Positions 1 to 59,309 of a stretch of 59,309 nucleotides of DNA are shown piece after piece. Position 1 is the first letter of the stretch; each line of letters begins with the position of its first letter. The notes beneath the pieces were generated by a model that made no database searches, was not told where the DNA came from, and saw nothing but the letters and a program-made list of their open reading frames with translations. A program made the translations under genes and the position numbers. The DNA comes from Spirosoma sp. (GTDB lineage: Bacteria; Bacteroidota; Bacteroidia; Cytophagales; Spirosomataceae): the NCBI GenBank assembly GCA_014377625.1, contig JACMPG010000084.1, forward strand, positions 1-59,309, written 5' to 3'.

Positions 1-1892
1 CTACCGAACAGACGTATTACATTATCGACTTCGACAGCACCTTTACCAAAGTCGAAGCCCTGGACGTACTGGGCGAAATTTCGCTTGTGGGACGTCCCGA
101 CCGTGCCGATGTACTGGCCGAGATTCAGGCTATTACTGACCGGGGTATGGCGGGCGAAATCTCCTTTACCGAATCGCTCGATCTGCGGCTGGGACTACTC
201 CACGCCCACCGCGACCATCTGCCCGCGCTCATTGAGACGCTGATGGGTAAAATCTCGGATTCATTTACCCGCAACAAAGATTTTCTGACCGAAAATGCCG
301 ATAGGATTTATATCATTTCCAATGGCTTCCGGGCGTTTATCGTCCCTATTGTTACATCGCTGGGGATACAGGCAGACCACGTCTTTGCCAATACATTTTT
401 GTTTGACGATGCCGGAGCCATTGTTGGTTTCGACCGCGAGAACCCACTCTCGGCCAACGGGGGCAAATCGGCAGTGATCAAATCATTATCTCTCGACGGC
501 GAGGTATACGTCATTGGTGACGGGTACACCGATTACGAGATTCGGGCGGCTGGGCTGGCCAACCGGTTTTATGCCTTCACCGAAAACGTCATGCGCCCCA
601 GCGTAGTCGAAAAAGCCGATCACGTGGCTCCTTCGCTGGATGAGTTTCTGTATCACAACGGCCTGAGCCGCAGCCAGTCGTACCCTAAGAGCCGCATAAA
701 AGTGCTGTTACTGGAGAACGTACACCCGGCGGCTCTGCAGCTGTTTGAACAGGAAGGATTCAACGTGGAACTGAGAAAAGACGCGCTGGACGAAGATGAA
801 CTCATCGAAGCCATCCGCGACGTATCTATTCTGGGTATCCGCTCCAAAACCAACGTGACACGCCGGGTGCTGGAAAACGCCAACAAGCTGATGACCGTAG
901 GCGCGTTCTGCATCGGTACCAACCAGATTGACCTCGACGCCTGCACCGAACGCGGTATTGCTGTGTTCAACGCGCCGTACAGCAACACCCGCTCGGTAGT
1001 GGAACTGGCCATTGGCGAAATTATCATGCTCATCCGGGGCATAGTTCCTAAAAGCAACTCGATGCACAAAGGCGAGTGGGACAAGTCGGCTAAGAACAGT
1101 TTCGAAGTACGGGGTAAGAAACTCGGCCTGGTTGGTTACGGCAACATCGGCACACAGCTTTCAGTAGTGGCCGAAGCCCTCGGCATGGAAGTTTACTTCT
1201 ACGACAGCGTCGATAAGCTGGCTCTGGGTAACGCCCGTAAATGCAATACGCTGGACGAACTGCTGGCGGTGTCGGACATTGTGAGCCTGCACGTGGACGG
1301 GCGTAAGGAAAACCAGAACCTGATTAGCTACCGCCAGTTTCAACTGATGAAAAACGGCGTTATTTTCCTGAACCTCTCGCGGGGTCACGTAGTCGAGATT
1401 CCAGCTTTGGTCGATGCCATCGAGCGCGGTAAAGTCGTGGGCGCGGGCATCGACGTATTTCCGCAAGAGCCGAAGACCAATAACGAAGAATTTGCGAGTG
1501 CGCTGCGGGGTCTGCCCAACGTTATTCTGAGTCCGCATATTGGCGGCAGTACCGAAGAAGCGCAGGCCAACATCGGCAACTTTGTACCGGGTAAACTGCT
1601 CGGCTACATGAATACCGGCAGCACTTACGGCAGTGTCAACTTCCCCGAACTACAGCTCCCCCTGCTAACCAACTCGCACCGGCTGCTGCACATCCATGCC
1701 AACGTACCGGGCATTCTGGCCAAAATGAACGCCATTTTCGCGAAATACCACATCAACATTCATGGTCAATACCTAAAAACCAACGAACACATCGGGTACG
1801 CCATCACCGATGTAGCCAAAGAATACGCCGAGGAGGTTGTGCAGGAGTTGAAAGGGATTGACAACACAATCAAGTTCAGGCTTCTTTACTAA
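1..1892 (+). CDS. serA: SerB-like HAD phosphatase / D-3-phosphoglycerate dehydrogenase fusion (5' partial)
   Basis: The reading frame is open from base 3, so the true start lies upstream; the first in-window start codon (GTG at 87) would cut off the HAD nucleophile motif DFDST, encoded at about 33-47. The first ~200 residues are a HAD phosphatase: DFDST, then ISNGF (motif II), then GDGYTDYE (motif III/IV). The rest is phosphoglycerate dehydrogenase: GIRSKT with the substrate Arg, the NAD-binding motif GYGNIG, SRGHVVE, GAGIDVFPQEP, and SPHIGGST with the catalytic His. A C-terminal ACT domain (about the last 75 residues) suggests feedback control by serine. The protein would catalyse the first and third steps of serine synthesis, and the SerC-like gene at 3843 supplies the second. 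The dehydrogenase assignment is firm. Phosphoserine as the HAD substrate is inferred from the fusion and the context. Confidence 0.9.
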   Translation, partial: TEQTYYIIDFDSTFTKVEALDVLGEISLVGRPDRADVLAEIQAITDRGMAGEISFTESLDLRLGLLHAHRDHLPALIETLMGKISDSFTRNKDFLTENADRIYIISNGFRAFIVPIVTSLGIQADHVFANTFLFDDAGAIVGFDRENPLSANGGKSAVIKSLSLDGEVYVIGDGYTDYEIRAAGLANRFYAFTENVMRPSVVEKADHVAPSLDEFLYHNGLSRSQSYPKSRIKVLLLENVHPAALQLFEQEGFNVELRKDALDEDELIEAIRDVSILGIRSKTNVTRRVLENANKLMTVGAFCIGTNQIDLDACTERGIAVFNAPYSNTRSVVELAIGEIIMLIRGIVPKSNSMHKGEWDKSAKNSFEVRGKKLGLVGYGNIGTQLSVVAEALGMEVYFYDSVDKLALGNARKCNTLDELLAVSDIVSLHVDGRKENQNLISYRQFQLMKNGVIFLNLSRGHVVEIPALVDAIERGKVVGAGIDVFPQEPKTNNEEFASALRGLPNVILSPHIGGSTEEAQANIGNFVPGKLLGYMNTGSTYGSVNFPELQLPLLTNSHRLLHIHANVPGILAKMNAIFAKYHINIHGQYLKTNEHIGYAITDVAKEYAEEVVQELKGIDNTIKFRLLY

Positions 1893-1901
1893 GCCCTTAT
1901 T

Positions 1902-3833
1902 ATGAGCCTCCACTACAAACTATCCACACTGACTATTGAACGCTGGGCAACGCCGGTGATCCTCCTTTTCTTTGGCTTGCTCACCGGATTATACGCCCTC
2001 TACACCATACCAACGTTTAGCAGTCCACTGGTCAATGTTGTTCCTGGCGACGTTGACCAGTGGGAGTACATGGGTTATTACGTAGCGCACCACCTTAAAT
2101 TTACCCCCTTGCCGCAGGTAGATTGGGTTAACAATGAAACCCTGTATCCGTACGGCACCAATCATATTTTTCAGGGCTGGGCTTTTGAGTCGAACATGAT
2201 CTACGCGATTTGCTTTCGCTGGTTTGGTGCGTGGGGACCGTGGCTCAACATTTATTATGTGCTGAGTCTGTTCATCGGCAGCGCGGGGGCTTTTCTGCTG
2301 CTTCGGTTCGATTACGGCCTCTGGCGGTCTGTGGCGGTGGCTGCGCTGGTTTCCTTCTTTAATTTCTACGCGCTAAACAAATACCCGGATCATTATGCAT
2401 ACGCCCTCATTCACTGGACCGTACTGAGTGTACTGACAGACTTTATGCTGGCCCGGCGTGTTGTAACAAATCAACGGGTAAGTTTGCGGTTTCTACTACT
2501 GAAAAGTTTGTTGCTGATGTTATGCCTGGGGCAGGACGTAGGCTACGTAGCAGGATACGCCCTGAGTTCGTTTACCCTCAACAGCCTCTTCATTACAGGC
2601 TGGTTAGGCCGTCGGTTTATCAGCAACCGGTTTCAGTTTTTACGGTATATCAGACAAACCTGGCTGGGCTGGCAAAAGCAATGGAGACGATCTCCACGTT
2701 TGCTTGTAGGGCTGGGCGCAACAACCGTAGCCGTTGGGCTGCTGTACATTCCGCTGCTCATATCCATGCAGGAACAGGTCAGCTCATTTACGTTTGCAGA
2801 TCGTTTTTTCGGCGGTCATGGCTGGGTAAATCCAATCAGAATTTTCCTGCCGTATCTCAACTTACCCGGTCTCAACGCGCTCAACAATCCCTTTGCTAAT
2901 GTACTGCGCGACATGCCCGAAGGCGACGGGTCTGGCAGTGCTGGCTGGTTTTTGCTGCTGATCGGTATCATAGGCCTGGTTAGAACGCCCGCCCGCCTGC
3001 GCTGGGCTTTTGCTCCCTTGCTGATTTTCTGCGGACTACACGCCTTTTATCATCCGATACATGTCCCACTCCTGCAGGTGTTTCCCTGGTGCCATCTTAA
3101 CCGCATTCCTTCGCGCGTTACCTTGATCTACCCGGTCGTGCTGGCTATTTTTACCCTGCACTGGAGCCCACGTTTACAGCCAGCGGTATGGCTGCTTGTG
3201 CTGGGTCTTGGTCTGGCCGAACTAACTACCGTACTCAGTTACCGGCACAACAGGCCAACCTATCGCTTTGTGGCTTCTTTTCAGCCCTACATGAACCAGT
3301 TACGGCAGCAACCGGGTGAAGCCGTTCTGGACTGGCCGTTCTGCGTTATTGGTGGCAACGGCATTGGGCTGGGAGAGGGCCTTTGTCCGCTCTACAAACG
3401 CACCAGTACGCTCTATGCCCTACAACGGTTTCATGGCAAAAAAACCATGGGTCAGTACTTTGGCCGGATGCACACCTCCCAACTTCAACCCTTTGTGGCA
3501 TCGGGCTGGCCCGGCCTGCTTAACCACCCCAACGAAACCAATGCCTTAATGGCCGACCGTTTAACTACCTGCCTGACAACGCAGGAGTGGCGTTTTTTCG
3601 AGCAGTTTTATCAGTACAACGATTTTTCGGGCGTTAATCTGTACGTAGACTTACTCCCCAAATCGTGCGTAGCCGATTTTTACCGGCACCTGGGTCGGCC
3701 CGTCGCGCAAACTGAACTGTCGGGCGTAGGGCGCGTTGTTTTTATTCCCAAAACAGCCGCATGGCGTCGGCAAGTAAATCCAAAACAGGGTCTGGCCGTG
3801 CGCTTGCCCTGCAACTGTACTACTAATATATAA
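1902..3833 (+). CDS. polytopic membrane protein, possible GT-C-type glycosyltransferase
   Basis: 643 residues with about ten hydrophobic segments (for example around residues 15-35, 115-135, 140-160, 195-225, 265-290 and 340-430) and a long soluble C-terminal part. Early acidic residues in the first periplasmic loop (GDVDQWEYMGYY) resemble the loop of GT-C or YfhO-like membrane glycosyltransferases, but no diagnostic motif was found. It starts 9 bases after the serA stop and ends 9 bases before the serC-like start, so the three genes are almost certainly co-transcribed. Its place between two serine-pathway genes is odd and no metabolic link is evident. A lipid or glycan transferase is a guess; the membrane location is well supported. 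Confidence 0.75.
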   Translation: MSLHYKLSTLTIERWATPVILLFFGLLTGLYALYTIPTFSSPLVNVVPGDVDQWEYMGYYVAHHLKFTPLPQVDWVNNETLYPYGTNHIFQGWAFESNMIYAICFRWFGAWGPWLNIYYVLSLFIGSAGAFLLLRFDYGLWRSVAVAALVSFFNFYALNKYPDHYAYALIHWTVLSVLTDFMLARRVVTNQRVSLRFLLLKSLLLMLCLGQDVGYVAGYALSSFTLNSLFITGWLGRRFISNRFQFLRYIRQTWLGWQKQWRRSPRLLVGLGATTVAVGLLYIPLLISMQEQVSSFTFADRFFGGHGWVNPIRIFLPYLNLPGLNALNNPFANVLRDMPEGDGSGSAGWFLLLIGIIGLVRTPARLRWAFAPLLIFCGLHAFYHPIHVPLLQVFPWCHLNRIPSRVTLIYPVVLAIFTLHWSPRLQPAVWLLVLGLGLAELTTVLSYRHNRPTYRFVASFQPYMNQLRQQPGEAVLDWPFCVIGGNGIGLGEGLCPLYKRTSTLYALQRFHGKKTMGQYFGRMHTSQLQPFVASGWPGLLNHPNETNALMADRLTTCLTTQEWRFFEQFYQYNDFSGVNLYVDLLPKSCVADFYRHLGRPVAQTELSGVGRVVFIPKTAAWRRQVNPKQGLAVRLPCNCTTNI

Positions 3834-3842
3834 CTCAAATTT

Positions 3843-4919
3843 ATGAAGTCCACCTATTTCACCCCCGGCCCGGCTGAGTTGTTCCCGACCTTTGCACAGC
3901 ATCTGCAAACAGCGATGGACGAGCAACTGGGGTCCATCTCGCACCGGAGTCAGCGGTTTCGCGACATCTATGCCCACACCGACGAGCAGTTACGTGAGTT
4001 GCTGAACATTCCGAAAACGCACGCTATTTTCTTCACTGGCTCAGCCTCGGAGATATGGGAGCGCCTACTGCTGAACTGCGTGGAACATGAGAGTTTCCAT
4101 ACAGTGAACGGCTCGTTTTCGCGCAAGTTTTATGACTACGCCAATGCCCTGCACAAGTTTGCACACATCCTGGAAAAACCGTTTGGCCAGGGCTTTGACG
4201 CGGCTGAGATTGAGGTGCCGGAATACGCCGAACTGGTTTGCCTGACGCACAACGAAACCTCGTCGGGCGTACAGATGCGCCCGTCTGAGATGCATAAACT
4301 CAAGCGTAAATACCCCCAAAAGTTATTCTGCGTGGATATGGTCTCGTCGGCCCCATATCCTGATCTGGATTATAGCCTGATTGACTCAGCGTTTTTCTCG
4401 GTACAGAAGGCCTTTGGGATGCCCGCCGGTATGGGCGTCTGGATTGCCAATGAGAAATGTCTGGCCAAAGCCGAACGACTTCAGAAATACGAATCGCTGA
4501 CAATTGGCGCGCATAATACGTTGCCCATGCTCTGGAAAAACTACCAGACATTCGAGACTCCCGCTACGCCCAACGTACTGTTCATTTATGTACTGGGTAA
4601 AATTGCCGAAGATTTCAACAAAATCGGGATCGCCACGATTCGGAAGCAGACCGAAGAGAAGGCAAAAACGATTTATAAGTTTCTGGAGAAATCAGACCGG
4701 TTTGAGCCGTTTGTCTCCGCCGAACGATACCGCTCGCGGACGGTGATTGTAGCCAACACAAAAAAACCAGCGGGCGAACTCATTGCCGCCACTAAACAAG
4801 CGGGTATGGTTGTTGGAAGTGGCTACGGTAAGTTGAAAGACAGCCAAATCAGGATTGCCAACTTCCCCGCCACATCGGCAGAACAGGTTGACGCGCTTTT
4901 GAGAGAACTAAGTCGGTAA
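3843..4919 (+). CDS. serC: phosphoserine aminotransferase-like class V aminotransferase
   Basis: 358 residues beginning YFTPGPAELFP, the usual opening of class V aminotransferases. GSISHRS lies near residue 30. The PLP-binding Lys lies in SVQKAFGMPAG (about residue 185), the position and context of the SerC lysine, and an Asp-containing CVDMVSS motif precedes it. In SerC the enzyme converts 3-phosphohydroxypyruvate plus glutamate to phosphoserine. That fits exactly between the two activities of the fused SerB-SerA protein upstream in the same transcript. Related class V enzymes (alanine-glyoxylate aminotransferase) share the fold, so the name depends partly on context. Confidence 0.8.
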   Translation: MKSTYFTPGPAELFPTFAQHLQTAMDEQLGSISHRSQRFRDIYAHTDEQLRELLNIPKTHAIFFTGSASEIWERLLLNCVEHESFHTVNGSFSRKFYDYANALHKFAHILEKPFGQGFDAAEIEVPEYAELVCLTHNETSSGVQMRPSEMHKLKRKYPQKLFCVDMVSSAPYPDLDYSLIDSAFFSVQKAFGMPAGMGVWIANEKCLAKAERLQKYESLTIGAHNTLPMLWKNYQTFETPATPNVLFIYVLGKIAEDFNKIGIATIRKQTEEKAKTIYKFLEKSDRFEPFVSAERYRSRTVIVANTKKPAGELIAATKQAGMVVGSGYGKLKDSQIRIANFPATSAEQVDALLRELSR

Positions 4920-4996
4920 CGCCCAATTTCAAACCTTGTTCCTGCTTAGGAGTTATTAATACGACGTGTATTGACACATATAATACTCAACACATA

Positions 4997-5686
4997 ATGA
5001 AAACTTTACTTCAAACAACAGCATTGCTGATCTGCCTGTCTGGTGCTACCTACGCACAGAACAAAGCGGACTCGACCGGCAGTAACCAGCCACTTATCAA
5101 CCAAAATACGAAACAGGATATTAACCAGACGGTCGATAATGCCGAGCAAACCGTCAATCAGCAATACCAGCGATCAGTGCAGTATCAGAATACCAATGAA
5201 CTGACCTGGTTTCAACAGGGAACGGTATTTGGGGGTGCGGGCTTGGGCGTAGGTGCTGCCGACAGCAAGTTCTCGCTGGGTATCAACCTGCGGGCAGGCT
5301 ACTTTGTGCAACCGGGCTTTGCCGTGGGGTTAATTTACAATACCGACCGTATTGTTGGCAACTCGTACCACTCCCGGCAGTTTGGCGTCATGGCTCGCTA
5401 TTACCCCTTCCGGACGCGGGTTAGTGCCTTCGTGGGAGCTAACTTAAGCCGGGGCCGTGAATTCTCTGACAATATTCCAGACGGTACCAAGTCAAGGTAC
5501 ACGTCGGTAGGAGTAGAAATCGGGGCAATGGCCTGGGTTTATAAACGGCTGGGTGCCGAAATAGCGTATCAGGGTAACTTTTACAACAAAATTGATCCGG
5601 TGGCCAGCCTGAGCCGGGGTGGCCGTCTCAAGCTGGGTATCAACTATTATTTTGGGCAGGTTGGCAACAAGAAGCGTAACCGATAA
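4997..5686 (+). CDS. outer-membrane beta-barrel protein
   Basis: 229 residues. A signal peptide (MKTLLQTTALLICLSGATYA, cleavage before Q21) is followed by a Gln/Asn-rich linker (about 22-70). Then comes a glycine- and aromatic-rich barrel with alternating patterns such as FGGAGLGVGAAD, LGINLRAGYF and YRSRQ-type turns, ending LKLGINYYFGQ before a basic tail. This matches small Bacteroidota barrel proteins of the PF13568/OmpW-like type. Function is unknown. It follows the serine operon after 77 bases and is closed by a strong terminator at 5708. Confidence 0.75.
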   Translation: MKTLLQTTALLICLSGATYAQNKADSTGSNQPLINQNTKQDINQTVDNAEQTVNQQYQRSVQYQNTNELTWFQQGTVFGGAGLGVGAADSKFSLGINLRAGYFVQPGFAVGLIYNTDRIVGNSYHSRQFGVMARYYPFRTRVSAFVGANLSRGREFSDNIPDGTKSRYTSVGVEIGAMAWVYKRLGAEIAYQGNFYNKIDPVASLSRGGRLKLGINYYFGQVGNKKRNR

Positions 5687-5707
5687 ATCAGTGTTAATAC
5701 AGTACCA

Positions 5708-5750
5708 CCAGCGGGCGGTTTCCACTTTGGAAACCGCCCGCTGGTTTTTT
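5708..5750 (+). terminator. intrinsic terminator after the beta-barrel gene
   Basis: A perfect 16-bp GC-rich stem (5708-5723 with 5729-5744) with a 5-base loop is followed by TTTTTT. It lies 22 bases after the stop of the gene ending at 5686. Confidence 0.9.
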
Positions 5751-5977
5751 GGTAATGACGTGACGCCGGGTAGCCAAAGCGTTGACCCAGGCTTTACCCG
5801 GTTTGGCTGAGTTATACCCAAGCATTCGGTCGGCTTTGGACGAGCGGGCATTCGGCCAGGTTCTTTCTGACGGGTAATCCTTTTTCTACGTGCCAAACCG
5901 CCCCACGGCTGGACTGGTTTTATCGTATATTCGCATGAACAACGGGGTAAGAAAAAGCAACCTCTACCCTACCAGCT

Positions 5978-6778
5978 ATGAACACAGCGCACCACCTCCG
6001 CCAAGTTGCTCTAACCGGGTTAGTAGCCATTCTACTGACTGCCTGCGTCCCTACCGTCATGACCACCCGGCTTACTCCCGTTTCGGGTGAGGTGGCCGAT
6101 ATCGACGGGCGACCCGTTACCCGTGCCAAAGCCAATGGTGTTGCTGTGGTGGCATCGTTCGAGCGCGAAGATCTGGAATACGCCGTGCTGGATATTGAAG
6201 TAAAGAACAACACCGGCCAACCCATTGAGGTTAACCCTACCAATTTCCGGTTCGTAGCTCTTGGTCCTGCACAGGACACCCTCAGCAATACCAGCCGACC
6301 CGGTCAGGCCGTAAGCCGGGTGGCGGCTAACCCAACGTATGAAGCCGGGCGAATGAGCCTGAAACGAAAGCAGGAAGAAAAGCGATTGAAACGGGCTAAG
6401 ATATTCAACACGATTTTACTCGTTGCTGCCGTAGCGTCGGACGTATCTTCATCAGGCAAGAACCGGTCTTTTCAGGAGTACGCCAATAACCGGATAGCAC
6501 ACAACTTTGCCTATCAGGCCATCGGCGTCAAACGGGCGGTTGACTACGGCACCTTTTCCAACCGGATGCAGCGGTACGATTACGAAGAATACCGCTGGCG
6601 CGAACTGGCCCTAAAAAGCAGTACCGTTGCCCCTGGCGAGTCGGTACGGGGCTTTGTTTATCTGCCCCGCATAGCCAATGCCAATTATCTGGCCATCACG
6701 TATTCGCTGCCCGAAACGGGGTCTGTACCGCTGCTGTTCAGGCAGGAAACCGTACGTGAGAAGCGGAAACGGCGATAA
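5978..6778 (+). CDS. hypothetical lipoprotein
   Basis: 266 residues with a lipoprotein signal: a hydrophobic stretch ends in LLTAC, giving a lipidated Cys at about residue 23. An Ig-like region with EYAVLDIEVKNNTGQPIEVNP (about 70-90) looks like a DUF4352-type beta-sandwich. A basic helix (about 125-145), a short hydrophobic segment (ILLVAAVASDV) and a C-terminal beta-rich part (VAPGESVRGFVYLP, RQETVREKRKRR) follow. The core pattern is typical of exported proteins that interact with envelope components. No specific function is recognised. A 227-base spacer containing only a weak -7-like TATATTCG at 5926 precedes it. Confidence 0.65.
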   Translation: MNTAHHLRQVALTGLVAILLTACVPTVMTTRLTPVSGEVADIDGRPVTRAKANGVAVVASFEREDLEYAVLDIEVKNNTGQPIEVNPTNFRFVALGPAQDTLSNTSRPGQAVSRVAANPTYEAGRMSLKRKQEEKRLKRAKIFNTILLVAAVASDVSSSGKNRSFQEYANNRIAHNFAYQAIGVKRAVDYGTFSNRMQRYDYEEYRWRELALKSSTVAPGESVRGFVYLPRIANANYLAITYSLPETGSVPLLFRQETVREKRKRR

Positions 6779-6803
6779 TTGATCGACCCCCAAAGTTCCG
6801 AAT

Positions 6804-7124
6804 TTAAAAATCGTCCTCCATCGCCTGTTTAGCCCGCTGTAGTTCGAGCAGCGTTTTCTGATTATTTTGCGCTTTGGCCAGAGCCATTCCCTGCTCATAT
6901 AATTCGGTGGCGCGGTCTGTGTTGCCCTGTTCGGCGTAGAGTGCGGCTGCGTGGTAATAGGTAGCCAGATAGGCCGGGTGCTCGGTTAATAGCTGATCAA
7001 AATAGGCCCGCGCCCGTTCTGGCTGATTGGTCATGTATTCCATTGCCAGTGCGTAAACATTGAATGGATCATGAGGTTCTTCCTGTACAAATCGAATCAA
7101 TTGCTGGATACGGTCGTTATTCAT
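6804..7124 (-). CDS. small tetratricopeptide-repeat protein
   Basis: 106 residues built of about three TPR helix pairs. Signature spacing is visible in YALAMEYMTNQPERARAYFDQLL, YLATYYHAAALYAEQGNTDRATELYEQGM and TLLELQRAKQAM. There is no signal peptide, so it is likely a cytoplasmic scaffold or adaptor. It converges on the lipoprotein gene (25-base gap) and its 5' end faces the etfB promoter region. Confidence 0.75.
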   Translation of the reverse strand: MNNDRIQQLIRFVQEEPHDPFNVYALAMEYMTNQPERARAYFDQLLTEHPAYLATYYHAAALYAEQGNTDRATELYEQGMALAKAQNNQKTLLELQRAKQAMEDDF

Positions 7125-7137
7125 AGACAGAGAAATT

Positions 7138-7174
7138 AGTATGCATGCATACTTTCTTTAGTATGGTTCGTACT
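7138..7174. promoter_or_regulatory. tandem operator-like palindromes upstream of etfBA
   Basis: AGTATGCATGCATACT (7138-7153) is a perfect 16-bp palindrome. Seven bases later AGTATGGTTCGTACT (7160-7174) repeats the AGTA...TACT arms. The second site overlaps the first bases of a perfect -7 box (7171). The geometry suits a dimeric repressor such as a TetR-family protein, which often controls electron-transfer-flavoprotein and beta-oxidation genes. No such regulator is encoded in the window, so the regulator is inferred. Confidence 0.45.
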
Positions 7175-7178
7175 TTTG
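7171..7178 (+). promoter_or_regulatory. Bacteroidota -7 promoter box (TACTTTTG) for etfBA
   Basis: An exact match to TAnnTTTG. No convincing TTG -33 box sits 19-21 bases upstream, where an operator-like palindrome lies instead. The implied 5' UTR of about 145 bases would include the CACAGAG inverted repeat. Confidence 0.45.
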
Positions 7179-7189
7179 GAAAAGTTTTA

Positions 7190-7299
7190 GACACAGAGAT
7201 CCACAAAGGAGACACAGAGTTGCACAGAGAAAATTTTTTCTCTTCTTTCCTGGCAACACCTCTGTGTACCTCTGTGCTTCTCCGGGTAACTCTGTGTCC
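7190..7299. repeat. CACAGAG inverted repeat element, copy 1
   Basis: Left arm 7190-7230 and right arm 7260-7299 each carry three spaced copies of (A)CACAGAG or its complement CTCTGTG, making an imperfect ~40-bp inverted repeat. A related, more decayed copy lies at 45129-45247. The element is non-coding and sits between a promoter box and the etfB start. Confidence 0.6.
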
Positions 7300-7326
7300 C
7301 AAAAAAAACCATAAACCACATAACCG

Positions 7327-8064
7327 ATGAAGATTTTAGTGTGTGTGACGAGCGTGCCCGACACGACCACCAAGATTACCTTTACCGACAACAATACCAA
7401 ACTCAGCAAAGCAGGAGTTACGTTCATTACCGGTCCCTACGACGACTACGCCCTGGCGCGGGCCGTTGAGTTGAAAGAAAAACTCGGTGCCAGTGTAACG
7501 GTTCTGAACGTGGGCGGAGTTGACGCCGAGCCGGTTATCCGCAAATGCCTTGCCATCGGTGCCGACGATGCCATCCGGGTCAATGCCGAACCGCGCGATG
7601 CCTTTTTTGTGGCCGAGCAGATTGCCGCCATCGCTAAAGAAAACAAGTATGATCTGATTCTGATGGGTCGCGAGTCCATTGACTTCAACGGTGGTCAGGT
7701 GCATGGTATCGTGGGCGAAATGCTGGGCATTCCGTCCATCTCGCCGGTAATGCTATTGGATATTGACGGTGATACTGTTAAAATTACCCGCGAGATTGAG
7801 GGTGGTAAGGAAGAACTGGAAGCCAAACTGCCACTGGTACTGGGTTGTCAGGAGCCAATTGCCGAATGGAAAATTCCGAACATGCGTGGTATCATGACGG
7901 CCCGGACCAAGCCACTCAAAGTGGTTGAACCCACCGGCACCGACGTCCTGACCGACGTGAGCGGCTACGAACTACCACCTGCGCGCGGAGCCGTGAAGAT
8001 GATCAAGGCCGAAGATGCCGAAACCCTCATCCAACTCCTCCGTACCGAAGCAAAAATCATCTAA
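7327..8064 (+). CDS. etfB: electron transfer flavoprotein beta subunit
   Basis: 245 residues, the normal length for EtfB. It shows the family's opening MKILVCVTSVPDT, then YDDYALARAVELKE (about 39-52), GADDAIRV, and the DLILMGRESIDFNGGQVHG signature (about 102-120) lining the AMP pocket. EPIAEWKIPNMRGIM precedes a C-terminal arm that embraces the alpha subunit. With EtfA it forms a heterodimer that passes electrons from acyl-CoA and other dehydrogenases to the quinone pool via ETF-QO. The start is an ATG shortly after the CACAGAG element, and etfA follows after a 93-base spacer holding another inverted repeat. Confidence 0.95.
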   Translation: MKILVCVTSVPDTTTKITFTDNNTKLSKAGVTFITGPYDDYALARAVELKEKLGASVTVLNVGGVDAEPVIRKCLAIGADDAIRVNAEPRDAFFVAEQIAAIAKENKYDLILMGRESIDFNGGQVHGIVGEMLGIPSISPVMLLDIDGDTVKITREIEGGKEELEAKLPLVLGCQEPIAEWKIPNMRGIMTARTKPLKVVEPTGTDVLTDVSGYELPPARGAVKMIKAEDAETLIQLLRTEAKII

Positions 8065-8075
8065 AACCAAATTTT

Positions 8076-8142
8076 AGAGTTGTAAAGTTATGGAGTTATA
8101 TGGTTGCTCCGCCAGCTAAAAACTCTATGACTTTACAACTCT
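8076..8142. repeat. intergenic inverted repeat between etfB and etfA
   Basis: Arms 8076-8097 and 8121-8142 match at 20 of 22 positions with a 23-base loop. The arm core AGAGTTGTAAAGT is shared with the larger inverted repeat at 38281-38365, so the two belong to one family. It lies 16 bases before the etfA start and could fold in the etfBA transcript. Confidence 0.7.
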
Positions 8143-8157
8143 ATAACTCCTTAAAAA

Positions 8158-9120
8158 ATGTCTGTACTCATATTCGCCGAAGTAGAAAACGGCAAACTTA
8201 AGAGATCATCGCAGGAATCTATCTTTTACGGTGCCAAAGTTGCCGGAATGATGGGAACGTCGGCCACGGTTATTGTAGCCGGTCAGTCTGACAACAGTTC
8301 GCTGGCCGAGGCCGGTAAGTATGGAGCCAGTAAAGTACTGCATGCTACCGATGCCAGGCTGAACGAGCCCAATGGTATGGCCTACGCTACGGTTGTGGCC
8401 GCGGCTGCCCGGCAGGAAGGCGCGTCGGTCATTGTGCTGGCTAAATCGTCACTGGCCGATGCTATGACGGCTCGTCTGGCCGGTAAACTCAAAGCCGGTC
8501 TGGCCGCCAACGTCATTGAACTCCCCGATCTCTCGAATGGCTTCCGGGTCAAAAGCAGCATCTATACCGGCAAAGCATTTGCCTACAACGATCTTAAAGC
8601 CGACACGAAGATTCTGGCCATCAAGAAAAATACCATTGCCGTAGAAGAAACCGACGCTGCGGCTACCGTAGAATCCTTCACGCCCGCGCTTAACGACGGT
8701 GATTTTGCCGTTACGGTGAAAAACGTGGTGAAAGCCACCGGCGACATTCTGCTGCCCGAAGCTGACCTGGTTGTGTCGGCGGGCCGTGGATTGAAAGGAC
8801 CGGAAAATTGGGGTATCGTAGAAGATCTGGCGAAGGCCCTGGGAGCGGCCACCGCTTGTTCTAAACCCGTCTCGGACCTCGACTGGCGGCCTCACCATGA
8901 ACACGTAGGACAGACTGGCATTAAGGTTAGTCCGAACCTGTACATCGCAGCTGGCATTTCGGGAGCCATTCAGCACCTGGCGGGCGTAAACTCCTCGAAG
9001 GTAATTGTGGTTATCAACAAAGACCCCGAAGCGCCGTTCTTTAAATCAGCCGATTATGGCATCGTTGGCGACGTGTTCGACGTGTTGCCCCGCCTGACGA
9101 AAGCCGCGCAGGCACTCTAA
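8158..9120 (+). CDS. etfA: electron transfer flavoprotein alpha subunit
   Basis: 320 residues. The N-terminal domain I runs to about residue 190. The C-terminal FAD-binding domain carries VVSAGRGLKGPENW (about 205), GATACSKPVSDLDW, HVGQTGIKVSPNLYIAAGISGAIQHLAG (about 250-278) and VVINKDPEAPFFKSADYGIVGD, all expected FAD contacts. It holds the redox flavin of the ETF heterodimer. Nothing appears missing or truncated. It is co-directional with etfB. Confidence 0.95.
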   Translation: MSVLIFAEVENGKLKRSSQESIFYGAKVAGMMGTSATVIVAGQSDNSSLAEAGKYGASKVLHATDARLNEPNGMAYATVVAAAARQEGASVIVLAKSSLADAMTARLAGKLKAGLAANVIELPDLSNGFRVKSSIYTGKAFAYNDLKADTKILAIKKNTIAVEETDAAATVESFTPALNDGDFAVTVKNVVKATGDILLPEADLVVSAGRGLKGPENWGIVEDLAKALGAATACSKPVSDLDWRPHHEHVGQTGIKVSPNLYIAAGISGAIQHLAGVNSSKVIVVINKDPEAPFFKSADYGIVGDVFDVLPRLTKAAQAL

Positions 9121-9124
9121 ATCT

Positions 9125-9195
9125 GTTTGGACGTTTGGTTACGGTCCGCCGTTGCGGTTGGTTATGGAAACAAACCAACAACCAAACGTCCAAAC
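9125..9195. repeat. perfect 16-bp inverted repeat between etfA and the bfn-type gene
   Basis: GTTTGGACGTTTGGTT (9125-9140) is perfectly complementary to 9180-9195, with a 39-base spacer that contains further partial pairing. It has no T-tract, so it is not a typical terminator. It ends 3 bases before a perfect -7 box. Confidence 0.65.
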
Positions 9196-9198
9196 GCC

Positions 9199-9206
9199 TA
9201 AATTTG
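9199..9206 (+). promoter_or_regulatory. -7 promoter box (TAAATTTG) just upstream of the bfn-type gene
   Basis: An exact TAnnTTTG match ending 4 bases before the GTG start at 9211. If used, it would give a leaderless or nearly leaderless mRNA. No clear -33 TTG is present, and the inverted repeat occupies that position. Confidence 0.4.
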
Positions 9207-9210
9207 CGCT

Positions 9211-9810
9211 GTGGATAAGATTAAACTGGAAATATTAGGGTTATCGCCGAGTCAGTCGCAATCGGGTTCGTTTGCACTGGTACTGGGCGAAGAGTATGGA
9301 AATCGTCGATTGCCGATCATTATTGGCATGTTTGAAGCGCAGGCCATTGCCATCGAGATGGAGAAGATTGCGCCAAACCGCCCCATGACGCATGATTTGT
9401 TCAAGCAGTTTGCCGAGCAGTTTCGCTTCACCGTGCGCGAAATCATGATTTCTGAACTACGCGAGGGTATCTTCTTCGCCAAGATCGTTTGTTTTGATGG
9501 GGTTCGTGAATCCGTTATCGACTCGCGCCCATCGGACGCTATAGCCATTGGTATCCGGTTCGACGTTCCGATTTATACAAACGAAACCATTCTTTCTGAG
9601 GCCGGTATTACAGCCAGTAATAGCGATGAGGACGATGAGGAGCAGGAAGAACTGGTTCGCTCATCAAATCGCCCAACGGCCCGCTCATTTGGCGATCAGC
9701 TGAAAAATGCATCGGCAGAGGAACTACAAAAATTACTTGAAGAGGCTCTCGGCAACGAAGAATACGAGCGGGCTGCCCGCATCCGCGACGAGATGAGCAA
9801 ACGAAATTGA
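9211..9810 (+). CDS. bifunctional nuclease family protein (DUF151) with C-terminal UVR motif
   Basis: 199 residues. The DUF151 domain covers about residues 1-140, with ILGLSPSQSQSGSFALVLGE at the start, LPIIIGMFEAQAIAIEME and SRPSDAIAIGIRFDVPIY. An acidic linker (about 145-155) leads to a UVR (UvrB/UvrC) helical hairpin at the end (SAEELQKLLEEAL...YERAARIRDEM). The family is described as having DNase/RNase activity in plants; its bacterial role is poorly known. The GTG start is supported because the domain begins immediately there (MDKIKLEILGL). Confidence 0.85.
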   Translation: MDKIKLEILGLSPSQSQSGSFALVLGEEYGNRRLPIIIGMFEAQAIAIEMEKIAPNRPMTHDLFKQFAEQFRFTVREIMISELREGIFFAKIVCFDGVRESVIDSRPSDAIAIGIRFDVPIYTNETILSEAGITASNSDEDDEEQEELVRSSNRPTARSFGDQLKNASAEELQKLLEEALGNEEYERAARIRDEMSKRN

Positions 9811-9830
9811 CTCAATCAACTACCTTACCA

Positions 9831-9858
9831 AAAGCCGCTCAATCTGAGCGGCTTTTTT
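9831..9858 (+). terminator. intrinsic terminator after the DUF151 gene
   Basis: A 10-bp stem (AAAGCCGCTC at 9831-9840 with 9846-9855) and 5-base loop are followed by T residues. It overlaps the 3' end of the convergent gene by two bases. Confidence 0.85.
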
Positions 9859-10345
9859 ATTTCTTCTTCCTCTTCCGTACTACCAATTCCCTATACCCAA
9901 ATGCAGGATCGGGTTCGCGGGTAAATACCATATCGGGCATAATACCAATAACAACCTCGGCGGTGGTATAAATTTTACAGCCTTCCAGCAGGTGCCCGCC
10001 CAGGGTTTTCCCCGTCGGGTCAGATACGGACAAATGCAGGTGGCTCCCGTTCACCGACAGCGTTCCTACCAGCGATACAATCTCGAAATGCCCCTGCCAG
10101 ACACTCGGCCCATCCTGATTAGCCAGGCGCATCGCTACGTCGGTCAGACTACCCACACACGTAACAAGGGCACCGGCTGCTACCTTATTTTGCTGTACAA
10201 AAGCGTCGAGTTCCTTCTTCAGATCCTGTCCCGGACGTAGCCGAAACGAATAGGTCAGCATCGTGGCGGGCATGGGTGTTGACTGAGCGTTGATTTCGTC
10301 AGGAAGCATAGTTAGAAGCAGTGTAAAAAGGGAGAGATAACGCAT
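9857..10345 (-). CDS. exported PPC (DUF296) domain protein
   Basis: 162 residues. A signal peptide (about 1-21, MRYLSLFTLLL...NAQ) precedes a single PPC/DUF296 domain: LRPGQDLKKELDAFV, AAGALVTCVGSLTDVAMRLAN, EIVSLVGTLS, SHLHLSVSDPTGKTLGGHLLEGCKIYTTAEVVI. In plants this domain accompanies AT-hooks and in bacteria it forms trimers. Conserved His residues (HLHLS and GGHL) suggest a metal site. The export signal argues against a DNA-binding role here despite the common database label. The C-terminus is basic (RKRKKK). Confidence 0.75.
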   Translation of the reverse strand: MRYLSLFTLLLTMLPDEINAQSTPMPATMLTYSFRLRPGQDLKKELDAFVQQNKVAAGALVTCVGSLTDVAMRLANQDGPSVWQGHFEIVSLVGTLSVNGSHLHLSVSDPTGKTLGGHLLEGCKIYTTAEVVIGIMPDMVFTREPDPAFGYRELVVRKRKKK

Positions 10346-10375
10346 AATTTTGATTTACAGGGATCGTCAAAACAA

Positions 10376-10409
10376 AAAAACCGGGAGCGTTGGCTCCCGG
10401 TTTTCTTTT
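10376..10409 (-). terminator. bidirectional-looking terminator downstream of the 693-residue outer-membrane protein gene
   Basis: CCGGGAGC (10381-10388) pairs with 10393-10400 around a GTTG loop. A-rich flank on the left and TTTTCTTTT on the right give T-tracts in both directions. It lies between the minus-strand gene ending at 10424 and the start of the PPC gene at 10345. Confidence 0.8.
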
Positions 10410-10423
10410 GTTTGATTATCAGA

Positions 10424-12505
10424 CTATTCGATACCAAACGTTACGTCTGACCGGCGACCGCTGTTACCTGCCCGGCGGGTTGCTTTCTTACGAACCGGTG
10501 CCGGGTTGAGCAGGTTAGAACGCTGCGCATCCGTGAGTGGCACCAGGCCAGTGATCGAGTAGCTATTATCGCTAATGGTAGTGTTGAAGCTACCAATCTG
10601 CTGCTCAGGCTGACCATTGCAAGGCAGTTTCGTGACGGTGAACACCGCGCGGAAGTACTGTACCTGCGGACGAACCCGGCGGCCTTTATAGCGAGTTGCG
10701 CTACCACTTTCGATTTTGGCTTTCTCGGCCTGAAGTTGCTGGGCCAGATTACCCGGCAGATCTTTCAGGTTCAGGATAACCGTGTTGGTATCGAACTCAA
10801 CCGTACTCGTTGCCAACTGGCGGTTCAGGCCACGGTAGCGAAGCCGGGTAACGGTATCACCCACCGACGTGATCGTACCATTACAGTAACAGACGTTGGC
10901 CACTTGACGCGTATAGGGAGTGCGGTAATAGACTTCCAGACGCTCCAGACGGTGACGGTACTGACAATCTGGAGTCTTTGTATTTGGACGAATGCTGGCG
11001 AAGCTACTCGTAGCTACTTCACTCATACAGGCACCACATTTGGCCTCCTGCCGGTTGTGTACCGTTACGTAGTAAAAGCCAGGGTTCATCTGACCACCCG
11101 AGAAATAGGCCGATGGGAAAGCCAGCGTCGTGTCGGTTGTGTTTTCCAGTTGGGCAATAACCTGATCGGCACCGGCACCAGCTACAACCGAATCAGGACG
11201 GTAGTACAAACGAGCCGTGAAGGTTTCGTTACGCGGGTTCGGGGTGGTGCTGCGCCAGCTGATTACCGGAGCAGTTGCGTTGGTGTTGACCGGCGTCTGC
11301 TGCGCATTCATTGAGTTCATGTTGTTCTGATCAACATAGCCCAGCGAAACACCTTTCAGCGACTGATCGTTGAACCGGATACTCAACTGTGGAATAGAAT
11401 CGCAGGTTGGGCAAACCACGGGTACTTTCGGGATCAGCTTCTTTTGTACAAATGACTTGCGAACGGCCAAACCGGCACTAAAGCCACCATGTGTCCGCTT
11501 GAATTCGTACAGTTGATCGTCAACGCCGTTGATGATCAGGTAGTTTAGCTTTGTAATGAAGCCCTGTCCCTGAACGCCAAGGTTCCAGTTATTCCCGATT
11601 GGGAAAAATATACCCAGCGAGCCCAGCGCACCAAGGTGATATAGATTGGAACTTGGGTTTACGGAACGGATTAGGCCGCCACCATCAACAAACTGAGGTA
11701 GGTTAGGCAGATTGAGCGTTCTCGGCGTAAAGGCGGCAATTGTAGCAGCCTCAGTGCGGAACAGACCGCCCCGTGCTGATGCTTCGATAAAGGTAGTAGC
11801 ATCAGGATTTTTGCGGCTGCGGGCTATTGTAAACGTCACCACCGGGCCGACCGTAATAAACATATCTTCCGAAGCCCGCTGCTTGATCGTCACGTCTCCC
11901 TGTGAGAAGCCACGTGCCTGAGCCAGGCCGTACAGATAGTCACGGTAAGCACTGCGGGTAATATAATTCTGATAGCCAAACGCTGTTCCAATAGCAAAAC
12001 GCAACCGACGGGTGGCGGGTGTCAGAAAGTAATCAACGTTACCGGTGATGTTAAACCCAGCTCCATTATAGAGCGAGTTATCCCGTTTGTTGGGACCAAA
12101 CGTACCCTCCCACGTGCCGCAATATGCAAAGTTAGGTCCTGCGAAGAGACCAATCCGCCACGGTGACTGACGACGGACCAGCACAAACGTCTGGAATGTA
12201 GTGTCGCAGTCATCTAGTTCAGCCACATCGCTGGCGTAACTTTTGAAGTCGTCACGACGCATTGTATCCGTGTAGATACCTTTGCCCAGACGATAAATTT
12301 TGTCCTTTTCATACGCACGATTGGGTGTCGTGGTTGTGCCGGGGCTGGTGATAGAGCTCGACTGCATGGCGTCTCGCCGGACCGTGTCAGCCTCTTGAGC
12401 AAATCCGACAGAGGGTATTGCACAACTTAGCAACACGAGTCCAGACAGCATCCGTAGGGATTGATGTTGGATAAATGTCCGCATACTTTTGGTTATTGAG
12501 TTCAT
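10424..12505 (-). CDS. large outer-membrane-associated protein of unknown function
   Basis: 693 residues. A signal peptide ends at about residue 37 (LVLLSCAIPSVGFAQ). Residues ~110-350 contain barrel-like strands (WRIGLFAGPNFAYCG, LRFAIGTAFGYQNY, NLGVQGQGFITKLNYL) and resemble a porin-type barrel. The C-terminal half is beta-rich with several Cys residues (CPTCDS, CGACMSE, CYCNG) and a basic end. No enzyme motif is recognised. It is probably a barrel plus a periplasmic or surface beta domain. It is transcribed away from a 408-base spacer and ends at its own terminator. Confidence 0.65.
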   Translation of the reverse strand: MNSITKSMRTFIQHQSLRMLSGLVLLSCAIPSVGFAQEADTVRRDAMQSSSITSPGTTTTPNRAYEKDKIYRLGKGIYTDTMRRDDFKSYASDVAELDDCDTTFQTFVLVRRQSPWRIGLFAGPNFAYCGTWEGTFGPNKRDNSLYNGAGFNITGNVDYFLTPATRRLRFAIGTAFGYQNYITRSAYRDYLYGLAQARGFSQGDVTIKQRASEDMFITVGPVVTFTIARSRKNPDATTFIEASARGGLFRTEAATIAAFTPRTLNLPNLPQFVDGGGLIRSVNPSSNLYHLGALGSLGIFFPIGNNWNLGVQGQGFITKLNYLIINGVDDQLYEFKRTHGGFSAGLAVRKSFVQKKLIPKVPVVCPTCDSIPQLSIRFNDQSLKGVSLGYVDQNNMNSMNAQQTPVNTNATAPVISWRSTTPNPRNETFTARLYYRPDSVVAGAGADQVIAQLENTTDTTLAFPSAYFSGGQMNPGFYYVTVHNRQEAKCGACMSEVATSSFASIRPNTKTPDCQYRHRLERLEVYYRTPYTRQVANVCYCNGTITSVGDTVTRLRYRGLNRQLATSTVEFDTNTVILNLKDLPGNLAQQLQAEKAKIESGSATRYKGRRVRPQVQYFRAVFTVTKLPCNGQPEQQIGSFNTTISDNSYSITGLVPLTDAQRSNLLNPAPVRKKATRRAGNSGRRSDVTFGIE

Positions 12506-12913
12506 TTTACTGCAATGTTTCTAACTAAACTGTTATGTTCCCAAACGCAGGTCTGGAAACTTATGGAACGGCCAACATAATAAAACAGCGTTTCATTAAC
12601 TATTGGTATTACCGGTTTTTACCCTGTCCAATGCGTTCAGAGCATATTATGTATCAGACTTCATTTGTGGTGAAAATGTTTTCTAATCAGTCATTCTACT
12701 CTTAAGTATTCCAAAAAACCGTCTCTGAACCAATTAGACCATCGAATTTAGTGGATTACCCGGGTATTTTTCTGACTAAAACCCAGAAAAAGCTTTCTGA
12801 TACCTATCGTAATGCAATGTTAAGGGGTTATTCCAAAATCTGATCGTTCAGGAGAATATTTTTTAATCTATATTTTGTTTACTACTTCTTTCGACAAATC
12901 AACTCATTTCTCT
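12506..12913. other. intergenic region without a visible gene
   Basis: About 400 bases, more AT-rich than the flanking genes. It must hold the promoter of the gene starting at 12505 on the minus strand, but no TAnnTTTG box was found in that orientation. No RNA gene, repeat or ORF could be supported. Confidence 0.5.
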
Positions 12914-13702
12914 CTAAACCGTTCCGTTGGTCAGCTGTTCGGACTGCCTGCCTTTCATAAAATCAGTTGCTGCCGATTTTAGTAAACCCCCAAATGTGTT
13001 CATACAGAACAAAACGCCCCGGTCTACAAGCGAACGGGCCTGATCGCCGGTGGCAGCCGTTGTACCCACTACAAAGCCTGCTTTCCTGATCTTGTTGACC
13101 GCTCCCCCAATGGCCTGCTTCACCTCATCATGGCTCTGCCCGTCGTAGTAGCCCATACTCATGGCCAGATCACGGGGACCAATTATAAACCCATCAACGC
13201 CCTCCACAGTCAGCATCTCATCCAGAGCGTCAATAGCCTCCCGATCTTCGATCTGGGGCAACACCAGAATTTGATCATTGGCAAACTGCACGTAGTCAGC
13301 CTGACTCATAGCCCCCTGCAAATACTCATTAGCCCGCACGAAGCCAAAACCACGTTTACCCGCGGGTGGATATTTTACCGCCTGAACAAACGCCCGCAGG
13401 TCAGCAGCACTTTTTACACCGGGCATCATAATACCCATCACACCTGCATCCAGATATTGAGCGATAAGTTTGGCATCGTTACCACGAACCCGCGCCAGGG
13501 GCGTAATACCGCTTACTTCGCAGGCCCGGACAATATCCTGCACCTGTGCCGTAGTGACGGGGCTGTGTTCTCCGTCAATCATGTAAAAATCAAGCCCTGA
13601 AAACCCGCAAAGTTCGGCTACGGTAGGATCTGTACTGTTAGCCAGCACACCCAGAACGGGTTGATTATTGGAAAGCCGGGTTTTGACAATGTTCTGTTTC
13701 AT
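12914..13702 (-). CDS. HpcH/HpaI-family aldolase
   Basis: 262 residues, the usual length for class II pyruvate aldolases of the HpcH/HpaI (2,4-dihydroxyhept-2-ene-1,7-dioate aldolase) family. Visible motifs are MIDGEHSPVTTAQ (about 40-52), PLARVRGND with the substrate Arg (about 70-78), GVMGIMMPGVKSA, VLPQIEDREAIDALDEM (metal-binding Glu) and GVDGFIIGPRDLAMSMGYY (metal-binding Asp). These enzymes cleave 4-hydroxy-2-oxoacids to pyruvate or oxaloacetate plus an aldehyde. The actual substrate cannot be told, since no catabolic operon surrounds it. Confidence 0.85.
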   Translation of the reverse strand: MKQNIVKTRLSNNQPVLGVLANSTDPTVAELCGFSGLDFYMIDGEHSPVTTAQVQDIVRACEVSGITPLARVRGNDAKLIAQYLDAGVMGIMMPGVKSAADLRAFVQAVKYPPAGKRGFGFVRANEYLQGAMSQADYVQFANDQILVLPQIEDREAIDALDEMLTVEGVDGFIIGPRDLAMSMGYYDGQSHDEVKQAIGGAVNKIRKAGFVVGTTAATGDQARSLVDRGVLFCMNTFGGLLKSAATDFMKGRQSEQLTNGTV

Positions 13703-13740
13703 AAAAATCTGAGTAGATTAGCGTAAATGGATTGATGGCA

Positions 13741-13748
13741 CAAAAGTA
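13741..13748 (-). promoter_or_regulatory. -7 promoter box (TACTTTTG, minus strand) for the HpaI-type aldolase
   Basis: CAAAAGTA on the plus strand is an exact complement of TAnnTTTG, 38 bases upstream of the aldolase start codon at 13702. No clear -33 TTG is present. The remaining spacer up to 13957 shows nothing else. Confidence 0.5.
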
Positions 13749-13957
13749 GCCAGTATGCCTTTACTGACGTATGCGTTATCTCCCTCATCATAACCCGGCC
13801 CAATTCGCATATTCGGGTAGTTGATGCTTCGCTAAAGCGGTATCGCTTACGCTGGATAAACTCGTACCGGGCTACGTCTATGCACTCCCCCCCGGCGATT
13901 TACGGACAAACAACGGCGCAAAAAAAATAGAGAACCCTGAACCGGACGAAATAACGT

Positions 13958-14860
13958 TTAGAAATACAGTTCGCTGGCCACCCGGAACGTATTGCAGTGC
14001 GCTTCTACAATATCAGCCAAACGGGGCGAGTAGCCACCACCCATCGAGACCACCACCGGCAGATTGTGCCGCTGCGCCAGTTCAAATACGAAGCGGTCGC
14101 GTTGTTTGCAGCCCTCACGGCCAACGCCCAGTTTACCCAGCCGGTCCGACTCCAGCACATCAACGCCCGATACGAAGAACAGAAAATCGGGTTGTACACG
14201 GGTTATCAGAGCAGGCAATGTATCGTACAGGGTATTGAGGTACAACTCATCGGCAGTACCAGTTGGCAGTTCAACGTCAAGGTCAGACTGTTCTTTTTTG
14301 AGCGGGTAATTATCCCTACCATGCATGCTGAAGGTAAACACGCGCGGCTCGTGCTGAAACATGACCGCCGTACCATTGCCCTGATGCACGTCTAAGTCGA
14401 TGACCAGAATCTGCTTTACCTGACCCGTTTCGAGCAGGTAGTGCGCGGCCACACCCACATCGTTGAGCATACAGAAGCCTTCGCCCCGGTCGGGATAGGC
14501 GTGGTGCGTACCGCCCGCTACGTTCATGGCCACGCCGTCCTGTTTTGCCTTTTGGGTACATTCGATAGTTCCCTGCGTGATAATCCATTCACGTTCGATG
14601 AGTTCGGGCGTGAGCGGGAAGCCAATCCTACGCACCATCTTTGGATCGACGGTTTGTGTTTTGAGGGCGTGTACGTAGTCTGGCGTATGTACGCCCAGCA
14701 CCAGGCGGTCATCAACGGGTACGGGCGCGAAGAAGTTGGCTTCCGTACAGGTACCCTCGTACAGCAGTTGCTCGTAAATCAATTCGTATTTGAGCATTGG
14801 AAACCGGTGTCCTTCCGGCAAGCGGAGCCGGTACACCGGCGAGTAAGCAATCTGAAGCAT
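13958..14860 (-). CDS. histone-deacetylase-family hydrolase
   Basis: 300 residues with the full arginase/deacetylase-fold zinc site. GGTHHAYPDRGEGFCMLND (about 116-134) gives the catalytic His pair, VIDLDVHQGNGT (about 151-162) gives Asp and His ligands, SGVDVLESDRLGKLG gives the third ligand, and SMGGGYS supplies the glycine-rich loop. Bacterial relatives deacetylate acetylpolyamines, acetoin-related compounds (AcuC) or proteins; the substrate here is unknown. There is no signal peptide, so it is cytoplasmic. It is divergent from the SDR gene at 14976. Confidence 0.88.
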   Translation of the reverse strand: MLQIAYSPVYRLRLPEGHRFPMLKYELIYEQLLYEGTCTEANFFAPVPVDDRLVLGVHTPDYVHALKTQTVDPKMVRRIGFPLTPELIEREWIITQGTIECTQKAKQDGVAMNVAGGTHHAYPDRGEGFCMLNDVGVAAHYLLETGQVKQILVIDLDVHQGNGTAVMFQHEPRVFTFSMHGRDNYPLKKEQSDLDVELPTGTADELYLNTLYDTLPALITRVQPDFLFFVSGVDVLESDRLGKLGVGREGCKQRDRFVFELAQRHNLPVVVSMGGGYSPRLADIVEAHCNTFRVASELYF

Positions 14861-14975
14861 TCAGGAAAATAGGCTGCGGGACCGTTCGATAAGGATACGC
14901 CCTGCTTAACGGACTGGTGAGCGCTTCTGTTCGTATTCAGCATTAGTTTGCCACTTCATTGCTTTATCTAACTTC

Positions 14976-15725
14976 ATGAAAACTGCCATCATTACCGGCG
15001 GAGGTCAGGGAATTGGGCGCGTAACGACCCAGTACCTGCTCACCCACGGCTACCGCGTTGCCGTCTGGGAATCCGACACCGACGCCCTCATCGAACTCCG
15101 CGAAGCGTTCAAAGCCTCATCCAGCCAGATCCTGTTCGTTTCCTGCGACGTTTCCAGCGAAACCAACGTGCGCAAAGCTGCCGACCAGACGATCAACCAT
15201 TTCGGGCAAGTGGACGTACTCATTAACAACGCGGCCCAGATGATTGAAAAGCCGCTCGATAAACTAACCCTCGACGAGTGGAACCGCGTTATTGGTACCA
15301 ACCTGACGGGGGCCTTTCTGTGCGCCAAACACACCGTTGGGTATCTGGCCGCAAGGCAGGGCTGTATCATCAACGTCGGCTCTACGCGGGCCTTCCAGTC
15401 CGAACCCGACACGTTTGCCTACTCGGCCAGCAAGGGCGGCATTCTGGCCCTGACGCACTCGCTGGCCATTAGTCTCGGCCCGAACGTGCGGGTCAACGCC
15501 ATCAGTCCCGGCTGGATTGACGTATCGAATCTCGGAAAAAAGGCAAAGGGTAAAGGAGATGAACTACGACCCGAAGACCACGATCAGCACCCGGCAGGAC
15601 GCGTGGGGCAGGCCGATGACGTGGCCCGGATGATTCTGTTTCTGATAGCCCCAGAGAATAGCTTCATAACCGGTCAGAACTTCATTGTCGACGGAGGTAT
15701 GACCCGGAAGATGATTTACGTCTGA
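14976..15725 (+). CDS. short-chain dehydrogenase/reductase (SDR)
   Basis: 249 residues, a classical SDR. It has the cofactor motif TGGGQGIG (residues 7-14), INNAAQ at about 89, catalytic Ser in VGSTRA, YSASK with the Tyr/Lys pair (about 151-155), and SPGWIDV after it. FITGQNFIVDGGMTRKM closes the fold in the usual way. It probably reduces or oxidises a small alcohol or ketone with NAD(P)H; the substrate is not indicated. A near-consensus -7 box (TTAGTTTG, 14943) lies 25 bases upstream. Confidence 0.85.
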   Translation: MKTAIITGGGQGIGRVTTQYLLTHGYRVAVWESDTDALIELREAFKASSSQILFVSCDVSSETNVRKAADQTINHFGQVDVLINNAAQMIEKPLDKLTLDEWNRVIGTNLTGAFLCAKHTVGYLAARQGCIINVGSTRAFQSEPDTFAYSASKGGILALTHSLAISLGPNVRVNAISPGWIDVSNLGKKAKGKGDELRPEDHDQHPAGRVGQADDVARMILFLIAPENSFITGQNFIVDGGMTRKMIYV

Positions 15726-15784
15726 ACTTAAAACATCAGCATTCTTTGCTGGGTTAGTGCTAACACTTCTTAACTTCATCAGCC

Positions 15785-16225
15785 ATGAATATCGAACTGA
15801 CAACGGCTTCCAAACGCGCTCCGGTCGAAGTGCTTGACCTTGACGTAGTAACACGGTCCATTGCCGGTCGGTCATCGCTGGTCGTTCAGTTTTTGTACCG
15901 CAAGGAGGCACAGGACCGGCACCTGAAAATGACTCCGCTGACCTGGTTCGAAGCGAGTCAGCTGCAATTTTTTTCGCAGGAACTGGCTAAGGCCCGACAC
16001 CCGGAAACCGTCTGTATCAGTCTGGTCGATGCGGGAATATCTTTGACGGGGTCCGTTGGGAGATTAACGGGACGATGGCTGAACGGACGAACGATTCATC
16101 TGGAGCCGCTGCCCGGTGCCAGTATTCCGTTTGAGCCGTTTACAATTCATGCCTCATGTCAGGACATAAATAAATACTCCCGCAAGTTGTACAACCGGCT
16201 TTGGGAGGTTTTTACGTGGGGATAG
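15785..16225 (+). CDS. hypothetical protein
   Basis: 146 residues, soluble, with no recognisable family. Predicted mixed alpha/beta with a hydrophobic stretch SLTGSVGRLTGRWLNGR (about 84-100). It follows the SDR gene after 59 bases on the same strand, so co-transcription is possible. Codon use matches the neighbours, which supports a real gene, but no function can be offered. Confidence 0.55.
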   Translation: MNIELTTASKRAPVEVLDLDVVTRSIAGRSSLVVQFLYRKEAQDRHLKMTPLTWFEASQLQFFSQELAKARHPETVCISLVDAGISLTGSVGRLTGRWLNGRTIHLEPLPGASIPFEPFTIHASCQDINKYSRKLYNRLWEVFTWG

Positions 16226-16241
16226 TTTTCACAATAAAACG

Positions 16242-16410
16242 CTTAGAAGCTGTTTGAGTTAATTACTTTGGCCGCAAAGAGCGTCTTTTGGTCGTGTTCT
16301 GCGTTATTTTTCTCGCCCGTAGCTACGGCTACGCGCTCAAGAAATGCCTTGACCACATCCAAGATCCACTACTTTTCGTCTCAAATCACTAACTCAAACA
16401 GCTTCTTAAG
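16242..16410. mobile_element. MITE-like imperfect palindromic element
   Basis: The ends GAAGCTGTTTGAGTTA (16246-16261) and its exact complement (16390-16405) are 16-bp inverted repeats extended by imperfect CTTA/TAAG flanks. Near the centre is a perfect 12-bp palindrome CCGTAGCTACGG (16317-16328). The ~169-base element has no coding capacity beyond a chance frame. The compact size, terminal inverted repeats and intergenic site fit a non-autonomous transposon remnant or structured dispersed repeat. No transposase partner and no second copy lie in the window. Confidence 0.6.
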
Positions 16411-16420
16411 CTCAACCACT

Positions 16421-16720
16421 ATGGAAAATACAAATCAGGACGCGATGCTGAATGAGCAGTCGCAGACAGGCAATTCCGAAACTGGCGGACCAATGCAAAC
16501 CACCGACCAGACCGAAATGCATGGCGACGACTACAACCCAACCGACCTGTCGGGCGATGCGTACAAGATGCCGACAACGCCTACCGACGAGAACGACGCG
16601 GTCAATGACACTAAGGATAGCGGAGCCGCGTCGGGCAGTCCGAACATGGAACCAGACATCAACAACTATGGCAACGGCGAATCGCTCGGCAATAACGACG
16701 GTACCGAACCCGACCCCTAA
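16421..16720 (+). CDS. small acidic, disordered hypothetical protein
   Basis: 99 residues from the ATG at 16421; an upstream in-frame start (16268) would lie inside the palindromic element and is rejected. The protein is rich in Asp, Asn, Thr and Gly with almost no hydrophobic residues and no Cys, so it is probably intrinsically disordered (for example DLSGDAYKMPTTPTDENDAVND). It begins 10 bases after the MITE-like repeat, which therefore occupies its promoter region, and it ends before a bidirectional terminator. Similar acidic proteins are often stress related, but no function is claimed. Confidence 0.6.
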   Translation: MENTNQDAMLNEQSQTGNSETGGPMQTTDQTEMHGDDYNPTDLSGDAYKMPTTPTDENDAVNDTKDSGAASGSPNMEPDINNYGNGESLGNNDGTEPDP

Positions 16721-16786
16721 ATGGCCGATCCCATGTTGTAATGAACGTTACTTGAATCGGGTGGCCGGTACCCTATAAGCCCTAAA

Positions 16787-16832
16787 GAGCAAAGACGCCC
16801 AATGCACTTGTGCATTAGGCGTCTTTCCTCTT
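16787..16832. terminator. bidirectional terminator between convergent genes
   Basis: A 17-bp stem (16791-16807 with 16810-16826, one mismatch) and a 2-base loop sit between the genes ending at 16720 (+) and 16843 (-). A/T-rich flanks lie on both sides. Confidence 0.8.
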
Positions 16833-16842
16833 TGTAAGCTAC

Positions 16843-17472
16843 TCAAATCCCCAGCGTTCCGCCAGCGGTGGCTTCCACGGCCAAAGGGCGGTAGGTGTTG
16901 CGCTTTACCTCATCGTACTCTTCGGTTTCCAGCTCGGCGCGGTCGTTAATGAACGACTCGGCCAGTTGGGTCAGCAGATGATCGGTGTTTTTCTTTTCAT
17001 CGAGCGATTGATGCAACAGAGCTGCCGACTGCGAATAGCCCAGCACCTTAGCGAACGTGACGAGCGAACCGTACGTAGCAATACCGTGGTGTTCTGTTTT
17101 CTGAACGGCAATAATCAAACCGGCATCGCGGGTGAGCGAACCGGATTCGGTAACCGAAATCAACGCCTGCGCATCGTCGTCCAGCCCGTCGATAGCCGCG
17201 CAGGAGCCTTCTTTTACGTCGAGCCCCAGTATCTGAAAAACCTGCTCCAGCCGGGAAGTCTGGTTGCGGACCTCCTGCTGATGCTGCCGGAACGCCTGTT
17301 TCACCTCATCCGTAGTAGCGGCTTCGGTCTGATCGCCAAGCGCGTCGGCCACCTTCTTACCGGCGTAATAGATGTTCTGCAGTTCGGTTACGAACAGGCC
17401 GTGCAGGCCTTCATGGGTGAGTTCGTCATTGCCGTTTATAAAATTCGCGATTCGTTCGCCGAATGTTGCCAT
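16843..17472 (-). CDS. ferritin-like DUF892 (YciE-type) protein
   Basis: 209 residues from the ATG at 17472 (MATFGERIA); the frame stays open upstream but the family homology begins near this Met. Four-helix-bundle ferritin-like pattern: LFVTELQNIYYAGKKVADAL (about 26-45), QEVRNQTSRLEQVFQILGL, AGLIIAVQKTEHHGIATYGSLV (about 120-141) and LDEKKNTDHLLTQLAESF, with Glu/His residues placed for a di-iron site. YciE/YciF proteins are linked with stress responses, and the biochemical role is not settled. It converges on the acidic protein and lies just downstream of the tRNA-Glu on the same strand. Confidence 0.8.
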   Translation of the reverse strand: MATFGERIANFINGNDELTHEGLHGLFVTELQNIYYAGKKVADALGDQTEAATTDEVKQAFRQHQQEVRNQTSRLEQVFQILGLDVKEGSCAAIDGLDDDAQALISVTESGSLTRDAGLIIAVQKTEHHGIATYGSLVTFAKVLGYSQSAALLHQSLDEKKNTDHLLTQLAESFINDRAELETEEYDEVKRNTYRPLAVEATAGGTLGI

Positions 17473-17616
17473 GGGTTGTGTTGGTTTAGTGATTTGTGTA
17501 CTACTAAAACCAGTCAACCCACCGATAGTTTGTAACGCCATAGCGCGGGCGCAGTCAATAGGTTCGGGCCGGGTGGCCGGTGACACTGATATGCCGAACA
17601 GCGAGTGCGTACCACA

Positions 17617-17650
17617 AAAAAAGCCCCAACTCTCCGAGTCGGGGCTTTTA
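17617..17650 (-). terminator. terminator of the tRNA-Glu transcript
   Basis: A 14-bp stem with one mismatch (AAAAGCCCC... pairing with ...GGGGCTTTT) lies 7 bases past the tRNA 3' end on the minus strand. Oligo-A on the plus strand gives the U-tract. Confidence 0.8.
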
Positions 17651-17656
17651 CGTTAG

Positions 17657-17728
17657 TGACCGATACGGGAATCGAACCCGTGTTACCGCCGTGAAAGGGC
17701 GGTGTCCTAACCGCTAGACGAATCGGCC
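17657..17728 (-). tRNA. tRNA-Glu (UUC anticodon)
   Basis: 72 bases on the minus strand, beginning GGCCGATTCGTCTAGCGG. The acceptor stem GGCCGAT pairs with ATCGGTC (one G-U). The anticodon loop CTTTCAC gives UUC, the T-loop is GGTTCGATTCC, and the discriminator base is A. CCA is not encoded. Confidence 0.95.
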
Positions 17729-17787
17729 GTCTTTGTTAAAAGACCCAGCGTTTTGGCTTTTGGCCGCCATACTGGCGAATCGTGGTG

Positions 17788-17817
17788 CAAAAGTACGGCG
17801 AGTGTTTTAAAATGCAA
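17788..17817 (-). promoter_or_regulatory. promoter of tRNA-Glu (minus strand)
   Basis: On the minus strand ATTG (-33) is followed after 19 bases by TACTTTTG, an exact TAnnTTTG box at 17788-17795. This is the best full -33/-7 pair in the window. Transcription would start about 50 bases before the tRNA. Confidence 0.75.
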
Positions 17818-17908
17818 TAGTTAGATGTAAAAAATTATGAAATACATGTTCATGCCCCTTTACACTCTATTTTTGAGGGAATTAGCTTTCCTATATTTCT
17901 TTTGCTGC

Positions 17909-20524
17909 ATGAAACACCTGTTATCTATTACCTCAGTACTTGTTACGCTACTCTTTGTACAGCCCACACTGGCTCAGACACAGCCCGCGTCCGCATCGCT
18001 AACATCACCAGTCCAGTTTCTGGGTTACGAACCAGGTGAACGCTTTACGCCCCATCATCAGTTACTGGCCTACGCTCAGGAAGTGGCCCGGCAACGGCCA
18101 AACCGCGTTAAGCTCATGCCCTACGGCAAGACGTATGAAGGTCGGCAGCTGATGCTGGTCGTGGTGGCGTCGGAAGCAAATCTGAACCGGCTTGAAGCCA
18201 TCCGTACCAATAACCTGAATCGCATTGGCCTGTCTGACGATAAACCTGGTACGGTTACCACGTCAGCGACTACGGCTCCCGGCAGTACAACCCCGGCCAT
18301 TGCCTGGTTGAGCTACAACGTACACGGCAACGAAGCGGTCAGCTCCGAAGCCTTTATGGAGGTCCTGTACGAACTGGTCAGCGGCAACAGCGGTCGGCAG
18401 TCGGCGGTGGCCCAGAAGGTAATGAATACGTCGGTGGTGATTCTCGACCCCGGCCTGAACCCCGACGGTCACGACCGCTACGTGAACTGGTATAACCAGA
18501 TGATGGGCCGTACCGCCGACCCGACCCCCTTTGCCCGTGAACATACCGAACCCTGGCCCGGCGGTCGGTTTACGCACTACCTCTTTGACCCCAACCGAGA
18601 CTGGGCATGGCAGGTGCAGGAAACCTCGCAACAGCGCATGGCCATGTATCAGCACTGGATGCCCCACCTCCACGCCGATTTTCACGAGATGGGCGTAGAG
18701 AATCCGTATTATTTTGCCCCTTCGGCCAAGCCGTACCACGAAGACATTACGCCGTTTCAGCGCGATTTTCAGCAAACTATTGGCAAGTATAGCAGCCGCG
18801 CGTTCGACAAAAACGGCTGGCTGTATTATAGCCGCGAACGCTACGATTTACTGTATCCCAGCTACGGCGACACCTACCCCACCTACAATGGAGCCATTGG
18901 CATGACGTTTGAACAGGGCGGTGGTGGCCGGGCGGGTGTGGCCATTCGGAAAGCCGATGGCGACACGCTCACCCTGCGCCAGCGCATCGACCACCACGTA
19001 GCCACCAGCTTTGCCACGCTCGAAGCCTTCTCTGACCGGGCCCCGGAGGTTCTGACCGAGTTTGGCCGGTTCTTCGACGATGCCCGTAACAAACCCATCG
19101 GTGCCTACAAAAGCTACGTCATCAAAGCTAACGGCGACCTGGGGCGGTTGAAAAACCTGCAACTGCTGCTGGACCGGAACAAAATCAGCTACGGCTACGC
19201 AGGTAAAGCTCAGTCACTGCCGGGTTTCAATTACAACACCCGGCAGAACGAAAAGAGCGTGGCCATTGACGCCAGCGATATGGTCATCAGCGCGTACCAG
19301 CCCAAGTCAACGCTGCTCAAAATCCTGTTCGAGCCAACGACTACGCTGGAAGACTCTGCTACATACGACATCACGGCCTGGGCAATGCCTTATGCGTACG
19401 GTCTGCAAACCTACGGCCTGACCACACGCCTAACGCCAACGCCCGCCAACGCCCCGCAGGTATCGGTACCGGTCAATCAATCAGCCACAAATACTACGCA
19501 ACCCTACGCGTATCTGGTGCGTTGGCAGTCCATGCCGTCGGTGCAGATGCTGGCGGGTCTGCTCAATAAGAAAGTAAAAGTACGGGCGGCAGAAAAACCG
19601 TTCGAGGTAGAAGGCAAGACCTACCCAACGGGTACTTTGCTGATAACCCGAACGGGCAACGAACGCTTCGGCAATCAGCTCAACGCGCTGGTGCAGGCCG
19701 AGGCTGCGCGGGTAGGCGTTGACGTAACGCCGGTACAAACGGGTTTTGCAACGAAAGGGTCCGACTTTGGGTCGGGCTCGAACCTGAGCCTGAAAGCTCC
19801 TCGTGTGGGCCTGTTGGTAGGCGACGGAACGATTCCTACCGCAGCAGGCGAAGTCTGGCATTACTTCGACCGTGAGTTGCAGTACCCCATTACGCTCATC
19901 GACGGCAACGCGCTGGGCAACGTAACGTGGAGCGAACTGGATGTGTTGATTCTGCCCAGCAATTACAACTACGGCAAGTTTCTGAATGAGCGAACGCTTT
20001 CGGCCATCAAAACCTGGATTCAGGCGGGGGGTAAACTCATTGCGCTGGAGCGGGCCGCTTCGTTCCTGGCCGGGAAAGATGGGTTTAATCTAAAAGAGAA
20101 GAAAGAAGACGAATCGAAAAAAGATAAAAAAACAGCCACAGTCGATTCCCTCAAAATTTACGGCGACCGCGAACGGCAGGCCCTCTCCGATGATACGCCC
20201 GGCAGCATCTACCGCCTAACCCTCGATACGACGCATCCGCTGGCGTTTGGGCTGGCTGATGGCTATTATTCACTGGTGCTGAATACGTTCAATTTCGATT
20301 TCCTGAAGGAAGGCTGGAATGTAGGCTACCTGAAAACCGACAACTACGTGTCTGGTTTCGTGGGGAAAAATGCCAAACCCAAACTACGCAATACGCTGGT
20401 ACTGGGCGTTCAGGATTATGGGCGCGGCAGCGTAGTCTATATGGCCGACGACCCGCTGTTTCGGGGATTCTGGTACGGCGGCAAACTGCTGTTTGGTAAT
20501 GCGGTCTTTATGGTGGGTAATTAA
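17909..20524 (+). CDS. exported M14-family zinc carboxypeptidase
   Basis: 871 residues from ATG 17909, chosen because MKHLLSITSVLVTLLFVQPTLAQ is a proper signal peptide; the frame is open back to 17837. The peptidase domain carries the zinc pair in NVHGNEAVSSEAF (His and Glu), then NPDGHDRY, DFNRDW-like DPNRDWAW, the third ligand in HADFHEMG, and the catalytic Glu in MTFEQGGGG. The following ~500 residues include an amidotransferase-like Rossmann region (LLVGDGTIPTAAGEVWHYF, LDVLILPSNYN) with a Lys/Glu-rich insertion. It probably trims peptides or peptidoglycan stems in the periplasm. It is followed 3 bases later by the DUF5916 gene. Confidence 0.88.
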   Translation: MKHLLSITSVLVTLLFVQPTLAQTQPASASLTSPVQFLGYEPGERFTPHHQLLAYAQEVARQRPNRVKLMPYGKTYEGRQLMLVVVASEANLNRLEAIRTNNLNRIGLSDDKPGTVTTSATTAPGSTTPAIAWLSYNVHGNEAVSSEAFMEVLYELVSGNSGRQSAVAQKVMNTSVVILDPGLNPDGHDRYVNWYNQMMGRTADPTPFAREHTEPWPGGRFTHYLFDPNRDWAWQVQETSQQRMAMYQHWMPHLHADFHEMGVENPYYFAPSAKPYHEDITPFQRDFQQTIGKYSSRAFDKNGWLYYSRERYDLLYPSYGDTYPTYNGAIGMTFEQGGGGRAGVAIRKADGDTLTLRQRIDHHVATSFATLEAFSDRAPEVLTEFGRFFDDARNKPIGAYKSYVIKANGDLGRLKNLQLLLDRNKISYGYAGKAQSLPGFNYNTRQNEKSVAIDASDMVISAYQPKSTLLKILFEPTTTLEDSATYDITAWAMPYAYGLQTYGLTTRLTPTPANAPQVSVPVNQSATNTTQPYAYLVRWQSMPSVQMLAGLLNKKVKVRAAEKPFEVEGKTYPTGTLLITRTGNERFGNQLNALVQAEAARVGVDVTPVQTGFATKGSDFGSGSNLSLKAPRVGLLVGDGTIPTAAGEVWHYFDRELQYPITLIDGNALGNVTWSELDVLILPSNYNYGKFLNERTLSAIKTWIQAGGKLIALERAASFLAGKDGFNLKEKKEDESKKDKKTATVDSLKIYGDRERQALSDDTPGSIYRLTLDTTHPLAFGLADGYYSLVLNTFNFDFLKEGWNVGYLKTDNYVSGFVGKNAKPKLRNTLVLGVQDYGRGSVVYMADDPLFRGFWYGGKLLFGNAVFMVGN

Positions 20525-20527
20525 TCT

Positions 20528-22759
20528 ATGCGATTTCTCCTAAACCCGATTGTTCTCCTGCTGCTCGTGGCCCTGCCCGCGCTGGCACAGCGAAAAAACG
20601 CGGACTATCAGTATCAGATCGAGCGGGCCGTGGCTCCGGTGGTCGTTGACGGGTCCATTGACGAAGCCGCCTGGCAATCCACGCAGCTGGCATCTGATTT
20701 CTGGATGGTGCTGCCGATGGATACCAGCCGGGCGCGAGTCCGCACCGATGTGCGTATGACGTACGACGACCGGAACCTGTATCTCAGTGCGGTATGCTTT
20801 TACAGTGACCTGCCCGGCAAACCCTACGTGGTTGAGTCGCGCCGGCGCGACTGGAATTTTGGCCGCAACGACAACTTCATCCTATTCATGGATACCTTCG
20901 ACGATCAGACCAACGGCTTTGCTTTTGGCACCAATTCCGTGGGTGCCCAATGGGATGGGTTGATGTTCGAAGGCAGTAAGGTTAACCTGAGCTGGGACAA
21001 CAAATGGACGTCGGCGGTGCGTAACTACGCCGACCGTTATGTGCTGGAGATGGCCATTCCGTTCAAGACCATTCGCTACAAGCCGGGTATTTCGCGCTGG
21101 GGTATCAACTTTAGTCGGCAGGATTTAAAAACCACCGAAAAATCGGCCTGGGCGCCGGTACCGCGGCAGTTTCCGACGGCGTCGCTGGCCTATACGGGTA
21201 TGCTGGTCTGGCAACAGCCACCGCCAACGCCCGGTGCCAACATCTCGCTGATTCCGTACGCGCTTACCAGCATGGCCCGGGATTACGAACACGGCATTCC
21301 AACCAAAAACAAATTCAACGCGGGGCTGGATGCCAAAATAGCCATTACATCGTCGCTGAATCTGGACCTGACCATCAACCCGGATTTTTCGCAGGTTGAT
21401 GTGGATCAGCAGGTCACTAATCTGGACCGGTTCGAGCTGTTCTTCCCCGAACGGCGGCAGTTTTTCCTTGAAAACGGCGATCAGTTCAGCAACTTCGGTT
21501 ACGGCACCATCCGCCCGTTTTTCAGTCGACGGATTGGGCTGGGGGGCGTACCGATTCGGTTTGGGGCACGGCTGAGCGGCAAGCTTGACCAAAACTGGCG
21601 CGTGGGTATTATGGATATGCAGACGGGTGCCGTAGAAGCAACGGGGCTTCCTGCGCAGAATTTTGCGGTCGTAGCTTTACAACGGCGCGTATTTGCCCGC
21701 TCGAACGTAGGCGTGCTGTTCGTGAATAAGCAATCGCTCAACTACGCGCCGGGCATACCAATCGACTCCGTTTCGGTTGGCCAGCCCGTATACACACAAT
21801 ACAATCGCAACCTTGGATTTGAATACAATCTGGCATCGGCCAATAACCTCTGGACAGGAAAAGCGATGTACCTGAAATCGTTTAGTCCGCTGGTATCGGG
21901 CAACGATGCTATTCTGGCGGGAAACCTACAGTACAACAGCCGACAATGGCTACTGGGCGGACAGGTGGAAAGTGTGGGCAAAAACTACACCGCCGAAGCG
22001 GGCTACGTACCGCGCCGGGGCTATCGCAAAGCCACCGGCACGGCGGGTTACACGTTTTTCCCGACCGGCACCAGCGTACTGAGCCATGGGCCGCAACTTC
22101 AGTCAACGTATTTCTTCGATCCCACCGGGCGACAGAGCGATAACGAGAGCTACCTCAGTTACACCATCACGTTCCGCAGTAAAAGCGTATTGCAGACCTG
22201 GGTCGCTACGGACTATGTACGGCTGCTGGCTCCCTTTGATCCTACCAACACGGGTCGCCAAACCCTGGCAACGGGTACTGAGCATAGCTGGCGGGCGTGG
22301 GGTACCAAATTTGACTCCAAACCGCAGAGTCTGTTCACGTACGGCTTCTCCTCACGCTACGGCGGCTACTATGCCAACGGTACCCGCCTGAACCTCACCG
22401 CCGACCTCGGCTACCGCTTCCAACCCTACGTTAGTCTGGCCGCCAGCGCGAGTTACAATGACATTCGATTGTCACAGCCCTGGGGGCAGACTACATTCTG
22501 GCTGGTTGGTCCGCGCTTTGATGTCACGATGACCAACACCCTGTACCTGACCACGTTTATACAGTATAATGAACAGCAGAAAAACATGAATGTGAATGCC
22601 CGTATACAGTGGCGGTACAAACCGGCGTCAGACTTCTTTCTGGTCTATACCGACAATTACCTCCCCAACTCGGCGCAGATCGGACAGGACGTACCGGGGC
22701 TGTTTTCGGTCAGAAACCGGGCGTTAGTCTTGAAGTGGACGTACTGGTGGAACCTCTGA
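20528..22759 (+). CDS. DUF5916 outer-membrane protein with N-terminal CBM9-like domain
   Basis: 743 residues with a signal peptide (to about residue 20, LLVALPALAQ). Residues ~32-215 form a CBM9-like sugar-binding sandwich (VVDGSIDEAAWQ, YDDRNLYLSAVC, LEMAIPFKTIRY). DUF5916 follows with its hallmark LTINPDFSQVDVDQQVTNL and FPERRQFFLENGDQF, then a C-terminal barrel-like series of aromatic strands ending LKWTYWWNL. The family is common in Bacteroidota and has no established activity. The 3-base gap to the M14 peptidase gene implies an operon. Confidence 0.88.
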   Translation: MRFLLNPIVLLLLVALPALAQRKNADYQYQIERAVAPVVVDGSIDEAAWQSTQLASDFWMVLPMDTSRARVRTDVRMTYDDRNLYLSAVCFYSDLPGKPYVVESRRRDWNFGRNDNFILFMDTFDDQTNGFAFGTNSVGAQWDGLMFEGSKVNLSWDNKWTSAVRNYADRYVLEMAIPFKTIRYKPGISRWGINFSRQDLKTTEKSAWAPVPRQFPTASLAYTGMLVWQQPPPTPGANISLIPYALTSMARDYEHGIPTKNKFNAGLDAKIAITSSLNLDLTINPDFSQVDVDQQVTNLDRFELFFPERRQFFLENGDQFSNFGYGTIRPFFSRRIGLGGVPIRFGARLSGKLDQNWRVGIMDMQTGAVEATGLPAQNFAVVALQRRVFARSNVGVLFVNKQSLNYAPGIPIDSVSVGQPVYTQYNRNLGFEYNLASANNLWTGKAMYLKSFSPLVSGNDAILAGNLQYNSRQWLLGGQVESVGKNYTAEAGYVPRRGYRKATGTAGYTFFPTGTSVLSHGPQLQSTYFFDPTGRQSDNESYLSYTITFRSKSVLQTWVATDYVRLLAPFDPTNTGRQTLATGTEHSWRAWGTKFDSKPQSLFTYGFSSRYGGYYANGTRLNLTADLGYRFQPYVSLAASASYNDIRLSQPWGQTTFWLVGPRFDVTMTNTLYLTTFIQYNEQQKNMNVNARIQWRYKPASDFFLVYTDNYLPNSAQIGQDVPGLFSVRNRALVLKWTYWWNL

Positions 22760-22852
22760 TACTGGGTACGAAAACAAACGAAGTTTATGTCAGTTATTTT
22801 GCTAATCGTCAGGGATATTCGTCCAGGACACTGCACAAAACTCAATGTTCTC

Positions 22853-23038
22853 ATGAAAACTTTACTTCGTTTTTTACCGATGGTCGTCGTGGCTTTTCTG
22901 CTCACCTTTTCGATGAGCGGCTGCTCGGTCATCGGCGACATTTTTAAGGCCGGTGCCTGGACAGGCATCATTGGCGTCGTTGCCGTAGTTGTACTACTGA
23001 TCTGGCTGGTATCCAAATTCCTGGGTGGCCGACGCTGA
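22853..23038 (+). CDS. small putative lipoprotein / membrane peptide
   Basis: 61 residues from ATG 22853 (MKTLLRFLPMVVVAFLLTFSMSGC). A hydrophobic signal ending in SGC suggests lipidation at residue 24. A short loop VIGDIFKAGAWTG leads to one transmembrane helix (GVVAVVVLLIWLVSKFLGG) and a basic end. The upstream in-frame ATG at 22787 would add a non-signal leader and is not preferred. Function is unknown. It is followed immediately by a very strong terminator. Confidence 0.65.
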   Translation: MKTLLRFLPMVVVAFLLTFSMSGCSVIGDIFKAGAWTGIIGVVAVVVLLIWLVSKFLGGRR

Positions 23039-23040
23039 CC

Positions 23041-23108
23041 TCATCAACCCCTCAGCAAAAAAGGAGCGTTCCAGACGGAATGCTCCTTTTTTGCTGAGGG
23101 GTTGATGA
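23041..23108. terminator. long bidirectional terminator
   Basis: A 32-bp stem with a single mismatch (23041-23072 with 23077-23108) and an AGAC loop includes an AAAAAA/TTTTTT block. It sits exactly between the convergent genes ending at 23038 (+) and 23115 (-). Confidence 0.9.
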
Positions 23109-23114
23109 TCAAGA

Positions 23115-24011
23115 TCAAGCTACTAACTGTAGCAGACCGTCGCGCTGGAGAACGGCCCGCTGCCGCTCCCTCAGGTCGTCGGAAGCCCGCATGAGCGGCA
23201 GCCGTACTTCGCTGGAAATCAGGCCCATCTGACTTAGAATACTCTTGATACCTACCGGGTTGCCTTCTTCGTACAACAGCGGGTCGATGCGCAGGAAATG
23301 GCCCAGCTGGTTTTGTGCGAAGACAAAATCGCCCTGCAAAGCCGCGTCAATCATAGCCGTAAACTTAGCCGGGAAGGCATTGGCAACCACCGACATTACC
23401 CCTACGCCACCAATGCTGATGATGGGTACGGCCTGTACGTCGTCGCCGGAAATGAGCAGAAAATCGTCGGGTTTGTCGCGGGCAATTTCCATGCACTGCT
23501 CAATCACACACGACGCTTCTTTTACACCGATAATATTAGGATGCTGCGCGAGTTCAACAATCGTTTCGGCACTCATATTAATACCGGTACGGAACGGGAT
23601 GTTATATAAAATGACCGGCACCGGGCTGGCGTCGGCGATGCGCGTAAAATGCTCGATAACGCCCCGTTTGCCGGGTTTGTTGTAGTACGGACACACCGAC
23701 AAAATAGCATCCACCCCGGCAAAATCAATGTCCTGCATCCCGGCCACCACCTCACTCGTGACGTTGCCCCCCACACCAAAGACAATAGGCAGATTTCCGG
23801 GGTTGTTTTCTTTGAGATACTGCAAAAGCTGCTTCTTCTCGGCTTTCGTCACGGTGGGCGATTCGCCGGTGGTTCCCTGAAGAACAATGTACCGAACGCC
23901 CCCCTCGGTTACGTGGCGGACGATGCGGCCAAAGCCGTCGAAATCAAGAGAAAAATCAGCGTTGAAGGGCGTAACAATGGCAACGCCAACGCCATGAAAT
24001 TGAGTGGTCAT
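23115..24011 (-). CDS. dapA: 4-hydroxy-tetrahydrodipicolinate synthase
   Basis: 298 residues. The TIM-barrel lyase motifs are present: VLQGTTGESPTVT (about 43-55), the catalytic Tyr in ILYNIPFRTG (about 135), the Schiff-base Lys in NIIGVKEASC (about 163), and LISGDDVQAVPIISIGGVGVMSV. It condenses pyruvate with aspartate semialdehyde in the lysine/diaminopimelate pathway. Length and motifs point to DapA rather than N-acetylneuraminate lyase. No other dap genes are adjacent. Confidence 0.93.
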   Translation of the reverse strand: MTTQFHGVGVAIVTPFNADFSLDFDGFGRIVRHVTEGGVRYIVLQGTTGESPTVTKAEKKQLLQYLKENNPGNLPIVFGVGGNVTSEVVAGMQDIDFAGVDAILSVCPYYNKPGKRGVIEHFTRIADASPVPVILYNIPFRTGINMSAETIVELAQHPNIIGVKEASCVIEQCMEIARDKPDDFLLISGDDVQAVPIISIGGVGVMSVVANAFPAKFTAMIDAALQGDFVFAQNQLGHFLRIDPLLYEEGNPVGIKSILSQMGLISSEVRLPLMRASDDLRERQRAVLQRDGLLQLVA

Positions 24012-24039
24012 ACTGGCCGCAGAAGAATTGATTGGATGG

Positions 24040-24067
24040 CAAAGTTACGCGAATTTCGGGCGGCAAA
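24040..24067 (-). promoter_or_regulatory. probable dapA promoter (minus strand)
   Basis: TAACTTTG (24040-24047, minus strand) matches TAnnTTTG. TTTG lies further upstream at 24064-24067, but the 16-base spacing is shorter than usual. The box is 28 bases before the dapA start and just past the end of the gene at 24073. Confidence 0.45.
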
Positions 24068-24072
24068 TTGGG

Positions 24073-24678
24073 TCAGACCGCAACAGACGGTTGCGAGAAG
24101 TCGCGGGGGACGAAATAGGCGGGCGTTTTTAGCTCAAACACTTCATCGTGAATCGACGCCACGAACAGGCCTGCCTTCTGCGCTTCCCGGCGACTCTCGT
24201 CTGACCCACTCACGCAGGCAATGATGCCAAACAGTTTCTTGTCGGCATGTTCGGGATGCAGCCGCCTGAACCGGTCCATCGTCTTCAACATCTGCTCGAT
24301 GCCGGAGGTTTTCAGATGACTTTTTACCTCTACAATAACTGCCGTGTTCACATCACCATTGGCCAGACCAAGTACGTCGATTTCGAGCGAATCGGAACCT
24401 GCTTCGGTCTTGTAGTTCGTGGTGATGGTTTTCATGCCGAACTGTTTTCGCAATACCTTCTCCATCGACGGAAACGCCATACCCTCCGTAAACGAACCGA
24501 ACTTGTTGCCGATATCGCCCACGATTTTGGCCGTTTTTTTCCATTCTTTCTCTGTTTCAGCCCGTAACCGAATCAATTCATCTGCCTGTTCGCGCTGCTT
24601 CTGGTCATGCTCGCGCTGCTTCTCGGTCATTTCACGGAGAATGGCTCTTATGTCGTCAAAACTGGTGTTCGTTTCCAT
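24073..24678 (-). CDS. coiled-coil PD-(D/E)XK nuclease-like protein (DUF3782 type)
   Basis: 201 residues. The N-terminal ~55 residues are a Lys/Glu/Gln-rich coiled coil (MTEKQREHDQKQREQADELIRLR). The C-terminal domain has the PD-(D/E)XK core: LEIDVLGLANGD (Asp) followed by AVIVEVKSHL (E-x-K), then an alpha/beta tail. Such proteins are widespread in Bacteroidota and cyanobacteria as presumed restriction-like or repair nucleases of unknown target. The gene lies between ligA (63-base gap) and dapA on the same strand. Confidence 0.75.
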   Translation of the reverse strand: METNTSFDDIRAILREMTEKQREHDQKQREQADELIRLRAETEKEWKKTAKIVGDIGNKFGSFTEGMAFPSMEKVLRKQFGMKTITTNYKTEAGSDSLEIDVLGLANGDVNTAVIVEVKSHLKTSGIEQMLKTMDRFRRLHPEHADKKLFGIIACVSGSDESRREAQKAGLFVASIHDEVFELKTPAYFVPRDFSQPSVAV

Positions 24679-24741
24679 TGGGTAGTGGGTTTGCGTCGCT
24701 GTAAAAGTAACGTATTTGTAATCAGCCCCGTTCGGAACAAA

Positions 24742-26820
<2,079 letters not shown>

Positions 26821-26888
26821 TCAGCAGGCAAATCGGGATAGGGAGTTCGGGCAAAAAAAGATAATTTTACCAGTCAAATAAATAATTC

Positions 26889-27560
26889 ATGCAGCCGCCC
26901 CTCATCGCTCCTTCTGTTCTTTCTGCCGATTTCGCCAATCTCCAGCGTGATATTGAGATGCTTAACAACAGCGAAGCCGACTGGTACCACGTCGATGTGA
27001 TGGACGGGCTGTTTGTACCGAATATTTCATTTGGGTTTCCGGTGCTCGAAGCCATCTACAAACATACCAAAAAGCCGCTCGACGTCCATCTGATGATTGT
27101 GCAGCCCGAACGCTACATTGCCGAATTTGCCCGCGCCGGAGCCAACCATATCACGGTACATTACGAAGCCTGTACCCACCTGCCCCGCGTACTGACTCAG
27201 ATTCGCGATGCGGGTTGCCGCGCCGGGGTGGCCCTGAATATGCAGACGCCGGTGGAGGTGCTGACCGACATTGCCGACATGTTCGATCAGGTGCTTATCA
27301 TGACAATTAATCCCGGCTTTGGTGGGCAGAAACTCATGCCGCTGTCTATACCGAAAGTACGTAAACTAAAACATCTGCTCAGAACAACGGGCAGTTCGGC
27401 CCTGATCGGTGTGGACGGTGGAATGACCCTCGACAACACGGCCACGCTGGTAGAAGCCGGTGCCGATTATGTGGTAGCCGGTACGTCGGTGTTCGGAGCC
27501 AGCAACCCTGCCGATGCTATACATCAGCTTAAGCATAGTAAACAGATAAACCTGGCGTAG
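26889..27560 (+). CDS. rpe: ribulose-phosphate 3-epimerase
   Basis: 223 residues. It shows the family's N-terminal IAPSVLSADFANL, the metal-binding HVDVMDGLFVPNISFG (about 34-49), DVHLMI with a ligand His (about 66), MTINPGFGGQ with the flexible loop (about 138-147) and IGVDGGM with a catalytic Asp (about 177). It interconverts ribulose-5-phosphate and xylulose-5-phosphate in the pentose phosphate pathway. It is divergent from ligA, with a 98-base shared spacer holding a weak -7-like TAATTTTA at 26862. Confidence 0.95.
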   Translation: MQPPLIAPSVLSADFANLQRDIEMLNNSEADWYHVDVMDGLFVPNISFGFPVLEAIYKHTKKPLDVHLMIVQPERYIAEFARAGANHITVHYEACTHLPRVLTQIRDAGCRAGVALNMQTPVEVLTDIADMFDQVLIMTINPGFGGQKLMPLSIPKVRKLKHLLRTTGSSALIGVDGGMTLDNTATLVEAGADYVVAGTSVFGASNPADAIHQLKHSKQINLA

Positions 27561-27615
27561 TCATACCGGCTAAGATGGTCTTTCTGAATTGCCTTCTTCA
27601 CACAACAAAACCAAC

Positions 27616-29025
27616 ATGAAGCAAATACACCTGTTCATTCCTCTGTTTTTTTTGTTGCTTACCGGGGCCTGCCGCCAGCAGGAACAGACCAGCGAGACAA
27701 CAGCCAGCAACACTACCAGCGACACCACGGCCACCCCGCCACCCGCCCCCGACTGGGCCAAAAACGCAACTATTTACGAAGTAAACACCCGCCAGTTTTC
27801 GGCGGAAGGTAATTTCAAAGCCGTTGAAGCCCAGCTACCCCGGCTTAAAGAACTCGGCGTTGATATCATCTGGCTAATGCCGATTTTTCCGATCAGTCAG
27901 AAAAATAAGAAAGGGACCCTCGGCAGCCCTTATGCCGTGGCCGACTACAAAGCCGTGAACCCCGCATACGGCACGATGACCGAATTTAAGGATTTTGTGA
28001 AGCGTGCCCACGCGCTGGGGCTGCACGTTATTCTGGACTGGGTACCCAACCATACCGGCTGGGATCATGTCTGGACCAAACAACACCCCGACTGGTACAC
28101 CCGCGTCAACGGGAAGTTGACGGCTCCCGTTGACCCTAAAACCGGCAAACCCACCGATTGGACTGACGTAGTAGACCTGAATTACGATAACCCCGACATG
28201 CGGCAGGGCATGATTGACGCCATGCAGTTCTGGCTGCGCGAAGCCGATATTGACGGCTTCCGCTGCGACGTGGCCGGATTTGTACCGAACGATTTCTGGG
28301 CCGAACTGCGCCCGGAGTTAGACAAAATCAAGACCGTATTCATGCTGGCTGAGTGGGAAGATGAACCGGATCAGTTCAAAAGCTGCTTTAACATGAACTA
28401 CGGCTGGAGTATGCACACCATGCTCAAGGCCATTGCCCAGGGTGCCCGCACGGCCGATAAACTTGACTCGCTGCGGCTGGTCAGTCAGAAACGATTCCCG
28501 GACTGGTATTATCAGATGTTTTTTACCCAGAATCACGACGAAAACACCTGGAACGGCACCCTGAACGAATCGTTTGGCCCCGCTGCCGATGCCTGTTTTG
28601 TCCTGTGCAGTACGCTGGAAGGCATGCCGCTGGTATATAATGGCATGGAGTCGAACCTGAACAAACGGCTGGCCTTTTTCGAGAAAGATTCCATTGCCTG
28701 GGGCAACTATGACAAAACGGATTTCTACAAAGCCTTGTTGACGCTGAAGCATCGCAACACTGCGCTCTGGAACGGACGCGCCGGAGGTAAACTCAATAAG
28801 GTTTCAACCGATCACGACAGGCAGGTATACGCGTTTTACCGGCAGCGCGATTCTGATCGGGTGGTAGTGATCGTGAATCTGAGCAACCAGCCGCTGGACT
28901 TTCAACTGAACGGCACTGACTATGAAGGTATGTATACCGACGTATTCATGCACGAACCGGTAACGCTGAAACCAGATATGGCTATGTCGCTCAAACCCTG
29001 GGAATACCGGGTGCTGACGAATTGA
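27616..29025 (+). CDS. lipoprotein alpha-amylase (GH13)
   Basis: 469 residues from ATG 27616, which begins a lipoprotein signal (LFFLLLTGAC, lipid Cys about residue 19); the frame opens 27 bases earlier. The four GH13 regions are intact: DWVPNH (region I), GFRCDVAG with the nucleophile Asp (II), LAEWEDE with the acid Glu (III) and QNHDENTW (IV). A C-terminal beta domain (DRVVVIVNLSNQPLDF) closes it. It should hydrolyse alpha-1,4-glucans at the cell surface or in the periplasm, feeding the same type of substrate that the Sus-like locus at 42213-50433 appears built for, though the two are 13 kb apart. Confidence 0.92.
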   Translation: MKQIHLFIPLFFLLLTGACRQQEQTSETTASNTTSDTTATPPPAPDWAKNATIYEVNTRQFSAEGNFKAVEAQLPRLKELGVDIIWLMPIFPISQKNKKGTLGSPYAVADYKAVNPAYGTMTEFKDFVKRAHALGLHVILDWVPNHTGWDHVWTKQHPDWYTRVNGKLTAPVDPKTGKPTDWTDVVDLNYDNPDMRQGMIDAMQFWLREADIDGFRCDVAGFVPNDFWAELRPELDKIKTVFMLAEWEDEPDQFKSCFNMNYGWSMHTMLKAIAQGARTADKLDSLRLVSQKRFPDWYYQMFFTQNHDENTWNGTLNESFGPAADACFVLCSTLEGMPLVYNGMESNLNKRLAFFEKDSIAWGNYDKTDFYKALLTLKHRNTALWNGRAGGKLNKVSTDHDRQVYAFYRQRDSDRVVVIVNLSNQPLDFQLNGTDYEGMYTDVFMHEPVTLKPDMAMSLKPWEYRVLTN

Positions 29026-29035
29026 AACGATTTAC

Positions 29036-31078
29036 ATGAAGAGGCTTTATCTATCGGTATTCATACTAATCTCTTTCGCCTGCTGCTGTTCGGCGCAGTC
29101 GGTGCAGTGGGCAAGCCGGGTAGTTGGGGTATCATCGGAGAGGAAGGGTGACCTTTCCGGCGAGCAGTACCGGGCTTCGCAAACGCTGGGTAGCCCCAGT
29201 AAACTGCCACTACTCGGCGAGACGCCCTGTGCCTGGTCCCCATCTTACGCCGATGGCACTACAGACGAGTGGGTACAGGTAGGGTTCGAGACCCCGATGC
29301 GGGCGCGGCAAATTGTGGTGGCCGAAAACGTGAACCCGGGCTCAGTAGTCAAAGTTATTGTGTTCGACGAAGCAGGCGCCGAACACATGGTGTATCAGAA
29401 TACCAGTACGCAACCCCGGCAGGACCCGCTACTCCGAGTTTTCCCGACCGATACCAGCTACGTGTGCCGGTCGGTGAAGGTATTCATCAACGGAGCCGCG
29501 CTGAAAGGGCCGAACCAGATCGACGCCATCGGTATCTCGACCGATACTAAACCCGTTATGGTGACCGTCAGTGTATCAAAAGAGACGCCCAAAGACATTC
29601 AGAAAGAAAACCTCGGCAAAACCATCAACTCGCCAGGGCAGGAAGTGGCTCCCGTGATCTCGCCCGATGGCCGGACGCTCTACTTTACCCGCAATTTCAA
29701 CAAAGAAAACATTGGCGGAGCTGACCATCAGGATGTGTGGTACTCGGTGCGTGAATCGGGCAGCAGCGGCAATCCGGCAGGCTGGCGCGATGCCGTCAAC
29801 ATGGGGCCGCCTATCAACAACGCGGGCGATAATGCGATCAGCGGCATGGCTCCCGACGGGCGCACGGCCTACCTCATCAACGTCTATAAACCCGATGGTA
29901 ACATGACCTTCGGCATCTCCAGATCCATCCTGACCAAAGCAGGCTGGTCGGTGCCGGTAGAGTGCAAGATTGACAATAACTATAATATCGAGGTCAACGG
30001 CATGAATCAGATGGAGTTCTGCGTCTCGCCCGACGGGCGGACCATTATTCTGGCCGTGCAGCGCAAAGACACCCGTGGCAACCGTGATCTGTACGTATCT
30101 CAGCAAAAGCCCAACGGCTCCTGGAGCGAGCCGGTATCGCTGGGGCGGGTTGTCAACACGGCCGACGCCGAGAGTTCGCCGTTTCTGGCTGCCGACGGGC
30201 GGTCGCTGTACTTTACATCGTCGGGACACGCGGGTTTTGGTAATGGCGACATTTTTGTGAGTCGGCGGCTGGATGCGTCGTGGGGCAACTGGAGCGAACC
30301 TGAAAACCTCGGCCCGGCCATCAACACGCCCGAATGGGACGGTTATTTCACGATTCCGGCCTCCGGCGATTATGCCTACCTCAGTTCGCGGGCGGGGTCG
30401 ATGGGCGAAGATGACATTTTCCGGCTCAAACTGTATCCCGCTATCAAACCTGATCCGGTAGCCATCATTTCGGGTCACGTACTGGACGCGGTCAGCAAAA
30501 AACCAATGGCGTCGTCGGTCACGTCGTCTATTCTGGGCGACAGTACCGAGCGTTCTACATTCGATTACAATCCCGAAACCGGTGAGTACCGTATTATTCT
30601 GCCCACTCAGAAAACCTACAACCTGACGGCCAGCCGCGAGGGCTATTTCCCAACCACCGAAACGCTGGACCTGAGCAAAGACAAGCGGTTTCGCGATATT
30701 AAACGCAATCTGTATCTGGTTAAAATTGAGCCGGGGCAGAAAATAGTCATGCGCGAAGTCCTGTTTGAGCAGAGTCAGTCTGTGCTGCAACCCGGTGGCA
30801 ATGCGGAACTGGACCGGATTGTGACGATGCTCAATGAACACCCCACCATGGAGCTGCTCATTGAGGGACATACCGACAATCAGGGCGACTGGGACCTGAA
30901 TATCAAACTTTCCGAAGACCGTGTTCGGGTCGTGAAAGACTACCTGCTGAGTCATAGTATAGCTCAGGAGCGTATCCAGACAAAAGCCTGGGGACCGAGC
31001 AAGCCCGTGGCCAGCAACACCAACGAGGAAAAGCGCAAACAGAACCGGCGGGTAGAATTCACCATCCTTAAATTGTAA
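29036..31078 (+). CDS. OmpA-family protein with PD40 repeats and carboxypeptidase-regulatory-like domain
   Basis: 680 residues with a signal peptide (FILISFACCCSAQ). The N-terminal ~170 residues form a galactose-binding-like sandwich. Four or more PD40/WD40-like beta-propeller blades follow (VISPDGRTLYFTRNF, MAPDGRTAYLINVY, VSPDGRTIILAV, LAADGRSLYFTSSGH). A CarboxypepD_reg-like domain (IISGHVLDAVSKKPM, about 475-560) precedes a C-terminal OmpA peptidoglycan-binding domain (LLIEGHTDNQGD, LSEDRVRVVKDYLLSH, QNRRVEFTI). It probably anchors the outer membrane to peptidoglycan. It starts 10 bases after the amylase gene. Confidence 0.9.
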   Translation: MKRLYLSVFILISFACCCSAQSVQWASRVVGVSSERKGDLSGEQYRASQTLGSPSKLPLLGETPCAWSPSYADGTTDEWVQVGFETPMRARQIVVAENVNPGSVVKVIVFDEAGAEHMVYQNTSTQPRQDPLLRVFPTDTSYVCRSVKVFINGAALKGPNQIDAIGISTDTKPVMVTVSVSKETPKDIQKENLGKTINSPGQEVAPVISPDGRTLYFTRNFNKENIGGADHQDVWYSVRESGSSGNPAGWRDAVNMGPPINNAGDNAISGMAPDGRTAYLINVYKPDGNMTFGISRSILTKAGWSVPVECKIDNNYNIEVNGMNQMEFCVSPDGRTIILAVQRKDTRGNRDLYVSQQKPNGSWSEPVSLGRVVNTADAESSPFLAADGRSLYFTSSGHAGFGNGDIFVSRRLDASWGNWSEPENLGPAINTPEWDGYFTIPASGDYAYLSSRAGSMGEDDIFRLKLYPAIKPDPVAIISGHVLDAVSKKPMASSVTSSILGDSTERSTFDYNPETGEYRIILPTQKTYNLTASREGYFPTTETLDLSKDKRFRDIKRNLYLVKIEPGQKIVMREVLFEQSQSVLQPGGNAELDRIVTMLNEHPTMELLIEGHTDNQGDWDLNIKLSEDRVRVVKDYLLSHSIAQERIQTKAWGPSKPVASNTNEEKRKQNRRVEFTILKL

Positions 31079-31104
31079 ATGCAGCGGGGGGTAGCGTACT
31101 TTTG
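31073..31104 (+). promoter_or_regulatory. promoter of the GT-C gene at 31112
   Basis: TTG (31073-31075) is followed after 21 bases by TACTTTTG (31097-31104), an exact TAnnTTTG box. The -33 overlaps the stop of the OmpA gene and the -7 box ends 7 bases before the ATG, implying a very short or absent leader. Confidence 0.6.
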
Positions 31105-31111
31105 CGACCGT

Positions 31112-32926
31112 ATGCTGCCATCTTCATCTACCGACCGCGTTACAAACTCCCAGCCGGGGTTATCATTACTACGTCGCCCCAACCTGCTTATCTTTCTGGT
31201 TCTCGTGCTGGCCCTTGGCCTGCGGCTCCACAAATCGAGCGTTCACGGCCTGTATCTGGACGAGAAGTTCACGCTGGTAAACACGTCGGGTGTGCGGCTG
31301 GAAGGGGCTAATCAGCATGACGTTTTCGATAAACCCGGCAATCCTTACTTCACGCCCAAAGAATTCTGGAAACCCAAGAAACTGGAAGATTACGTCAACT
31401 CCATTATCCAGACTGACATTGGCAACAGTCCATCGCACTACGCCCTGCTGTGGGTCTGGATCGAGTTATTCGGCCTGAGCGATCTCTCGATCCGAATGCC
31501 GTCTATTCTCTTTAGTACGGCTATTGTAGGGCTGCTGTTTCTGCTGGTCAGGCGATACCTTAAATCGATCCCGCTGGCCCTGATTGTGGCGGGACTGGCC
31601 GCCGTAGAGCCATTTTTCATTGCGTACAGCCATATGGCCCGCAACTACTGCATGACCATTTTCATGGGGTTGCTGGGTACGTACCTCTTTCTGAGGATTC
31701 TGGACCGCCGGGCGGAGGGTAAGCAACCCATCTGGCTATACATCGGCTACGGGCTGTCATTTGCGCTGGCTACGCTGGGCCACTACCTGGCCGCCACCAT
31801 TTTCATGGGTCACGGGCTGTACCTGCTGTTCTTCAATCGCGATCTGAAAACGTACATCGGTCTGGGCCTCAGCACGGTGGGTGGTGCGCTGGCCCTGATT
31901 GTGCCGTGGTTTGTGTGGGGCGGTGGTAAGTACACGTTCTTTACGCTGGCTTACCAGGCTAAACTCTACGGGGGCCTGGCCCTGACCCACCCGTACGACA
32001 ACGGATTTGGGATTATTCTGCCCGCCACGGTCATCAACGTAGTTAAACGGTCCATTCCGGTCTGGTCCGATCTGTTCATGGTTTCCAACGGGTTAACGCC
32101 CGAGACGCTTGGCTTCCGTAACCTGCTGGTGGCGTTTGCGCTGGGCGTGGTGGCCCTGGGGCTGGTGCTGCGGTTTGGGCGGGGCGTAGTGGTACCGATC
32201 TGGCTAAAAGTGGCCGTGCCGCTACTGCTGGTGGCGGGCTACGTGATGTATAGCATTCCGACGGCGCGGTTTGTGGTGGCGGCTGCACTACCGCTGTTGT
32301 ATTACTTTCTATATCAGGCTATTGTGGCCCGCACCGCTACCGACGAACGACGATTTCTGGTATTGGTGGGCATACTCAGCCTGTTTCCAACACTGGTGCT
32401 GATTGCGTTTGCCTTCCGCAATGGCCACACCTACGGCGTTACGCAGCGGTACTCGGGTTTCTCGTTTCCCTACGCGCTGGTGCTGATGGGGATGCTGGTG
32501 CAGCAGGTCTTTCGGCAACCCAACTGGCTCAAAGTTACGCTGGGCGCGGTGCTGCTCGTTCAGGCGTATTTCATTGGCGATCTGCTGTATCGGGTCTATG
32601 AAGATCAGGCTCCCAAATACACCTACTACGGACGATACCGCATCCAGAACCCGTACAACACAGCCGCCCAGCGGATTATCAAACTTTACGCCCCCGGCGA
32701 TACGGTACTATACCCCGCAGCCCGCACCGCACCGCGCGACGAAATTGAAGAGATGTTCAGGAAATATTCGATCATCGACGCGCAGTACACAAACCTCTAT
32801 CTGCCCAAAGATGCTACGTACTACCAGCGCATGGACACCACCCAGACGGATCGGATTATTCTGGTAAAGCCAACAGGAAAGCGCGTCACGATTTATGACT
32901 TTGAAGGCACGAAGTATCGGTATTAA
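31112..32926 (+). CDS. GT-C membrane glycosyltransferase (ArnT/PMT/GT39-like)
   Basis: 604 residues from ATG 31112; the earlier ATG at 31079 lies inside the promoter. About a dozen transmembrane segments. The first periplasmic loop carries the metal-binding acidic pair LYLDEKFTLVN, followed by the family's SPSHYALLWVWIELFG segment (the xPxYY-like motif) and SDLSIRMPSILFS. Such enzymes transfer sugars from polyprenyl phosphate carriers to lipids, proteins or glycans in the periplasm. The acceptor is unknown. It begins an eight-gene same-strand run that looks devoted to surface glycans. Confidence 0.85.
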   Translation: MLPSSSTDRVTNSQPGLSLLRRPNLLIFLVLVLALGLRLHKSSVHGLYLDEKFTLVNTSGVRLEGANQHDVFDKPGNPYFTPKEFWKPKKLEDYVNSIIQTDIGNSPSHYALLWVWIELFGLSDLSIRMPSILFSTAIVGLLFLLVRRYLKSIPLALIVAGLAAVEPFFIAYSHMARNYCMTIFMGLLGTYLFLRILDRRAEGKQPIWLYIGYGLSFALATLGHYLAATIFMGHGLYLLFFNRDLKTYIGLGLSTVGGALALIVPWFVWGGGKYTFFTLAYQAKLYGGLALTHPYDNGFGIILPATVINVVKRSIPVWSDLFMVSNGLTPETLGFRNLLVAFALGVVALGLVLRFGRGVVVPIWLKVAVPLLLVAGYVMYSIPTARFVVAAALPLLYYFLYQAIVARTATDERRFLVLVGILSLFPTLVLIAFAFRNGHTYGVTQRYSGFSFPYALVLMGMLVQQVFRQPNWLKVTLGAVLLVQAYFIGDLLYRVYEDQAPKYTYYGRYRIQNPYNTAAQRIIKLYAPGDTVLYPAARTAPRDEIEEMFRKYSIIDAQYTNLYLPKDATYYQRMDTTQTDRIILVKPTGKRVTIYDFEGTKYRY

Positions 32927-32932
32927 TTAAAT

Positions 32933-34723
32933 ATGCTCGCTCAAACCACTCCGCTCCCCCGTTCCCGCCGTCGGCCTCGTGCCGCTGGGTGGCAACGCGT
33001 GTTGGGCTGGGTGCTGCTGGCCTTGCCAGTACTCATTTTCTGGTGGACATGGCAGCATTACGCCCTAAACATTCCGAAGTGGGATGACCATGCGCTGCGG
33101 GCGTTCCTGTATTATTCCGATCAGGAACCAACGTTTTTGGGAAGAATACAGTGGCTGTTCAAGCAACACAACGAACACCGTATTGTATATGACCGCCTTA
33201 TAACGGCACTGGATTACGGGCTGTTTGGCAAGCTGAACTACCGGCACCTGATGGTTGTCGGTAACCTGAGTCTGGTGGGCTTGCTGGCGGTATTTATGGG
33301 GGTCTTACGTCGCAAAGAAGGGCTGGTCTGGTATCGGCTACCGGTGCTGTACGCCGTGCCGGTGGCGTTGTTGTTGTTCAATCTGTCGCAGTGGGAGAAT
33401 ATGTTCTGGGGTATGGCCTCGCTGCAAAATTTCTCGGTAGTTCTGTGGGTGCTGGCTGCCTTTTACCTGCTCACGCATACCGACCGCTGGGTGCTGGCAC
33501 TACCTATGGCCATACTGGCTACGCTTACAAGCGGCAACGGACTGCTGGTCTGGCCACTGGGGTTTGTGTTGCTGATACTGGCCCCCGCCGTTCGAAGCGT
33601 AAGCCCAAAACCAAAAAAACTACGTCCGTTGCTGGTCTGGTCGGTAGCCGCTTTAGTGGTTATAGGTCTGTACTTCTGGGGGTTTGAGAAGCTGGGTGGT
33701 ACGCACGCAGTTCGGGCAGGTATGTTCGCTACGGGCAAGGGCTGGCTGGCTGTGGCGGGTGCGGGGGGCGAAGCCATTCCAATTGGTAAGCCATTGACCA
33801 ATAGCATCCTACTGGGCAGTTTACTGGTGCTGATCACGCTGGGCATTGTTATGGTAACGGTGTTTCTGAATCAGCGCAGCATTATCCGGGCCGTGCAGTC
33901 GCTGGTCAGAGCCGACCGGCGAAGCAATCCGGTTCCTATTCCGCCAACAACTCTGTTTTTCTGGGCAAGTGCCGCATTTCTGCTCGGTACGGCCGCTGTG
34001 GTAGCCTACGCCCGCACCGGCTTCGGAGCCGACCTGCTTATCACGAGTCGCTACAAGCCGTACTCGCTTACGCTACTGGCTCTTTTGTACGTCTATGCCG
34101 TTACTACGCTACCCAATCGGCTGGCACGGTGGGCGGGTATAGCAGGTGGTCTGGGCAGCCTGTTGCTGGCCTGGTTTTCCTATACGGCCTTCATTAGTGA
34201 GACCGTTTGGTGGCGGCACTGGCATACCACCAGTCAATTCAACTGGGCCTACACAACCAGCCAGCCCGTGGCCAAACTCGACTCGGTAACGGCCTACTAT
34301 ACCGGTACGGCCCTGGCTTTTTACGACAACCTATTGCCCGTCATTTACGGACCAGCTCAACCCAATCCGGCTACTACAGTAAGCCGTACCAATACCGGAT
34401 TCAGCGTCACCAACACCACACTTTCGTCTTTTAGCGGGCGCGATACCGGCGCCTATCTGGTAGCCCGGTCGGCCAAACGCACCTATCTGTTTCCCACCTG
34501 GCAAAACCGGTCGGTGTCGCTGGCGGGTTGGGCAGTACCGGGTCAGGCTTTCGCGCCGGGTTTCCGGGCCGACGTCGCCACTACCGAACTGGCCGATGCT
34601 GGTCTGTACCAGATTCTGGTGCTGGTAGTACCCAATGACCCCGCAAAAGCGTATCTGCTCGATACCCGGCAAACGATCACATCAACCGGCAATACGGCTC
34701 CGTCCGAAGCCAAAAACTGGTAA
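32933..34723 (+). CDS. polytopic membrane protein, probable glycan-related
   Basis: 596 residues with about ten transmembrane helices (first at residues 22-45) and a soluble C-terminal domain of about 150 residues. IPKWDDHALRAF in the first periplasmic loop places an Asp pair where GT-C enzymes keep catalytic acids, and KQHNEHR follows. No family is firmly recognised. It starts 6 bases after the GT39-like gene and is followed 11 bases later by an acyltransferase, so a role in surface polysaccharide assembly is a reasonable inference. Confidence 0.7.
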   Translation: MLAQTTPLPRSRRRPRAAGWQRVLGWVLLALPVLIFWWTWQHYALNIPKWDDHALRAFLYYSDQEPTFLGRIQWLFKQHNEHRIVYDRLITALDYGLFGKLNYRHLMVVGNLSLVGLLAVFMGVLRRKEGLVWYRLPVLYAVPVALLLFNLSQWENMFWGMASLQNFSVVLWVLAAFYLLTHTDRWVLALPMAILATLTSGNGLLVWPLGFVLLILAPAVRSVSPKPKKLRPLLVWSVAALVVIGLYFWGFEKLGGTHAVRAGMFATGKGWLAVAGAGGEAIPIGKPLTNSILLGSLLVLITLGIVMVTVFLNQRSIIRAVQSLVRADRRSNPVPIPPTTLFFWASAAFLLGTAAVVAYARTGFGADLLITSRYKPYSLTLLALLYVYAVTTLPNRLARWAGIAGGLGSLLLAWFSYTAFISETVWWRHWHTTSQFNWAYTTSQPVAKLDSVTAYYTGTALAFYDNLLPVIYGPAQPNPATTVSRTNTGFSVTNTTLSSFSGRDTGAYLVARSAKRTYLFPTWQNRSVSLAGWAVPGQAFAPGFRADVATTELADAGLYQILVLVVPNDPAKAYLLDTRQTITSTGNTAPSEAKNW

Positions 34724-34734
34724 CTCAACTCTTC

Positions 34735-35904
34735 ATGCAATCGAACACCTCCCTCCCCCCTACCACCGCCCGCCCAGCTCTGAATCACCTGCTTCAGTTA
34801 GACGGCGTCCGGTTTGTGGCCGTTGCGCTGGTCCTGTTCGATCACTGGATGGCCGAGCGGGTAGAGTTGCCACTGGGAGCATTGGGCGTTACCATCTTCT
34901 TCGTCCTGAGTGGCTTTCTGATTACTCGCATCCTGCTGGCGAGTAAAGACAAACTGGCGCACCTGCCGGGCCGGGGCCTGAAAAAATACCTGCGCGTGTT
35001 TTATATCCGCCGGACCCTGCGCATCTTTCCAGTCTACTATCTGACGCTGTTCATCCTGTATGCGGTAAACGAGCCGCCCGTTCGGCGCACATTTGGCTGG
35101 CTGGCCCTCTATGCCACCAACGTCTACATGGCGTACTACGCCACCTGGATGGGTACCGTCGATCACCTGTGGTCATTGGCCGTGGAGGAGCAGGTGTATC
35201 TGTTTTTTCCACTCCTGCTGTTTCTGGTGCCGCGCCGGTGGGTGCCATTTACCGCCGTGCTGATGATTATAGGAGCTGTGGCCACACGTTACGTACTCTA
35301 CCGCGCCCGAATGCCCTGGTTCATTGGCTACGTCAGCATGCCCACCTGTCTGGACTCGTTCGGGCTGGGAGCCATTATGGCATTCTGGTGGCTCTACGAA
35401 CGGGACCGCTTTACGCGGGTGTTTAGGCACTCCATCTGGATATGGGTCAGTATCGCCCTGTTCATTGGGGTAATAATGCTGACCAGGATGCTGCCCGCCG
35501 TACCGGACCGCATGGGCTGGACCGGCCACCACAACGTCATGTCTGACGTGTGGGAGCGGCTGGTGGCTTCGCTGGTGGGCTTTTTCCTGATTGGCCGGGC
35601 GGTCGTGGGCTTCACCAATCCGGTTATGAAATGGCTACTCGAAAACCCCGTCAGCCAGTATATGGGGCGCATCAGTTATGGACTGTATCTGTTCCACAAC
35701 TTCGTTTTCAATGTCTATCACACCCCCCAGACACACATTACCCTGCGCATCTGGCGACGTCTGACCGACGCCCTGCCCGTACTGGACAGTACTTATTTTT
35801 TCCAGTTTTCGTACTTCGCGGCCATAACGGTACTGCTGGCTACGCTGTCGTGGTACCTGATCGAGAAACCCATCAACGGGCTTAAAGATCGGTTTTCGTA
35901 TTGA
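34735..35904 (+). CDS. acyltransferase family 3 (OafA/YrhL-like) membrane protein
   Basis: 389 residues, ten or more helices. It has LDGVRFVAVALVLFDHW with the catalytic-type His (residues about 22-38), IRRTLRIFPVYYL (R-x10-H/RIxP region) and LWSLAVEEQVYLFFPLLL (about 142-159), all hallmarks of the family. It would O-acetylate (or otherwise acylate) a sugar of lipopolysaccharide or exopolysaccharide across the inner membrane. The SGNH protein at 41114 may act with it. Confidence 0.9.
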   Translation: MQSNTSLPPTTARPALNHLLQLDGVRFVAVALVLFDHWMAERVELPLGALGVTIFFVLSGFLITRILLASKDKLAHLPGRGLKKYLRVFYIRRTLRIFPVYYLTLFILYAVNEPPVRRTFGWLALYATNVYMAYYATWMGTVDHLWSLAVEEQVYLFFPLLLFLVPRRWVPFTAVLMIIGAVATRYVLYRARMPWFIGYVSMPTCLDSFGLGAIMAFWWLYERDRFTRVFRHSIWIWVSIALFIGVIMLTRMLPAVPDRMGWTGHHNVMSDVWERLVASLVGFFLIGRAVVGFTNPVMKWLLENPVSQYMGRISYGLYLFHNFVFNVYHTPQTHITLRIWRRLTDALPVLDSTYFFQFSYFAAITVLLATLSWYLIEKPINGLKDRFSY

Positions 35905-36009
35905 CTGAACCCATGTGACAGTCCCACCCTTGCCTGTCACTCAAATGCCGTCTACTTTCCCGGTCGATAAACCGACCAATAATTGCACCTGCCGCCTATA
36001 ACAATTGCC

Positions 36010-36017
36010 TATATTTG
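36010..36017 (+). promoter_or_regulatory. -7 promoter box (TATATTTG) before the GT2 gene
   Basis: An exact TAnnTTTG match, 72 bases upstream of the ATG at 36090. The nearest TTG lies 24 bases upstream (35983), a little far. The 185-base gap after the acyltransferase supports a new transcription unit. Confidence 0.5.
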
Positions 36018-36089
36018 CGGTGTTTATAGCGCAATGTATCCATCTGTTTGGGAGACCGCTTCACCTACAATCAATCGCTTTTCCGCTGC

Positions 36090-36851
36090 ATGAGTCTCCT
36101 GTTGTCAATTGTAATGCCGGCTTACAACGAAGAAGAAGTTATTGAAGCTGTTGTCCGGCAGTGGACTGACATGCTGGCCCGGCAGTTTCCTACTGATGCC
36201 ACCCGCCTAATTGTTGTCAACGACGGCTCGCGCGATAATACCGGAGCTATTCTCGATTCGATCAAAGAGAAATATCCGCGCATGATGGTCCTACACCAGC
36301 CCAACGGCGGGCATGGTAACGCCGTAGTAAACGGATACAAACAGGCCGTGGCCCTCGACTCAGAATACGTGTTTCAAACCGACAGTGACGATCAATTCGT
36401 TACCGACGACTTTCAGAAACTCTGGGCCAGACGCAATGAGTCACCGTTTATTCTGGGCTACCGCGAAGAACGTTACGACGCCCCGGCCCGGCTCGTTATC
36501 ACACGAATCCTGCGGATGAGCATTGCCGGTATTTACGGCACATACATTAAAGACAGCAACATTCCGTTCCGACTCATCCGGGGATCGTTGTTACGTAAAC
36601 TGCTGGATCAGCTCCCCACACCTACACCGTTTGCGCCCAATATCTTTCTTGCCGTGATGGCCAAAAAGGCGGGCTATGATACCTTCGACATACCTATTAC
36701 GCACAAAGAACGGCTAACGGGTACGGTATCCATTTTGAAGTGGAAGCTGCTGAAAGTGTGCATGCAGAGTTTCAACGAGCTGGCACAGTTCCGCCTGGAA
36801 CTCGGTGACAAAGTCAAAAATATCAAAAAACCAGAAAAAGTAGCCGCATAA
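36090..36851 (+). CDS. glycosyltransferase family 2
   Basis: 253 residues from ATG 36090 (MSLLLSIVMPAYNEEEVI), where the GT-A domain begins; the ATG at 36048 would add a non-conserved leader. Motifs are VMPAYNEEE, LIVVNDGSRDNTG (nucleotide binding), NGGHGNAVVNGY, and TDSDDQF as the metal-binding DxD. With no transmembrane helix of its own, it resembles dolichol-phosphate-mannose-synthase-type enzymes that charge polyprenyl phosphate. It is well placed to supply the GT-C enzymes upstream. Confidence 0.88.
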   Translation: MSLLLSIVMPAYNEEEVIEAVVRQWTDMLARQFPTDATRLIVVNDGSRDNTGAILDSIKEKYPRMMVLHQPNGGHGNAVVNGYKQAVALDSEYVFQTDSDDQFVTDDFQKLWARRNESPFILGYREERYDAPARLVITRILRMSIAGIYGTYIKDSNIPFRLIRGSLLRKLLDQLPTPTPFAPNIFLAVMAKKAGYDTFDIPITHKERLTGTVSILKWKLLKVCMQSFNELAQFRLELGDKVKNIKKPEKVAA

Positions 36852-36882
36852 GAAAAAGCTATAACTTCTGTCAAGCTCAACA

Positions 36883-38274
36883 ATGAACTATAAATACGTC
36901 ATCATCGGGTCGGGACCGACGGGGCTTGGAGCCGCTTACCGCCTGAAAGAATTAGGCATTACCGATTTCATCGTCTTAGAAAAGGAAAACCGGATTGGAG
37001 GTCTCTCCAAGAGTTTCGTTGACGAAAAAGGCTTCACCTGGGATGTGGGAGGCCACGTACAGTTTTCGCACTACAACTATTTCGATAATCTGATGGTGGC
37101 CGCCCTCGGCGAAGACGGCTGGCTTTCACATCAGCGCGAATCGTGGGTCTGGATCGAAAATCGGTTTGTGCCGTATCCGTTTCAGAACAACATCAAGTAC
37201 CTCTCCAAAGAAACTATGTGGAAGTGTCTGGAAGGCATCATCCACAATTACAAGAATCCGACCACGAAGAAGCCCGCTAACTTCCGCGAGTGGATTTTGA
37301 CTACGTTTGGACAGGGACTGGCCGAGACCTTTATGTTTCCGTACAACTTCAAGGTATGGGCTTACCCGACCGAAGAGATGAACGCAGTCTGGGTGGGTGA
37401 GCGCGTGGCCGTAACCGATTTGCAGCGCGTAACGAAGAATATCCTCTTCAATCAGGATGACTTTTCGTGGGGTCCTAACAGCACCTTTAAGTTCCCCAAA
37501 AAGGGCGGTACGGGCAGCATCTGGGACGCGGTGGGCAAGCTCATCGGCGACGAATACGTGAAGCTCAACTGCACCGTGGAGAAAGTCATTGGCCCCGAAA
37601 AAACCATCGTCATGGCCGACGGCTCGACTATCCAGTACGAGTATCTGATGAGCACCATGCCGCTCGATCTGTTCACGCAGCGCGTAGACGGTCTCGATGC
37701 TGATACCGTAGCAACCGCGCAGGGGCTTAAACACTCTACGACGCACGTAGTAGGTATTGGCCTGAAGGGTAAACCCAAGCCAAGTCTGGAAACGATGTGC
37801 TGGATGTATTTTCCGGAGAGCAACAGCCCGTATTACCGCGTTACGGTGTTCTCCAACTACAGCCCTAACAACGTACCGGACATTGAACAGAACTGGTCGC
37901 TGATGACCGAAACGAGCCAGTCGAGTGCCAAACCCGTTGACCATGAAACCCTCGTGGCCGACACCATCCGCGCGCTCATCGAGGACCAGCTCATCGACTC
38001 AGCCGACGACATAGTATCGACGTTTCATAAATCATTCGAGTACGGCTACCCAACACCATCGGTAGAGCGCGACGGGATTTTAAAAGCGGTTTTGCCTGCG
38101 CTGGAGCCGTTTGGTATCTACTCTCGCGGACGTTTTGGGGCTTGGAAATACGAAGTAAGCAACCAGGACCACTCACTCATGCAGGGCGTGGAGTGGGCCA
38201 ACCGCGTGGCCGCCAACGTCCCGGAACTAACCCTCCCCTTCCCCGAAACCGCCAACGCGATGTGGGGAAAGTAA
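36883..38274 (+). CDS. FAD-dependent oxidoreductase, protoporphyrinogen oxidase / UDP-galactopyranose mutase-like
   Basis: 463 residues. The dinucleotide motif YVIIGSGPTGLGAAYRL is at the N-terminus, followed by VLEKENRIGGLSKSF and WDVGGHVQFSHY. GAWKYE with MQGVEWANRVA forms the C-terminal FAD-closing part. The arrangement fits the amine-oxidase/UDP-galactopyranose-mutase-like group often found beside glycosyltransferases in polysaccharide clusters, more than heme synthesis. The substrate is not established. It follows the GT2 gene after 31 bases. Confidence 0.8.
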   Translation: MNYKYVIIGSGPTGLGAAYRLKELGITDFIVLEKENRIGGLSKSFVDEKGFTWDVGGHVQFSHYNYFDNLMVAALGEDGWLSHQRESWVWIENRFVPYPFQNNIKYLSKETMWKCLEGIIHNYKNPTTKKPANFREWILTTFGQGLAETFMFPYNFKVWAYPTEEMNAVWVGERVAVTDLQRVTKNILFNQDDFSWGPNSTFKFPKKGGTGSIWDAVGKLIGDEYVKLNCTVEKVIGPEKTIVMADGSTIQYEYLMSTMPLDLFTQRVDGLDADTVATAQGLKHSTTHVVGIGLKGKPKPSLETMCWMYFPESNSPYYRVTVFSNYSPNNVPDIEQNWSLMTETSQSSAKPVDHETLVADTIRALIEDQLIDSADDIVSTFHKSFEYGYPTPSVERDGILKAVLPALEPFGIYSRGRFGAWKYEVSNQDHSLMQGVEWANRVAANVPELTLPFPETANAMWGK

Positions 38275-38280
38275 ACATCA

Positions 38281-38365
38281 GTTATAAAGTTATAGAGTTG
38301 TAAAGTTGGCTGACGCGAGTGCTATTTTTGCGTCAGCCAACTTTACAACTCTATGACTTTATAAC
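38281..38365. repeat. 36-bp inverted repeat upstream of the 913-residue protein gene
   Basis: 38281-38316 and 38330-38365 are complementary at 35 of 36 positions around a 13-base loop. The outer part (AGAGTTGTAAAGTT) is shared with the element at 8076-8142. It starts 6 bases after the preceding stop and ends 10 bases before the next ATG, so it fills the whole spacer. Confidence 0.85.
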
Positions 38366-38375
38366 TTCTGAAAAA

Positions 38376-41117
38376 ATGAAGCGAACCGTTTGGATTGGTA
38401 TTGGGGCAGTACTGCTGATTGGCGGCTGGCTGGGCTACCGGCAGTTGCGCCAGGCCAGCGGCTCCATCAGTTCGCTGGTGCCGCCGGGGGCGTTGCTCAT
38501 GCTAGCCAGCGACCGGCTTCAGGATACGCTCTCCACCCGGACCCTGCGCACCCGCATTGCCCTCCGCCAAATACCCATCTTCGACGAAGCCCGGCAACGG
38601 CTCGACCGCTTTCTCTATGCTACTGCCGATACCAGCACCGCTCTGGGATTCGTGAACCATAAAGTAGTACGGTATTCGCTGCATAATGTATCGACGACGA
38701 CGCTCGATTTCGTTTTTTACGTACCGCTTACTGAGGCCGATACCAGCTTTCTGCGCCGGCTTACCAACCCCAACCCACGTCAGTACCGGGTGTTGAACCA
38801 TACGTTTTCCAGCGAAAAAATTTACGATCTGGTCAACCGAAGCAACGAGTCAATTGGGTCGTTTATCCTGACCGACCGGTTTCTGGTGGGTAGCGCGTCG
38901 GGTATTCTAATCGAGAACGTAGCCAATAAGATGCACCAGTCGTTTCCACTTGTTGGTAGTGATGCGTCGGGGCGTTTTTCGGATCGAATAGCCGCCAATC
39001 TGATTGTGGACGAAGACCACCTGGCGGGCCTGAGCATTCGGCCCGAAGTGATGGAGAATCTGTTCAGCGATGCGGGATCGCTGGTGCGGGTGTTTCTACC
39101 CGAAGAACTCAATTTGCAGTTCCGGTCGTCGGCATCGGGGTCACATCTGATTGGTTACGCCGTGGATAAAATCGGCTCCCGGCGCGATGTAGCCGCGCTC
39201 TTTGGCGGGCAAACACCCCAGCGCATTGCTCACCCCGAACTGATTCCGCAGACTACAGCTACGCTTTATCACATCGGCATCAGTAACGCAGCGCGTTTCG
39301 GCGAATCGATGGCCAACCTGCTCGAATCGGCCTCTACCAACTTCCTGCGAGACCGCTTTGGGCAGATCAAGTCGCTTACCGGGCCGTTTTACGAAGCCCT
39401 CGACCGCGACGTATTGCTTTGCCGACTGGAGTCACCGGCGGGGGCGCAGCGGCAGGTGGTAATTATGCCGGGTCGCGATGGCCGCAAACTCGTGGCAGCT
39501 TATCAGCGAATTGCCTATACCGCCGGAGCTAAGAGTCAGTCGCCGGTACGAGCGTTTCTGGGCCATAAAATCCTGTCGCTCAACGTAGCGGAACTGCCCG
39601 CGTCGCTGTTCGGCAGTTTGTTGATGGGATTTCCGCAGAGCTGGATTACCCAGCATGGTACGGCCCTGATTGTGGCCAATACCGAAGATGCCATGCAGGA
39701 CTACCTGCAGCAGGTACAGCGCGGGGCCGTGTGGTCGGCTGATGAGCGGCAGCTTGATTTGCTCAACGGCACCCTGCGTCCGGCCAATTTCACGGCGTTT
39801 GTCCGGTTAAACCGCACGCAGACTACCGTACCATCATCCTGGCCCGCAGCCTGGCAAAACCTGCTCGACCAGCCCGATCCTGCTACGGGCCGACCCGCCT
39901 TCGACAACCTCGAAAACATGGCATATCAGGCCAGCTATGGTAACGAAAATATTCAGTCGACGGTAATCCTTGGTCGCGCAACGCCCCGCGCCAGTACGGC
40001 GGTGCTGAACAAACTGCTGCTGCGCAAACGTGCCGAGTTTAATGCTTCGCTTATCTCAGCCCCCATCGTGGCCGGGAGCCTGAGCGACACCACAGCGCAG
40101 TTTTACGCCCAAAATACCGCCAATGAGTTTGTGCTTGTGACGCCTAAAGGCGAGAAAATCAAACAAAGCCAAACGGACGGACCCATACGCAGCAATGCAC
40201 TACCCGTCGATTTTCTGAATAACGGGCGGCTCCAGTATCTGTTTATGACCGACCGAACGCTGTATGTAGCCGATCCCAGCCGGGGCAGTACGGTGTTGCT
40301 CACGGGCATTGCCCTGCCAGCGGGTCTCGATCCTACATACCTGATTCGGCCACGCGGCAATAAACAGCGTAATATCGTAGCCCTGGCCGCCCATACCGAC
40401 GGACGAATCTTTGGTCTCGACCGGCAAAAACGGGTGTTTGTGCCGATAGCGAAGGCACCCAAAAAAGGGCCATTACTCCTGCCGTTTCAGGTCATAACTA
40501 CGCCAAAGGGAATGAACATCCTGGCTACCCAGCCCGACGGAACCCTGAATTACTGGCTCGAAAACGGCACCCAGCACCCGCACTTTCCGGTACGTATCGA
40601 ACGCCGGAACGACGACGAGCCAGACATTCGCTTTGCCGGTCCGGCCTTTTTGTTGCCCGGTCAGCAGATGATTCATACCATTGCCGATGAGGGGCAGCTA
40701 CTCCGCATTCTGCCCAATGGACTGATTGCCAAACGAACGCAGCTATACCGACCCGTGCGACAGGGCGTTTTCCGGCTCCTGCCCGATCAGGAACAGACCA
40801 GCTACCTGCTGTTGCGCACGACTGATACCGAAGTAGCGGTGCTGAATCAGCAGGGCGAACGCCGGTTTGAGGTGCGTGCGCTGCCGTCGGGCCGTAGTAC
40901 CGTGCGCTACCACCGGCTCGGCGCGGGCGTAGACCTCATCAGCGTACAATCGGGCGGATTCAGTACCTTGTATGATCTCAACGGTACCGTAGTGGGCGAC
41001 CGGCCCATTCCGGGTAACTTTCCGGTTGCCCTGCAATTTGACGAACGAACCAACGAGCTGTATATCCTGAGCGGTACTGACCGCGCCGTGCAGTTATTTT
41101 CTATTCGACTTCGATGA
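38376..41117 (+). CDS. large hypothetical protein with one N-terminal membrane anchor
   Basis: 913 residues from ATG 38376 (MKRTVWIGIGAVLLIGGWLGYR); the frame opens inside the inverted repeat at 38319, which is not preferred. A single transmembrane anchor is followed by a long periplasmic region. The last ~300 residues have beta-propeller-like repeats (VLVTPKGEKI, YLFMTDRTLYVAD, RIFGLDRQKRVFVP, EVAVLNQQGERRF, STLYDLNGTVVGD). No catalytic motif is seen. Its stop overlaps the next start (ATGA), indicating translational coupling with the SGNH protein. An assembly or scaffold role in the glycan cluster is only inferred. Confidence 0.7.
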   Translation: MKRTVWIGIGAVLLIGGWLGYRQLRQASGSISSLVPPGALLMLASDRLQDTLSTRTLRTRIALRQIPIFDEARQRLDRFLYATADTSTALGFVNHKVVRYSLHNVSTTTLDFVFYVPLTEADTSFLRRLTNPNPRQYRVLNHTFSSEKIYDLVNRSNESIGSFILTDRFLVGSASGILIENVANKMHQSFPLVGSDASGRFSDRIAANLIVDEDHLAGLSIRPEVMENLFSDAGSLVRVFLPEELNLQFRSSASGSHLIGYAVDKIGSRRDVAALFGGQTPQRIAHPELIPQTTATLYHIGISNAARFGESMANLLESASTNFLRDRFGQIKSLTGPFYEALDRDVLLCRLESPAGAQRQVVIMPGRDGRKLVAAYQRIAYTAGAKSQSPVRAFLGHKILSLNVAELPASLFGSLLMGFPQSWITQHGTALIVANTEDAMQDYLQQVQRGAVWSADERQLDLLNGTLRPANFTAFVRLNRTQTTVPSSWPAAWQNLLDQPDPATGRPAFDNLENMAYQASYGNENIQSTVILGRATPRASTAVLNKLLLRKRAEFNASLISAPIVAGSLSDTTAQFYAQNTANEFVLVTPKGEKIKQSQTDGPIRSNALPVDFLNNGRLQYLFMTDRTLYVADPSRGSTVLLTGIALPAGLDPTYLIRPRGNKQRNIVALAAHTDGRIFGLDRQKRVFVPIAKAPKKGPLLLPFQVITTPKGMNILATQPDGTLNYWLENGTQHPHFPVRIERRNDDEPDIRFAGPAFLLPGQQMIHTIADEGQLLRILPNGLIAKRTQLYRPVRQGVFRLLPDQEQTSYLLLRTTDTEVAVLNQQGERRFEVRALPSGRSTVRYHRLGAGVDLISVQSGGFSTLYDLNGTVVGDRPIPGNFPVALQFDERTNELYILSGTDRAVQLFSIRLR

Positions 41118-42115
41118 GGTATTTACGCTATTTCATAATTAGTGTGGCCCTTGTGTTCTGGCTGGGCGGGCTGTCAGGTACGGCGTCGCACTGGCTTTAT
41201 GATACCGGCGTTATTGCCGACGATTACCGCAATGGTGATCTGTACCGGATGTCGGCCCTGCCGCAGTTTAGAGAACCCGCTCCCACCTGCCCCCCCGCCA
41301 ACCGCGACGCCGACACCGCCCAAACGCATCTGTATATTCTTGGCGATAGTTTTTCGGAGGAGCAGCGTCTCAGCCAGGACGATTTCCGGGTTAGCTATTA
41401 CCGCCGGGCCAAGTGGGATACGCCCCCCGTGCGGGTACAACTGGACCCCGCCAAACGCAACGTCCTGCTGATGGAGACCATTGAGCGGCACGTCCGGGGG
41501 CATTTCAGCAAATCCGTTCGGGAAGTAACAGTAGTAAAAGACACGGTTCAAAACCCGGCCCCGGTACTGACTGCCTGGCAGCGTATCAAAGAAGATATCC
41601 ACTGGAGCGACGTAGAAGAACGGCTGGCTTCGGCCCTGTTCAGTCAAAGATGGGCGTTCTGGTTCAAAGAAATCAAAGCCAGACTTACCCTCGACTGGTT
41701 TAACCGGGCCAGCGTAAACGTGAGCCTGTCGGAAGATAAAGAACACATTTTTCTCAACTCCGATACTGACTCAGCCACCCCCCTGTCCTCCTTTTCAGAA
41801 TTGTCCGACCGCGAAGTCAGCGCGCTGGTCGACAGCGTCAACGCAACGGCGGATTATTATAAACGGCTTGGTTTTGACGAGGTGTATCTGTCGATTATTC
41901 CTAATAAAGTCACAATTGTGGAGCCGGACCGGGGCATGTATAACCAGCTTATCCCACGTATTCAGAACAACCCGAACCTGCGCGTTCCAACCGTCAACGT
42001 GTACGACCCTTACAAAAAAGCGACCGTTTCGCCCTACCTCACCGGCGACACCCACTGGACCTGCGCGGGCCGCGCTACGTGGCTTCAGCTTGTGTGGGAG
42101 AAAGCCGGAATTTGA
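41114..42115 (+). CDS. AlgX/AlgJ-like SGNH-fold protein
   Basis: 333 residues. An N-terminal transmembrane anchor (about 6-26) is followed by a periplasmic domain with ILGDSFSEEQ (the GDS serine, about residue 77) and, near the end, LTGDTHWTCAG carrying the D-x-H dyad. This GDS plus DTHW pairing is the mark of the AlgJ/AlgX/DHHW group, which acetylates polysaccharides in the periplasm using acyl groups passed by a membrane O-acyltransferase. The acyltransferase-3 gene at 34735 is a possible partner. It overlaps the upstream gene by 4 bases and ends at a terminator. Confidence 0.75.
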   Translation: MRYLRYFIISVALVFWLGGLSGTASHWLYDTGVIADDYRNGDLYRMSALPQFREPAPTCPPANRDADTAQTHLYILGDSFSEEQRLSQDDFRVSYYRRAKWDTPPVRVQLDPAKRNVLLMETIERHVRGHFSKSVREVTVVKDTVQNPAPVLTAWQRIKEDIHWSDVEERLASALFSQRWAFWFKEIKARLTLDWFNRASVNVSLSEDKEHIFLNSDTDSATPLSSFSELSDREVSALVDSVNATADYYKRLGFDEVYLSIIPNKVTIVEPDRGMYNQLIPRIQNNPNLRVPTVNVYDPYKKATVSPYLTGDTHWTCAGRATWLQLVWEKAGI

Positions 42116-42138
42116 GTCAGTTAAAATGCCTGAGGTTC

Positions 42139-42176
42139 AAAAAAAGCTGCACAACGGGCGTTATGCAGCTTTTTTT
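42139..42176. terminator. bidirectional terminator between the glycan cluster and the Sus-like locus
   Basis: A 13-bp perfect stem (42139-42151 with 42164-42176) consists of AAAAAAAGCTGCA and its complement. It sits between the convergent genes ending at 42115 (+) and 42213 (-). Confidence 0.85.
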
Positions 42177-42212
42177 GCGTACAAAATAGAATATGAACTG
42201 GAAACTCCGAGC

Positions 42213-43511
42213 TTACTTCTTTGTCAGTTTATACGTGGGCGCGCTGGCGTTGGTGAGGTCGAGCAGGATGTCGTAGGTACCGGCTTTCACCGCGATGTTA
42301 TCACCCCCGGTCTTTAGCACGCCATTGGCCCCGCCGTAGTTGACCGCCCAGTCGTTGTTCTGCCGGAACTTGATGTCGCCATCAACCAGTTTCACGCTGG
42401 TAAGCCTCCAGATGCCTTCGGTCCCAAAATCGGGCGTGAACTGCGTATCAGGACCATCCCAGCCTTTAGGGGCTGCGCTACCCACCAGACCCCAGACTTT
42501 GTAAGGAACAATGGTGTATTTCAGACTCTTGAAGTCGGCGGTAATCAGGTAGGTACCGGCTTTCATGGCAATGTTATCCCCGCCACTTTCGAGGACACCG
42601 TCGGCTCCGGTATCGCCGTAGTTAACGCCCCAGTCGTTGTTCAGGCGGAATTTAATGTCGCCGGCAACCAGTCTGACAATAGCCCGCCACTGGTCGGTAG
42701 AAGGGTCGTAGAAGAAGGGCTGGTCGGGGCCATCCCAGCCGTTGGCAGTTGCATTGCCGATAACGCCCCACGTAAACGGCTCCACTTTATAGGTCAGCGC
42801 GTTGGTATCGAACGTGACTTTGTAACTGCCCGCTTTCACCGTGATGTTGTCGCCCCCGGCTTTCAGTACACCGTTGGTACCCCCGTAGTTGACGTCCCAT
42901 TTGTTGTCCTGTCTAAACTTGATGTCGCCATTGGCTAGCATCAGATATGCCACGAGTATGCCAGCCTTGTCCGTCCTGTAAAACGGCTGGTCGGGGCCAT
43001 CCCAGCCGTTGGCGGTCGCGCTGCCAACTATACCAAACGTACTGCTTAAATCGAGCTTATCCAGATACGGCGTAACCTTTACCGAACTCAGCGCCGACGA
43101 CAGCACCGTGCTGGGCCCAATGGCCGACTGCACGCGGATGTCAACGTCGCCTGCCGTGGCGGGCTTTAGGCCCAGTTTCAGCAAAATGGCGTTCAGTTCA
43201 CTCGCTTTAAAGGTTTTGGTCAGACCTGCCCCCGTCGCAATACCCTCTGCTTTGGAGAAATCACCGCCTTTTTTGTCGATGAGCAACGTGTAGGCCGCCG
43301 GTGCCGCAAAGCCATAGTCTGGTTTTGCCCACGACACCGTAAGGGCGTCTTTGTCGGCGTTTTCTTTGGTCAGCACCACCGTCTGTGCCGATGTCGTTAC
43401 TACCGGCACAACGCCCGGCGTCAATACAGCTTTTACTTCCTGTTTCTCGCAGGATGTCCCCAGCAGGACGATAACGAACAGGGAAATAGAATTTAGAAAC
43501 CAGGTTTTCAT
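42213..43511 (-). CDS. SusE/SusF-like surface glycan-binding lipoprotein
   Basis: 432 residues. The lipoprotein signal ends LLGTSC (lipid Cys about 20). A SusE-type N-terminal domain (about 40-145, VVLTKENADKDALTVSWAKP) precedes three tandem starch-binding-like modules of about 85-95 residues, each opening WG(V/L)(I/V)G-type and GWDGPDQPF and containing GDIKFRxNNDWxVNYG and GGDNIxxKAGTY. In the Bacteroides Sus system SusE and SusF hold starch at the cell surface. It lies 11 bases after susD in the same operon, and its C-terminus completes the last module. Confidence 0.9.
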   Translation of the reverse strand: MKTWFLNSISLFVIVLLGTSCEKQEVKAVLTPGVVPVVTTSAQTVVLTKENADKDALTVSWAKPDYGFAAPAAYTLLIDKKGGDFSKAEGIATGAGLTKTFKASELNAILLKLGLKPATAGDVDIRVQSAIGPSTVLSSALSSVKVTPYLDKLDLSSTFGIVGSATANGWDGPDQPFYRTDKAGILVAYLMLANGDIKFRQDNKWDVNYGGTNGVLKAGGDNITVKAGSYKVTFDTNALTYKVEPFTWGVIGNATANGWDGPDQPFFYDPSTDQWRAIVRLVAGDIKFRLNNDWGVNYGDTGADGVLESGGDNIAMKAGTYLITADFKSLKYTIVPYKVWGLVGSAAPKGWDGPDTQFTPDFGTEGIWRLTSVKLVDGDIKFRQNNDWAVNYGGANGVLKTGGDNIAVKAGTYDILLDLTNASAPTYKLTKK

Positions 43512-43522
43512 AGTGTTTGTAG

Positions 43523-45112
43523 TTAATAGCCGGGGTTTTGTTTCAGGTTCGGGTTAGCCACGATATCGGCTGCCGGAATGGGGAACAGCGTGCGGAACGG
43601 CTCAACGGCTTTGCCCGCTTTTACCCCGCCTTTGAACGGCCACAGGTAGCTGCCATCCACGAATTTACCGAAGCGAATCAGGTCGGTACGGCGGTAGCCT
43701 TCCCAGTAGAGTTCACGTCCGCGCTCGGCCAGAATCCCGTCGAGCGTCAGAGAAGCCACATTACCCGACGTACCTTTATAGGCTCGCTGCCGCAGCAGGT
43801 TCACGTAACCGAGGGCTGTCGTACCATCGCCCCCCGTACCCCCGCGCAGAACGGCTTCCGCGTACATCAGATACACGTCGGCCAGGCGCATCAGCGGGAA
43901 GTCGGTATCGGGGAAGTTGCCTTCTATATCCGACCCTTTGGCCCCCGTCGAGGTTACGTTCTTGTACTTAGTGAGGGCGTAACCATCTTCAAACTTGTTC
44001 AGCACTTCGTTGATTTCCAGGCTCTGCCCGTCGGTGAAGAACAAGGCCCGGCGGTCGGTTTTACCCGATGGATCAGCAAAGAGATTGACCAGCGCCTTGG
44101 TGGTACGAAGGCCCGCCCAGCCACCGTTGATACCAAAGTCGGCGGGGTTCATCTTGCCACCCACCGGCGCGTGAATCAGAAACGTCATGCCGCCATACGA
44201 TTTGGTGCGGGTACCGTCGAACGTAACGGGCAGGATAATTTCTTTAGCGGTGTTGTTATCGGCCAGAAACAGGTGGCTGTAGTCAGCATCGAGCGAATAG
44301 GCATTCGAGCCAATTACCTTGCTGGCGTAGGTAACGGCGTCGGTCCAGCGTTGGGTGCCGGTATAGACCTGCGCATTGAGGTACAGCCGGCTAAGCAGCG
44401 TCCAGGCAGCAGCCCGGTCGGCCCGGCCATATTCGCCTGTTTTGGGCGCGGTTAGGTCGTTCTCAATGGCTTTCAGTTCGGACTCAACATACTTAAACAA
44501 CTCCTGCCGGGTAGCCTGCCGGGGTAAAAACGACCCCACTGCATCGGCATCGGTCACGAACGGGGCCGACCCAAAAAAGTCGATAGCGTGGCTGTAGGCC
44601 ATTGCCCGCAAAAATCGGGCTTCGGCGCGGTAGGTTTTTATGTCCGCAGCAGCCTGCCCCGAAATACCCCGGCTGCTAAGTTTGGCATCGGTCGATTCGC
44701 GGATGAACTCGTTCGAAGCCGTGACCAGGTAGTAAATCCGGTTATAAATCGCGGTAACAAATTCGTTGCCCGACGACCAGTTCATGTTATGGTAGTCCTG
44801 AATGGAGCCATCGTTCCAGCCAATCACGGCTTCGTCGGTGGTGAGTTGCTGCGCCATCCAGTACTGCCGGATGTAGTTGGAAAACCCTTCGTCGATACCG
44901 CTGATATCAGGCTTACCGGCGGGTCCCTGCTGCCCACTCACGGCCAGTACGGCGTAGAGTTTGGCCAGCACGAGTTTGTAGTTGGCGGCATCGGTATACA
45001 CCGAAGCCGACGTTACGTCGTAAAAAGGCTGCCGGTCAAGGTCCTTCACGCAGGCATTCGTACTCAGTATCAGCAACAGGGCTATACTGAGAGTTTTGGC
45101 TATATTTTTCAT
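43523..45112 (-). CDS. susD: SusD/RagB-family nutrient-uptake lipoprotein
   Basis: 529 residues from the ATG at 45112, which starts a lipoprotein signal (MKNIAKTLSIALLLILSTNAC); an ATG 21 bases upstream is also in frame. The TPR-like helical SusD fold is indicated by YRAEARFLRAMAYSHAIDFFG (about 155-175), AAWTLLSRLYLNAQVYTG, DFPLMRLADVYLMYAEAVLRGG and LYWEGYRRTDLIRFGKF, ending in the typical LFPIPAADIVANPNLKQNPGY. It forms the lid over the SusC channel and captures glycans. A 166-base spacer with a CACAGAG element separates it from susC. Confidence 0.93.
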   Translation of the reverse strand: MKNIAKTLSIALLLILSTNACVKDLDRQPFYDVTSASVYTDAANYKLVLAKLYAVLAVSGQQGPAGKPDISGIDEGFSNYIRQYWMAQQLTTDEAVIGWNDGSIQDYHNMNWSSGNEFVTAIYNRIYYLVTASNEFIRESTDAKLSSRGISGQAAADIKTYRAEARFLRAMAYSHAIDFFGSAPFVTDADAVGSFLPRQATRQELFKYVESELKAIENDLTAPKTGEYGRADRAAAWTLLSRLYLNAQVYTGTQRWTDAVTYASKVIGSNAYSLDADYSHLFLADNNTAKEIILPVTFDGTRTKSYGGMTFLIHAPVGGKMNPADFGINGGWAGLRTTKALVNLFADPSGKTDRRALFFTDGQSLEINEVLNKFEDGYALTKYKNVTSTGAKGSDIEGNFPDTDFPLMRLADVYLMYAEAVLRGGTGGDGTTALGYVNLLRQRAYKGTSGNVASLTLDGILAERGRELYWEGYRRTDLIRFGKFVDGSYLWPFKGGVKAGKAVEPFRTLFPIPAADIVANPNLKQNPGY

Positions 45113-45128
45113 TTGAAATAAGTTTTTA

Positions 45129-45247
45129 AACACAGAGGTAAAAGAGATTTACGGAGAACACAGAGAAGCTGGTTTTCTGCTACTTCAGTTTGATACAACG
45201 TATCGGTACTGATTCAATTGACTTGCTTCATGTGCTCTGTGAAATGC
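45129..45247. repeat. CACAGAG inverted repeat element, copy 2 (decayed)
   Basis: CACAGAG units at 45131 and 45160 and CTCTGTG near 45236 form an imperfect inverted repeat between susC and susD, related to 7190-7299 but more degenerate. Such a structure could affect the relative expression of the two genes. Confidence 0.45.
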
Positions 45248-45278
45248 TCGATTAGCTCCATGTTTGAATGTCTGATGG

Positions 45279-48236
45279 TTAGAAGTTAAGATTCACACCC
45301 AGCGATATGATACGGGGCCGGGGATAGAAATTGTTGTCGATACCATTCGAAATTTCAGGATCCAGCCCTTTGTATTTCGTAATCAAAAACACGTTCTGCG
45401 CCGTGAGCGAGAGCTTCAGGTCTGTTTTAGCGCCCAGTAATTTACCGAAATCATAGCCTACGTTCGCGTTGTCCATCCGCAGGAACGAGCCGTTCTGTAC
45501 GTAGTAATCCGAGAAGTACTGGTTGTTCACGAAGTTGGTGGCCAGCACATTGGGCGAACCGTTCCCGTTGAAGCCCAGCGCGTTGGTGAAGTTGCGGTAC
45601 GCACCATTGCCCGACTGCGTGTTGTTATATACGTAGTTGTCGAAGTTGCCGCGTATTACGAACCCGGCCTGGAAGCGTTTGTAGCTCACCTGCCCCGTAA
45701 AGCCCAGAAACACGCGCGGATTAGCCGTTTCGTTACGGTAGCGGTCATCAATCGTGATTTTACCGTCATTGTTGCGGTCCACATATACGCCTTCGAGGGG
45801 TTTACCGGCGGCATCATACACCTGTTGCAGCACGTAAAACGAGTTGGTCGGGAAGCCCACCGTTTGAATCTGCACCGTGTTGCCAACGCCCCCCGAAATG
45901 CCACCCACCAGTATGCCGGGGTCGTTTGGCGTAGGGACTTTGCTCAGGTTGGTAATTTTGTTCTGATTGTAGGTCACGTTAAAGCCTACGTTCACGGTCA
46001 GGTCTTTGCTCTCGACCGGAATGGTATTGATGGTAAACTCCACGCCCTTGTTCTCCAGATTGCCTACGTTGGTCAGAATCTGGTTGGTCAGGTTAGACCC
46101 CGCCGGAACCGGAATGACGCTCAGCAAATCTTTGGTTTTCTTCTGATAGACGTCGATACTACCCGAAATACGCCCGCCGAGAAATCCGTAATCAACTGCC
46201 GCGTTGACGGATTCGGTTTGCTCCCATTTGATGTTGGCGTCGTAGCCCTCGGCTCGCAGGGTGCGGTAAAACGTGTTGCCAAACTGATACTGTGCCGTCT
46301 GATCGCTGAAGGTATAGCGGGGCAGATACGGATAATCGCTCAGGCCACTGGGCAAATCCTGCTGACCCGTTACGCCGTAGCCCACCCGGAATTTAAGGGC
46401 TGAGACAGCACTCGAATTTTTCAGGAACGACTCCTCCTTCACGTTCCACGATGCGCCCACCGAGGGGAACCAGCCCCAGCGCGTATTGGGACTAAACCGC
46501 GACGTAGCATCCCGGCGCAGGGTGGCCGTGAGGGTGTAACGGTCTTTGAACGTGTAGTTGGCCCGGCCAAAGAAGGCCAGTAGGGTATACTGCGTTTTGA
46601 AGGGCACACCCGCCGGGGCAAACTCTTTGCCACTGGCCAGATTATCGGGATAGCTGGGGTTTTCGCGGATAAAATCCTGATACGAATAGCCCGCTGTCAG
46701 GTCAACCCGGCTGCTGATTTTTCTGAGGTCTTTGACGTAGTTCAGATAAAACTCCAGCGTCTTGTTGGTACGGCTCTGCGTGTAAATGTTGTTTTGCCCG
46801 CCCCGGTTAAACTGCGAAGCAGCCGTGGCCGGCACAAAAATGGTCCCGTCCGATGACGATACGTCGTAGCCGAGGTTCAGATTGGCGCGAAGTTCAGGCA
46901 GGAAATGAAACTTGTAATCGAATTGCGCATTGCCGATGCTGCGCTTCACGGTGCTTTTGTCGGTACGTTGCTGCAGCAAGCCAAGCGGGTTGCGGGTGGC
47001 TAACGTATTGGGCTTACCGGTAGCCGGGTCAATCCACTCAAAATAGCCGCCGTACAGTTCCTTACCGCTGTAAACGGGCTGCGTAGGATCAAATGAAACA
47101 GCTGCGCCAATGGCACCCTGGTCGGCGAAGACGTTGTTAATCAGCGTTCCTTTCAGGTTAACGTCAACCCGCAGGTGGTTGTCGAAGAAGCGGGGCGAAA
47201 TGCCAAACGAACCCGAAAATCGCTCAAAGTTCGAGGTTTTCAGAATCCCGCTCTGGTTCAGATAGCCCGCCGACACCCGAAATGGCATCCCCTTGATTGA
47301 CCCCGTCACGGCAGCATTTACGTCGCCACTGAAAGCTGTGCGGTAAATCTGGTCCTGCCAGTTGGTGTTGGCGGTACCCAACAGGGCCTTCTGACTGGCG
47401 TTGCCGGTACGGTTGATTACATCACGGAACTGGTCGGCATCCAGTACGCTGACGGGTTTGATGATGCTTGATACGGAACCGAGTCCGCTGATGCTTACGC
47501 GCAGCTGGTCGTTGGCAATGCCTTTCTTGGTCGTAATCAGGATAACTCCGTTGGCGGCCCGTGCGCCGTAGATAGCCGCTGCCGACGCGTCTTTCAGGAC
47601 GGTGAAAGTTTCAATATCTTGCGGATTCACCAGACTCAGCGGGTTCGACGCCCCCGTGATGCCGTTGTTATCGACCGGCAACCCGTCGATGACGATGAGC
47701 GGGTCGTTGCTGGCGTTCAGCGACGAGCCACCCCGGATGCGGATGCTGCTGCCTCCGCCCGGCTGGCCGCTGGGGGGCGTAATGCTGACCCCAGCCAGTT
47801 TACCCGCTATCAACTGCTCCGGATTTACGATGTTTCCTTTCTGGAAATCGGTAGCTGAGATGGTGGCAATCGAGCCGGTCAGGTCTTTCTTCCGCTGCGT
47901 ACCGTAACCCACTACAACCACTTCATTCAGCGATTTGGCGTCGTCGGCCAGTGATACGTCGATGGCAGTCCGGGTACCCACGGCAATATCCTGCGACGTT
48001 TTACCGATGAAACTAAAGCTGAGCGTAGCGTTATCCGGTACGGTCAGCTTATAGGATCCGTTGGCATCGGTCTGGGTGCCGGTGGTGGTGCCTTTAACCA
48101 CGACACTAACGCCGGGCAGGGTTATGCCGCCCGGTTCTCTCACCATGCCGGAGACGACGCGGGTTTGGGCGAAGGCTACTGTACTGAGCAGAACGAACAG
48201 ACAGCCTGCAATAAATAATCGGAGATGTTGCATCAT
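45279..48236 (-). CDS. susC: SusC/RagA-family TonB-linked outer-membrane receptor
   Basis: About 985 residues from the Met pair at 48236/48233, chosen because a clean signal peptide follows (LFIAGCLFVLLSTVAFAQ) and a -7 box lies upstream; the frame reaches 48296. Order of parts: carboxypeptidase-like domain (SGMVREPGGITLPGVSVVVKGT), a DUF-type TonB contact region (LNEVVVVGYGTQRKKDLTGS), the plug (PSGQPGGGSSIRIRGGSSLN, DASAAAIYGARAANGVILITTKKG), then a 22-strand barrel ending GVNLNF. It imports oligosaccharides with SusD as lid, energised by TonB. Confidence 0.95.
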   Translation of the reverse strand: MMQHLRLFIAGCLFVLLSTVAFAQTRVVSGMVREPGGITLPGVSVVVKGTTTGTQTDANGSYKLTVPDNATLSFSFIGKTSQDIAVGTRTAIDVSLADDAKSLNEVVVVGYGTQRKKDLTGSIATISATDFQKGNIVNPEQLIAGKLAGVSITPPSGQPGGGSSIRIRGGSSLNASNDPLIVIDGLPVDNNGITGASNPLSLVNPQDIETFTVLKDASAAAIYGARAANGVILITTKKGIANDQLRVSISGLGSVSSIIKPVSVLDADQFRDVINRTGNASQKALLGTANTNWQDQIYRTAFSGDVNAAVTGSIKGMPFRVSAGYLNQSGILKTSNFERFSGSFGISPRFFDNHLRVDVNLKGTLINNVFADQGAIGAAVSFDPTQPVYSGKELYGGYFEWIDPATGKPNTLATRNPLGLLQQRTDKSTVKRSIGNAQFDYKFHFLPELRANLNLGYDVSSSDGTIFVPATAASQFNRGGQNNIYTQSRTNKTLEFYLNYVKDLRKISSRVDLTAGYSYQDFIRENPSYPDNLASGKEFAPAGVPFKTQYTLLAFFGRANYTFKDRYTLTATLRRDATSRFSPNTRWGWFPSVGASWNVKEESFLKNSSAVSALKFRVGYGVTGQQDLPSGLSDYPYLPRYTFSDQTAQYQFGNTFYRTLRAEGYDANIKWEQTESVNAAVDYGFLGGRISGSIDVYQKKTKDLLSVIPVPAGSNLTNQILTNVGNLENKGVEFTINTIPVESKDLTVNVGFNVTYNQNKITNLSKVPTPNDPGILVGGISGGVGNTVQIQTVGFPTNSFYVLQQVYDAAGKPLEGVYVDRNNDGKITIDDRYRNETANPRVFLGFTGQVSYKRFQAGFVIRGNFDNYVYNNTQSGNGAYRNFTNALGFNGNGSPNVLATNFVNNQYFSDYYVQNGSFLRMDNANVGYDFGKLLGAKTDLKLSLTAQNVFLITKYKGLDPEISNGIDNNFYPRPRIISLGVNLNF

Positions 48237-48306
48237 ACTGGTTTTTGATAGGTAGTGCTGAGCCCTCGCCGAAAACCTATAGGGCGAAAGGTTCAACTTT
48301 ATACCG

Positions 48307-48314
48307 CAAAAGTA
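48307..48314 (-). promoter_or_regulatory. -7 promoter box (TACTTTTG, minus strand) for susC
   Basis: CAAAAGTA on the plus strand is an exact complement of TAnnTTTG, 71 bases upstream of the preferred susC start and 11 bases upstream of the longer frame's ATG at 48296. A -33 TTG is not evident, which fits a promoter that needs an activator such as the AraC-type regulator encoded just upstream. Confidence 0.55.
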
Positions 48315-48450
48315 CCAGTTCCATAAAAGGTAAGCGTCCCACTTCAGGCATTAGGCGAAATTCTCACAGAAAAATGATAAGCTTTTGTATATCAGCACAT
48401 TAGCAGTAAAAAACAGTGGCATTTTCGGAAAGTGGGACAAGGTTTTCACC

Positions 48451-50433
48451 TTATTCGGCGGGTTCATGCGTCAGATTGAAGTACTCGCGGGGCGTATTAC
48501 CGGTAATTTTCTTGAATGACCGGTTAAAAGCGGATTTAGAATTGAAGCCCACTTCGTAAGCAATGCCGAGCAGGGTGTACTGCTTGTAGTGAGGGTCCTC
48601 GGCCCGGCGTTTAAACTCCTCGATCCGGTAGGTATTGATAAAGTCGAAGAAGTTTACACCGAACCCGTCGTTGATTACCCGCGAGAGGGTGTGCGGAGGC
48701 ATTTTAAGTTTCGTAGCCAGCTCGTTCAGACTCAGTTGTGGGTTGGTGTACAGCTTATGTTTCAACACGTAGCTATCCACTTTTTCTTTCAGCGGGCTTA
48801 GCGTCTCCGGATCAGGGCTGTGTTCTTTGGCGGGCGTTACCAGAACGGGTTGCAACGGACTATCCAGCACGTCGTCGAAAATAGAGAACGTTTGGGGAGC
48901 CACCTTGAATGTTTCGGGCTGGTGAATGGCAAAATACCCTACGAAATACGTGATGAGCGAAAAAACGAGCCAGATACCATCAATAATACGCTCAACGATA
49001 GGGATACTGTCAAACCCAAATACCCAGCCGGCACCAAGCATCAGGAACATAAAGAACCATAAACTCAGACAGGCGGCCTGAATAAACAGCACCGTACTGA
49101 GATACTGTAAATTTTGCTCATACGAGTAATGCGTCTTATACTGCTCTCGGTAGAAATGGATGGCCCGCTGATACAGACCCCAATAATACAGATTCCAGCC
49201 CCAGCCCAGCACTCCAACCGTCAGGAAAACGGTCCATAATGCCCAGTCCTGCGCAATTATTTTGTTCTGGAACAGCCGGGAGTCCATCAGCAGAAAAGGC
49301 AGATACGCAAAGAGCAGGGCAATAGACGGCGCGAAATGATACGTCCAGCGCGACGATACCGTCTTTGTGTTGAACAGTAATCGCTGGAGATAAAAGTAAA
49401 AGAGCGGAGCGTAAAGGAAGATAACAAAATCGGGCAGCAACAGCAGCTTGGTGAATGTCTGCGCCACATCCCGGTAGCTACCAACCACTTGTAACAGCAC
49501 CATCGCCGAAACCAGCGCAATGGACGCAGACAGCCAGCGGTTGGCCAGCCGGTTGGCATTCTGAATTGTTGGAATGGCAATGATGAGCAGTACCCCCTGA
49601 AACGCCGAAAACAGCATCAACAGGTCGTAAAGCGAGAAAAAACTGAACGTACCCGCCAAATCTTCCCAACTGTCAATTTCTATGGATATCCCCTTGGTAT
49701 CCACGTCGGAGTTCCGAAAAAGAACCCGGTTTGGCCTGGCTTTTCCGGTTTTCCTTCCTTCTATCGATGCCCAGTTGCCCCGCGTAAATTTAAACTCAAC
49801 CCGGTCCTGCTCCGCGTAAATGGCCACCCGGAGCGTACCGTCTATCGAGCGGGTAAGTTTATAAGCCGGATCGCCGGGATTCCAGTTGTTAAAGTTACCG
49901 GTGATGTAAAGGCCGGCATCGTAGGGTGTATTCTCGGGAATCCGACGGATGATAAATTCATAACGGATACGCTTCTCCCAGCCCGCGATGCGTATTGGCA
50001 CCCGGTCGGGGTTGGGTGTCTTCTGCCGGTCATATACCCGGTCGGGCAGGCTGTTTCCCCGAGCGTCGCCTTCCACAAACGTCCAGTTTCCCTGCGTAAT
50101 CTTGTAGGCAAAGTGGTCTGGCGTCTTCGGTAAATTGAGAAAATGAACCCCGGCAGAGTCCCGGCTGAATCTATAATTCGGATCGCCGGGATTCCAGTTG
50201 TTGAGCGTACTGGCTAAGTAGAGAGGTGCGTCGGCCAGGCGCAGCGGTACGTGCTGGATCACCTCCAGACGCACCTGAGCGGACACTGAAAAGGCCAGCA
50301 GCCATCCCCACAAAGCCAGTAGATAGAATGAACACTTCACAGACAATACTAAAAAATGGCGTGGCCCGGAGAACAGGTATAAAAATACACATAAATGAAC
50401 CCATGACAAAGCAGATTGCTCTTCCCGCGCCAA
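48451..50433 (-). CDS. membrane-spanning AraC-family regulator with two starch-binding-like modules
   Basis: 660 residues as framed; a GTG at codon 32 (50340) giving a cleaner signal (CSFYLLALWGWLLAFSVSAQ) is an alternative start. Two homologous modules (about 55-150 and 160-256) each contain (L/F)NNWNPGDPxY(R/K) and (T/F)xxGNW...(V/I)EG...PxRV, the look of CBM20/CBM48-type starch-binding folds. Seven or so transmembrane helices span about 262-505. The C-terminus (about 545-655) is an AraC DNA-binding domain with paired helix-turn-helix motifs (LSLNELATKLKMPPHTLSRVIND; LLGIAYEVGFNSKSAFNRSFKK). It is co-directional with and upstream of susC, so it most likely senses an alpha-glucan outside and activates the locus. 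Confidence 0.88.
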   Translation of the reverse strand: MAREEQSALSWVHLCVFLYLFSGPRHFLVLSVKCSFYLLALWGWLLAFSVSAQVRLEVIQHVPLRLADAPLYLASTLNNWNPGDPNYRFSRDSAGVHFLNLPKTPDHFAYKITQGNWTFVEGDARGNSLPDRVYDRQKTPNPDRVPIRIAGWEKRIRYEFIIRRIPENTPYDAGLYITGNFNNWNPGDPAYKLTRSIDGTLRVAIYAEQDRVEFKFTRGNWASIEGRKTGKARPNRVLFRNSDVDTKGISIEIDSWEDLAGTFSFFSLYDLLMLFSAFQGVLLIIAIPTIQNANRLANRWLSASIALVSAMVLLQVVGSYRDVAQTFTKLLLLPDFVIFLYAPLFYFYLQRLLFNTKTVSSRWTYHFAPSIALLFAYLPFLLMDSRLFQNKIIAQDWALWTVFLTVGVLGWGWNLYYWGLYQRAIHFYREQYKTHYSYEQNLQYLSTVLFIQAACLSLWFFMFLMLGAGWVFGFDSIPIVERIIDGIWLVFSLITYFVGYFAIHQPETFKVAPQTFSIFDDVLDSPLQPVLVTPAKEHSPDPETLSPLKEKVDSYVLKHKLYTNPQLSLNELATKLKMPPHTLSRVINDGFGVNFFDFINTYRIEEFKRRAEDPHYKQYTLLGIAYEVGFNSKSAFNRSFKKITGNTPREYFNLTHEPAE

Positions 50434-50482
50434 TTGCCCCCGTCTGCGCCGTACAGGGGTTCGTATCTACATGCCTGCTCGT

Positions 50483-51202
50483 CTAAACCAAAGCGAACAA
50501 ATCCTGAACGCCCAGCATCCGCCTGGTTACGAAGCCTTCGCCAAACTCCGCACCAATCATATGCCCGTGTTCGCGGGTGCGGGCTTCGAGAAATTTCATG
50601 AACGGTTCTCCCGAAATATAACTCTGCGGCTCCGGGCTGTCGGGGTTGAAAAACTGGCTTTTGTACGCTTTGATAGCCGCAATTTTCCCGTCCCAGTACG
50701 GCGTAATGTCAACCACGAAATCGGGCCGGAGGGCGCGATCCTGAATAAAATGATAGAGCAAAGTTGGGCGGTGTGCTTCCTGCGGTTTACCGTCTTTGCC
50801 AGTCGTTTCAATCTGCCGAAGTCCCGCATAAAAGCAAGCGTCAACCACTAGCTGCGCGGCCCGGCCGTGGTCAGGGTGGCGGTCGTCGGGGGTGTTGGTC
50901 AGTACGATTTGCGGGCGAAAATACCGGATCATCGAAATGAGGGCCAGTTGGTGTTCTTCGTCGTTACGAAAAAACCCGTCGCGGAATCCCATATTCTCGC
51001 GGGCCGAGAGCTGCATGATCCGGGCACCTTCAGCGGCTTCGGCAGCCCGGATCTCGGGGGTGCCGCGGGTACCGAGTTCGCCCCGCGTAAGGTCAACACC
51101 AGCTACAGTTTTGCCCCGGCTAATGAGCGACAGGATGGTACCGGCGCAGGTCATTTCAATATCGTCGGGGTGAGCCGCAATGGCCAGAACGTCAACAGAC
51201 AT
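50483..51202 (-). CDS. bshB1: BshB1-type N-acetylglucosaminyl-malate deacetylase (bacillithiol synthesis)
   Basis: 239 residues from ATG 51202 (MSVDVLAIAAHPDDIE), where the LmbE/PIG-L fold begins; the frame extends to 51274. The zinc motif AAHPDDIEMTCAGTI (about 8-22), the LTRGELGTRGTPEIRAAEA signature characteristic of BshB1, NTPDDRHPDHGRAAQLV (about 102-118) and the C-terminal GEFMKFLEARTREHG-like segment with its His are present. It removes the acetyl group from GlcNAc-malate, the second step of bacillithiol synthesis. No other bsh genes are nearby. Confidence 0.88.
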   Translation of the reverse strand: MSVDVLAIAAHPDDIEMTCAGTILSLISRGKTVAGVDLTRGELGTRGTPEIRAAEAAEGARIMQLSARENMGFRDGFFRNDEEHQLALISMIRYFRPQIVLTNTPDDRHPDHGRAAQLVVDACFYAGLRQIETTGKDGKPQEAHRPTLLYHFIQDRALRPDFVVDITPYWDGKIAAIKAYKSQFFNPDSPEPQSYISGEPFMKFLEARTREHGHMIGAEFGEGFVTRRMLGVQDLFALV

Positions 51203-51533
51203 GGTATAAGTACGTAAATGGGCGAATAAGTGAATCGTGACTATTAGCTGGAGATTTGGCACCTCCGGGCGCACATTCTCCGGTGTATCAATCGCACGAT
51301 ACCCGTTTTTGTTCAGTAGTCAACCGTCATACATCAACTAATGGTTGTGTGGGAAGTGGCGGATCGGTATTTACCGTTTACTCAATAAGTAGCCAATGAA
51401 CAATGTTCGTGCCGGGAACAATAACTCCTTTTTTCATGGAAGGTTGTACTTTCAGCGCAGGGAAAGACGCCATTTCCCGCAACTCGCGTGGGGTTTTACT
51501 CCTGACTCCTAATCGAATAAACCGTAGCTCTGC
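51203..51533. other. intergenic region between divergent genes
   Basis: 331 bases holding the promoters of bshB1 (-) and the OmpA gene (+). A weak -7-like TACTTTCA lies at 51447. No ORF, repeat or RNA gene could be supported. Confidence 0.4.
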
Positions 51534-52646
51534 ATGAAATCACTCATTATCTGCATTTTACTATCCATTCTATTTCATACCGCTCACGCACAAGTTCAGG
51601 CTAATGAGCCACTGACAGTGTACAGCAAATTTGACTTTGTGCCGGGGGAGAAAGTTGTTGCCATCGAGGATTTTATGCAGGATGCCGTTGGTGATTTTCC
51701 GGCCAGATGGAATTCAACGGGTTCGGGCGAGGTCGTTACGCTTGAAGGACAACCGGGACGGTGGCTTATGCTCAATAAAAAAGGCGAGTATCTGCCCGAA
51801 TACATCAGAAACCTGCCCGATAACGCTACGTTGCAGTTTGACCTGATCTCTACCAATGTTTTCGCACCTAACGCGTCGGCGCTCTTCATTGGCCTTGCTG
51901 CACTCAATCGGTCCGATAAGAAAACTACCGGATTGGACTTATCCAAACACCTGAAAGACGAAGTAAGGGTAAGCCTACACCCGAATCAGTTTGGCTCCGG
52001 GTATACAACTTTTGAAAACTACGCCGACGGTAAGCGCATTATCAGCAACAGGAACAAGTGTGCCGCATTTGCGACTAAAGAAGGTCGTAACGTTGTTAAG
52101 GTAGCCATCTGGAAACAAAAGCAACGGTTGCGGGTGTATGTTGGCGAAGATAAGATTTGGGATATTCCGCAGGCTTTTCAATCGGTCACTACCTATAATT
52201 CCGTGGTATTTGCACTCACCAGAACGAGCGAGAACGATGCGTACTACATCAGCACGATCCGGCTGGCGGTGGGTGCGCCCGATACGCGCAACAAGCTCAT
52301 CAGCGAAGGGAAATTTGTAACCAACGGTATTTTGTTCGACCCGAACTCCGATAAAATCAAACCCGAATCGAACGGAACCCTGAAAGACATTGCCAGCGTA
52401 CTGACCGAAAACGGGACTGTGCGGGTTAAAGTCATCGGCCATACCGACGCTGACGGCGACGATGCCAGCAACCTGGCGCTCTCGAAACGGCGCGCCGTGG
52501 CGGTCAAAGCCGCTCTCGGTACGGCCTTTGGCATTAATGGAAATCGGGTAGAAACCGACGGTAAAGGTGAAACCCAACCCATCAGCCCCAATACCACCGC
52601 CGAGGGCAAGGCGAACAACCGGCGCGTTGAATTTATAAAATTGTAG
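51534..52646 (+). CDS. OmpA-family outer-membrane/peptidoglycan-linking protein
   Basis: 370 residues. A signal peptide (CILLSILFHTAHAQ) is followed by a concanavalin-like/beta-sandwich region (about 25-250, with GEVVTLEGQPGRWLML and TLQFDLISTNVF). A C-terminal OmpA domain comes last: GILFDPNSDKIKPESNGTLKDIASVL, VIGHTDADGDDASNLALSKRRAVAVK, NRRVEFIKL. It probably tethers the outer membrane to peptidoglycan. A small lipoprotein gene follows after 28 bases. Confidence 0.88.
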   Translation: MKSLIICILLSILFHTAHAQVQANEPLTVYSKFDFVPGEKVVAIEDFMQDAVGDFPARWNSTGSGEVVTLEGQPGRWLMLNKKGEYLPEYIRNLPDNATLQFDLISTNVFAPNASALFIGLAALNRSDKKTTGLDLSKHLKDEVRVSLHPNQFGSGYTTFENYADGKRIISNRNKCAAFATKEGRNVVKVAIWKQKQRLRVYVGEDKIWDIPQAFQSVTTYNSVVFALTRTSENDAYYISTIRLAVGAPDTRNKLISEGKFVTNGILFDPNSDKIKPESNGTLKDIASVLTENGTVRVKVIGHTDADGDDASNLALSKRRAVAVKAALGTAFGINGNRVETDGKGETQPISPNTTAEGKANNRRVEFIKL

Positions 52647-52674
52647 TACCCATCATCCCCTAAATTCTGTTCAG

Positions 52675-53187
52675 ATGTTTCCAGGAAATAATCACCGCAC
52701 GCTTTTCGTAGCCCTTTTATCGGCTGCCTTATTTCAGAATTGCAGTAAAAAAGCAGACGATACACCCGCAGTAGTCCCCGACACTGAAATTACGGACACT
52801 GGCGGACTAACAATCACGCTAACGTATGATAAAACGCCTGCCACAACTGACTTAGACTTGTATCTGTATCGAAAAAGTAACTATACCGGCACCTCTAATC
52901 CGCAGGGCGCAACCATTGGACCCAACGATGGGGGTATTGTTTCGACAGACATCATGGTCGTAGCGCCGGACGAAGACCTGACCGTTGTAGCGGCTTACAG
53001 AACGGGAACGGTTGCCAAATCCTATACGCTGACGTTCAGGGGGATTGCCACGAAGAAGACATACACCGTTAACGGCTCATTCGCAGCCAATTTGGCACCG
53101 TTCGCTACCTACAATTATTTTGGCACCCCACGTGGAAATAACATCACGCTCAAGAAATCGGGTACTACGTTTACAGTTGTCTTGTAG
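52675..53187 (+). CDS. small hypothetical lipoprotein
   Basis: 170 residues. A hydrophobic N-terminus ends LFQNC, giving a probable lipidated Cys at about 23. The mature part is a beta-sandwich with GGLTITLTYDKTPATTDLDLYLYRKSN, similar in pattern to pre-peptidase C-terminal-like or DUF-type sandwiches, with Asp-rich loops that might bind calcium. It is likely in one operon with the OmpA gene. Function is unknown. It is the last gene with the typical composition of the left part of the window. Confidence 0.65.
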   Translation: MFPGNNHRTLFVALLSAALFQNCSKKADDTPAVVPDTEITDTGGLTITLTYDKTPATTDLDLYLYRKSNYTGTSNPQGATIGPNDGGIVSTDIMVVAPDEDLTVVAAYRTGTVAKSYTLTFRGIATKKTYTVNGSFAANLAPFATYNYFGTPRGNNITLKKSGTTFTVVL

Positions 53188-53573
53188 CCCACCAACAGTC
53201 TTAGTTACCGAAGCCCGAAACTCCTGGGCTATCCATTGTAGCCGGTGGCCGCAAAATGCGACTCGGACCGCTCCGCTCCGGGATATGCCACTCGTCGCAG
53301 GGAAGCTGATTTATGCAGATTCAGGGCCGTATTGATGTTTGTACTTGGGGCGGTAAAAAGTGATGCCCTTCACAAAATCGGAATCCTTTTTGAAACCTGC
53401 CTTACTGCGGCCTACAAACTGTCGCCGGAAGCTGAATGACTCCGTAACGGCATGGCTGCGACACCCAACAACCACATGTGGTGATGGCGACCGTAGGGAG
53501 ACATTTACACACATGGCCGGTTGGACTGTTCGCCTTGACCTTGCGGCCTGCACCCTGTCGCCGGAACGCTGCC
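53188..53573. other. gene-free junction with repeats at the start of the accessory island
   Basis: 386 bases without a supportable gene. It contains a 24-base direct repeat (53407-53430 and 53543-53566, 21 of 24 identical, core CTGTCGCCGGAA) flanking an attC-like palindrome (53463-53526). The 80-residue minus-strand frame at 53311-53553 has no recognisable features and is not called. Confidence 0.5.
53463..53526. repeat. attC-like palindrome, site 1
   Basis: ACCCAAC (53463-53469) and GTTGGAC (53520-53526) fit the RYYYAAC and GTTRRRY end boxes of integron attC sites. Inside them CCACATGTGG (53472) and CACACATGG (53508) pair only imperfectly. It lies at the 3' side of the minus-strand gene ending at 53574. 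Confidence 0.4.
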
Positions 53574-54380
53574 TTACTTGTTATTTTTTAGCTGTTGCTG
53601 AAGACTTACTACAAAATCAACTGAAACGCCTGCAATCTTAGCTATTCGTTCCACTGCGAAATCGGTGTCGGACAGTAGGTTAGTTACAAACTTAATTTGC
53701 TCTTTCTCTTGAGCTACCATGTAAGCTACGTCGCGCTCTTGGCTTACAAACTTGCTGATGCTGTCCATAGTGATGTCTTTTAGATTTTTCTCCAATTTAC
53801 GCAACTGTGCCAACACGCCCAATTGCTTGAAATACCTTTTTAACGGAAAATCACCGTTAGCCGTTTCCTCAATGCGTTGAATGATTTGAACCAATGCCCT
53901 TTCGGGAGTATCGCCTTTGAAATCCGCCAGAACACCCAAAACGACTTCTTCGGGCCGCGTTGACTTTAGAAAGAGGTGATAATCCAAGTCGGTAAACGAA
54001 ATCAGCCTAAACTTGAACTTCATCCAGTTGCTATCAAGTTGAGTTGGCATCTGAGGTTTGGCCGTTCCCAAGTAGATAACATACTGCTCAACCGGAATTT
54101 CGTATTTGCGCTCCAACATCACGTAGTACTCAGCCATTCGATAAACCATCTTTGGCTCGTCAGCGACCTGAAATTCAATTTGCAAAACAAACGTATTGCC
54201 TTGACTGTCAGTGATTTTCTTTAACGCATCGGGTTTTCGCTCTTTCGTGTGCTGAATATCATCAGGTATCTCTTCCGAGGAAACCGCCGTTATTCCGAGT
54301 ACATTTTGCATCAGTCCCGGAATGACGGCTTCAATATTCTCCTTGAAAATCTTGTCGTACTGGTTGGCCTGTTTCCCCAT
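53574..54380 (-). CDS. Rpn-family PD-(D/E)XK nuclease / putative transposase-like protein
   Basis: 268 residues. The N-terminal nuclease-like domain (about 1-150) has YDKIFKENIEAVIPGLM, KPDALKKITDSQGNTFVLQIEFQVAD (Asp, then E-x-Q in the PD-(D/E)XK positions), MVYRMAEYYVMLERKY and YVIYLG. A helical C-terminal part (LKRYFKQLGVLAQLRKLEKNL, KEQIKFVTNLLSDTDFAVERIAKIAGVSVDFV) matches the usual tail of such proteins. Relatives (Rpn) promote RecA-independent recombination; no transposon ends were found here. It is more AT-rich than the genes to the left. Confidence 0.75.
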   Translation of the reverse strand: MGKQANQYDKIFKENIEAVIPGLMQNVLGITAVSSEEIPDDIQHTKERKPDALKKITDSQGNTFVLQIEFQVADEPKMVYRMAEYYVMLERKYEIPVEQYVIYLGTAKPQMPTQLDSNWMKFKFRLISFTDLDYHLFLKSTRPEEVVLGVLADFKGDTPERALVQIIQRIEETANGDFPLKRYFKQLGVLAQLRKLEKNLKDITMDSISKFVSQERDVAYMVAQEKEQIKFVTNLLSDTDFAVERIAKIAGVSVDFVVSLQQQLKNNK

Positions 54381-54535
54381 GCGGTAAAATTATTGAAAAC
54401 ACAGGAACAGTCGCACAAATTCCGGTCAAAAACTGGATAATACGGCAAATTCAGGAGACCTTTTACGTTTAAGTTTTACGAAAAAACGCTCACTTTTTCG
54501 TATATTTATCTAATAAAATACATCTAAAACGAGTC

Positions 54536-55066
54536 ATGGGAGCCTATTTAAATATTGGCCTAAGAGCAAGATTGTCAGTTACTAAAACCAGTGATTCAGC
54601 GCAAACAGACAATCTGAGAAAATTACTGAGTGACGAAATAGACCTGTTTATTTATGACGAAGTGGAAACGCCAAACCAACTGATCTGGTCTTTGAAAGCC
54701 AGTTTAGTTGAGCAGGAGTTAGTACCGTTTTTGAAAAAACAATTTGACCTTATTCCTAACCCAAATAAAATAGCTGATCGGGAAGAAATGCTGACCGAAT
54801 TACAGACAGTCAAGACCTTACAAGACCTGGAAGATTGGTATGACACCAATGAGTCCTATGTAGGCCGTTGGAACCCCCACGATTCGTTTACGATTCACGA
54901 GGGTCGAAGCTACCACCATGTGTCAGTGGCGACGTTTGTGTTTTTAAGCGCAGGTAAAATCAGCATGGAGGGGTGGGGTAGTATTTTTGACTACTTCGAA
55001 CGGCTTATTACTGTGTCTAACCCCGAATTTCTGATTGCCAAAGCAGCAGCCGTATCGATTAGTTGA
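54536..55066 (+). CDS. orphan hypothetical protein
   Basis: 176 residues, soluble, acidic, without signal or membrane segment. Motif-like stretches WNPHDSFTIHEGRSYHHVS and GWGSIFDYFERL are not recognised from a known family. The single-gene setting followed 66 bases later by an attC-like palindrome (55133-55220) is what an integron cassette looks like. A weak -7-like TATATTTA at 54501 lies 28 bases upstream. An immunity or defence role could be guessed from the position but nothing in the sequence shows it. Confidence 0.6.
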   Translation: MGAYLNIGLRARLSVTKTSDSAQTDNLRKLLSDEIDLFIYDEVETPNQLIWSLKASLVEQELVPFLKKQFDLIPNPNKIADREEMLTELQTVKTLQDLEDWYDTNESYVGRWNPHDSFTIHEGRSYHHVSVATFVFLSAGKISMEGWGSIFDYFERLITVSNPEFLIAKAAAVSIS

Positions 55067-55132
55067 TCCTGCCTATCAAGAATATACGCCCTGTCATAGG
55101 TAGCCTTCCTTGTAAACACATTTTGGCACGCC

Positions 55133-55220
55133 ACCCAACGCCAACGGGGGTTGATGGATGGTGAAGCTACTTAACTGAACACGAGCGACTTGCAACCTTT
55201 ACACCCCCGTTTTGTTGGGC
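55133..55220. repeat. attC-like palindrome, site 2
   Basis: R''-like ACCCAAC (55133-55139), a 3-base spacer, then AACGGGGGT (55143-55151); on the other side ACCCCCGTT (55203-55211), a 2-base spacer, then R'-like GTTGGGC (55214-55220). Inner arms pair perfectly over 9 bp and outer arms over 6 bp, the R-spacer-L build of integron attC sites. The 88-base length is in the attC range. It follows the gene ending at 55066. The remaining spacer to 55494 shows no gene. Confidence 0.6.
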
Positions 55221-55494
55221 TGAAAAGCCTGCCTTCAGGGGCGAGTCCCCTGTCGCCCGACAACCCGCCCACGCGGAGCGAAGTAACGAACCATTATTTA
55301 TGAAGGACTGGAATTTGAAATACAAAAGTTCAGCATTAGCATAGTGCCGAGTAGAATTACTAATGCTCAGTTACTTACGTCCGCCAGTCTTTCATAAATA
55401 CATTGTTGGTGGCTGCCGCTTTTGCTCACTCAATAAAGTGTCTACAAGTGAAAAATCGCAAAATCCAACAGATAGTTTTCAAAAGAAAACAAAA

Positions 55495-57654
55495 TCAAAA
55501 ACTATCTTTTCGTTCTTGACCAACTTTGGCTGTTCTATCAATATAATTTTCTAATCTATCAATACTTGCAGCCCCTACTTTTCTTTTACCTATAACTTCA
55601 CCTTTTTCAAAAATCATCATTGTGGGTGTAAACTCAATATTGTATTCTTTTGCAAGTTTTGGGTTTTGACGAATGTCTACTTTTACAATTTCAAGCCCAT
55701 TATATTTTTCTTCCTTTTCTTTCAGATTACTTAGGTTGTTAAGCAAAGAATGACATGGTGGGCATTCTGTTGAATGAAAGACTACCAGCTTAGCCTCATT
55801 ACTGTTTTTTAATTGAATAAATTCATCTTCCTCTGAAATTAGACGAATATTGTTAGGTTGAACAAAATTATTTGCATGATACATTTGAATTGGTGAAGGT
55901 CCGCCACCTTTTGGAAAACGAGGTTTACTTCCACTAATATCTACCCCAAAACAGCCTGATTCAGGGTCAGGTTTTGTTAAAGGGCTACAAGGCTCACCAA
56001 ATGGATTCGGTGTGACCTGATTGGGGCCCATGCAAATATAACCTTCTTCTCTTATAGTAATCATATCTAAGTCTTGACAATGTTTCTCCATTGCTTCTTT
56101 TATTGTCCTTGTCTTGGGAGATTTACATTTTACTCCTCCGCCTATGTATCGCACCAAGGTTGGGTCAGAACATAGATTAAATTCATCTAATGTATTTAAG
56201 CAATCGGGTGAATCCCATCTGCCTTCACAAAGTTTTTTTGTTATTTCCCAACCTAGTCGCTTTCCTGCACAGGTGTTGCCGGGATCATCAAGTACCATTT
56301 CATTGCCAGAAGCTACAAAAGTTGTAACAATTGGTTCTTCTCCCTCAGGGTATTCTGTAGCTGTAACAACTCGACCTTTAACAACTGCTTCAGAAATTGT
56401 TCTGGAAGATTTTTTTTCAATCACTTTTATTGTTTTCGAACCATCTGAGTTTTCTTGAGTAACAGAGAAAAAATCACCCAAATCTTCTTGAGTTGGATCT
56501 TTTCTATCTCTATAGTCTCTATAATATGCTCCTAGAACATTTGCTAATGTACCCAAGGCTGATATTGAGGCTATGCCTATGGCAATGTAAGGGTTTGGAG
56601 CTGTCGCTGCTAACTTTAAATATGTTTCCGTAGTTGTGCCTGTAGCAATTGGGCTACTCCCAGAATCTACACAATTTTCTAAACCACTTTCAATCCTATC
56701 AATCGCTTCTTCAACAAAATCACCAAATTCACCCAAGGGTAAACCATCTTCCCGTCTTTGCCTAATCGTTTCGATTGTCTGCTCTCCCGATTGAAAATTT
56801 CCATCATTAAAGTACCCCCCTCCCCCTACACCATTTTGGTCTCTGCTATCAGAAGCAATCGAATCAATTGAATTTGCACTACACTTGTTGGTAAGTGAAG
56901 TTATCTCATCTATTGTAAGCTGCACATTACCCATAGAGCGATTGTAATCCCTACCTAAACCTAAAAAGCCTCTACCCTTTTCACTTGCAGTTGCACTAAA
57001 TGAATTACCTGGGCAAAGCCCTAAAATTCCATCTTTATCAAGAAAATCTAACTGGTCTCTTAACTCATCATATTTAAAATTCAGTAAATCAATAGTTCGA
57101 ATTAAATCTTCTGGCGAAAGAACATCAGAAATAATATTAAAATATTCTGTGCGTGTTCTACAATCTATCAAATCATCACTCCAAACTGAGCATATTAAAG
57201 CAGGTTTTATTTCTTTACTAGATTTTTTATTGTCTTTGTCTGTAAAGTCAAAGCTATAATCTTCTTCATCGTTTCTATAATTTAAAATTTTACCATAGTC
57301 ATTGTCGGTTTCTTTAATTTTTTTGCCTTTGCGGTCAAAATACTCAAATTTTCCATGTTCTTTCCCAAAAACATACTCACCTTTCAATGCTATTTTTCCG
57401 TTATCCCATGAGTGCTTAAATTTTCCGTGTAATTGTCCTGAAAAGTAATTATGTTCAAATTGAATTTTTCCATTCTCATACCATTTTAGCCAAGTTCCTT
57501 CTTTTTTATCATCTAAAAATTTTCCTGTTACAGCTTTTTTCTGCGAAAAGTCATAAATGCCATTGAAATCCCCATTTCTAATAAATATTCTCTTTTCTAC
57601 GTCTTCAACTCCTGAAAACTCAAAAGTTATGTTATTTTGCTTCTTGACATTCAT
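55495..57654 (-). CDS. large AT-rich MORN - Cys-rich - thioredoxin protein
   Basis: 719 residues. Residues ~44-112 hold three MORN_2/YwqK-type repeats (KEGTWLKWYENGKIQFE, LHGKFKHSWDNGKIALKG, EHGKFEYFDRKGKKIKE). One hydrophobic segment lies at about 354-377. Residues 462-568 carry nine Cys residues. The C-terminus (about 610-712) is a thioredoxin-like domain with HSTECPPC (CPPC at 631-634) and the cis-Pro loop FTPTMMIF. No signal peptide is seen. Base composition is markedly AT-rich against all flanking genes, and codon use differs, indicating transfer. It could be a thiol-handling or toxin-type surface protein; the combination is not recognised as a known family. Confidence 0.75.
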   Translation of the reverse strand: MNVKKQNNITFEFSGVEDVEKRIFIRNGDFNGIYDFSQKKAVTGKFLDDKKEGTWLKWYENGKIQFEHNYFSGQLHGKFKHSWDNGKIALKGEYVFGKEHGKFEYFDRKGKKIKETDNDYGKILNYRNDEEDYSFDFTDKDNKKSSKEIKPALICSVWSDDLIDCRTRTEYFNIISDVLSPEDLIRTIDLLNFKYDELRDQLDFLDKDGILGLCPGNSFSATASEKGRGFLGLGRDYNRSMGNVQLTIDEITSLTNKCSANSIDSIASDSRDQNGVGGGGYFNDGNFQSGEQTIETIRQRREDGLPLGEFGDFVEEAIDRIESGLENCVDSGSSPIATGTTTETYLKLAATAPNPYIAIGIASISALGTLANVLGAYYRDYRDRKDPTQEDLGDFFSVTQENSDGSKTIKVIEKKSSRTISEAVVKGRVVTATEYPEGEEPIVTTFVASGNEMVLDDPGNTCAGKRLGWEITKKLCEGRWDSPDCLNTLDEFNLCSDPTLVRYIGGGVKCKSPKTRTIKEAMEKHCQDLDMITIREEGYICMGPNQVTPNPFGEPCSPLTKPDPESGCFGVDISGSKPRFPKGGGPSPIQMYHANNFVQPNNIRLISEEDEFIQLKNSNEAKLVVFHSTECPPCHSLLNNLSNLKEKEEKYNGLEIVKVDIRQNPKLAKEYNIEFTPTMMIFEKGEVIGKRKVGAASIDRLENYIDRTAKVGQERKDSF

Positions 57655-57703
57655 TGTTTTGGAACTTTATTACGTTAAAAGATTAAAAAAGCAATATTAA
57701 AGC

Positions 57704-58012
57704 GTGAAACAGAATTACCTTTCCGAACTTATTTATCGGCATCTGTTTTTTATTAGAAAGCGAACAAAAGATTTTTTTGTTGGCGAAAGGTATTTCGTTA
57801 TTGTTAATGGTCGTTTCTACTCTTTTTACACCGAACGCGAAGTCATACAACGCACTAAATCCTATCTTTTTACGGCGAGTGCGGAGCCAAACTACGAATC
57901 AAATCCGCTGTTACTGAGCCTGACCAGCACTCACCTTCGGGGGCGTTCGGCCTATCAGCGGCAACCCGGACCACAAGCCCAAACTCTCCGTTCGAGGGCG
58001 TACCCTGTGTAA
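57704..58012 (+). CDS. doubtful short ORF
   Basis: 102 codons from a GTG. The first ~65 residues (SELIYRHLFFIRKRTKDFFVGERYFVIVNGRFYSFY) look protein-like and AT-rich, while the rest is low-quality Arg/Pro/Gln sequence from the GC-rich spacer. It may be a decayed gene fused to non-coding sequence. Confidence 0.2.
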   Translation: MKQNYLSELIYRHLFFIRKRTKDFFVGERYFVIVNGRFYSFYTEREVIQRTKSYLFTASAEPNYESNPLLLSLTSTHLRGRSAYQRQPGPQAQTLRSRAYPV

Positions 58013-58227
58013 ACCGAGGGTGGAAATGAAAGCATTACAACTCACCTCATCGTGGCGTTTTGTTTGTCAACCGAAGCACCCAACGGACAACCGGGCGGCT
58101 TGCGGGACGGGCGGGACGTGCAACCTGTCACACGAACGACGGACCACGCACAAGCCAAACGGCACAGACTGCACCCAACATGTTATTGTACGTAAAGTCA
58201 CTTAATGGGTTTTAGCTGATAATCAAC

Positions 58228-58235
58228 TACTTTTG
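58228..58235 (+). promoter_or_regulatory. -7 promoter box (TACTTTTG) before the NUMOD4-like gene
   Basis: An exact TAnnTTTG match 91 bases upstream of the ATG at 58327. No clear -33 TTG was found. Confidence 0.45.
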
Positions 58236-58326
58236 ATTTTTCGCTTAACTATTCAGTGACCTTAGTGCGGATACTTCTATAAAAGAACGGTTCTGCCATA
58301 AAACTTCCAAATCTTGTCATTGTCAA

Positions 58327-58572
58327 ATGATTAAACGGTATGTGCAGGTTTCGATTCAACGAGTCTGGGATATTGAAGGCTATCCCAACTACTTTTTTGG
58401 CGATGATAAGCAGTTGTATCGCTTCGATTCACGCGGTCGGGTGCAACGTAATAAACGGGTGATGATCGGCTATACTCAGGGGTACGTGCTGAAAAGTAAG
58501 TTTTTCAGCCTGGCTAAACTGCGTCCGCTGCTAAAGAAGCATGGAACTACAGATCATCCAATGGTGATTTGA
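58327..58572 (+). CDS. small NUMOD4-like protein
   Basis: 81 residues. VWDIEGYPNYFFGDDKQLYRFDSRGRVQRNKR (about 13-44) follows the pattern of the NUMOD4 DNA-binding motif of homing-type HNH nucleases (W..I.GY..Y.....G.V.R), but no HNH residues follow. The protein is basic, fitting DNA binding. Its 3' end overlaps the 3' end of the convergent recombinase gene by 26 bases, an unusual tail-to-tail overlap that suggests the pair moves together. Confidence 0.55.
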   Translation: MIKRYVQVSIQRVWDIEGYPNYFFGDDKQLYRFDSRGRVQRNKRVMIGYTQGYVLKSKFFSLAKLRPLLKKHGTTDHPMVI

Positions 58573-59197
58573 GGGTACTGATTTTGTGGGCAGTGACATG
58601 GGTATAACGCATGGTGGTCAGGATGCTTTCATGACCCAGCAGTTGCTGAATGTAGCGGATATCGGTGCCCGATTCCAGTAAGTGCGTAGCGAAGCTATGG
58701 CGCAACGTATGGATACCCCCACGTTTCTGAATGCCGGCGGCATAGGTGGCCTGGCTGTATACTAACTGGATGGCACGATTTTGTAATGGCTCGCGCCGGT
58801 CGACTTCTTCAAATACATAAAGCTGCGGTTGATACTGGCTGAGATATAGGCTCAGAATGGCATCAAGTTTTTCGGACAGCATAACCATCCGGTCTTTTTT
58901 GCCTTTCCCGGCTCTAATGGTAATCAGCCGACGGGTGCGGTCAATATCGCTCAGGCGCAAATGAGCTACCTCGCTCAGGCGCATCCCGGTGGCATATACA
59001 AGCTGGAATAAGGTCCGGTATTTCAGGCTGGTGGTGGCGTTGAAAATAGCTTTTACTTCATTGGCGCTGTAAACGACAGGTAATTTGGCGGGCATGCGTG
59101 GGTAGGCAACGTCGTACTGGGCCTTGTTACGTTCCAGAATTTTTTCCTGGTAGAACTTCCAGGCGTTTAGCTTGACTTTAGCCCTACGCGGCCCAAG
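58547..59197 (-). pseudogene. tyrosine recombinase lacking its N-terminal core-binding domain
   Basis: The catalytic domain is complete: Arg in ATGMRLSEVAHL, Lys in AGKGKKDRM, HTLRHSFATHLL (H-x-x-R), LLGHESILTTMRYTHV (His and the nucleophile Tyr). The first Met (59095) lies just before the domain (MPAKLPVVYSANEV). Upstream the same frame still encodes linker-like VKLNAWKFYQEKILERNKAQ for 34 codons and then meets TAG at 59198-59200. No full core-binding (SAM-like) domain is present in the remaining frames. The gene is therefore 5'-truncated or frameshifted, unless the catalytic domain alone is made. Its type (XerD-like or integron IntI-like) cannot be decided by eye. Confidence 0.75.
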
Positions 59198-59309
59198 CTA
59201 ACGCATTCTGCCAGAGCTGGTATTGGTGTTGGCTCATTTTTACGCGTATAGTCTTTGAAGCGGATGTGCAAAAATTCGTTTCCCGCCATAAATACATTCG
59301 TACACAGGC

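Follow-up and report, generated by a model that had tools for sequence, protein, structure and literature searches.

Accounts of how Bacteroidota control glycan uptake mostly rest on three regulator types from gut Bacteroides, namely SusR-type proteins, hybrid two-component systems and ECF sigma/anti-sigma pairs (PMC3878776). As described there, SusR sits in the membrane, with its sensor domain in the periplasm and its DNA-binding domain in the cytoplasm; it controls the starch sus genes, and according to the same source its DNA-binding part does not significantly resemble that of any other known regulator. Hybrid two-component systems join a periplasmic sensor and an AraC output in one chain and are often linked to susC/susD (PMC3878776). 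Paired, long-spaced binding sites are known for SusR-like and hybrid systems (PMC3878776), and single-component AraC regulators of Caldicellulosiruptor have such pairs upstream of promoters, where PMC8579813 reads them as activator sites.

Here we analyse a 59,309-nucleotide stretch of DNA from Spirosoma sp. (contig JACMPG010000084.1; hereafter the window), whose genome is incomplete (85%, 378 contigs) and in which one gene encodes a membrane protein with an AraC output. By prediction, this regulator resembles SusR (Bacteroides thetaiotaomicron BT3705) and SusR-like proteins in being a membrane protein with a periplasmic sensor and a cytoplasmic DNA-binding part (PMC3878776), and it adjoins starch-type uptake genes. 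Going by the description of SusR in that source, it is set apart by its AraC output, its seven helices and its two starch-binding-type modules; its candidate half-sites are inverted and mostly 88-107 bp apart, whereas those of SusR and SusR-like proteins are paired at 67 or 77 bp (PMC3878776). With hybrid two-component systems, as described there, it shares a periplasmic sensor and an AraC output in a single susC/susD-linked chain. Unlike them, it has no kinase or receiver domain: none was found by Pfam in the window protein (E≤1), and none stood among the best 25 of 27 families listed for 27 members. Unlike ECF sigma/anti-sigma pairs, it carries the DNA-binding domain itself, and no sigma or anti-sigma domain was detected in it or in ten scanned neighbours, two of which had no match of any kind.

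The original prediction, made from the DNA alone, foresaw signalling without phosphotransfer. From this it argued that the layout stands apart from the three known classes, and that argument fails, since SusR is described likewise (PMC3878776). What stands is a difference in parts, with an AraC output where SusR has its own type; phosphotransfer-free membrane sensing is not distinctive. Judged by its parts, the regulator falls outside all three types (SusR, hybrid two-component systems, ECF pairs), and by analogy we read it as a protein that would work like SusR, as a membrane one-component sensor for starch genes.

Receptors of the 7TMR-DISM group combine, within a single chain, an extracytoplasmic domain, seven helices and an internal signalling module. 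An explanation of the name is given in PMC1592074. The regulator likewise has an outer domain, seven helices and an inner module in one polypeptide; the 7TMR-DISM_7TM family gave no match in the window protein at E≤1 and was absent from the families listed for 27 members. Among the literature matches listed, titles and abstract starts did not name a CBM-7TM-AraC layout, where CBM stands for the starch-binding-type modules.

The regulator gene and its operon

The open reading frame of the regulator (48451-50433, minus strand) is a real frame and would give 660 aa if read from TTG. The start is probably the GTG at 50340, because reading from there yields a clean signal peptide (VKCSFYLLALWGWLLAFSVSA-Q) and the starts of relatives agree. 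Residues are counted from the serine codon S at 50343 (630 aa). The gene lies directly upstream of susC-susD-susE/F on the same strand (Table 1).

This organization matches most of what had been predicted. Two tandem starch-binding-type modules are borne out by Pfam matches in the family, by fold and by contact residues, about seven transmembrane helices by an AlphaFold model and hydropathy, and an AraC DNA-binding domain by a Pfam match to HTH_18 (9e-17); the position directly upstream of susC holds as well, with susC, susD and susE/F confirmed by Pfam. Three checks proposed with the prediction, namely a domain search, a topology prediction and a search for the same architecture beside susC in other genomes, are reported in the sections below.

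Table 1. Features of the regulator locus in the window
Feature	Position	Strand	Basis and remarks
Regulator gene: signal peptide, two starch-binding-type modules, seven helices, AraC domain	48451..50340	-	Probable start
Signal peptide VKCSFYLLALWGWLLAFSVSA	50278..50340	-	Predicted cleavage before Q; sequence, hydropathy, alignment with 26 relatives
Module 1	49990..50274	-	Alignment, model, fold matches; residues ~24-118
Module 1 residues	Trp50 50194-50196; Lys81 50101-50103; Trp87 50083-50085	-	
Module 2	49678..49965	-	Residues ~127-222; sole module in shorter relatives
Module 2 residues	Trp154 49882-49884; Lys185 49789-49791; Trp191 49771-49773; Asn205 49729-49731	-	
Seven predicted transmembrane helices	48922..49632	-	Residues 238-474; AlphaFold helices, hydropathy, charges
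AraC-type DNA-binding domain	48469..48810	-	Residues 512-625; HTH_18 at 542-622
Distal half-site GTCCCACTTT	48429..48438	-	93 bp upstream of proximal half-site, inverted
Proximal half-site GAAGTGGGACG	48335..48345	-	
-7 box TACTTTTG (TAnnTTTG type), susC promoter	48307..48314	-	
susC (TonB-dependent receptor)	45279..48296	-	Pfam; true start probably further in
susD	43523..45133	-	Pfam
susE/susF-type outer-membrane protein	42213..43511	-	PF14292 4.7e-27, PF16411 2.5e-12

Elsewhere in the window, 27589-29025 holds a GH13 gene (PF00128, 9.5e-39) without the promoter element described below. By eye, the frame at 58547-59095 resembles the C-terminal part of a tyrosine recombinase, and the 719 aa protein at 55495-57654 shows MORN-like repeats and a thioredoxin-like end (CPPC).

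Starch-binding-type modules

The domain search gave a divided answer. The window protein alone had zero Pfam matches over the module region at E≤1, and its relatives did match starch-binding families at that threshold. Among 27 aligned sequences (the window protein and 26 relatives), AMPK1_CBM was matched in 16 (best 3.9e-5), X25_BaPul_like, the X25 pullulanase domain, in 13 (best 5.7e-4), CBM_48 in three (best 3.2e-6) and CBM53 in three. When seven relatives were scanned individually, CBM-type matches at E≤0.1 appeared in three, all under the curated cut-off. A profile of the modules searched against the PDB placed the Bacteroides ovatus Sus amylases first (8dge, E 0.0019), followed by the AMPK beta glycogen-binding domain (1z0n, E 0.11), with two tryptophans lining up in these matches.

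Structural comparison pointed in the same direction. The AlphaFold model of the module pair (mean pLDDT 93) retrieved 32 PDB matches at E≤0.001 with Foldseek; 27 of them are starch- or glycogen-active or -binding proteins, a figure that includes many entries of identical enzymes, and the remaining five are pilin, adhesin and similar proteins. Matches included the CBM26 of Amy13K (1.8e-5), BoGH13ASus (3.8e-5), cyclodextrin glycosyltransferases, a beta-amylase and the CBM20 of STBD1 with maltotetraose (TM 0.70 by target length). TM-scores by query length were low (0.24-0.38), because either one module was matched well or two were matched loosely.

The putative ligand-contacting residues are strongly conserved. 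We aligned 99 sequences, comprising the window protein, 69 family loci and those 29 of 80 named loci chosen as not yet sampled. In module 2, W154 and K185 were each kept in 98 of the 99, W191 in 95 and N205 in 97; all four occurred together in 94, and among the five other rows L104 is truncated at a contig end. N205 presumably corresponds to an asparagine of AMPK. The Trp-Lys-Trp set of the modules corresponds to AMPK W100, K126 and W133, which contact beta-cyclodextrin and whose mutation markedly reduces glycogen binding, according to PMC2642990. The modules share both fold and glucan-contact residues with the AMPK beta glycogen-binding domain and CBM20/CBM48, and on these two grounds would be grouped with CBM20/CBM48/AMPK1_CBM; here they sit within a bacterial membrane regulator.

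W50, K81 and W87 of module 1 were all kept in 80 of the 85 rows having a residue at W50. Thirteen further rows have module 2 and a gap at W50, and in two more Hymenobacter rows (L151, L172) the match to the window protein starts no earlier than residue 126-128. Since Fibrella and Hymenobacter types are among the rows with module 2 alone, module 2 looks like the essential one. A PF00756 esterase of the same genome (L004, C155) carries an N-terminal stretch 30% identical to regulator residues 37-117, that is, to module 1.

Membrane part and AraC output

The proposed topology prediction yielded seven helices at residues 238-474, both in the AlphaFold model and in hydropathy averaged over 27 sequences. 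A cleaved signal peptide would place the modules in the periplasm, and an odd number of helices would then place the AraC domain in the cytoplasm. The basic loop 324-332 and the basic end of helix 5 agree with a cytoplasmic side. Charge backs this topology only in part, because the periplasmic loop 353-366 is about as basic (2.4 basic residues, offset by acidic ones) as the cytoplasmic loop 324-332 (2.6).

An AraC-type domain was found in all 27 family members scanned, which places the regulator in the AraC/XylS family. No Pfam family covering the helices appeared among the matches listed for the window protein and the 27 members. The linker between the helices and the AraC domain (493-512) has a pLDDT under 50 and, by eye, strongly variable length among the 27 sequences. 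A kinship of the helix bundle to rhodopsins or receptors was considered and dropped as too weak (E ~0.006-0.03, TM up to 0.55 by target length).

The core of helices plus AraC domain is widespread, with some match in 186 of 200 family genomes (E≤1e-10) and in 105 of 395 phylum genomes (E≤1e-30), the latter mostly helices plus AraC or AraC alone. Module-less seven-helix AraC proteins of ~380 aa are common in Bacteroidota. They have a similar helix part and an AraC domain and leave no room for periplasmic modules; in two that were scanned individually, Pfam gave AraC matches only.

Distribution and gene neighbourhood

To trace the full-length regulator, we surveyed 200 family genomes, the window's own included, and recovered 69 long matches (≥402 bits) in 68 other genomes; because of this number, the regulator is more than a chance assembly of parts. 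In the phylum sample, matches of at least 670 bits occurred in four genomes, again counting its own, and two of these begin at residue 119. Absence from a genome is to be read within assembly gaps and the scoring of the best six (family) or best three (phylum) candidates. Among the named relatives are Dyadobacter, Siphonobacter, Fibrisoma, Runella, Emticicia, Spirosoma, Lacihabitans, Flectobacillus, Chryseolinea, Hymenobacter, Daejeonella, Reichenbachiella, Cellulophaga baltica and Saprospiraceae.

We then examined stretches of up to 20 kb around the 69 relatives, excluding the window. Neighbouring genes were labelled by blastp against nine references only; the GH13 labels rest on two reference stretches judged to be amylases from sequence, with four distant targets confirmed by Pfam, and the relatives are not independent of one another. 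With these labels, the search for the same architecture beside susC succeeded: susC adjoins the regulator in 54 of 69 loci, as the next gene in 38, past a single GH53 gene in 11 and divergently in five. It lies within five genes downstream in two more. Five other relatives have GH13-like genes within five genes with susC absent, and eight have neither within that range. Counting five genes on either side, susD was present in 54 of the 69, susE/F in 48, GH13-like genes in 46 and GH53 in 16. For the ~380 aa seven-helix AraC proteins, susC was found in none of 26 loci, a rough control given short flanks (1.5 kb) and other genomes.

A GH53 gene stands between the regulator and susC in 11 loci (L044, L049, L050, L054, L064, L065, L071, L072, L076, L077 and L081), inside a starch-type operon. 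Its identity was established in L020, which carries the same gene as L049 (PF07745, 3.9e-103), and we take GH53 to be a galactanase family.

A two-part promoter element before susC

We compared the stretches lying between the regulator gene and the gene that follows it (spacers; n = 50, from the window and 49 relatives) and found an element that is new here. It consists of a distal half-site GTNCCAYTTT and a proximal half-site AARTGGNRCGAC, the latter 17-18 bp before a TAnnTTTG box. In the window and in most relatives it stands ahead of susC; if a GH53 gene is the first to follow, the box stands ahead of GH53. The TAnnTTTG box is taken as the -7 box of the promoter.

By a simple scan, 44 of 50 spacers have the proximal box at 17-18 bp from a TAnnTTTG-like box. 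Of the other six, four were caught by the strict pattern (G015, G022, G053, G093), and in two the -7 box is altered. Taken as a 14-letter word, the proximal box agreed at 12 or more positions in 38 spacers out of 50; the other strand gave 3 of 50, and shuffling 2 of 1000. With the threshold lowered to 10 positions, the counts were 43 of 50, 20 of 50 and 123 of 1000, the other-strand figure being raised because the distal half-site helps there. The window's own word matches at 9 of 14 positions.

All 49 spacers with a located proximal box, the window included, had a distal half-site at 7 or more of 9 positions (7.8% of random stretches), and 45 of the 49 had one at 8 or more (1.2%). The two half-sites are 79-117 bp apart, falling at 88-97 and 102-107 bp with single values of 79 and 117. 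When these distances were tested for helical phase, the signal was weak (mean vector 0.17-0.53 across six periods, whether or not each genus was reduced to one value), and we make no use of it.

The element across genomes

The patterns were derived from the spacers, and sites distant from the regulator or divergent from it are the more independent evidence. A strict pattern searched in the 200 family genomes, the window's included, hit 61 places in 56 genomes, compared with 13 places for the same pattern read backwards. Forty-six of the 61 lie at the regulator locus. These include five divergent loci, all from a single genus with small genomes, at which the element faces susC, and two others at which it sits ~4 and 5 kb off, before GH53-susC genes.

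Nine further places lie elsewhere in genomes that carry the regulator, on other contigs or, in G080, 52 kb away. Seven of the nine precede susC or amylase genes (G029 twice, G187, G142, G080, G025 and G010, the last with a GH53 gene first), and the first gene there starts 51-242 bp behind the -7 box. At the other two (G066, G138), the genes that follow had no match to the nine references. Genomes without the regulator held six strict places, one of them before susC-susD (G129); at the other five, no susC or amylase gene follows. The distal half-site scored 8 or 9 of 9 at the seven distant and five divergent sites and 7 in G129. We rejected the idea that the distal element is the regulator's terminator: it is not merely that, because it also precedes these distant and divergent susC and amylase genes.

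Presence of the element followed presence of the regulator. A strict match occurred in 50 of 69 genomes with the regulator and in 6 of 131 without it (Fisher 1.5e-24, computed over related genomes that are not independent). By genus, the figures were 17 of 24 and 0 of 12 after dropping two genera with unrelated matches only (4.5e-5, with relatedness remaining). The 19 regulator genomes lacking a strict match comprise the window's own, ten with variant spacer boxes and eight in which no element was found; in these eight (G014, G019, G028, G045, G065, G073, G077, G101), susC is absent within five genes of the regulator. In the window's own genome, a relaxed pattern gives one match, before susC, a site that the strict pattern misses, and the pattern used found no element at its ten PF00128 amylase-type places. 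Among the named genomes, many of them shared with the family sample, the relaxed pattern occurred in 33 of 80 loci, always on the regulator's strand, and in Hymenobacter it lies between the regulator and a GH13-like gene in four of seven loci.

Proposed function and competing explanations

We think it likely that the regulator is a one-component transmembrane sensor and activator of a starch (alpha-glucan) regulon. Computation shows the make-up of the protein, the conservation of its binding-type residues, its linkage with susC and with GH13-like genes, and a two-part element that co-occurs with the regulator. As far as sequence can speak, this supports the role originally foreseen, that of a one-protein glycan-sensing regulator.

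For the mechanism, we infer the topology, the ligand, direct binding to the element, activation and the crossing of the membrane by the signal. The two periplasmic modules would bind maltooligosaccharides or other alpha-glucan fragments imported by SusCD, and the resulting change would pass through the seven-helix bundle to the AraC domain under the membrane. This domain would then bind the pair of half-sites, one of them AARTGGNRCGAC beside the promoter and the other GTNCCAYTTT 79-117 bp (mostly 88-107 bp) upstream of it, and thereby switch on susC-susD-susE and, in relatives, amylase genes elsewhere.

The same regulator and operon could serve another ligand, with modules that sense a different glycan or that bind a large glycan merely as an anchor. 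GH53 within five genes in 16 of 69 loci makes another ligand possible, and the same-genome esterase with its module 1-like stretch points that way too. This reading is nevertheless rather unlikely, given susE/F in 48 and GH13-like genes in 46 of the 69 neighbourhoods, the retention of the alpha-glucan-binding Trp-Lys-Trp residues and the 27 of 32 best fold matches to starch or glycogen proteins. The step across the membrane might also proceed by proteolysis, in which ligand exposes the loose linker behind helix 7 and a protease frees the AraC domain to act on DNA; the low confidence (pLDDT under 50) and, by eye, strongly variable length of residues 493-512 in the 27 sequences would suit such a cut, and we hold it to be unlikely.

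Ownership and direction of control are further points of doubt. The element might belong to another starch-gene regulator, with the protein studied here acting elsewhere. In G129, a fragmented genome, susC-susD (L248) carries the two-part element and no long regulator match was found. That genome is what speaks for separate ownership, and labelling neighbours by nine references would miss other regulators; but two observations make this improbable: the strict pattern is present in 50 of the 69 regulator-bearing genomes and in 6 of the 131 others, and the regulator stands beside susC in 54 of 69 loci. Repression in place of activation we judge very improbable: the direction of control is not readable from sequence, but the proximal box lies upstream of the -7 box, like the Caldicellulosiruptor AraC-type sites that PMC8579813 reads as activator sites.

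Starting again from the preferred sensor-activator, one may venture a broader and somewhat doubtful proposal, namely that it belongs to a separate class of seven-helix receptors wired straight to DNA. In such a receptor, the extracytoplasmic starch-binding modules would act on an AraC dimer held at the membrane, and this dimer would span the two distant, inverted half-sites; the many small seven-helix AraC proteins of Bacteroidota would be the same core with other outer modules or none.

Significance

The CBM-7TM-AraC protein is most likely a new layout of a known kind of sensor, with many relatives. About a third of the sampled genomes of this environmental family carry a regulator with a part list different from those of the described types, mostly beside starch-type uptake genes. 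Its operator and regulon are predicted precisely enough to be testable. For the seven-helix AraC core, which is widespread in the phylum, the regulator suggests what one input may be.
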